Source: Clostridiaceae bacterium (lineage in GTDB: Bacteria > Bacillota > Clostridia > CAYPLH01 > DUMO01). Taken from it: 32,400 nt of DNA. Position numbers and translations under genes: made by a program. The stretch's first letter is position 1. The number at the start of each line of letters is the position of its first letter. Positions 1 through 32,400 of the stretch are shown here, one piece after another. The notes under the pieces were generated by a model that searched no databases, was not told the DNA's origin, and saw only the letters and a list, made by a program, of their open reading frames with translations. The stretch is from contig DUMO01000001.1 of assembly GCA_012839865.1 (NCBI GenBank), forward strand, positions 1-32,400. Reading direction: 5' to 3'.

Positions 1-306
1 TTAATGACGTTTAACTTTCTTATCCATCGCTTTCCCAAGACTATACCAGGAATCCCTCAGCTTGAATCTTAAATCCCTGTCCATCGTACGTTCGATAATA
101 TCATTCAGTCTTTTTCTCATGTCAATGTACTCAAGGATATTAAACTCTTCCTTTTTCAAAAGCTCATCCATGTCATCAATCCAACTGTTAATGTGCTCAG
201 AGCCAATAAAATCCTCGGGCAATTTCCTCTTCAAGTGGGAAATTACCAATTTAATTGCCTTTCTTTTAACATCAGCATCTGTTTGTATCTTCTTCATTCT
301 GGCCAT
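1..306 (-). CDS. Hypothetical protein, 101 aa, basic and helical
   Basis: I do not recognise this family. The reading frame is complete: the TAA stop is the first three bases of the window and the ATG start at 306 has AGGGAG about ten bases upstream. The protein is highly charged (many Lys, Arg, Asp and Glu), has no Cys, no signal peptide and no membrane segment, and looks almost entirely helical, so it is probably a small cytosolic protein. An ATG three codons further in (MKKIQ) is an alternative start with a less favourable position. It has no neighbour close enough to suggest an operon: the next minus-strand gene upstream begins 480 bases away. Low codon bias irregularity and a clean start make a real gene likely; its function is unknown. 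Confidence 0.7.
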   Translation of the reverse strand: MARMKKIQTDADVKRKAIKLVISHLKRKLPEDFIGSEHINSWIDDMDELLKKEEFNILEYIDMRKRLNDIIERTMDRDLRFKLRDSWYSLGKAMDKKVKRH

Positions 307-786
307 TCTTAAAACACTCCCTACAGCAAATATTGTAGTAAAGCATATAGTATTGCAATGCAGATACTATAAACCGGTTCATACTAGCGAAATTAAAATG
401 TGTCTGGGATAGCATGGATTTTTCAGCTTTAACATATTATAACATATTTTTTAAAGAATATCTATATCTTGTTCTTAAAATGATAATTAATAATAAATTC
501 TATTGTAAATTCCAACCTGTCCGATTTGCTTTTAAAGAAGTTCTTTTTGCACAGGTAAAATTAATCTGATGTGCTGTCAGGATTACAAGCAAAAATACGC
601 AAATCTTAAGATTGACAAGCATGTGTTTTATTTGTTGGTCAATATAGGCCTTCATCCCGGTGACCAAAGTCTGGTTTTAAGGTCAAAACCAATAGGCCTG
701 TTATCTTAAGATTTGCCGTGCTTTGGTGATGAGTCAAAGAATTTTGAAATAACTAGCAGTACAAACTTCAAACCACAAACATACAC
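307..786. other. Non-coding stretch with a spaced 14-bp inverted repeat
   Basis: No convincing gene is visible in these 480 bases, which lie between two minus-strand genes. The part near 420-540 is very AT-rich. The notable content is a perfect 14-bp inverted repeat near 599-716, listed separately. The leader of the 101-aa gene must lie in 307-420, but I cannot point to a strong promoter. Confidence 0.6.
599..716. repeat. 118-bp segment bounded by perfect 14-bp inverted repeats
   Basis: GCAAATCTTAAGAT at 599-612 is exactly reversed at 703-716. Between the arms are a direct repeat ATAGGCC (643-649 and 692-698) and smaller complementary pieces (GGTCA, GGTGACC, GGTCAAAACC). The segment could be a tiny non-autonomous mobile element or the stem-closing arms of a structured RNA. 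No target-site duplication is obvious. Confidence 0.5.
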
Positions 787-1935
787 TTAATACAGTATTA
801 ATTCTTTCCCATCCAGTCTTGATTTGTCCAAAGAATCCTCCAATGCAGCAGGAACCGTTATTTTATCAGGGTTGCCGTCACTGATGTACTGTTCCTCCCT
901 GGACAGGTTGTCAAGCCACCAGTTAAGATCAAAGTCTACGGGGAAAAACCCCGGTGCCCTTACCCTGTTTAGCGAAAGGGGGTTAAAATCCTTATTAACC
1001 GGTGAATAGGTCGGATTCCAGCCAACTCTCAATACCGTCCGGTTATGATATTCAACATCCTCATATTCTCCCCCGTATACGAAATTCTGCAACTCTGTCC
1101 TTGCATTATTGCCAAAGGGAAGCGCAAGGGTGTCCAGGCTGTAGCCGGCAACCAGCTCACTCATCTTTTTCTGATTGCCCCCCACCTCGGCGATAATCTT
1201 CTCTTCACCGGCCTCATACAAATCAATATGTGTAAGTGTGTGGTTGCCAATTTCGAATCCCATATCGATTAAATAATTCAGCCTTTCAGCAAGTGTTCCC
1301 TTGCCAAGGAAAGTGTTTGTGCCAAGGTTGACATAAAAAGTTCCTGCAAGTCCGAAATCAGGGTGCTCCTTGTAGAACTTCTCCATTATTCCAACGGCGG
1401 AATTGGGATTCACCTTCAGTTCCCCATTTTCCTCAATCAGGTTGAACTGACCGCTTGAACCATCGTCAAAAGTAAATATAATTGGTATGAATCCCGGAGC
1501 CACTTTAATATTATTGTCCAGAAAATCCCGGAGGGATATTAACCTATAGCCTTTATTGTACAATGTTTCAAGAAGGTTTTCAAAGTCTTTGAATGTAATT
1601 ACAAATTGCCCGTCGTCTGACGCTGACGGGGTGAAACTTTCCACAAACCTGTGAAACATCACTATCATTACCCTGCCTGCTTCATTGGGCTTGATTTCAT
1701 AAATATCAATTGTTTCTGAAGGCGCAGGTGAAGGATTTGAGGAAAAATCAGATTCAGATCCGGATTCTCTTGTTTCTTCCTTTGCTCTATCATTTCCTTC
1801 TTCTGTTATTTTTTCCCTGCTGTCATTTGCATCTTCATTACTGCCACTTGAATTCCGGCCACCCGGCTGCAATTTTCCACAACCTGACAAAAGTAAAAAA
1901 ACCATGGTTAGTATAATCGCAAGTGCTTTTTTCAT
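787..1935 (-). CDS. Polysaccharide deacetylase (NodB/CE4) lipoprotein
   Basis: Predicted extracellular, lipid-anchored metal-dependent deacetylase acting on N-acetylated or O-acetylated polysaccharide (peptidoglycan, chitin oligomers or xylan; the substrate cannot be told from sequence). The start is ATG at 1935, preceded at seven bases by GAGGAG; an in-frame GTG at 1950 lies upstream of this site and is less likely. Residues 1-19 form a lipoprotein signal with lipobox LLSGC (Cys19). Residues 20-80 are a low-complexity Ser/Glu/Asp/Asn spacer. The NodB core follows: TFDDG at 155-159 (catalytic and metal Asp), NHTLTH at 231-236 (the two metal His), and LPFG at 272-275. At 382 residues it is a normal length for a secreted CE4 enzyme with a spacer. 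It lies 36 bases downstream of cobO, so the two are probably co-transcribed, although they have no obvious shared role. Confidence 0.88.
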   Translation of the reverse strand: MKKALAIILTMVFLLLSGCGKLQPGGRNSSGSNEDANDSREKITEEGNDRAKEETRESGSESDFSSNPSPAPSETIDIYEIKPNEAGRVMIVMFHRFVESFTPSASDDGQFVITFKDFENLLETLYNKGYRLISLRDFLDNNIKVAPGFIPIIFTFDDGSSGQFNLIEENGELKVNPNSAVGIMEKFYKEHPDFGLAGTFYVNLGTNTFLGKGTLAERLNYLIDMGFEIGNHTLTHIDLYEAGEEKIIAEVGGNQKKMSELVAGYSLDTLALPFGNNARTELQNFVYGGEYEDVEYHNRTVLRVGWNPTYSPVNKDFNPLSLNRVRAPGFFPVDFDLNWWLDNLSREEQYISDGNPDKITVPAALEDSLDKSRLDGKELILY

Positions 1936-1971
1936 TTGTTTTCTCCTCACATATAATTTTGACTTTTCCTG

Positions 1972-2496
1972 CTAGAACTCAATTCCCTTCCTTGCCTTGA
2001 TTCCTTTTTCCATCGGATGCTTTACTTCACCGATTTGTGACACATAATCAGCCTTTTCAATCAGTTCGGGGGGAGCATTTCTGCCGGTCAGGACCAATTC
2101 AAGCTCATGAGGCTTGTTGTCTATAAAGTCAATCATCGCTTTTAAATCAAGAAGGCCATTTTCAATTGCACCCAGCATTTCATCAAGTATCAAAAGATCA
2201 AAAGACCTTTCCCGGACACTGTTGATTGCATAGTTGAAGCATTCCTCAACTGCTTCCTTCAGCAACTCTTTCTCTTCTTCATTCATCATCCAGAAAAAGC
2301 CTTTCACCTTACCGGACCTGTAAATTTGAAAACCGGGCAGATTGGATAAAGCATGAATTTCTCCGCTGTCGGTACTTTTTAAAAATTGAACCATCAGAAC
2401 CTTCAGACCCCTGCCGCAGGCTCTGACTCCAAGCCCCACGGCCGCAGTTGTTTTGCCCTTTCCTTTTCCCATGTAAATATGAACAAGGCCTTTCAA
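1972..2496 (-). CDS. cobO: Cob(I)alamin adenosyltransferase, CobO/BtuR type
   Basis: Transfers the adenosyl group of ATP to cob(I)alamin or a cobinamide precursor, making the adenosyl form of vitamin B12, in the cytosol. The 174-residue length fits the CobA/CobO/BtuR family. The N-terminal P-loop GKGKGKTT (residues 10-17) and the Walker B-like LLILDEM (101-107) are present, and the C-terminal end GEVKHPMEKGIKARKGIEF is the typical family tail. The start codon is TTG at 2496 with AAGG seven bases upstream; the nearby ATG at 2503 is in another frame. No other cobalamin gene is in the window, so it may serve salvage. A sigma-A promoter (2530-2558) lies just upstream, and the deacetylase gene follows after 36 bases. 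Confidence 0.92.
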   Translation of the reverse strand: MKGLVHIYMGKGKGKTTAAVGLGVRACGRGLKVLMVQFLKSTDSGEIHALSNLPGFQIYRSGKVKGFFWMMNEEEKELLKEAVEECFNYAINSVRERSFDLLILDEMLGAIENGLLDLKAMIDFIDNKPHELELVLTGRNAPPELIEKADYVSQIGEVKHPMEKGIKARKGIEF

Positions 2497-2529
2497 TGTA
2501 CATACCTTCTTTCTTTTTCTACACCTAAA

Positions 2530-2558
2530 ATTATATCTTATGCAACATATTCCAACAA
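2530..2558 (-). promoter_or_regulatory. Sigma-A promoter for cobO
   Basis: On the minus strand TTGTTG (2553-2558) is separated by 17 bases from a perfect TATAAT (2530-2535). The start codon at 2496 lies about 30 bases downstream of the -10, leaving a short leader that contains the ribosome binding site. Confidence 0.6.
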
Positions 2559-2857
2559 TTCTCGTTATTCAGGATTCAACTGTTATTTAGTATAAATAGC
2601 CTTCTATAATTTCAAATTATTTAATTTTAATCATTAATGCTTTTTTTGAATATTGGATCATGTCTTTATAGCATTCAGGCGGCAAGTTCCAGCAGTAAAA
2701 GCCGGTAGTACTGTTGTTTGACATTTTTTAAAATCAAACCTGGAGAAAAAAAGTTCGACTATTGAATAATTTGCTGTTATCGTAGAAAAACTATAATGAG
2801 AAAATTTTGTAAATGGACACAAATAAATGCATTAATTTTATGAAACGAGGTGAAACT
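2559..2857. other. AT-rich intergenic region before the 43-aa gene
   Basis: About 300 bases without a gene lie between the cobO promoter and the plus-strand small gene. A perfect TATAAT at 2792-2797 with a poor -35 (TTGCTG at 2771-2776, spacing 15) could drive the small gene. I see no other structure here. Confidence 0.4.
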
Positions 2858-2989
2858 GTGGCAAAAAAGAAAAACAAAATGAAAAAAGCCAGGCAGAATA
2901 CTGAATTCTCAAACGAACTGAACACCGCTAATCCAAATGAAAACCAGCAATGTCAGGACAAAAAAAACAAGCAGGGTAAAAACTGCTAA
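2858..2989 (+). CDS. Small basic, Asn/Gln/Lys-rich protein, 43 aa
   Basis: A 43-residue reading frame begins with GTG at 2858, five bases after a good GAGGTG ribosome binding site, and ends at TAA 2987-2989. An in-frame ATG at 2840 precedes that site and is less likely. The protein starts MAKKKNKMKK and continues with a run rich in Asn, Gln and Glu, with two Cys, one near the middle and one at the very end. Its length, hydrophilicity and an internal NTEFSNEL-type stretch resemble small acid-soluble or minor spore proteins of clostridia, but this is inference from composition and I do not recognise the family. A 15-bp hairpin 32 bases after the stop supports an independent transcript. The best evidence that it is real is the ribosome binding site and the hairpin. 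Confidence 0.55.
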   Translation: MAKKKNKMKKARQNTEFSNELNTANPNENQQCQDKKNKQGKNC

Positions 2990-3021
2990 ATGCCTGGTTC
3001 TACATCGTTTGCGTCATTATT

Positions 3022-3058
3022 AATAAGGGAACACCCGAATATTGGGTGTTCCCTTATT
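3022..3058. terminator. 15-bp perfect hairpin between convergent genes
   Basis: AATAAGGGAACACCC (3022-3036) pairs perfectly with 3044-3058 around a 7-base loop. The flanks are AT-rich but have no long T run. It sits between the plus-strand small gene and the minus-strand HAD gene, so it probably acts as a terminator in both directions. Confidence 0.65.
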
Positions 3059-3159
3059 TCAGTGACGTACTCCTGCTGTATAAGAGACGGGGCTTCCTGG
3101 TACGTCGACAAAAATACGAATACTTGCTCAATAAATATAGTCAGGACATGGGGTTACTT

Positions 3160-3957
3160 TCATTCTCCCAATATAAATTTACTTATTACATGGGCAACCC
3201 CATCCTCATCATTTGAAAGGGTTACAAAATCCGCCGACTCTTTTATGTCATCCGGAGCGTTGCCCATTGCTACTCCCAATCCTGCATACTTGATCATAGA
3301 CAGGTCATTATACCCGTCACCGACTGCAATCATTTCTTCACGGCTGATACCGAAATGCTCCCCGAGCTTTTCCATTGCAATGGCCTTTGATGCCCTTTTA
3401 TCAACAAATTCCAGGAAGTAGGGTCTGGAAGTATGGTAGTTTACATCACCGGAAATGAAGCTTCCGACTATATCTTTATATTTATTAATAAGTTCAACCT
3501 CATCATACCACAAAATTTTTGTAGCACCATTTTTAAAAATTTCGGCATTTTCAAAAGCTTCAGGTTCAACACCAGAAATAGTGCTGTATTTTTCAGCCTT
3601 TTCATTTAATGGATTGGCAAAAAGCCTGTCTTCATCCCATACCATTATCGAAGTTCCAAACTTCTGCCCAAGCTCAACAATTGTTTTGACATCATTAAAA
3701 GAAAGCTTCTTTTCATACAATATTTCTCTTGATTCTCCCATAACAACCTTTGCACCGTTATAAGTTATAACAGGAAAATTCAATCCCAAAGCCCGTATTA
3801 TTTCTTGAACTCCTTGAACCGGCCGGCCTGTTGACAATGTAAAAATCAGGCCTTTCTCTACACCACGCCTTACAGTATCAATTGTATATTTCGTGAGAAC
3901 ATCATTATTGTCCAGTAAAGTACCGTCAATGTCCACTGCCATAAGTTTGTAAGCCAT
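3160..3957 (-). CDS. HAD-superfamily phosphatase, Cof-type
   Basis: Cytosolic phosphatase of the Cof/HAD-IIB subfamily; such enzymes dephosphorylate sugar phosphates, nucleotides or cofactors such as FMN and PLP, and the substrate cannot be predicted here. All four HAD motifs are present: DIDGTLLD (residues 9-16, nucleophile Asp9 and general acid Asp11), STGR (42-45), Lys191, and GDGYND (213-218) for magnesium. The large C2-type cap lies between motifs II and III. The protein is 265 residues, normal for the family. The start is ATG at 3957, with AGGGG about nine bases upstream; the frame stays open to 4116, but no ribosome binding site supports the longer form and it would run through the promoter region of the divergent gene. 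The gene is divergent from the permuted ATP-grasp gene. Confidence 0.9.
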   Translation of the reverse strand: MAYKLMAVDIDGTLLDNNDVLTKYTIDTVRRGVEKGLIFTLSTGRPVQGVQEIIRALGLNFPVITYNGAKVVMGESREILYEKKLSFNDVKTIVELGQKFGTSIMVWDEDRLFANPLNEKAEKYSTISGVEPEAFENAEIFKNGATKILWYDEVELINKYKDIVGSFISGDVNYHTSRPYFLEFVDKRASKAIAMEKLGEHFGISREEMIAVGDGYNDLSMIKYAGLGVAMGNAPDDIKESADFVTLSNDEDGVAHVISKFILGE

Positions 3958-3970
3958 CTTTTCATTCCCC

Positions 3971-3999
3971 TTTTTGTAATCTCCACAATATTGTATAAT
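3971..3999 (+). promoter_or_regulatory. Probable promoter of the permuted ATP-grasp gene
   Basis: A perfect TATAAT at 3994-3999 lies 60 bases before the TTG start. The -35 at 17 bases (TTTTTG, 3971-3976) is poor, so the promoter may be weak or need an activator. Its position argues against translation starting at the in-frame ATG at 3991. Confidence 0.4.
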
Positions 4000-4059
4000 A
4001 AAAGCTATGACGGGTCGAGCATAATTTTTAGGGTACTCGCGGAAACTGGAGGAAATATT

Positions 4060-5589
4060 TTGGCAAGAGAAAAGATTGGTTTTTACAGCGTAGATGTAAT
4101 ACTGGACAAGGAACAAAAGCCATGGCTTATTGAGATAAACGGGTGCAACAGCGGTTTCAACGGTTTTTTCTCAGCTTACGGTAATTTTGAACTTCAGGAA
4201 AGAATTATTTCTGCTTTCAATGAGTTTGCAGGCAACAGGCAGATTTACGTGGTGACTCACCTTGCAACTAACGGGGAGTTTCCGCCTGATTTTTTGGACA
4301 AGCTGATAAAGGATCTTTTATTCTACAGGGGTTCGCCAAAGCTGGGACTGCACCCTGGCCTGGGAACCTCGGGCATGCAATGGAACAGGATGAGAGGCGA
4401 AAAAGAGGTTGGAAACAGCAATTCATCCATAGATACATTTTACGGACACGAAAAGTTTAAAAAGGTTTTTCTTAATGCTCAGGACCCCACGTATGTATTA
4501 CCGGTGGAATACTTTGATGAAAAACACATCTTCGGTGCTTTTTACCTGAAAAAAAACATTACCGGCAGCATCACCGTCCCTTCCCTTTCAGAAAACGATA
4601 TTATATGGTACAGGTGTCCGTCGGTGGCATATTCCAGGCAGCCGGATTGCATCGAAATAAACCCGGAGTATCCCGATGAAGCAGTTGCGGATAATAAATT
4701 CTTTACCTATGAATTACTGAAAGACAAATTTGCCGATAACATTCCAAAGTACCTGCCTGTAGGAAACCTTTGCTCAGGCTCCTCCAAGGTCAGGGAATTT
4801 TTGCAAAGTTCCGGAGGCCGCCTGTTTATTAAAAAACCCTTGGCAGGGACCAAGGCCAGGGGCATAGACATAACCTTAAGACAGGATCTCGAAGATTATC
4901 TGCGGCGCATTGAAGCTCTTGAGTCAATGAAAATCCAGAGCCTTCCGCCAGAGTTGAAGGGTGTACCCTGGCTTTTAGCCGGTGGGGTTCTTGGAAACGA
5001 TCTGAGCCTGTTAAGCGAGGTTATACAGTCCCGGCCTGTATATTGCCGCTTAACCGAGCGGAACCACTTTGGATGCATCAGAGCCCTTCTTATGGTCAAA
5101 GAAGAAAGCTTCGGCAATAGATTTGTGAAATTTTTGGGAGCTTATTGGAGGTTGGCTCCCATGCCAATCGACAGTGATGCATTTTTAAGGGAAAGATATG
5201 TAGGAAGCTTTTCCCAGGGTTCCTTTTGTGAACCAGTATCACAGGAAGAAACGCAAATTGTGGAGGATTTTTCAATCTCTGTTATAAATGATTTTATAAC
5301 CAAATTGAAAGGCTTTCCCAATGACAGAAGACAATTTGAGGGGTGGGAGGAAAACTACTGGAGCAATAAATACTATAAAGAGTGCAAATTACTTGGTGAT
5401 AAAAAGATTTCTGAAAGCTTTAAAAAGGAAATTGAACACTCACGGGCGGTATTGCAGGAAGCAAAGGAAAAGGCTGAAAAAATGGGTTTTTGCAGAAATC
5501 CCATGAATGTTTTGTCCAGGGAGCAGGTAATTGCAGGAAACTATGCTTACCTTATTGCGCAACCTGAAAGAATCGTTATTGAAAAATAA
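4060..5589 (+). CDS. ATP-grasp-like protein with circularly permuted order
   Basis: Probably an ATP-dependent carboxylate-amine or thiol ligase; substrates are unknown. The start is TTG at 4060, six bases after GGAGGA; the frame is open to an ATG at 3991, which overlaps the likely -10 element. In ordinary ATP-grasp enzymes the Mg/ATP element 'D-x-dG-x-W-x-IE-x-N' comes last. Here it is at the N-terminus (VDVILD at 11-16, PWLIEIN at 21-27, then NSG). The region that normally begins the fold comes later: DNKFFTYELL (211-220), then LFIKKPLAGTKARGID (255-270) with the ATP-binding Lys, then SEVIQSRPVY (319-328), FGCIRALL and GAYWRLAP (360-367), and a Gly-containing loop at 381-392 that normally precedes the EIN element. 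Such permutation is known in the CP_ATPgrasp families, but I cannot say this protein belongs to them. Residues 60-200 are unassigned. The DUF2284 gene follows after 112 bases. Confidence 0.6.
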   Translation: MAREKIGFYSVDVILDKEQKPWLIEINGCNSGFNGFFSAYGNFELQERIISAFNEFAGNRQIYVVTHLATNGEFPPDFLDKLIKDLLFYRGSPKLGLHPGLGTSGMQWNRMRGEKEVGNSNSSIDTFYGHEKFKKVFLNAQDPTYVLPVEYFDEKHIFGAFYLKKNITGSITVPSLSENDIIWYRCPSVAYSRQPDCIEINPEYPDEAVADNKFFTYELLKDKFADNIPKYLPVGNLCSGSSKVREFLQSSGGRLFIKKPLAGTKARGIDITLRQDLEDYLRRIEALESMKIQSLPPELKGVPWLLAGGVLGNDLSLLSEVIQSRPVYCRLTERNHFGCIRALLMVKEESFGNRFVKFLGAYWRLAPMPIDSDAFLRERYVGSFSQGSFCEPVSQEETQIVEDFSISVINDFITKLKGFPNDRRQFEGWEENYWSNKYYKECKLLGDKKISESFKKEIEHSRAVLQEAKEKAEKMGFCRNPMNVLSREQVIAGNYAYLIAQPERIVIEK

Positions 5590-5701
5590 ACCATACAGCT
5601 TGATTTGCTCACAAAAACACATTTATTTAAAAAATAACAGGCTCAATAAAAGGAAAAATATTGAACCGTTGAAGCGCTGAATTATTCAAAGGGGGATCAA
5701 C

Positions 5702-6208
5702 ATGGATGCAAAATATTTTGCTGAATTGGCTGTAAAATTGGGTGCCGATCATGCGGTGCCATTCAAAATCGAAGACATAACTTTTGACGACAGGACAATT
5801 TTAAAATGCATGTTTGGCTGTGGTGACTGGGGAAAAGGGCATACCTGCCCTTCAAGGCCAAATTCGCTGAAACCGTGGGAATACAGGAAAGTATTTGAGC
5901 GATACTCATGGGGAATTATAATACATTCCACAGATAAGAAAATATCCCAGGATGTATCTTTTGAAATAGAGCGGGAGGCATTTCTGAAAGGATATTACTT
6001 TGCCTTTTCATTAAGTGATTGCGCCGTATGCAACAAATGCGCCGGGTTTGAGAATCTGGAATGCCGCAATAAAAGAAAAGCAAGACCTGCATTCCACAGC
6101 GTAGGGATTGATGTATTCAAAACCGTTAGAAAATTCAACCTGCCCATCGACACCCTAAAGTGCCCGGAAGACACCCAAAATTGGTATTCGGCAGTATTTA
6201 TTGAATGA
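5702..6208 (+). CDS. DUF2284 cysteine-rich metal-binding protein
   Basis: Matches the pattern of the DUF2284 family (predicted metal-binding, function unknown), 168 residues, soluble. Two Cys clusters are visible: Cys36 and Cys40 followed by GDWGKGHTCPSRP with Cys49, and Cys107-x2-Cys110-x2-Cys113 followed by Cys121, with a last Cys154. The second cluster resembles an iron-sulfur or zinc ligand set. The ATG at 5702 is preceded by AAGGGGG with seven bases of spacing. It lies 112 bases after the ATP-grasp-like gene on the same strand, without a visible terminator between them, so co-transcription is possible. In other anaerobes such genes sit near corrinoid or redox genes; cobO is only 3 kb away on the other strand, but no link can be shown. 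Confidence 0.82.
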   Translation: MDAKYFAELAVKLGADHAVPFKIEDITFDDRTILKCMFGCGDWGKGHTCPSRPNSLKPWEYRKVFERYSWGIIIHSTDKKISQDVSFEIEREAFLKGYYFAFSLSDCAVCNKCAGFENLECRNKRKARPAFHSVGIDVFKTVRKFNLPIDTLKCPEDTQNWYSAVFIE

Positions 6209-6280
6209 GGTGCGGCAATAAAAAATTGCATTTTACTTAAACACAGCAATGGCATAATACACCTGAAAATAAAATTTATT

Positions 6281-6546
6281 TAACAGTCTGTTTAAAATTT
6301 CATTTAAACATCGCAGTCAGTTTAAAAAGGGCAACAGCTCTATTGCAGCTTTTGCAGCGAGGCTTAGGAAAACACAGTTTAAAATGCCTTGGAGCCTTAG
6401 TAATGTCCGCGTGTTTGAGCAGAGCGAGTTCGCGGAATTACTTAGGTGACAAGGCATTTTAAACTGGCTGTTTTCCTTGCCGATGCTGTACTGCTGCAAT
6501 AGAGCTGTTGTCCTTTTTTAGAGTTGAAATTTAAAACAGTCTGTTA
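6281..6546. repeat. Long palindromic element, copy 1, with outer 22-bp arms
   Basis: The core (6324-6519, about 196 bases) is an imperfect palindrome. Its ends are AAAAAGGGCAACAGCTC and the reverse complement GAGCTGTTGTCCTTTTT, and its inner arms CAGTTTAAAATGCCTTG pair with CAAGGCATTTTAAACTG. The centre contains GCGAGTTCGCGG. Outside the core a second inverted pair, 6281-6302 and 6525-6546, matches at 20 of 22 positions by eye; the right arm includes the stop codon of the GH18 gene. The core is the reverse complement of the copy at 9037-9229, at roughly 90% identity by eye. No protein is encoded. It is consistent with a MITE-type non-autonomous element that also acts as a transcription terminator. 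Confidence 0.8.
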
Positions 6547-8307
6547 ATTATTTTGTGTGTCGCTGTTTGCCACGACCCATTCCTGATAGTTCTCATGCAA
6601 TTTAAGATTCCTGTACAACACATTCCAAACTTCTGCGGTCTCAAAGGTCTTGCTCCAGCTTGCTGTCCCGGCGAGTTTATATTTATGGACAAGAGACGAT
6701 TTCAAGTTGATTGAAGTTTCATCCTCCAGCCAGATTTTATAAACCGCTTCGTCTTTTTTATATTGTGCATAGTATTGACCGCTTACACTGTCCCACTCAA
6801 TCTGAGCATCATTTTCCTGAATGAGTTCATAGGCCCGCTGCATGGCTACAACACCCGGACTTGTAACCCTGAAAATTCCGTTTTCGTCGATTCCTTCCTT
6901 CCAGACCCTTACATAAAAAGGCAAACCCAGAAGCAGTTTTTCCCTTGGCACAAGATCAAGCATTCTTTTAATATTTTTTTCCACCCATGTCAATTGAGCC
7001 ACCGAACCTGCTACAGGAGAAGTCGCCCAGTGCTGGTCATATGTCATGACCATTATGTAATCCACCACTTCTGCAAAAGCCTCCCTGTCATAGCAAAGGG
7101 AGTAGTTTTCGCTTCCGTCGGGAACTCCCACGTCAATGGATACCACAAGGCCCTGCTCCTTGAATAAGGGAGTTGCTTCCCTGACGAACTGTGTCAAAGC
7201 ATCTTTGTTTCGCATGTAAACATTCTCAAAATCAATGTTAATGCCGTCAAGCTCATATAAAGCTGCATAAGCCAAAAGCTGCTTTATCAGATTATCCCTT
7301 GCCTCGGTGCTGTTTAGAAGTTTTTCGGTATTATCCGGATTTTTAAATTCATTTTGCAAAAGAGCCCATACCTGATAACCAAGCGCATGGGCCCTGTCGA
7401 TATATACCTTGTCACAACGGTTTAAAACATCGCCATTTTCGTTTATTACTTCAAAAAATGTAGGTGAGAGTACATCAAGGCCTTCTATTTTTGTCACTTC
7501 AGGCCTCTTTCCATAAGTCATTTCCCAGACCAGATTCAGTTTGCCCTTTTCAGGCTTCCATTCAGGTTCATATGATTTTCTCACGGGTAACTCGTTAACC
7601 AGGAGTTTTTTTATAACAACATGCTTGCTTTCAATGTAACCGATTATGCCATCCGACGTTCTTACCTTGTACCAGCCATCATATGTTTCAAAAACCCTCA
7701 AAAGATTGTCTTCCTGTTTTTCGGTATTGAGGTTGAACTTCTTAAGTACCGGGTACCTGATGGACTTTCCTTTCCTGACACATGCCTCGGAGCTTATGGG
7801 CTCCGCAATTTCCCTTATGCTGTTTCTATAGTCGATAATAATGACATTATTGCTTTTGACGCGATTTATCTCGATATTGTAATATTCACTCAAAAAATCA
7901 ATCGGTATATATACAACACCGTTATCTATTTGAGCCGGTATGTTTAGCTTTATGGGCTCATTGTTAACCAGGGCGTCAAGGTTGTCCGTTCTCATTCTGA
8001 TTACCCTGTTGCCGGTTGTGATTGTAACAACCTTAAGCTCTTCATCCCACCAAATATACGGGTCAAAATACTTTCTTACTGTCTCGATAGGCAAAAGTAT
8101 TTCCTCGTCAATAATTTTAGGAGGTGATGCCATAGTGACATGCTCCCCCTCCACTACGAGGTTAAGGGTTCCTTCTGCAAAAGCTGGAACTACACTGCTG
8201 TTTGGCACAAAATAGTAACGGTACAGCGCTGCCGTTGGAATTGCCATACCTGCTATTGCCGCCAGTATAAGTATAATTGCAAATAATGTTATCAGAAAAC
8301 TTCTCAA
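6544..8307 (-). CDS. Membrane-anchored stalk/SH3/GH18 glycosidase-like protein
   Basis: Probable cell-wall or spore-cortex glycoside hydrolase (family 18, YaaH/SleL type), anchored by an N-terminal membrane helix. With the TTG start at 8307 the layout is: membrane helix ~2-28; a copper-amine-oxidase-N-type stalk domain with two repeats ~45-160; a bacterial SH3 domain ~172-235 (YDGWYKVRTSDGIIGYIES); GH18 domain ~255-570. The catalytic motif is DGINIDFE (354-361), with Asp359 and the acid/base Glu361 kept and Asn in place of the middle Asp, which is usual in the YaaH-like group. MVMTYDQHW (419-427) is the second GH18 strand motif. A GGGGG sequence nine bases before TTG 8307 supports this start; the frame extends to a TTG at 8337 without a ribosome binding site. 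It lies 60 bases downstream of the DUF6106-like gene, and both are bracketed by the palindromic elements. Confidence 0.85.
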   Translation of the reverse strand: MRSFLITLFAIILILAAIAGMAIPTAALYRYYFVPNSSVVPAFAEGTLNLVVEGEHVTMASPPKIIDEEILLPIETVRKYFDPYIWWDEELKVVTITTGNRVIRMRTDNLDALVNNEPIKLNIPAQIDNGVVYIPIDFLSEYYNIEINRVKSNNVIIIDYRNSIREIAEPISSEACVRKGKSIRYPVLKKFNLNTEKQEDNLLRVFETYDGWYKVRTSDGIIGYIESKHVVIKKLLVNELPVRKSYEPEWKPEKGKLNLVWEMTYGKRPEVTKIEGLDVLSPTFFEVINENGDVLNRCDKVYIDRAHALGYQVWALLQNEFKNPDNTEKLLNSTEARDNLIKQLLAYAALYELDGINIDFENVYMRNKDALTQFVREATPLFKEQGLVVSIDVGVPDGSENYSLCYDREAFAEVVDYIMVMTYDQHWATSPVAGSVAQLTWVEKNIKRMLDLVPREKLLLGLPFYVRVWKEGIDENGIFRVTSPGVVAMQRAYELIQENDAQIEWDSVSGQYYAQYKKDEAVYKIWLEDETSINLKSSLVHKYKLAGTASWSKTFETAEVWNVLYRNLKLHENYQEWVVANSDTQNN

Positions 8308-8367
8308 ATGATTAAACCCCCAGAAAATCCTCAACAAAATACAGGTAAGCTTTCAGGTTATTAAATT

Positions 8368-8871
8368 TTATTTGAATATCTTGCTTGGAATAAACAGTCT
8401 AAAAGCATTCAACATTTTCTCACTTGGTTCAAAATAAACAACGGTTCTCTCACCCTGAAAGTTTGTTACAAAGAAATAAACATCCTGAGATTCCATTGAT
8501 GAAACTGCTTCAATCCTTTTTGGAATATTCTGTATGCTCTGGGTATGCTGGCTGCTTTTCAGGGGTGCGAGAATTTCAAAATCCTTGCAGCTGCCGGAAA
8601 AAACCCTCTTTCTCCTGCTTCTTGCAATAATCTTGTCAATATCAATTTCACCATTGGTGACAGAATATTCAAACTCAATATTCCTGGATCTAATGAGAAG
8701 ATATGCTCCGTAAACCGCTCCTGCCATAAACACCAGCGGCATATAATTAATGTAAGGAATTGCCGGAATAATAAAAATCACAATAGCGCACAACAACACA
8801 ATTCCCACACTGAAAAGCAAATCCTTTGCCGTTTTTTTCCTCTCAACAATTTTTTCAATAAATGAATCCAT
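8368..8871 (-). CDS. DUF6106-like membrane protein, 167 aa
   Basis: Two adjacent membrane helices (residues about 20-38 and 43-60) follow a short charged N-terminus that begins MDSFIEKIVERKKT, and a soluble C-terminal domain of about 100 residues follows. This resembles the clostridial DUF6106 family, of unknown function; I assign it from memory of the pattern, with moderate certainty. The C-terminal part is likely cytoplasmic and mixed alpha/beta, with no catalytic motif that I can see. The ATG at 8871 has GGGAGG six bases upstream. It is the first gene of a two-gene unit with the GH18 protein and has its own sigma-A promoter at 8940-8968. Confidence 0.75.
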   Translation of the reverse strand: MDSFIEKIVERKKTAKDLLFSVGIVLLCAIVIFIIPAIPYINYMPLVFMAGAVYGAYLLIRSRNIEFEYSVTNGEIDIDKIIARSRRKRVFSGSCKDFEILAPLKSSQHTQSIQNIPKRIEAVSSMESQDVYFFVTNFQGERTVVYFEPSEKMLNAFRLFIPSKIFK

Positions 8872-8939
8872 TACCTGCCTCCCGAATCTGATTATGAAAA
8901 GTATCTTAACTGCTCTATTTATGAATACCTTTGTAAAGT

Positions 8940-8968
8940 ATTATAACATAATTATAAACACATATCAC
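8940..8968 (-). promoter_or_regulatory. Sigma-A promoter for the DUF6106-GH18 unit
   Basis: On the minus strand GTGATA (8963-8968) is separated by 17 bases from a perfect TATAAT (8940-8945), about 69 bases upstream of the ATG at 8871. Confidence 0.55.
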
Positions 8969-9036
8969 CATTAAAGAAAAAAATACATGAGAGATTTGAT
9001 TGATGCCGGATATCGCTCTGAAAAGCAACTGCAGCT

Positions 9037-9229
9037 AAAAAGGACAACAGCTCTATTACAGCAGTACAGCATCGGCAAGGGAAACAGCCAGTTTAAAATG
9101 CCTTGTCATCTAGTAATTCCGCGAACTCGCTTCGCTCGGGCACGCGGACATTACTAAGATTCCAAGGCATTTTAAACTGTGTTTTCCTAAGCCTCGTTGT
9201 AAAAGCTGTAATAGAGCTGTTGTCTTTTT
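9037..9229. repeat. Long palindromic element, copy 2 (inverted relative to copy 1)
   Basis: This 193-base imperfect palindrome has the same ends (AAAAAGGACAACAGCTC ... GAGCTGTTGTCTTTTT) and the same inner arms as copy 1, but lies in the opposite orientation. The centre reads GCGAACTCGCTTCGCTCGGG. The 7-mer CAACTGC occurs at 9026-9032 and again at 9230-9236, directly abutting the right end and four bases from the left end, which could be a target-site duplication. The outer 22-bp arms of copy 1 are absent here. Confidence 0.8.
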
Positions 9230-9382
9230 CAACTGCCTGCCACACCATTAATGAAATGTGTGTAGAGCAATAACAAATGGATTTATTTTGCTTCCAGCAC
9301 TTTCAACGTTGTCCTTTTAATTGTGAATAATTCAGGAAAAATATTGAAATAATAGTTACTGATACTTTAGGAGGTAAAAGAA

Positions 9383-9832
9383 TTGGCCGGAGGACGTACT
9401 TTGAAGGACAGCTCAACAGTTGCACAATTTTTAAAATATTCATTGGCGGGCGGAATTGCAACTTTAGTTGATTTTACTGTGTTTTCGTTGGCCGCAGGCG
9501 CACTTGGAGTAAACCACATTTTAGCAAATACACTCTCCTTCACTGCCGGTTTGGCTGTGAACTATTTATTAAGCGCAAGCTGGGTTTTCAGGACCGAAAC
9601 AAACAATAAGGCAAGGGATTTTGCAGTATTTTCAGTTATAGGAATTATCGGTCTTGGATTAACCAACCTTTTACTTTACCTGTTTATAGACCTGGGAATA
9701 ATGCTGCGGATTTTTTATTTTCTTCATGAAGACATGATACTTATGTTATCCAAAATGATAACTGTTGCAATAGTACTTGTTTGGAATTTTTCAGCCAGAA
9801 AAAAATTTCTCTTCAGGGCAAATGCCACATAG
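9383..9832 (+). CDS. GtrA-family membrane protein (copy 1)
   Basis: GtrA-like proteins are small four-helix membrane proteins that assist transfer of polyprenyl-phosphate-linked sugars across the membrane. This 149-residue protein has the usual opening, QFLKYSLAGGIATLVDFTVF, and ends with a WNFSARKKFLF motif at the last helix, as in the family. Four hydrophobic helices are visible, at about 17-40, 42-62, 76-97 and 115-138. The start is TTG at 9383, eight bases after AGGAGG. The flavoprotein gene begins 76 bases downstream on the same strand. A second GtrA is at 24047-24481 at the head of the glycosyltransferase cluster, so this pair looks like a satellite of that pathway. Confidence 0.9.
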   Translation: MAGGRTLKDSSTVAQFLKYSLAGGIATLVDFTVFSLAAGALGVNHILANTLSFTAGLAVNYLLSASWVFRTETNNKARDFAVFSVIGIIGLGLTNLLLYLFIDLGIMLRIFYFLHEDMILMLSKMITVAIVLVWNFSARKKFLFRANAT

Positions 9833-9908
9833 GGAAGTAAGTGCCGGGCAGTTAAAAATTACAACATCTTCTTACGGTATAAAGGCCAAAATGGAAAGGA
9901 GGTATTGC

Positions 9909-11321
9909 ATGGCGGATGATATAGTTATAATGGGTGCAGGTCCTGCAGGTCTGGCTGCCGGATACGAACTTGCAAAAAACAACTGTAAACCAATGCTTTT
10001 TGAATCACAGGACCAGGTCGGCGGTATAAGCAAGACTATCAAATACAGGGATTTTTATTTTGATCTGGGCGGGCACAGGTTCTTCACCAAATTTAACGAG
10101 GTAAACAACCTCTGGCATGAGGTTTTAGGGGCAGATTTCATTAAGGTTCCAAGGTTGTCCAGGATTTATTATAAAAACAGATACTTCAATTATCCCCTGA
10201 CACCTTTGAATGCCCTGACCGGCATGGGTATTTTTGATACAGTCAAAATAACTTCAAGCTACCTTTACTCAAAAATATTTCCGTACAGCCGGGAAGACAC
10301 ATTTGAACAGTGGGTTTCCAACAGGTTTGGCAGAAAACTTTACTCAATGTTTTTTAAAACATATACCGAGAAGGTCTGGGGAATTCCCTGCTCCCAAATA
10401 CAGGCCGAATGGGCTGCCCAAAGAATCAAAGGCCTCTCTTTGAAAACAGCCGTTTTAAATGCGATATCCAGGAAAAACAACAATATTAAAACACTAATAA
10501 ATGAGTTTGATTATCCAACGCATGGCCCAGGTATGATGTACAATCGAATGAAAGACAAAATAGAGGATATGGGCGGAAAAGTATACATCAATTCCAGAGT
10601 TGACAAGATAAATACAGAAGGAAGCAAAATTAAAAGCTTGGAATACATTGATAAAGACGGCAGGAGAAATATTGTTGAGGGAAGATACTTTATATCAAGC
10701 ATACCTCTAACCGAACTTATAGAAAAACTTTCACCAACGCCGGATACAGCAATTTTAAATGCCGCCTCAAATCTGAAATATAGAAGTTTAATAACTGTTG
10801 ATATTATTGTCGGCAAACAACACCTTTTTCCTGACAACTGGATTTATATACACTCTCCGGATGTCAAGCTTGGACGAATTCAGAATTTTAAAAACTGGAG
10901 CAGCAAAATGGTTCCCGACGAGAATAGAACCTCCCTGGGGCTTGAATATTTCTGCAATGAAAATGACGAATTGTGGAATTTAACGGACGATAAGCTGTTT
11001 GAACTTGCTGCAGATGAAATAGATAAAATAAGGATTTGCAATAAAAAAGATATTGAAGATTATATTGTAATAAGGGTGCCAAAGGCTTATCCGGTTTATA
11101 TGAACGGTTACAAAAAGAACATTGGAATTATTGAGAGCTTTATAAGACAGTTTAAAAACTTGCAACCCGTTGGAAGATATGGCCTCTTCAAGTATAATAA
11201 CATGGACCATTCGGTCCTTACCGGTTTATACGCTGCAAAAAACATACTTGAGGGCACAATAAAATACGACACCTGGAGCGTAAACACAGACAAGGAATAT
11301 CATGAGGAAAAGGCCAATTGA
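9909..11321 (+). CDS. FAD-dependent amine oxidase/UGM-like flavoprotein (copy 1)
   Basis: Predicted FAD enzyme of the amine-oxidase/protoporphyrinogen-oxidase fold, with features like UDP-galactopyranose mutase relatives. The reaction is unknown; a sugar ring contraction or oxidation of a lipid-linked sugar is inference from context. The Rossmann motif IVIMGAGPAGLAAGYEL is at the N-terminus (GxGxxG at 9-14), followed by an acidic strand end and VGGISKT. A DLGGHRFFTKF motif and the FEQWVSNRFGRKLYSMFF / TEKVWGIPCSQI region are typical of this subgroup. The C-terminal GLYAAKNILEG is the usual second FAD-contact helix. The ATG at 9909 has AAAGGAGG six bases upstream; the frame stays open to 9777 inside gtrA but without support. 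The length is 470 residues. It shares fold and context with the flavoprotein at 18191-19498. Confidence 0.87.
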   Translation: MADDIVIMGAGPAGLAAGYELAKNNCKPMLFESQDQVGGISKTIKYRDFYFDLGGHRFFTKFNEVNNLWHEVLGADFIKVPRLSRIYYKNRYFNYPLTPLNALTGMGIFDTVKITSSYLYSKIFPYSREDTFEQWVSNRFGRKLYSMFFKTYTEKVWGIPCSQIQAEWAAQRIKGLSLKTAVLNAISRKNNNIKTLINEFDYPTHGPGMMYNRMKDKIEDMGGKVYINSRVDKINTEGSKIKSLEYIDKDGRRNIVEGRYFISSIPLTELIEKLSPTPDTAILNAASNLKYRSLITVDIIVGKQHLFPDNWIYIHSPDVKLGRIQNFKNWSSKMVPDENRTSLGLEYFCNENDELWNLTDDKLFELAADEIDKIRICNKKDIEDYIVIRVPKAYPVYMNGYKKNIGIIESFIRQFKNLQPVGRYGLFKYNNMDHSVLTGLYAAKNILEGTIKYDTWSVNTDKEYHEEKAN

Positions 11322-11454
11322 GTGATTATCTCAGCAAAAAAATAAACCGCAATTGCAGTCCCTGATGTACTGTTGATAACTGTTCAGATATTTATAGGAC
11401 CATTTCATAGATACTACTCTGATACTGCAATATTCTGTAAAAAAAAGAAAGGAG

Positions 11455-11496
11455 GGAAAACAAAAGGAGGGCTTTTCGCCCCCCCTTGTTTTTTAA
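11455..11496. terminator. Bidirectional rho-independent terminator
   Basis: AAAACAAAAGGAGGGC, a short TTTTC loop and GCCCCCCCTTGTTTTTT form a GC-rich hairpin with a T-rich tail on both strands. It ends the GtrA/flavoprotein unit on the plus strand and the chemotaxis gene on the minus strand. Confidence 0.8.
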
Positions 11497-11557
11497 AAGC
11501 TGACTTTTTCATCCCTGACACCGGTTGGTACCGAATAAAGCTATACTAAAGGATTTC

Positions 11558-13810
11558 TTATTCCAGTTTGAAAGCCTTTATTACATTTGCCAAATCCTGT
11601 GCCATGGAGTTAAGTTCCTTGGCAAGGCTGGAAAGTGATTCGGAACCTGCCATCATTTCCTGGGTGCTGGCGGAAACCTCCTCCGCTGTAGCTGCAGCTT
11701 CTTCGGACACTGCTGAAATACCTTCTATGGATTCCTGGGTTTTTTCCCTCGAAAGTATCATCTCTTTGACGGATTTTCCGACATTGCCCATCTGTTGTAT
11801 TATGTTCTCCATTGCTGTGTAAATTGTATGGAAGGAATCGTCTGTCTCCTTCACTACTTCCATTTGTTCCTCCATAGCAAATTTTGCATTGTTTGCAGCT
11901 TCCACCGTCTTTTCTGTTTTCGCCTGAATCTCATTTATGATCTTGCCTATTGATATGGTGGATTCTTTCGACATATCGGCAAGTTTCCTGACTTCTCCTG
12001 CCACTACCGCAAAACCTCTTCCCGCATCGCCTGCTCGGGCGGCTTCAATAGCGGCATTTAATGAAAGCAGGTTTGTCTGCTCGGAAATATTGGCTATAAC
12101 CTTTATAATCTTTTTTATTTCCTTCATATCGTTGTTCAGGCTGTTAATATCTTCAAGTATTCGTTCTGAAGCGGAACTTGCCTCGAAGGCTTTATTATTC
12201 AGTGATTTTACGGTTGAAAAAGCATTTTCGGTAAGTTTCTGAGTATCATCAACAACTCTGAGAACTTCGCTGACATTGTCATTTACCCTGGATATTTCAT
12301 ATGATAAATTATTCATATGTCCAACACTTTCCGTTACCGCTTCGGCCTGTGACGATGCACCTTCTGCAATTTGCTGCACTGTAAGGGCTATTTGCTCAGA
12401 AGCCGAATAACTCTGCTCTGATGAAGCTGCCAGCTTCGATGCACTATCCATTACCTTGTCGGACGATGATTTGACGTTGGATATAAGAGAACTGATATTG
12501 CCCACCATCTCATTAAAGTTGTTTATGACCTCACCGATCTGATCCCTGCTGTTGTCTGTTATCCGGACTGAAAGATTGCCTTTCTTTGCTTCCTGTGCAA
12601 GGTAAACAAGTTTTTTCAAAGGTGAGTATATACTTAACGAAATTATACCTGAAAGAATAACGGCCAGTATGGAGAATATTACACATATTCCAATAACTCT
12701 CTGGCTTAATTCTTCTGATGCAGATTGAATATATGAATAAGGAATAATTGATATTGCGTACCAATTGGTGTTTCTAATCGGCAAATAAGAAACAAAATAT
12801 TTATCTTTGTTAATGTCACTGTCAAAGGGAAGTGTGTCACTGCCCGCATTAACAAAAGCATTAATTTTATCCACTATATGCTTATGCATATATTCTTTGC
12901 CAATCAAATCCCTATCCTTGTGAGAAATGATTGTATAATCAGAATCAACAATGCAAATCTCCGATCCCTCTCCCATATTGACACCGGCAAAAATATCAGT
13001 AAAAAGATTTTGCGAGTATGTCAGACATAATATGCCAAGGGTTCTCGAAGTAAATGTAATTTGTGGAATTTTTCTTGCAAATATTATATTGGTGTTTTGG
13101 ACATTGTTTTGATTTGTTGATGTGTCAAGCTCCCAAAAATAACCGCGTTCGGATTCTTGCACTTTATTTTGAATATATTCATAATACTGTACAGTGTCTT
13201 TTACATTCATCCCATACTCAAATGTTGTATGAGGATCTAATATTATCACCGCCGATCTCAATGCTTTATTTGTGGATCCTTTACTTGATACTGTACTGCT
13301 AAAGTCATCATAGAAAGTCTTCTTTTCGTATGCAGTCATTTCATTAATTCTCGGCAAATTATCCTGTATAAACGGACTTACCGCCAACTCCATGCTGTCA
13401 TTTTCAGCCCTTTCAATTGCTGAATTCAGGTTTTGGTTCATTTGCACCATAACCATACTCGTATAGTTCTTGATTCTGTTTGTTACCAATTCATTGGATT
13501 TGTTATATACCAATATGCTTGTGATTATCAGCGGCACAAGGGAAAGTGATAAAAATGCCGTCAACAGCCGTGTGGCAATTTTGGTGTACCGCAGAAGCTT
13601 TGCAGGAAAAGTAAAAATGTTGACAAAAAAACTTGCAACCGGTTTTAAGAAATTTGTATTTCCGATTTTTTTAAAAATGCCTGAAAACATGTTTGCTATT
13701 TTAGTAAACAATCTGTCAGCCCCCCTAAATCTTATGTTATTTATTGAGTGCCTGCGTGAATTATATAAAATAATATCAGTGTTTTCCTTGTCCATTTTAA
13801 CTTGCATCAC
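11558..13810 (-). CDS. Methyl-accepting chemotaxis protein
   Basis: Membrane chemoreceptor that signals to CheA/CheW. An unusually long cytoplasmic N-terminal stretch (about 80 residues, basic) precedes the first membrane helix at ~82-102. A dCache-type extracellular sensing domain spans ~110-355 and contains the family's typical patterns ([34 protein letters not shown]). The second helix is ~367-392, followed by a HAMP domain and a long signalling coiled coil. The conserved hairpin tip reads [20 protein letters not shown] with [15 protein letters not shown] directly after it. At 750 residues it is somewhat long because of the N-terminus. Start choice is poor: GTG 13810, ATG 13807 and ATG 13795 all lack a clear ribosome binding site. 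No other chemotaxis gene is nearby. Confidence 0.93.
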
Positions 13811-14068
13811 GCATCAAACAAGTTATCAAACACACAAACGGGCATCAGGCCCATCATCCGGATGCAAAGGCTTGCAATCATCCTCGCTCCAATTTGGATT
13901 GACTGCAGATTTACAGAAACCACCGCTGAGTCATTCAACCACCGGTTATGCACAAGTCCGGTAAGGTGTTTGATGAATTTGGCATTACCATATTTTTTAT
14001 AAAATTCGACATTAAATGCAATATTCCTTCATTATATTTCTAATCAAGAGAATTTTTTGTGTTGCATT
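13811..14068 (-). other. Leader region upstream of the chemotaxis gene
   Basis: No gene is visible. On the minus strand, short complementary pieces occur: ACCGG (13956-13960) pairs with CCGGT (13940-13944), CATCCGGATG is a perfect palindrome (13855-13864), and GGGC-CTGAT-GCCC (13841-13853) can form a small hairpin. The chemotaxis gene lacks a ribosome binding site, so translation may depend on this leader. It does not match a riboswitch class that I can recognise. Confidence 0.35.
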
Positions 14069-15154
14069 TCACCTTCCGGTTTGAGGTTTTGCCGAATTTT
14101 CACCGGTTATGGTTTCAGCCTTATCTTCCTGAATCACGGTTTTTGCCGCAGCTCCCCGGGTTATGTTCTTTACCGCATCATCCCGGGTTATGGCTTTTGT
14201 CCCGTCCTCTGTAACACCTGTAAAATTTATCATATCGTTAATTATATACAGGGGGCGCCCTTTTGCCTCGTCATATATTCTTCCGATGTATTCTCCGATA
14301 ATCCCCAGCATCATAAGCACCATACCATTTAATAAAAGGCTGAATCCAAGGGTGGATGCCCAACCCTGAACAGTCTTGCTGGTAAACAATTTTTGATAAA
14401 GCACTATCAGAAGATAAACAAAACTGCAAAGAGAAACCGCCATACCTGTATATGATGCAAGCTTCAACGGTTTGTGGGAGAAGGATGTGATAGCATCAAA
14501 GGCAAATCTCAACATCTTTTTAAGAGGGTACTTTGTAACACCTGCAAAGCGTTTGTTTCTTTTGAATTCAACACTGGTCTGCTTAAATCCAAGCCAGGAT
14601 ATCAGACCCCTAACATACCTGTTCCTTTCATTGACTCTTTTTAACGCATCACAAACCTTTCTGTCAATCAGGCGAAAATCTCCGGCATCAACAGGGATGT
14701 CGAAATCGGTCATTGATTTTAGAAGCCTGTAAAACATCGATGCTGTTGCTTTTTTGAACAGAGTCTCGCCCTCCCGCTCTATTCTTTTGCCATACACAAC
14801 ATCATAGCCTTTTTTCCATTCTTCTATCATGGCAGGTATAACCTCCGGAGGGTCCTGCAGGTCCGCGTCAATTATTACAATTGCATCACCCTGGGTAAAA
14901 TCCATACCGGCGGTGATAGCAATCTGATGTCCGAAGTTCCTTGAAAAGTCCAGAAGCTTTATTCGCTTGTCACTCTTGCATATTTCACTGATAATAGGTA
15001 CTGTTTTGTCCCGGCTTCCGTCATTGACAAAAATAATCTCATAACTTTCATTAAGCTTCTCCATTACTTCGGTCAGCCTTTTATATGTTTCCAAAACCAC
15101 CTCTTCTTCGTTGTATACCGGAACAACAATGGAATAAACACATTTTTGATTCAT
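14069..15154 (-). CDS. Polyprenyl-phosphate sugar transferase (GT2), repeat-tailed
   Basis: Family-2 glycosyltransferase of the DPM1/GtrB type, which transfers a sugar from a nucleotide donor to a polyprenyl phosphate at the inner membrane face. Motifs: SIVVPVYNEEEVV near residue 10, IIFVNDGSRDKT, DADLQDPPEVIP (the DxD-like metal and donor site), and the acceptor-side RFAGVTKYPLKKM. Two C-terminal membrane helices (about 230-250 and 268-290) and IGEYIGRIYDEAKGRPLY follow. The start is ATG at 15154, six bases after GGGGAG; the frame also offers TTG 15160. The last 42 residues are four tandem 9-residue repeats plus a partial fifth (pattern K/E-x-I-T-R/G-x-x-x-A), which is unusual for the family. 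It is the last gene of the glycosylation cluster, 61 bases after the PMT gene. Confidence 0.9.
   Translation of the reverse strand: MNQKCVYSIVVPVYNEEEVVLETYKRLTEVMEKLNESYEIIFVNDGSRDKTVPIISEICKSDKRIKLLDFSRNFGHQIAITAGMDFTQGDAIVIIDADLQDPPEVIPAMIEEWKKGYDVVYGKRIEREGETLFKKATASMFYRLLKSMTDFDIPVDAGDFRLIDRKVCDALKRVNERNRYVRGLISWLGFKQTSVEFKRNKRFAGVTKYPLKKMLRFAFDAITSFSHKPLKLASYTGMAVSLCSFVYLLIVLYQKLFTSKTVQGWASTLGFSLLLNGMVLMMLGIIGEYIGRIYDEAKGRPLYIINDMINFTGVTEDGTKAITRDDAVKNITRGAAAKTVIQEDKAETITGENSAKPQTGR
14072..14197 (-). repeat. 27-bp tandem repeats encoding the GT2 tail
   Basis: Four 27-base units and a partial fifth encode KAITRDDAV, KNITRGAAA, KTVIQEDKA, ETITGENSA and KPQTGR. The first two units are close at DNA level, both containing CATAACCCGGG, while units 3 and 4 have diverged. 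Such a minisatellite would be expected to change in number between strains. Confidence 0.7.
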
Positions 15155-15215
15155 AACCAACTCCCCTTGTTTTTATTTTTCCCGTTCATCTGTTATTAAT
15201 AAAACCTGTAAAATC

Positions 15216-18194
15216 CTAGAATGTCCATGATTTAAACCATCTAAGCCCTTTAATATAGTCTGTGGAAACCGTCATTCCGGAAAGGGCAGGGAAGAATATA
15301 ACAAACAATAGCAAGACCACACCAAGATAAACATATATTCCATATTTTGCCTTATACTCCTCCATTATATACTTGATTACATATACTATGGACAATATGA
15401 GAAACGGAACGGAGGAGAAAAAGTGGTATATCCATGTGATTCTGGTCACAAGGATCCATGGAGCATATTGAAATAAAAGGGCTGTAAAAACAACAACCAT
15501 TCTCTTGTCCTTTTTCTTTATGGAAAGATAAACAGATACGAAAAAGGCTATTATTCCCACCCACCAGATTGCCGGGTTCCCCATGGAAACGATGGTTGAA
15601 GCTTCTCCTGCCGGCATATCCATACCGGAATAAAACCATGTGGGTCTGTATATAATCGGCCACTGGTACCATGGAGAAGAAAAGGTGTGAGTTGCCTCAA
15701 GCTGGCTGTGGTATCTGTATGCATGCAACTGGAGGGACCAGACCTCCCCTAGGCCGTGCCCCTGTCCTGACAGCATGTATGGGATATAGGACGCTATATA
15801 TATAATTATCGGGATCAAAATAAAGAATACAATGCAGTATGCAGCAGTACCAATTAAATTTAAAGGAATAAAATCATCCGTCCATCGCAAGTCAGCCGGT
15901 ACCGGTTTGTCGGTGTACTTTTTGCCACCAGCAGCTGGTTGCTTTTTACGGTTTGCTGTTTTATTGGTTTTCCTGCTCTTATTTTGCGCCATGTTGATAT
16001 ATTTTTTATAGTCCAGATACTCAATAATTTTAGCAGAGAAAAACAGCAGGGCAAGACCTGCTCCTGCATATATGCTTATCCATTTTGTTGCAACACCGAT
16101 GCCAAAGGTCAAACCGCAATATAATAAAGGCATGAGGGACTTCTTAAATTCCAGTTCATAGGACTTGTTCATGAAATAATCATACATGAAGTAATACATC
16201 AAAATTATGAAAAATGTTGCATACACGTCAATTGTTGCAATCCTTGTCTGGGAAAAGTGCATGAAGTCAAACATTATTAAAAATGCGCTGCAAAAACCAT
16301 AGAAACGCTTTTTGAACATCTTTTTTCCGAACAAGTACATGAGAGGAATCATAGCTGCTCCGAATAATGTGCCAATAATTCTCCACCCGAAAGGATTCAT
16401 GCCAAATATTGCAATGCCTATGGCAATAAACAGTTTTCCAAGGGGCGGGTGGGTATTTTCATAAGGTTCCAGCAGGTTCAAGTGCTCATATGCAGTCCTG
16501 GCATGGTATATTTCGTCAAAATAAGTGTTTGTTAAAAAGGAAGGCCGGTATGCTATTTTTTCAGGCTCATCGAAAAGATTTTCAACAGTGCCTTCATCAT
16601 ACATATCCACAGCCTTATCAGAGATTAAAAAACCTGTAACAGGTTTGCTGCTTGCCTCTTCAAAAAAGCCCAGCTCAAGCAGTGTTCCCCCGGGCTCTTC
16701 GGTTACTATTCTGATTTTTTGGGTTTTTGCATTTATTCTCGTGTAACTCCATTTGTAAAAATCATTTTTCTTAAAGGTGCCAAGGGGTTTGAATTCCCCT
16801 GATTCATCCAGATATTCAATCCTGTAGGTGCCATCTATGTACCAGCCTTCACCATGTCCCTGATAGTAATATATTCTTGAAAGGTTCACCTGTCTTCCAA
16901 AATCAACTGTAAAGTTCTCCCCTGTCCTTACCGGCATCCAGCCGGTTTTGGGAACATTTGTACTTCCAAGATTTATAAGGGCCGGGAATAGGTAAATTAT
17001 CGTCATGGCTGCCATTATGGCAATATCTGCCTTGCGTGATACAAAATGCCCGAATCTGCTGCTTTTAAATGTTAAGAGAACTTTTTGAAAAAGGTTTGCT
17101 TTTTCTAATTCCTGCACTTTCCCTGCATCCTGCAGGGCTGCTGCCTCAAGTGGGGCGGCTTCATTTTCCGGAGCTTTTTCATCCTGTTGGACCACGGCAC
17201 TCTTCAGGGCTCCTTTGTCTTTCGTCTTTTCTGCACCTTTCGCGCTTTCTAAGCCTTGTGCCGCCCTGGCGTCCTGTAAACTCACTTTACCTTGCAGGGT
17301 TGACTTATAAACTGTCCCGGAACCTGAGTCTTCTTTTAAAGACTTTAACTTATCACCTTTTTCGTGTTTTCCGTTAGTTTCAGAATCATCCTCTTCATCA
17401 GGGAAATAATCTCCTTCATATACTTTCTCAGGGTTGTATTGCCTGTCCTTTCTCGTGCAAAAAGCGTACCCTGCACCTGCCAGGGCGGCAAAAAACGCAC
17501 CCAGGTAAATCATCCAGTCACTTCTGAACGAACGTGTGCCGTCTTTTTCTCCGGTGACTGATTCTCCACCGTCTTTCTCCTTTTCCCCGCCGGTTCCCTC
17601 AATTACCGCCATAGGCACACCTGCCGGAATTGCATTGACTTCCTCCACCAACACATCGTCAAAGGAAGCCTTTCCTGTATTTACGTAACCATAGCCCCCC
17701 AGTCCTAATGTTATGTCCAGGGTATTAATTCCCCTGCCTGTTTTGACATATAGTTCTATGCTCTCCCAACCATCGGTGGTGCCTTTTACATCCCGGGAAG
17801 TTTCAAGTCTGCCGGTAATTGATATGTTTGCTCCAAGCCCCGTAAATCCCACATTTTCTGTTTTTACCCAGCAGGAAATTCTATACATGGAGTTTTCCTT
17901 TACATTTATCAATTGCCTGAACCGGGCGTCATTTTCCTTATCGTTGACTATTGTTGCAAATTTTTCACCGGAATGGGCTTCACCTGTTTCAATGTGATAG
18001 GATGTCACGCTTCTGTCGTTCTTCCAGTCCCAGGTATTCCAGAACATGGGCCTTCCGTTGTCGTCTTCTTCAAAAGACGGGTTTAGTGCCAGATTCTCCT
18101 TTTCCGCCAAAGCAGGAGCCAATCCTGCAAAAAGCACAATAAAGGCAAAGAATAATATCAGAAACTTTTTCATTTTGAAGGATGTTTTTTTCAT
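15216..18194 (-). CDS. PMT-type GT-C mannosyltransferase with sugar-binding-like domains
   Basis: Predicted polytopic transferase of the protein O-mannosyltransferase family, using a polyprenyl-phosphate sugar outside the membrane. The catalytic Asp-Glu is in NTYFDEIYHARTAYE (Asp560, Glu561), followed by ENTHPPLGKLF, as in PMT family members. Order: signal peptide 1-30 (ends APALA); carbohydrate-binding-like (CBM4/9-type) domain ~33-185; membrane helix ~227-246; a charged low-complexity linker ~250-370; first catalytic membrane helix ~388-408; an F5/8-type-C-like domain ~418-515 in the loop before the Asp-Glu; then about ten further helices. The N-terminal half is unusual for a PMT. At 992 residues it is longer than common bacterial PMTs. 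The ATG at 18194 has GGAGGG eight bases upstream and overlaps the stop of the flavoprotein gene by four bases (ATGA), showing tight operon coupling. Confidence 0.85.
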   Translation of the reverse strand: MKKTSFKMKKFLILFFAFIVLFAGLAPALAEKENLALNPSFEEDDNGRPMFWNTWDWKNDRSVTSYHIETGEAHSGEKFATIVNDKENDARFRQLINVKENSMYRISCWVKTENVGFTGLGANISITGRLETSRDVKGTTDGWESIELYVKTGRGINTLDITLGLGGYGYVNTGKASFDDVLVEEVNAIPAGVPMAVIEGTGGEKEKDGGESVTGEKDGTRSFRSDWMIYLGAFFAALAGAGYAFCTRKDRQYNPEKVYEGDYFPDEEDDSETNGKHEKGDKLKSLKEDSGSGTVYKSTLQGKVSLQDARAAQGLESAKGAEKTKDKGALKSAVVQQDEKAPENEAAPLEAAALQDAGKVQELEKANLFQKVLLTFKSSRFGHFVSRKADIAIMAAMTIIYLFPALINLGSTNVPKTGWMPVRTGENFTVDFGRQVNLSRIYYYQGHGEGWYIDGTYRIEYLDESGEFKPLGTFKKNDFYKWSYTRINAKTQKIRIVTEEPGGTLLELGFFEEASSKPVTGFLISDKAVDMYDEGTVENLFDEPEKIAYRPSFLTNTYFDEIYHARTAYEHLNLLEPYENTHPPLGKLFIAIGIAIFGMNPFGWRIIGTLFGAAMIPLMYLFGKKMFKKRFYGFCSAFLIMFDFMHFSQTRIATIDVYATFFIILMYYFMYDYFMNKSYELEFKKSLMPLLYCGLTFGIGVATKWISIYAGAGLALLFFSAKIIEYLDYKKYINMAQNKSRKTNKTANRKKQPAAGGKKYTDKPVPADLRWTDDFIPLNLIGTAAYCIVFFILIPIIIYIASYIPYMLSGQGHGLGEVWSLQLHAYRYHSQLEATHTFSSPWYQWPIIYRPTWFYSGMDMPAGEASTIVSMGNPAIWWVGIIAFFVSVYLSIKKKDKRMVVVFTALLFQYAPWILVTRITWIYHFFSSVPFLILSIVYVIKYIMEEYKAKYGIYVYLGVVLLLFVIFFPALSGMTVSTDYIKGLRWFKSWTF

Positions 18195-19498
18195 GATCCG
18201 ATCCCTCCCGGTTCTATGGCTTTTGCAACCTTTTTCCCAATCAGCACGGCATAATTCTGTCCCCTGTCCTCAGGGTAAATCTGAGCCATGCTTGCAATGT
18301 ATAAATTTTTAACCGGTGTGCAGAAATCAGGCAGCACAGCCGGGTAATTCCCTGTAACTACAGGCTGGGCATAAAGTGCTCTGTTTACATGTATATTTTT
18401 TATTATAGATTCGTCCATATCAGGAAAAATCCTTTTAAGTCCTTTGACGAATATTTTTGTAACAGAATCATCCAAAAGCCTGTACATTTCATCCTCCGGA
18501 TCAAGATACCTTGAAAGATATAAAATGCTGCCATTGTACCTTCCATCCTGAACAAGGTTTGTATGTTCTATTGCCAGCACGAAAGGAAAATCTTCCCCGG
18601 CAACGGTAATCCAGTACCAGGGTGATAGTCTATCAGACATTTCCAGCATCACGCAAATGTTGGCTTTATACTTGATGCCGGAAAGTCTCTTGACGTAACT
18701 TTCCGGAAGCTCCGGTGCAATATCCCCAAGCACCGCAGGTGCTGCCGTAACAACAACCCTGTCAAATACGCACTTTTCACCCCCTGCGGTAATACACAGC
18801 CTGTTGTCAGGTGTGGAGACAATTTCCGTAACACATGTATCTGTAAAAACCTGTCCGCCATTTTGCGTTATCCTTTCAACAAGGGTATCAAGAATCCTTT
18901 TAAAACTCCCGTCCATATACCCCAGCATCTCCCGGTTTAAATTCTTACCCCTTGTAGTCCCCCTCAGCTTAAACTTGTTCCATATCCAAACAGCTGAAAT
19001 ATTTTCAGCGTCCGCGCCAAATTTCGAATACAAAAGAGGTTTGAACACCTTCTCATATACATTCTTTCCTGCATTATTGACAATCCATTCCTTTGCACTG
19101 ATTTCCTCCAACGCTTTCCAGTCCCGCAACCGGGCAGCCTTCAGGACAGTCAATCCCATTTTTATTCTTTCCGGTACAGCCAGTTCTCTGAACATTAAAA
19201 GGTCAACAGGTGATGTAAAGGGATAAAGTTTGTTATTTATAAATATTGCATTCCTGGGCAAATACCAGCGAAGAACATCCTTTAGTCCCAGTTCCTCCAC
19301 CAGGGCAATTATCTCTGAATCGGTGGTAAATATATGGTGATAAAATTTCTCAACAGTCTCCCTGTTTACAGCTACGGTATCAACAAGGCCTCCGATGCTT
19401 TGCTCCTTTTCATAAACAAACACCCTGTGTCCCGCCTTTGAAAGCTCATATGCAGCAGTAAGCCCTCCGATTCCTCCACCTACAATACATATATTCAA
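18191..19498 (-). CDS. FAD-dependent amine oxidase-like flavoprotein (copy 2)
   Basis: Same FAD fold as the protein at 9909-11321, with the N-terminal motif NICIVGGGIGGLTAAYEL and IGGLVDT. The C-terminus has NLYIASMAQIYPEDRGQNYAVLIG, a second FAD-contact segment. It is a member of the protoporphyrinogen-oxidase/amine-oxidase superfamily; the substrate is unknown. The start is taken as TTG at 19498: the Shine-Dalgarno AAAGGGGTGAT ends five bases upstream and overlaps the alternative GTG at 19507. The protein is 435 residues. Its stop overlaps the start of the PMT gene by four bases, and it begins 17 bases after the upstream GT-C gene ends, so it is integral to the glycosylation operon and not a chance neighbour. 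Confidence 0.85.
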   Translation of the reverse strand: MNICIVGGGIGGLTAAYELSKAGHRVFVYEKEQSIGGLVDTVAVNRETVEKFYHHIFTTDSEIIALVEELGLKDVLRWYLPRNAIFINNKLYPFTSPVDLLMFRELAVPERIKMGLTVLKAARLRDWKALEEISAKEWIVNNAGKNVYEKVFKPLLYSKFGADAENISAVWIWNKFKLRGTTRGKNLNREMLGYMDGSFKRILDTLVERITQNGGQVFTDTCVTEIVSTPDNRLCITAGGEKCVFDRVVVTAAPAVLGDIAPELPESYVKRLSGIKYKANICVMLEMSDRLSPWYWITVAGEDFPFVLAIEHTNLVQDGRYNGSILYLSRYLDPEDEMYRLLDDSVTKIFVKGLKRIFPDMDESIIKNIHVNRALYAQPVVTGNYPAVLPDFCTPVKNLYIASMAQIYPEDRGQNYAVLIGKKVAKAIEPGGIGS

Positions 19499-19514
19499 AC
19501 TTATCACCCCTTTT

Positions 19515-20735
19515 TCAGCTTAAGCAGGTTTTCTTTTTTATTATCAAAACCATTTCATAAACTGCATAAAGCATTGCCAGCATTGTCACAACCGCTATTG
19601 CATATGCAATCGGGTCATTGGCTGAAACCCAGTATACCTTCCTGAAGGACAGGTAATATATATACCATTGATTTGCCAGATGGCATAAACTTAAGACAAC
19701 AAAGGAATACCAGAGCCTGGGGTTCCATAAAATGCATACCGCAAGAAAAATCAATGCCGGGAAAAGGTACCTCTCATGCATCCTGGTTCCAAACATGAAT
19801 ACTGCAAAACATATGAAATAGCCTGTATAATAAATGGCATAAGCGCTCTTGATGTTGCGCAGTATTGCAATAAAAGATACAATGACAACCAGTGTCAGGA
19901 TTATCAGGCTCCAGGCTGCATAAGTCCAACCTAAAAATGGCTGGTTGTCAGGAACAATCTGTCCTTTCGCCAATGTCCAGAAGTTGAAACCGTTTGCAGT
20001 GGCGTAAGGATAATCCCCTCCGCTTTTAAGATAAAGGTCAATTATCCATAAAATCGGGCGGTTGGCAGCAAAAGGCAAGGTAATAAAAATATAAGCACTT
20101 AAACCCCCAAGGATGGTCAATATGATTTTTCTTGCCGACACCTTCCGAAAGTACAGTATAAGGACTATCGGCGCCAAAACTGCGCTTTGGGGTTTTGTCA
20201 GCACGGCGGCTCCAAACAGAATGGCAGCCGTAATACTCCTTTTTGTGTTGAAGCAATATATCACCCCAAGCAGCATGGTAGCCGGAATTGAATCAAACTG
20301 TCCCCAGATGGATGAGTTGAAAAAAACAGCCGGGTTCAGGGAATATAATATTCCAAGCACCAGACCCAGCCGTTCCTTTCCGTATTTTTTCCCGATAAGG
20401 AATATGAGCAGCCCTCCAATAATGTCAGAAGCTACCGACCAGAATTTAATAAGAAACACATGGGTTCCGTAACCCAGGGAGAATATCTTTGCGATTTTTC
20501 CCGTAAACCATAAAAGATACATATATGCCGGAGCATACACAATGTGAAATGTGTCATACACACGGGAAAAACCGTACTCTGCCATATAAGCGCTCCATGC
20601 CTGATATCCCCGCATATCTATTTCATAACTTGGCAACAGGGTGAGAAGCAATCTTGCAAAGATAGCACAAACCACCACCCCTGGTATTGCGGGTAAAAAT
20701 GATTTTAAATCAATACGTCCTGTTTGATTTTTCAT
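19515..20735 (-). CDS. GT-C family integral membrane glycosyltransferase
   Basis: Polytopic membrane protein of 406 residues with about ten helices, resembling mannosyltransferases of the GT-C superfamily that use polyprenyl-phosphate sugars. The first external loop contains YEIDMRGYQAWSAYMAEYG, where the acidic residues fit the catalytic site position, and later FFNSSIWGQFDSIPA and TRMHERYLFPAL, which are common in this group (DUF2029/PIG-M-like). The start is ATG at 20735 with GGGGG five bases upstream; a TTG at 20747 is in frame but precedes the ribosome binding site. It lies 62 bases downstream of the large GT-C gene and 16 bases ahead of the flavoprotein. Confidence 0.82.
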   Translation of the reverse strand: MKNQTGRIDLKSFLPAIPGVVVCAIFARLLLTLLPSYEIDMRGYQAWSAYMAEYGFSRVYDTFHIVYAPAYMYLLWFTGKIAKIFSLGYGTHVFLIKFWSVASDIIGGLLIFLIGKKYGKERLGLVLGILYSLNPAVFFNSSIWGQFDSIPATMLLGVIYCFNTKRSITAAILFGAAVLTKPQSAVLAPIVLILYFRKVSARKIILTILGGLSAYIFITLPFAANRPILWIIDLYLKSGGDYPYATANGFNFWTLAKGQIVPDNQPFLGWTYAAWSLIILTLVVIVSFIAILRNIKSAYAIYYTGYFICFAVFMFGTRMHERYLFPALIFLAVCILWNPRLWYSFVVLSLCHLANQWYIYYLSFRKVYWVSANDPIAYAIAVVTMLAMLYAVYEMVLIIKKKTCLS

Positions 20736-20797
20736 GAAAACCCCCAAAACATTAATTATAGGTGTGCCATTTATCTGTCCAGCCTGCAGTGGAAAAG

Positions 20798-22960
20798 TTA
20801 GTACGTCCGGTATATTGTATAATTTTGATTTATGTAAACCGGTTTGAAGTTTTCTTTAATCAATTTCTCATTCAAACTGTATTCGGTACTGTTTCTATTG
20901 CCGTCTTCCACAACTATATAACTTATTCCATACTTTTCGATTAACTTCCTTATTTCCCCTATATTACTTCCCCCATATATTTTACGTACCACATCAGCTC
21001 TTTCATATGTATTATACCCGGCAGACCAGGCATAGTAAGGCCAGCCATAGAACAACCTGCGCCCGGCAAGCAAGACAGGATCAATACAATAAGCATCTGT
21101 GAGAAATATCTCATCCGGGGCTGTATTGTTTGCGACCCATTCCAGCACAGGATCGTCTAGTTTAAGCTCTACTCTCCTTTTATCCATGTTGTAAAGGGTT
21201 ATTATATCCGCAAAGCCTGTTACCGTTAGCAGAAATATTAAAATAACAGCCACCGGTATCGTCCACACCTTTCGGCTTCTGACAAGGCAGCTTACAAAAT
21301 TCGCTGATATAATTCCCAAAAAGATTACTCCCATTATTACATATTTATGATTAACCGTTATGTCAGGGGTAAGCTTGAGGGTCGTGGCAAGCACTATCGG
21401 GGCAATGAAGGCAAGGGTGAGAATGCGTCCTCCCTTTGGAAGAATAAAAAGGGCGGAAATAATCACAAAAGGTAAAACCCCCAGCAATTCAACATAATAT
21501 TTTATGATTCCGGTAAACTCTTTGGTTCCTGACAGAAAACCGATAAAAAGCCCGGGGCTTACAGCAGATACTCCCCTGCCAATAAAAAATTCCGATTCAA
21601 GAAATGCCAAAACCGTGGTGATGACCGCAATTATCAGAAATTCAAGCCTGTGCTTGGAGAAGACCGCCAGCACAAATAAAACAGAAATCCCCGCAATTAC
21701 CACTGCGCCGTTCCAAAAACTCAAAAGTCCGAAAACAACTCCGGCAAAAACAGCTCTTTCCAAGTTCTGAGGCAGCCATGCATCACGCCTTAGAACAAAC
21801 TCCTCCGCCCAGCCTCCAATCCGGAATAAGAATCGTTTAGCCAGGCTTTTTATTGTACATACCGGATTATGCACCCCATACTTCATTCTATCCATAAAGG
21901 AGTTTGCTTCACATATAGCTAATGCTTCGTCATCAGAATCTCCACAGGTCGCTGTCGCCGTCAATTCATGAATTTTCCATATCATCTTCCTTAAAAGAGG
22001 AAGAATGGCTATTATAATAAGAATCAGTATTCCCAAAGCAAAAGGAAAATGCCGCTGGTTTACATAAACTTTTTGCGCCCATAAGCCCCAGTCTTCATGG
22101 GTTGTCCTCCCTATGTGGCTTTCACTGTTTGCCAAAATCCTCTTCAACCCGGTGGCAAGTGAATCAAAACAGCTGATAAAAGTAAAAAATGCAAAGGAAC
22201 TTCTGAAAAAGAAAAATACCGAAGCAAGAATCCCCGTAAGCCTGCTGTTGAAAATAAGGACTGCAAGAGAATATAAAAGCATGTGGAAGGATACTATCGA
22301 CAATACGCTTGGCAGGTTGAAAGCCCAGTCGATGGGCAGTCCCAGGTATTCAAGGTTTCCTGCCAGGAACTGGAACATGAAATGATATCTTATGCCATCG
22401 CCCGCAAAATGCGGATATTCTGTCGGAAAATTTTTGCCCATGGAAAAGGAGCGTATAACCGAAAGATGAGGGCCAAAATCACTATACACCGAGAAACCGA
22501 TTCTTAATGTATTTCCGGAAACACTTAATGACCTGACCATGAAAAACGACCAGACAACCAGGGAGACAATAATAAGTATAATTTCAACAAAGTTTGCCCT
22601 GACAAAGCCAGTGACAAATCCGGGAGTCCTGACTCTGTCTATAAGTTTTTTGTACCGTTCAGTTTTCCGGACCGCAGATAATAAAACAAATGCCGCAGAT
22701 GCCCAAATTGCAACCAAATTTCCGTAAAGCATGGGATCTTTGGTGTTTCTGAACATATAAGCGGCAAGATATGTAATCCAAACCATTACAAGAGTGCCTG
22801 TAAGGAACGCCCCGGGAAGAAGTATCATCCATGACCCGAGATTGACCTTTTCTCCGGTAAGGCACCGGGTCTTGTCCAACCTTTCAAGGTATGGAACAAT
22901 CTTTCTTGTTATGTACAATCCTGTACAACAGGCTAAAAAAATATACAGAATCGCCGGCAT
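20798..22960 (-). CDS. Large GT-C-like integral membrane protein, 720 aa
   Basis: Probable membrane glycosyltransferase; assignment is by topology and context, as I do not recognise a named family. There are more than a dozen hydrophobic helices. A conserved-looking external loop YSDFGPHLSVIRSFSMGKNF near residue 160-180, followed by FAGDGIRYHFMFQFLAG, resembles the first-loop acidic site of GT-C enzymes. The C-terminal 130 residues are soluble (DDPVLEWVANNTAPDEIFLTD and YGISYIVVEDG), a pattern seen in several GT-C proteins with a C-terminal extracytoplasmic domain. An insert at ~330-385 is charged and Cys-containing. The ATG at 22960 has AGGGGG five bases upstream; the preceding ATG at 22963 is too close to it. 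The gap to the upstream GT2 gene is 27 bases. Confidence 0.78.
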   Translation of the reverse strand: MPAILYIFLACCTGLYITRKIVPYLERLDKTRCLTGEKVNLGSWMILLPGAFLTGTLVMVWITYLAAYMFRNTKDPMLYGNLVAIWASAAFVLLSAVRKTERYKKLIDRVRTPGFVTGFVRANFVEIILIIVSLVVWSFFMVRSLSVSGNTLRIGFSVYSDFGPHLSVIRSFSMGKNFPTEYPHFAGDGIRYHFMFQFLAGNLEYLGLPIDWAFNLPSVLSIVSFHMLLYSLAVLIFNSRLTGILASVFFFFRSSFAFFTFISCFDSLATGLKRILANSESHIGRTTHEDWGLWAQKVYVNQRHFPFALGILILIIIAILPLLRKMIWKIHELTATATCGDSDDEALAICEANSFMDRMKYGVHNPVCTIKSLAKRFLFRIGGWAEEFVLRRDAWLPQNLERAVFAGVVFGLLSFWNGAVVIAGISVLFVLAVFSKHRLEFLIIAVITTVLAFLESEFFIGRGVSAVSPGLFIGFLSGTKEFTGIIKYYVELLGVLPFVIISALFILPKGGRILTLAFIAPIVLATTLKLTPDITVNHKYVIMGVIFLGIISANFVSCLVRSRKVWTIPVAVILIFLLTVTGFADIITLYNMDKRRVELKLDDPVLEWVANNTAPDEIFLTDAYCIDPVLLAGRRLFYGWPYYAWSAGYNTYERADVVRKIYGGSNIGEIRKLIEKYGISYIVVEDGNRNSTEYSLNEKLIKENFKPVYINQNYTIYRTY

Positions 22961-22987
22961 CATATCCCCCTGCCAATTCTTAGTTTT

Positions 22988-23968
22988 CTATTTTAACAGG
23001 TTCTCCTCCCTGGCATAATTTCCAGCATCAAGAGCCTGGAATTTGTCTGTTTTTTCCGATACAAGGTACCTGGGTCTTCCTTTGACCTCTTCGTATATTT
23101 TAGCAATATATGTGCCGATAATTCCCAGGCTTATCATAAGGGTGCTTCCGATAATCAAAAGCAGCAATATTACCGTGGTAAAACCGCTTACTGCAATATT
23201 GCGAAATTTCATGTACAAGGTCTGCAATCCAAGTATGAATGAACCTGCCAGGAACAAAGCTCCCAGAAATGTAACTATATAAAGGGGCATTGAGGAAAAA
23301 GAAGTAATGGCGTTTATTGCAAGCTTCATCAATTTAAAGGCAGACCATTTGCTTCTTCCGCTATTTCGTTCCTTGACTTCAAAGGGTATGCTGGCCCGGT
23401 TGAACCCTGTCCATGCTGACATGCCCCTGAAGAAAGTATTCCTCTCTCCCATGGTTTTCAATGCTTCTATAACTTTCGCATCCAGCAGTTTAAAATCAGA
23501 GGCTCTGTCAAGGTCAATGCCTGACATCATATGCAGAACTTTATAAAAGGACAAGGCACATATCTTGTTTATAAACCTTTCCCGGCCCCGGGCAATCTTT
23601 ACCCCCTCCACCACATCAAATCCGTCAACTGCCCAAAGCTTGAGCATTTCAGGTATTATTTCAGGAGGATGCTGAAGATCGGAGTCCATTATTATGCATG
23701 CATCGGGGTTGACATTTTCAATTCCTGCACACAATGCCGCTTCTTTCCCAAAATTCCTGCTTAAGCGAAGACCCCGGACATTGTCAAAGTTATCTGAAAG
23801 GCGGGTTATTTCCCCCCAGGTGTTATCCTTAGAACCATCATCAACAAGTACAATTTCAAAATCATACAGCTTTGTGTCCAGATATTGATTTATTTCAGAA
23901 ACATTGTCAAAAATCTTTTCGCCTTCGTTATATACGGGAATAATCACCGATACCAACTTTTTCTCCAT
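22988..23968 (-). CDS. Polyprenyl-phosphate sugar transferase (GT2)
   Basis: Second DPM1/GtrB-type glycosyltransferase of the cluster, 326 residues. The N-terminal catalytic domain shows VSVIIPVYNEGEKI, IVLVDDGSKDNTW, SRNFGKEAALCAGIE and DSDLQHPPEIIPEM, the metal/donor motif. GRSKWSAFKLMKLAINAITSFS marks the acceptor-side region, and two membrane helices follow (about 236-255 and 270-290). The short C-terminus begins IAKIYEEVKGRPRYLV and lacks the repeat tail of the paralogue at 14069-15154. The two have the same layout but differ through the second half. The ATG at 23968 has GGGGG five bases upstream. It is probably translated after the GtrA gene (78 bases upstream) and supplies the lipid-linked sugar for the GT-C enzymes. 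Confidence 0.92.
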   Translation of the reverse strand: MEKKLVSVIIPVYNEGEKIFDNVSEINQYLDTKLYDFEIVLVDDGSKDNTWGEITRLSDNFDNVRGLRLSRNFGKEAALCAGIENVNPDACIIMDSDLQHPPEIIPEMLKLWAVDGFDVVEGVKIARGRERFINKICALSFYKVLHMMSGIDLDRASDFKLLDAKVIEALKTMGERNTFFRGMSAWTGFNRASIPFEVKERNSGRSKWSAFKLMKLAINAITSFSSMPLYIVTFLGALFLAGSFILGLQTLYMKFRNIAVSGFTTVILLLLIIGSTLMISLGIIGTYIAKIYEEVKGRPRYLVSEKTDKFQALDAGNYAREENLLK

Positions 23969-24046
23969 ATTAACCCCCTGTTTTTTTGCGATGTATGAAC
24001 TCCCTGATGAAAACTCGGACCCTTCACCGTCAACCCGGATAAGTCC

Positions 24047-24481
24047 CTAACGATAAATAATCTTCTTATATATTACAAAATTCCAGGATACAACAGCTCC
24101 CATAATAAGCACCTTTGAAATCTGGGGCGGAATCCCCGCCATATCTGATAATAAATACATCAGCCCGTTTGTAGCGAATATATTGATAAAAAACAAGCAA
24201 CCATAAAGAACAAGCTGCTTCTTTATATTTTCCCTGGACTTGAAGGACCAGTATCTGTTCAGCAGAAAATTGAACCAGAATATAATAATATAGGCAATTG
24301 TGTTGGCTGTAATATACCACAGCCTGATTACCTGAAAAAGCAGTGTAAAAATGGAATACTCAAGGGCAAAGGATAAGCAGCCTGTAATAAAATACTTTTT
24401 AAACTGCTCGAAAGTCCTTTCATTCAGGAATTCATTCAAAAACGGTATTTTTGCAAGTTTGTCCCTTACCTCAGCCAACAT
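24047..24481 (-). CDS. GtrA-family membrane protein (copy 2)
   Basis: First gene of the glycosylation cluster. The start is ATG at 24481, with GGGGGA seven bases upstream. The frame stays open to 24574 but the extra residues are not supported. The 144-residue product has the GtrA opening (EQFKKYFITGCLSFALEYSIFTLLF), four hydrophobic helices and the terminal VVSWNFVIYKKIIYR, matching the WNF motif of copy 1. GtrA proteins are proposed to act as flippases or chaperones for polyprenyl-phosphate sugars; the adjacent GT2 is the classical partner (GtrB). Confidence 0.9.
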   Translation of the reverse strand: MLAEVRDKLAKIPFLNEFLNERTFEQFKKYFITGCLSFALEYSIFTLLFQVIRLWYITANTIAYIIIFWFNFLLNRYWSFKSRENIKKQLVLYGCLFFINIFATNGLMYLLSDMAGIPPQISKVLIMGAVVSWNFVIYKKIIYR

Positions 24482-25036
24482 TACATCTTCCCCCAGAATT
24501 GTTTTTACCAAGGCAAAACAATAATAATAATATGTAATTGATTCAGAAAACTCCGACAGTAAACATACTACCACTAATTAGCAGTATTTTACAAGATATG
24601 TTTTTGGCACCCTAACCGACTTGAATTACACCTGCACCATAATGCACTAATACACACATTTTCATGTATTGCATTAATATCTTATTAAGATAAAATTGAT
24701 TTTTCACCTAAACACCGACACCAAAAAAATTATATCAAATTGAAACATGTTTTGCAAATTATATTTTTATACCCTGATGTCTGAACAGTTGCTAAATCTT
24801 GCCTGATATTCAGTATGGTATTCTGTTCTCCGGGCAAAAGAAGCAAAAAGGACATTGCCATGCGCAGCGGCCAGAGGCTTTTTGGATTATGTCCTGTGCC
24901 TTATGCATTGATATGCATTTTGCAATTGAATAATTTGCTAATTTAAAATATAATGATTAATGCATTTCACTTTGCATCAAGATAATAATTCTTTATGGTT
25001 ACACTAATAATATAAATCTGTCCAAAGGAGATAAAA
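24482..25036. other. Divergent intergenic region of glycosylation cluster and PHP gene
   Basis: About 550 AT-rich bases hold no gene. The plus-strand promoter at 24926-24954 is listed separately. For the minus-strand cluster I see only weak candidates, for example TTGTAA spaced 18 bases from TAGTAT on the minus strand near 24565-24595, and I do not call it. Confidence 0.5.
24926..24954 (+). promoter_or_regulatory. Sigma-A promoter for the PHP gene
   Basis: TTGAAT (24926-24931), a 17-base spacer and a perfect TATAAT (24949-24954) lie about 80 bases ahead of the ATG at 25037. Confidence 0.65.
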
Positions 25037-25870
25037 ATGCAGTTTGACAGGAACACAAAGGTTGATTTGCACTTGCACACCACAGCTTCAGATGGAACAT
25101 GGCAGCCAGAGGAACTGATAGAAGAGTTGATTAAAAGTGATATAAAAATCTTTTCAGTTACAGACCACGACTCTACTGACAGTGTAACCAGGACCGGTAT
25201 ATTAGCACTGGAACATAATCTTAAATTTATACCGGGAGTGGAAATTACAACTTCATGGGGCGAAATTACCCCCCACATACTGGGATATGGGATCGATGCA
25301 GAAAACCCGCATTTATCTTCATTGCTTGAAAACAACAGGTGCCTCCTGGAAAAAAAGGATACGGACAGCATTAAGTATCTGGAAAGTCGGGGATATGATG
25401 TATCCATGGAAGAATATGAAAAGTTTGTGGACAATCCTGCCCTTGGCGGATGGAAGGCGGTCAATTATGCAAAGTATAAAAAACTGTGCTCAAATCATCT
25501 GGAATTTTTCAAACTCTTTGAAGGATATGAAGGCTTTTTTAAAAAAATAAATTATTGTCCGGCGGAGGAGGCAATAAAGGCAATAAAGGATGCCGGCGGC
25601 ATACCTGTCCTGGCCCATCCGGGTGCAGACTTTTACGGAGAAGACTACCAAAAGGTTATTCACGATATGATTGATAATGGAATTATGGGGCTTGAATGCT
25701 ATCATCCTGACAATAGCCGTGAAGTAACAGAATACAGTCTTAAAATATGTAAAAAGAAAGGTCTGTTGATAACAACAGGTTCCGATTGTCATGGAGGTTT
25801 TGTCTCTTCAAGGAAACTGGGAAATCCCCCTGTAACGCTTGATATGCTCAACCTGGAAGGTCTGCTTTAG
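25037..25870 (+). CDS. PHP-domain metal-dependent phosphoesterase
   Basis: Soluble 277-residue phosphoesterase of the PHP superfamily, YciV/TrpH-like group; relatives are 3',5'-nucleotide bisphosphate phosphatases or RNases, and the substrate is not determined here. All family motifs are present in order: DLHLHTTASDG (His12, His14, Asp19), VTDHDS (Asp43, His44, Asp45), GVEITT, HILGYG, LAHPG, ECYHP, and GSDCHG near the C-terminus, forming a trinuclear metal site. The length is right for the family. The start ATG at 25037 follows AAAGGAG. It has its own promoter. The next gene, the RuBisCO-like protein, begins 476 bases later on the same strand; nothing links them in function. Confidence 0.92.
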   Translation: MQFDRNTKVDLHLHTTASDGTWQPEELIEELIKSDIKIFSVTDHDSTDSVTRTGILALEHNLKFIPGVEITTSWGEITPHILGYGIDAENPHLSSLLENNRCLLEKKDTDSIKYLESRGYDVSMEEYEKFVDNPALGGWKAVNYAKYKKLCSNHLEFFKLFEGYEGFFKKINYCPAEEAIKAIKDAGGIPVLAHPGADFYGEDYQKVIHDMIDNGIMGLECYHPDNSREVTEYSLKICKKKGLLITTGSDCHGGFVSSRKLGNPPVTLDMLNLEGLL

Positions 25871-26346
25871 TTGAGCCTTTATCCCGGTGAATTTTAGCAT
25901 GGGCTTTCGGCTAAACCTTTATATGCTGTTTAATGATTTTACCAGTAAAAAAAACTTTACATCGAAAATAAATGACTTTATAATTAGTAATGAAATAACG
26001 CAACTTGCTTTGTCCGGATGTTTTCACCGCACAAGGCAATGAAAAAAAGCATGATTATAACAAAAAATATTGCTGAACTGATTTAGCATACAATAGCACC
26101 GCAAATGAACCCGCCCTCCGGGTAGGCTCGGCATGGCGGGATTTTAAATTGAAAAGTCACTTTCATTTAATACTGACAGAATATATTGTATGGCAGACTC
26201 AGTCTGTTTATTTTTTGCTATAAATCATGATATATAAGGTTTTAGATCAAAATGAAGGGCTGGTCTTTCAATATTTCAGGTTAAATCATTCTGGAAAAAT
26301 TTAATATATAAAATATTCCGGTTACTTGTTAAAGGAGAGTTAATTA
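25871..26346. other. Intergenic region with two dyad elements
   Basis: No gene is seen in these 476 AT-rich bases upstream of the RuBisCO-like gene. CCCGCC (26110-26115) pairs with GGCGGG (26135-26140) around a GC-rich loop that can pair further at CCG/CGG; it stands out from the AT-rich surroundings and is followed by ATTTTAAATT. Further on, CAGACT-C-AGTCTG (26194-26206) is a perfect dyad followed by TTTATTTTTT, which may be an operator or a weak terminator. The gene's promoter is not clear: a TATATAAAAT sequence near 26303-26312 is the best -10 candidate. Confidence 0.45.
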
Positions 26347-27501
26347 ATGAATATAAGCAATTTTAAGGGGACAGATATGCAATTATCAGGAGAGCGAATT
26401 AAAGTAACCTATAAAATATTCGGTGAAGAAGAAGAAGCCTTAAAAATGGCAAAGGATATTTGCCTTGAGGACACCATAGGCCTTCCTGAAAATCTAATCC
26501 CAGGCAACAGAATAAGTTCACAAATCAAAGGTACCGTTGATTCCCTCGAATCCCCCGAAAGCGAAGTGTATTATGCAGTTGTGAGTTTCGCTGTTGAAGC
26601 TGCGGAAGGGGAACTGACCCAGTTGCTCAATGTAGTATTTGGCAACTTAAGTATAAAACCTGGTGTACAGGTAGTGAAAATTGAATTGCCTGAATCACTG
26701 CTGAGTCTTTATAACGGACCCAGGTACGGAATTTCCGGTCTTCGAAAGCTTCTTGGAATACAAAAGCGTCCACTTCTTTCCGCTGATTTGAAACCCATTG
26801 GCTTGACATCCGAAGAACTCTCCAAACTGGCTTATGAGCTGGCACTCAATGGAATAGATATAATCAGGGATGACCATGCTTTAACAGACCAGACTTTTGC
26901 CCCCTTTGATGAAAGGGTGTCCATGTGCTGTGAAGCAGTTCGAAAAGCAAACTCAATAACAGGGTTTAAAAGCATATATGTACCTAATATTACAGCACCA
27001 TACGATGAAATCTTCCTAAGAGCGGAAACAGCAAAGAAAGAAGGTGCGGGAGGATTATTAATCTGTCCCGGTCTTACCGGATTTGACGCAATGAGGTGTG
27101 TCACAGACGATATAAACATAGCCCTTCCGATATTCAGTCATCCGGCATTTTTGGGAAGCTTCACCGTAGGTCCCGACGGCATCTCCCATAGTGTCATTTA
27201 TGGACAAATCGTGCGTCTTGCAGGAGCTGACGTGACAATTTTTCCTAATTACGATTACAGTTTCTCAATTAACGAGAAAGACTGCAGGGAGATTGTTTCA
27301 AGTGCCAAAGACCCATTGGGGCATATAAAGAACATGATGCCAAACCCAATTGGTTCAGCAGGTCTTGAGAGCCTCCATGAAAATGTAAATTTCTATGGAA
27401 ACGATGTAATTTTGCAGGCCGGAAGGGATCTATATCAAAACGATATCGGAGAAAACTGCATTCGTTACAGAAACACACTTTTAGGCATTGTCAGGAAATA
27501 A
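26347..27501 (+). CDS. RuBisCO-like protein (form IV), catalytically divergent
   Basis: Homologue of the RuBisCO large subunit, 384 residues, starting at ATG 26347 behind AAAGGAGA. The N-terminal domain (~15-120) and the TIM-barrel are recognisable: LYNGPRYGISGLRKLLG and RPLLSADLKPIGLTSEELSKLAYELALNG match RuBisCO/RLP patterns. Alignment by eye to spinach numbering gives: Lys175 kept (Lys149), Lys177 absent, carbamylated Lys201 replaced by Arg174, Asp203 kept (Asp176), Glu204 replaced by His177. His327 is not retained (IFPN replaces the HIHSG-like segment), and the loop-6 Lys334 and the phosphate-binding GGG are lost (AGRDLYQND replaces the GG-containing strand). It therefore cannot fix CO2 and probably lacks the usual metal site. 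Known form IV proteins work in methionine salvage or carbohydrate isomerisation, but none of those genes is near. It ends with a strong terminator. Confidence 0.87.
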   Translation: MNISNFKGTDMQLSGERIKVTYKIFGEEEEALKMAKDICLEDTIGLPENLIPGNRISSQIKGTVDSLESPESEVYYAVVSFAVEAAEGELTQLLNVVFGNLSIKPGVQVVKIELPESLLSLYNGPRYGISGLRKLLGIQKRPLLSADLKPIGLTSEELSKLAYELALNGIDIIRDDHALTDQTFAPFDERVSMCCEAVRKANSITGFKSIYVPNITAPYDEIFLRAETAKKEGAGGLLICPGLTGFDAMRCVTDDINIALPIFSHPAFLGSFTVGPDGISHSVIYGQIVRLAGADVTIFPNYDYSFSINEKDCREIVSSAKDPLGHIKNMMPNPIGSAGLESLHENVNFYGNDVILQAGRDLYQNDIGENCIRYRNTLLGIVRK

Positions 27502-27606
27502 AAACGGGGCTTGGCAATTTATTCAGCAGTATCCAACTGTATGAAAAAATAAAACAGGTTTCGTTGATTCGTTCAGCAGAATCAAGCTAAATAAACTTTC
27601 CAGCAT

Positions 27607-27637
27607 AAAAAGCGGGGCACATTACCCCGCTTTTTTT
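27607..27637. terminator. Bidirectional rho-independent terminator
   Basis: AAAAAGCGGGG, a CACATTA loop and CCCCGCTTTTTTT form an 11-bp stem with T runs on both strands. It lies between the convergent RuBisCO-like and aspartate-semialdehyde dehydrogenase genes. Confidence 0.9.
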
Positions 27638-27720
27638 ATTTTTCAGAATATCATTTTTTCGAACTGTATCGTCAACATTATGGTAATTTATTAACTGCAT
27701 CCCGAATATAACGGTGAGCC

Positions 27721-28806
27721 TTACTTTCTCTCCAAATATCCTTCCGCCTTTAAAAGTTCTGCTATAAGCACTGCTCCTCCGGCTGCTCCGCGAAGGGTGT
27801 TATGGGACAGGCACACAAACTTGTAGTCAAATATGGGATCCTCTCTCAGGCGTCCCACAGTAATCCCCATACCCCTTTCAAAATCCCTGTCAAGGTGAGT
27901 TTGAGGTCTGCTTTCATCTTCAAGGTACTTGATAAACTTCTTTGGAGCATTAGGAAGACCCAACTTCTGAGGTTTGCCTTCAAATTCCTCCCATGCCCTT
28001 AAAATATCACTTTTTGAGGGTTTTGTTTCAAATATTACTGAGACTGCAGCCAGGTGTCCGTCTGATACGGGTACTCTGATGCATTGGGCTGAAATAACCG
28101 GTTTTTCTGCAGTTGTAATACCGTTTTCTGCTACGCTACCCCAAATTTTCAGAGGTTCTTTTTCGCTTTTTTCCTCTTCACCCTTTATGAACGGGATTAC
28201 GTTGTCTATAATCTCAGGCCATGTTTCAAAGGTCTTGCCTGCACCTGAAATAGCCTGATATGTGCAAGCCATGATTTTAATGGGATTGTATTCAAACAAA
28301 GGATGTATTGCAGGAACATAGCTTTGTATTGAGCAATTAGGTTTTACAGCAATAAATCCTTTTTTTGTTCCCAAACGCTTTTTCTGTATTTCAATCACTT
28401 TCAAGTGATTATAGTTTACTTCCGGTATAAGCATCGGTACGTCCATCGTCCAGCGATGGGCAGAATTATTGGACACTACCGGTGTTTCGGTTTTTGCATA
28501 TGCTTCCTCCAGTTTTTTTACCTGCTCTTTATCCATGTCCACCGCACAGAAAACGAAGTCAACCTGATTGCTTACTTTCTCAACTTCGGCTGCATTCTCC
28601 ACTGTAAGTTCCCCTATTTTCGAAGGAATGGGTGTACTTAGAAACCAGCGGCCTTTCACCGCTTCAGAATATTTTTTCCCGGCTGACCTTTCACTTGCAG
28701 CAACACAGGTAACTTCAAACCAGGGATGGTTTCCAAGCAATGACACAAACCGCTGTCCTACCATTCCGGTTGCGCCTATTATACCTACTTTCAATTTGTT
28801 GTCCAT
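27721..28806 (-). CDS. asd: Aspartate-semialdehyde dehydrogenase
   Basis: Reduces aspartyl phosphate to aspartate semialdehyde with NADPH, the branch point to lysine/diaminopimelate, threonine and methionine, in the cytosol. The NADP-binding GATGMVGQR (residues 11-19), catalytic Cys158 in KPNCSIQ, and His251 in RVPVSDGHLAAV are present. Features such as KPNCSIQSYVPAIHPL and GRLREDP near the C-terminus place it in the archaeal/fungal-like subgroup rather than the classic Gram-negative one. The length is 361 residues. The ATG at 28806 follows GGAGGG with eight bases of spacing. It has its own promoter and a 130-base leader. It is not in an operon with lysC or dap genes here. Confidence 0.94.
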   Translation of the reverse strand: MDNKLKVGIIGATGMVGQRFVSLLGNHPWFEVTCVAASERSAGKKYSEAVKGRWFLSTPIPSKIGELTVENAAEVEKVSNQVDFVFCAVDMDKEQVKKLEEAYAKTETPVVSNNSAHRWTMDVPMLIPEVNYNHLKVIEIQKKRLGTKKGFIAVKPNCSIQSYVPAIHPLFEYNPIKIMACTYQAISGAGKTFETWPEIIDNVIPFIKGEEEKSEKEPLKIWGSVAENGITTAEKPVISAQCIRVPVSDGHLAAVSVIFETKPSKSDILRAWEEFEGKPQKLGLPNAPKKFIKYLEDESRPQTHLDRDFERGMGITVGRLREDPIFDYKFVCLSHNTLRGAAGGAVLIAELLKAEGYLERK

Positions 28807-29193
28807 TTATTTATCCCTCCATAAGAATATGTCCTCTGCAATGGATGCTCAATAAACATTATTATGCAGAAAATCATAAATTATTGTTTGTACTCTTTGA
28901 GAATATATGTTCATCCACCGTGGACATTTGTCCGTCCGTTAAGCAATTCTAACATATGCAATATAAAAAATCAATAGAAAATTTAATTGCTTTATAAATT
29001 TGCCGGATGTTGCCTTTCAGAAGCCTGTGCAATCCGATAAACTGCAATAAGTGGAAACAAGCAGTTTTTCATCTGCCATGCTGCCTTTCGTAAGGCCAAA
29101 CAATCCGCAACCCGTTGCAGGCAAGTGCAGGCAATTTTTCACCTTTTTTGCCGCCCTTTAGGAATTCGCAAACACCTGCTGAAGGTTGCGGGT
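28807..29193. other. Intergenic region: asd leader and degenerate repeats
   Basis: No gene is seen. The asd promoter is at 28946-28974. On its leader, GGACAAATGTCC (28920-28931) and TCCACGGTGGA (28912-28922) are overlapping short dyads that could compete. Between about 29010 and 29180 a pattern TGCCTTTC...AATCCG...CAGTTTTTCATCTGCC recurs in degenerate form with a period near 70 bases (blocks at about 29013-29081, 29082-29150 and a partial third). Confidence 0.4.
28946..28974 (-). promoter_or_regulatory. Sigma-A promoter for asd
   Basis: On the minus strand TTGATT (28969-28974), a 17-base spacer and TAGAAT (28946-28951) precede a roughly 130-base leader to the ATG at 28806. Confidence 0.6.
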
Positions 29194-30474
29194 TTACTGT
29201 ATTCTTCTATGTTTGAATGTTTTTTTCTTTTCTGAATAGTCTGCAACAATATGCCCCTGGCCATAAAGTTTGTACTTGTAAATTACCAGACCTTCCAGGC
29301 CGACAGGCCCCCTTGCATGAATTTTGCCGGTGCCTATTCCAACTTCCGCACCAAAACCATATCGAAAACCGTCACTGAACCGGGTAGAACAATTCCAGAA
29401 GACATTTCCCGAATCCACCAGGCTCATAAACAGTTCGGCATTTTCCCTGTTCCCGGTGACAATAGAATCAGTATGTCCCGAACCGTAAGTATTAATATGG
29501 TCAATTGCCGACCTGATATCATCAACTATTTTTACAGACAGTTTATAGTCAAGGTATTCGGTCTTCCAATCCATTTCGTCTGCAGGAGCAGCATCAATAA
29601 CTTTCCTGGTCTCGCTGCAGCCGACAAGCACCACATTTTTCTTCTCCATTTCTTTTTTCAACAGGGGCAGATATTCTTTCGCAATGTCCCTGTGCACAAG
29701 AAGTGTTTCAAGAGCATTGCAAACCGCTACATACTGTGTCTTTGAATCTACGGCAATTTCAATGCCCATCCCAATGTCCGCATCCTTGTCTATATAAAGG
29801 TGGCAGATTCCGTCAGCGTGCCCAAGCACAGGTATCCTGGAATTGTCCATGATATAACGTACAAATTCATTGGAACCCCTGGGAATAATCAGGTCAATAT
29901 ACTCATCCAGCTTGAGCATTGCATTGACATCCTCCCTGGTTTCACATAAGTGAATCCACCCTTTCGGCATACCGGCCTTTATTGAAGCTTCATTGATTAT
30001 CTCAGCCAATGCCCGGTTTGTCTCTCTGGCTTCCCTTCCACCTTTGAGAAGAAGAGAATTTCCGCTTTTCAGGCACAGGGTTGAAATCTGCACCAGGGCA
30101 TCAGGTCTTGATTCAAATATAACTCCTATTACGCCTATTGGACAGCTTACCTTTTTGAGTAGAAGTCCGTCATCAAGCTCGGTTTCCGCCAGAATCCTCC
30201 CAACAGGGTCTTCAAGATTTATCAGGCTTTTAATTCCGGCGCAGACATCCGTGATTTTGTCATGGTCAAACTTAAGCCTCTTTAAAAGCGGCGATGCCAG
30301 GTTTTCCTGTTTGCTTCTTTCCAAATCTGCTGTATTGGCCTCAATTATTTTAAACTCATTCTCCAAAAGTGCATTTGCGATTTTCTCAAGGGCATGGTTT
30401 TTCAGCCCGGCATCAGCCCCACCCATTATTATGGAAGCCTTTCTTGCATTTTCCGCAGCCTTTATGATATCCAT
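29194..30474 (-). CDS. proA: Glutamate-5-semialdehyde dehydrogenase
   Basis: Second enzyme of proline synthesis: NADPH-dependent reduction of glutamyl-5-phosphate to glutamate-5-semialdehyde in the cytosol. The 426-residue length is right for ProA. The fold of the aldehyde dehydrogenase superfamily is seen in PIGVIGVIFESRPDALVQI, SGNSLLLKGGREA, the catalytic Cys252 in YVAVCNALETLL, GHADGICHLYID and RFSDGFRYGFGAEVGIGTGKIHARGPVGLEGL. The ATG at 30474 has AGGTGA about six bases upstream. proB, its usual neighbour, is not in the window. It lies 56 bases downstream of the ABC transporter genes on the same strand with no clear terminator between them, so read-through from that unit is possible. Confidence 0.96.
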   Translation of the reverse strand: MDIIKAAENARKASIIMGGADAGLKNHALEKIANALLENEFKIIEANTADLERSKQENLASPLLKRLKFDHDKITDVCAGIKSLINLEDPVGRILAETELDDGLLLKKVSCPIGVIGVIFESRPDALVQISTLCLKSGNSLLLKGGREARETNRALAEIINEASIKAGMPKGWIHLCETREDVNAMLKLDEYIDLIIPRGSNEFVRYIMDNSRIPVLGHADGICHLYIDKDADIGMGIEIAVDSKTQYVAVCNALETLLVHRDIAKEYLPLLKKEMEKKNVVLVGCSETRKVIDAAPADEMDWKTEYLDYKLSVKIVDDIRSAIDHINTYGSGHTDSIVTGNRENAELFMSLVDSGNVFWNCSTRFSDGFRYGFGAEVGIGTGKIHARGPVGLEGLVIYKYKLYGQGHIVADYSEKKKTFKHRRIQ

Positions 30475-30530
30475 TTACCATCACCTGCTTATTGTCAAAT
30501 ATTTCGTAATTTTAGAATAAATATGCGTTA

Positions 30531-31253
30531 CTACAGAACCTTGCCCAAAAATGCTTTTGTTCTTTCATTTTTTGGACTGCTGAAAATTTCCTCGGGATTT
30601 CCTTCCTCTGCTATAACACCTTCATCCATGAACAATACCCTGTCCCCCACCTCTCTTGCAAAGCCCATTTCATGGGTTACCACCACCATTGTCATACCTT
30701 CCTTTGCAAGGTTCTTCATAACATCCAGCACCTCTCCAACCATTTCAGGATCCAGGGCGGATGTGGGTTCATCAAACAACATTACATCCGGGGACATGGC
30801 AAGAGCGCGCACTATGGCTATTCTCTGCTGCTGGCCTCCCGACAGCTGTTTTGGATATGCCTTTGCCTTGTCTTCAAGGCCAATTCTCTTCAAGAGGGCA
30901 ATAGCAATCTCCCGGGCTTTTTGAACATCCATCTTCTTAACTTTTACAGGAGAAAGAGTAATATTCTCCAAGACAGTCATGTGAGGGAAAAGATTAAACT
31001 GCTGAAACACCATACCCATCTTTTGTCTCTGGAGATTTATATTGTTCTTTTTGCTGGTTATGCTGACACCTTCAAAAATAATCTCTCCCTGGGTCGGAAC
31101 CTCGAGCAAATTCAAACACCTTAAAAAGGTGCTTTTCCCGGAGCCGCTGGGACCTATTACAACTACCACTTCTCCTTTTTTAATTTCAGTGTTGATGCCC
31201 TTCAGTACATGGAGGTTACTAAATTTTTTATGCAAATTTATTACTTCAAGCAC
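30531..31253 (-). CDS. Amino-acid ABC transporter ATPase (GlnQ type)
   Basis: ATP-binding subunit of a polar amino-acid importer. Walker [10 protein letters not shown] (34-42), Q-loop FQQ (83-85), signature LSGGQQQ (137-143), Walker B VMLFDEP (157-163) and the switch His194 are all intact, and [24 protein letters not shown] is typical of the GlnQ/HisP group. 240 residues is normal. The start is GTG at 31253 and overlaps the permease stop by eight bases, so the two are translationally coupled. The amino acid cannot be predicted from the ATPase. Confidence 0.95.
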
Positions 31254-31938
31254 CTGCCCTCAACCTCCTTTCAAAAACTCCAAGCAGCTTCGATAATGAA
31301 AATGTAATTATAAAATAAATGGCAGCAGCGACTAAAAGAGGCTCCATAGGCATATAAGTAATTCCCCTGATTATCTGGGTGCTGTACATAAGATCCGCTA
31401 TGCCAATAACCGACACTATGGAAGATTCCTTTATTACTACAATAAACTCATTTCCCAATGCAGGGAGAATGTTTCTGAAAGCCTGAGGTATTATAATATA
31501 AACCATTGCGGTAAAATAAGACATCCCCAGAGACCTTGCTGCTTCCATCTGGCCTGTGTCTACAGCTTGTATTCCGGCCCTTATAATCTCAGCAACATAT
31601 GCGCCACTGTTTATGGACAGGGTTATAATACCTGCCATAAAATCTGCAAAGTCCACTCCCAGTATAGGGTCCAGTGCCGGTATATCCGGGAACTTAATGC
31701 CAATCCTGTCAAGACCGTAATATATAATGAATATTTGCACCATTAAGGGCGTACCACGAATAAATTCAATGTAAGCTGATGAAATAACCTTAAAAACTTT
31801 GAATTTTGACAGCTTCATCAACGAAAAGAAAAGCCCTATGAAAACACCGAACAATACGGCAAAAAATGCAAGCAATATTGTATTCTTTACGCCATTAAGA
31901 AAAAATGGATAATAATTTTTAATAAAGGCAAATTTCAC
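31246..31938 (-). CDS. Amino-acid ABC transporter permease (GlnP/HisM type)
   Basis: Membrane subunit of the importer, with about five helices. The N-terminal [24 protein letters not shown] and the [24 protein letters not shown] segment are the family's typical first helix and EAA loop (which contacts the ATPase). The start is taken as GTG at 31938, eight bases after GGAGG; TTG at 31941 is also possible. At about 230 residues it is normal. The substrate-binding protein, normally co-transcribed, is missing from the visible unit. A sigma-A promoter at 32179-32207 leaves a leader of about 230 bases. Confidence 0.94.
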
Positions 31939-32178
31939 CAATGATTCCTCCCAAACACACCTATATACAGGCTTAAAAAATTAAAAGGTCCCCCAATTCA
32001 AAACACTTATAAGTACAATCCACTTAACACTCTCATACCAGCAAGGTCCCCCAGAGTAGTCATCTGCACTTTTTTGATACTTCCATTAGCACAGATACCT
32101 TTACCGGCAAAAACCGGGGAAGCTTATATAACTTTTCCGAGTATGCTTCCCTTAACACACAAAAAGAGCTTTTTAACT

Positions 32179-32207
32179 ATTATACAGTCTGCAGTATAAC
32201 TATGCAA
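32179..32207 (-). promoter_or_regulatory. Sigma-A promoter for the ABC transporter unit
   Basis: On the minus strand TTGCAT (32202-32207), a 17-base spacer and a perfect TATAAT (32179-32184). It begins inside the T run of the terminator of the upstream gene. Confidence 0.7.
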
Positions 32208-32230
32208 TAAAAAAGAGCCGTTCCCGGCTC
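32207..32230 (-). terminator. Rho-independent terminator of the right-edge gene
   Basis: On the minus strand GAGCCG-GGAA-CGGCTC is followed by TTTTTTATT: a 6-bp GC-rich stem and a clear T run, 47 bases after the stop of the partial gene. Confidence 0.8.
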
Positions 32231-32276
32231 ATTGGAAACATGCTTTTTGACTATTCAGGCATACCAGTTGTTTCCC

Positions 32277-32400
32277 CTACCACTCCCTGTTGAATTTAAG
32301 GTCATCCAGGGCTGTCTGGCTGAGGTTGTACCAAAAAACTTCCCCGTGGTTCCTTCCTTTACCTGCAAGGTCCAACTGTGACGGCCTGTTTGCACCATAA
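32277..32400 (-). CDS. 3' end of an unrecognised gene, cut by the window edge
   Basis: A minus-strand frame enters from the right edge and ends with TAG at 32277-32279, giving 40 residues that include YGANRPSQLDLAGKG and end in ALDDLKFNREW. Amino-acid composition and the terminator 47 bases downstream indicate a real gene, but I do not recognise the family. The end does not look like that of an amino-acid-binding protein, so it is probably not the missing subunit of the neighbouring transporter. Confidence 0.6.
   Translation of the reverse strand, partial: YGANRPSQLDLAGKGRNHGEVFWYNLSQTALDDLKFNREW

What the first reader, a model, noticed from the sequence alone, without database searches (positions are those of the whole stretch)
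6281..9236. Two long palindromes in opposite orientation bracket a two-gene unit
Seen: ~195-bp imperfect palindromes at 6324-6519 and 9037-9229, about 90% alike by eye when one is reversed, enclosing DUF6106 + GH18 genes. Copy 2 has a possible 7-bp CAACTGC duplication; copy 1 sits inside another 22-bp inverted pair touching the GH18 stop. This resembles a composite made of MITE-like elements, with the palindromes perhaps also serving as terminators, or an invertible segment.
Basis: partly seen in the sequence, partly recalled or inferred. Interest (0 to 1): 0.6.

Follow-up and report, generated by a model that had tools for sequence, protein, structure and literature searches.

The report
Hairpin mobile-repeat copies around an operon
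The two long palindromes are members of a family of small hairpin-forming, probably once-mobile DNA repeats scattered through the gaps between genes of this uncultured Clostridia-type genome; they flank an old, conserved gene pair by coincidence and do not form a mobile or switchable unit with it, but the way their arms stay matched makes them a useful natural record of how DNA palindromes repair themselves.

Summary
6324-6518 and 9037-9229 are near-complete palindromes (DNA-fold z -15.6 and -11.9), 92% alike once one is reversed, and copy 1 lies inside a further 26-bp inverted pair. They are not unique. The same genome holds 12 near-complete copies and about a dozen fragments, essentially all between genes. 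Better-preserved copies carry a 13-bp terminal repeat, GTTANTGTTCAGG, and an 8-bp target duplication (permutation p 0.001). This is a lineage-specific MITE-like family; copies 1 and 2 belong to its older, end-decayed group. The "composite" reading fails: DUF6106 and GH18 are neighbours in relatives lacking the palindromes, and two copies this close are not unlikely by chance (13-42%). Inversion cannot be tested, and would carry the operon's own upstream region along. No IS66, DDE_Tnp_1 or IS256 transposase is present. Arm substitutions are compensated far above shuffles (15 vs 5 pairs). A second, more abundant palindromic family shows this mainly in its outer 18 pairs, and its palindromes extend into locus-specific flanks. 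Replication template switching explains that best; selection and insertion into hairpins are not excluded.

The parts
6324..6518 (+). Palindrome copy 1 (family A, older group); hairpin core with loop around 6405-6436
9037..9229 (-). Palindrome copy 2 (family A, older group), opposite orientation, 92.4% identical core
6277..6302 (.). Left arm of an outer inverted pair enclosing copy 1
   Evidence: 23 of 26 paired with 6525-6550; score 18.5 vs maximum 10 for mismatched flank pairs
6525..6550 (.). Right arm of that outer pair; overlaps the GH18 stop codon
   Evidence: stop codon at 6544-6546
9026..9032 (.). CAACTGC, left copy of a possible decayed target duplication of copy 2
   Evidence: read from sequence; ambiguous, also pairs with the right end
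9230..9236 (.). CAACTGC, right copy
   Evidence: read from sequence
9250..9290 (-). Truncated end module of a second palindromic repeat family (family B) abutting copy 2; the same arrangement is next to the A copy on contig C60
6544..8337 (-). Cu_amine_oxidN1 - SH3 - GH18 protein, 597 aa
8368..8871 (-). DUF6106 protein, 167 aa; conserved neighbour of GH18 in relatives
5702..6208 (+). DUF2284 protein, convergent neighbour of GH18 across copy 1
9383..9832 (+). GtrA/DPMS transmembrane protein, divergent neighbour of DUF6106 across copy 2

Best explanation
The two palindromes are two independent, old insertions of one lineage-specific, non-autonomous, hairpin-forming MITE-like family (family A: about 175-bp palindromic core, about 245-255 bp when complete, with a 13-bp terminal repeat GTTANTGTTCAGG and 8-bp target duplication). 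Shown: the multicopy dispersed family, terminal repeats and duplications in the younger copies, intergenic location, and an ancestral DUF6106-GH18 pair in relatives without palindromes. Inferred: a cut-and-paste (DDE) transposase, now absent or not recognised, moved the family. Copy 1 probably entered the loop of an existing hairpin next to the GH18 stop. Since insertion the long arms have been kept matched, most likely because a replicating strand folds back on the hairpin and copies the opposite arm outwards (quasipalindrome template switching), rather than by any role of the bracketed genes. Confidence 0.85 is for the repeat-family reading; the template-switch step alone is about 0.4.
For: Twelve near-complete copies and about a dozen partial ones in the same 2.74-Mb genome. 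8-bp duplications at a fixed boundary: matches 5,4,7,8,7,2,7,0 of 8 in eight copies, sum 40 vs 21.5 expected, p 0.0012; of the widths and offsets tried, only this register and its equivalent (10 bp counted from one base further in, which contains the same 8 bases, p 0.0004) stand out clearly. TIR matches bracket no transposase gene. Copies are effectively intergenic. DUF6106 is adjacent to GH18 in L066, L067 and L068 and one gene away in L064, with no matching palindromes in those genomes and no sizeable inverted repeats around the pair in L066 and L068, only weak ones in L067 and L064. Two copies within 2.75 kb have a chance probability of 0.13-0.42. Pair maintenance: 98.0% of cells paired vs 94.5% in shuffles, 15 pairs changed on both sides vs 5.0, 0 of 500 shuffles. 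Within the window, pair 6345-6497 is G-C in copy 1 while its equivalent 9209-9058 is A-T in copy 2. Template-switch polarity: in family B both-side changes concentrate in the outer 18 pairs (19 compensated/9 not, vs 5/39 inside, p 1e-6) and palindromes run on into unique flanks (82 vs 52 expected, 0 of 1000 permutations). The mechanism is established elsewhere (PMC8794818, PMC3820800, PMC7202029).
Against: Copies 1 and 2 themselves lack the recognisable TIR and a clean target duplication; membership rests on core homology. No transposase with matching ends was found; IS66, DDE_Tnp_1 and IS256 are absent and other families were not tested. The outer-versus-inner contrast in family A itself is only marginal (p 0.05 by cells, 0.20 by distinct types). 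No empty-site allele in a close strain was available.
Confidence: 0.85

Rival explanations
1. Composite transposon: two MITE copies in opposite orientation jointly mobilise DUF6106 + GH18, as in TIME-COMPs.
For: Two inverted copies bracket exactly two genes; such MITE composites exist (PMC13367494).
Against: The gene pair is adjacent in palindrome-free relatives; outer 8-mers differ; chance proximity is not rare.
Confidence: 0.04
2. Invertible segment: homologous recombination between the 195-bp inverted copies flips 6520-9036.
For: Inverted stretches of 121 nt (89%) and 76 nt (96%) 2.5 kb apart.
Against: No inverted allele seen; no site-specific recombinase among the ten proteins of the locus that were scanned. 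The DUF6106 upstream region (promoter-like site at 8968-8940) lies inside the segment, so inversion would not switch expression.
Confidence: 0.05
3. Functional bidirectional terminators or insulators kept by selection, which would also explain compensated pairs.
For: Very stable RNA-capable hairpins with T-runs on both strands in the two window copies (GTCCTTTTTT, GCCCTTTTT, read); copy 1 lies between convergent genes; strong covariation.
Against: Copy 2 lies in a divergent gap; the family is 9 tandem, 4 divergent, 3 convergent; the T-runs are absent from most other copies; in family B compensation is concentrated in the outermost pairs and extends into flanks, unlike selection on a whole stem. 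A simple terminator scan did not pick these sites, although its loop limit excludes such long hairpins.
Confidence: 0.25
4. REP/REPIN-type palindromes moved by a RAYT (Y1) transposase.
For: One Y1_Tnp protein in the genome; one A copy (C54) sits in the loop of a GGGGACGGTTCT hairpin of the kind found around that gene.
Against: Family A has 8-bp target duplications and 13-bp TIRs; the RAYT flanks hold short GGGACGGTTCT repeats, not A or B sequences.
Confidence: 0.05

Closest known systems
Bacterial MITEs (general class, 50-500 bp non-autonomous elements; definition as in PMC13367494)
   Same: Size, multicopy, non-coding, terminal inverted repeats and fixed-length target duplication in the better copies, intergenic
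   Different: No autonomous partner found; nearly the whole element is one long imperfect palindrome; the two window copies have lost recognisable ends
TIME-COMP / MITE composite structures (PMC13367494)
   Same: Two MITE-like copies in inverse orientation around genes
   Different: The gene pair is ancestral in place; no outer duplication; not on a mobile replicon as far as seen
REP / REPIN elements with RAYT (PMC3116915, PMC3733652, PMC2817692)
   Same: Palindromic, extragenic, many copies, hairpin-forming
   Different: Much longer, TIR plus 8-bp duplication, no RAYT link
Quasipalindrome template-switch mutation (PMC8794818, PMC3820800, PMC7202029)
   Same: Arms made perfectly complementary by copying one from the other; palindrome extended outwards
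   Different: Those are small natural or reporter palindromes or RNA genes; here many copies of one repeat in one genome would record the process

Membership tests
Bacterial MITE | Multiple dispersed copies of a short (50-500 bp) non-coding element | tested here: met
   12 near-complete plus about a dozen partial copies
Bacterial MITE | Terminal inverted repeats | tested here: met
   GTTANTGTTCAGG-type ends (up to 3 mismatches) at both ends of 7 copies; not recognisable in copies 1 and 2 of the window
Bacterial MITE | Target site duplication of fixed length | tested here: met
   8 bp, p 0.0012; inconclusive for window copy 2 and not seen for copy 1
Bacterial MITE | Autonomous element or transposase with matching ends | tested here: inconclusive
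   No transposase gene between TIR matches; IS66, DDE_Tnp_1, IS256 absent; other transposase families not tested; draft assembly
Bacterial MITE | Empty site in a close relative | not testable with these tools
   No close relative held; distant relatives have the gene pair without palindromes
MITE composite (TIME-COMP-like) | Cargo acquired or moved together with both copies | tested here: not met
   DUF6106-GH18 adjacency in palindrome-free relatives
MITE composite (TIME-COMP-like) | One target duplication outside both copies | tested here: not met
   GTCAGTTT vs CAACTGCC at the outer core ends (read)
Invertible segment | Both orientations present | not testable with these tools
   Single assembly, no reads
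Intrinsic terminator | Hairpin followed by T-run downstream of a gene end, transcripts ending there | tested here: inconclusive
   Hairpin and T-runs present; copy 2 is upstream of both neighbours; no RNA data
REP/RAYT | Linked RAYT flanked by the same palindromes | tested here: not met
   The single Y1_Tnp locus carries other repeats

The most novel reading that the evidence does not exclude
After insertion, copies of palindromic MITE-like repeats in this genome are repaired and lengthened outwards by replication template switching: the outer stem pairs of each copy change together, and the palindrome grows into locus-specific flanking DNA, so that a genome's own repeat family is a replicated natural experiment on quasipalindrome mutagenesis. 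An alternative, equally novel form is that these elements preferentially insert into the loops of existing hairpins, giving nested palindromes (copy 1 of the window, C54, several B-in-A cases).
Probability: 0.4. Interest if true: 0.6.

Novelty: new member of a known kind. Interest (0 to 1): 0.38.

Why it matters
For annotation, it removes a suspected mobile or switchable gene unit and replaces it with two repeat copies around an old operon. More generally, covarying stems are routinely read as proof of a selected RNA; these repeats show strong covariation in elements with no evident function, concentrated in family B at the outer ends and continuing into unique flanks. If template switching is the cause, covariation alone is weaker evidence for functional RNA than usually assumed, and this genome offers dozens of independent cases to test that.

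Tried and rejected
Rfam: no family matches. Plasmid, phage and IMG/VR searches for family A: nothing. Family A in 99 class relatives and in the 12 genomes with GH18 relatives: nothing. The order of this genome has no other member in the held set. A TIR pair 1.7 kb apart on C44 looked like an insertion sequence but encloses a LexA-like repressor gene and a GTP-cyclohydrolase-type gene (names by eye). General hairpin-loop targeting of family A: 1 of 8 reconstructed empty sites (C54) folds as a hairpin; over all 12 copies only copy 1 of the window and C54 stand out, so it is not a rule. Family B target duplication: no clear one found. Family B in 391 class genomes: only short weak matches, several of them to one 58-bp hairpin module.

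Full report
OBSERVATION. Inverted arms 6322-6442/9112-9232 (121 nt, 89%) and 6443-6518/9037-9112 (76 nt, 96%) relate the two copies. Each folds alone far better than shuffled DNA (z -15.6 and -11.9). Their cores are 92.4% identical in the same orientation. Copy 1 additionally lies within an inverted pair, 6277-6302/6525-6550 (23 of 26 paired), scoring 18.5 where mismatched flank pairs of the family reach at most 10.

A GENOME-WIDE FAMILY. A search of the genome containing the window found 12 near-complete copies (including the two) and about a dozen partial ones. Of 18 copies examined, 16 lie between called genes, and the two exceptions lie inside short spurious-looking frames: 9 tandem, 4 divergent, 3 convergent contexts (gene calls there are simple open frames). 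Copies fall into a younger group (seven copies, about 90-97% identical to one another) and an older one (the two window copies, C66, C60, C4; 84-90% to the rest, 92% between the window copies). The younger copies end in GTTANTGTTCAGG and are flanked by 8-bp duplications: 8/8, 7/8, 7/8 and 7/8 in four copies, weaker in the others, with a sum of 40 against 21.5 expected when flanks are permuted (p 0.0012). Only this register, and the 10-bp register that contains it (p 0.0004), stand out clearly among the widths and offsets tried. This is the signature of transposition by a DDE-type enzyme (general knowledge), so family A is a MITE-like family. The window copies belong to its older layer and have lost clean ends; copy 2 keeps a possible 7-of-8 duplication (CAACTGC) that can also be read as stem.

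NO PARTNER FOUND. TIR matches in the genome do not bracket any transposase gene. Profiles for IS66, DDE_Tnp_1 and IS256 find nothing in this genome while ringing in control genomes. A single Y1 transposase exists, but its flanks carry short GGGACGGTTCT repeats and not family A or B. Other transposase families were not tested, and the assembly is a draft of 89 contigs.

NOT A COMPOSITE. DUF6106 stands directly beside the GH18 gene in L066, L067 and L068 and one gene away in L064. Those genomes hold no match to the palindrome. No sizeable inverted repeats surround the pair in L066 and L068, and only weak ones occur in L067 (within the genes) and L064. The pair is therefore an old neighbourhood into whose borders the repeats came later. 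With 12-24 randomly placed copies the chance that some two lie within 2.75 kb is 0.13-0.42, so bracketing needs no special explanation, and opposite orientation has probability one half. The outer 8-mers do not match. Inversion between the copies is conceivable, but the segment would carry the DUF6106 upstream region along (promoter-like site 8968-8940), so no on-off switch is apparent; it cannot be tested with one assembly.

WHY THE ARMS STAY MATCHED. On the alignment of the 12 copies, 98.0% of pair cells are standard pairs against 94.5% in shuffles, and 15 pairs show changes on both sides against 5.0 (0 of 500 shuffles; relatedness among copies inflates such counts somewhat). In the window, pair 6345-6497 is G-C in copy 1 and its equivalent 9209-9058 is A-T in copy 2. 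A second palindromic family (B: 62-270 bp, ends ATGAAATGTATGCAGAAC, 34 distinct copies with both ends) shows the same more sharply. Both-side changes concentrate in the outer 18 pairs (19 compensated, 9 not) and are rare inside (5 against 39; Fisher p 1e-6; by distinct types 14/8 against 3/28, p 6e-5). In addition, the unique DNA outside the ends is complementary beyond expectation (82 vs 52, 0 of 1000 permutations), with loci such as L177, L198 and L154 continuing the palindrome for several to about ten bases. Fold-back copying of one arm onto the other during replication predicts this: correction tracts run outwards from wherever the nascent strand folds back, so outer pairs are rewritten most often and the palindrome can grow past the element (mechanism: PMC8794818, PMC3820800, PMC7202029; its application here is inference). 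Selection for an RNA hairpin would predict compensation along the whole stem and none in the flanks. Insertion into existing hairpins predicts a gap between flank stem and element; copy 1 of the window and C54 look like that, the family B cases do not. For family A alone the outer/inner contrast is marginal (p 0.05 by cells, 0.20 by distinct types).

TERMINATOR QUESTION. Both window copies have T-runs at the 3' foot of the hairpin on both strands, which most other copies lack. Copy 1 lies between convergent gene ends and could end both transcripts. Copy 2 lies between divergent gene starts, where a terminator would serve neither gene. A terminator role for copy 1 is possible but unproven.

VERDICT. 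Real repeats, MITE-like, ordinary as a kind, not tied to the two genes they bracket. The interesting residue is the pattern of arm correction and palindrome growth, visible mainly in the companion family B.

Noticed in passing
L143-L172, L173-L202 (e.g. L154:1335-1540, L163:1335-1540, L177, L198); window fragment 9250-9290: A second, more abundant palindromic repeat family (B, 34 distinct copies with both ends; 62, 123, 205 and 270 bp forms) whose outer 18 pairs covary copy by copy while inner pairs decay mostly uncompensated, and whose palindromes extend into unique flanks.
   Followed up: partly
G000 C41:231155-231429, C26:23502-23785, C41:239479-239765 (L083-L085): Three family A copies carry the same roughly 60-bp piece of family B inside one arm, and several B copies lie inside what look like A remnants (L161, L166, L169): modules are exchanged or nested between the two families.
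   Followed up: partly
L080 (C54:27687-27906): One A copy sits exactly in the loop of a long-stemmed GGGGACCATGGGGACGGTTCT hairpin; similar GGGACGGTTCT repeats surround the genome's only Y1 (RAYT-type) transposase gene at L213.
   Followed up: partly
G000 (whole genome): No IS66, DDE_Tnp_1 or IS256 transposase in a 2.74-Mb genome that carries dozens of MITE-like repeats, suggesting that the source transposons were lost.
   Followed up: partly
L086 (C41:212383-212511), L142 (C61:33606-33719): Two A copies have lost the hairpin centre, apparently between CAAGGCAT direct repeats, as expected of deletion by slippage across the hairpin.
   Followed up: no
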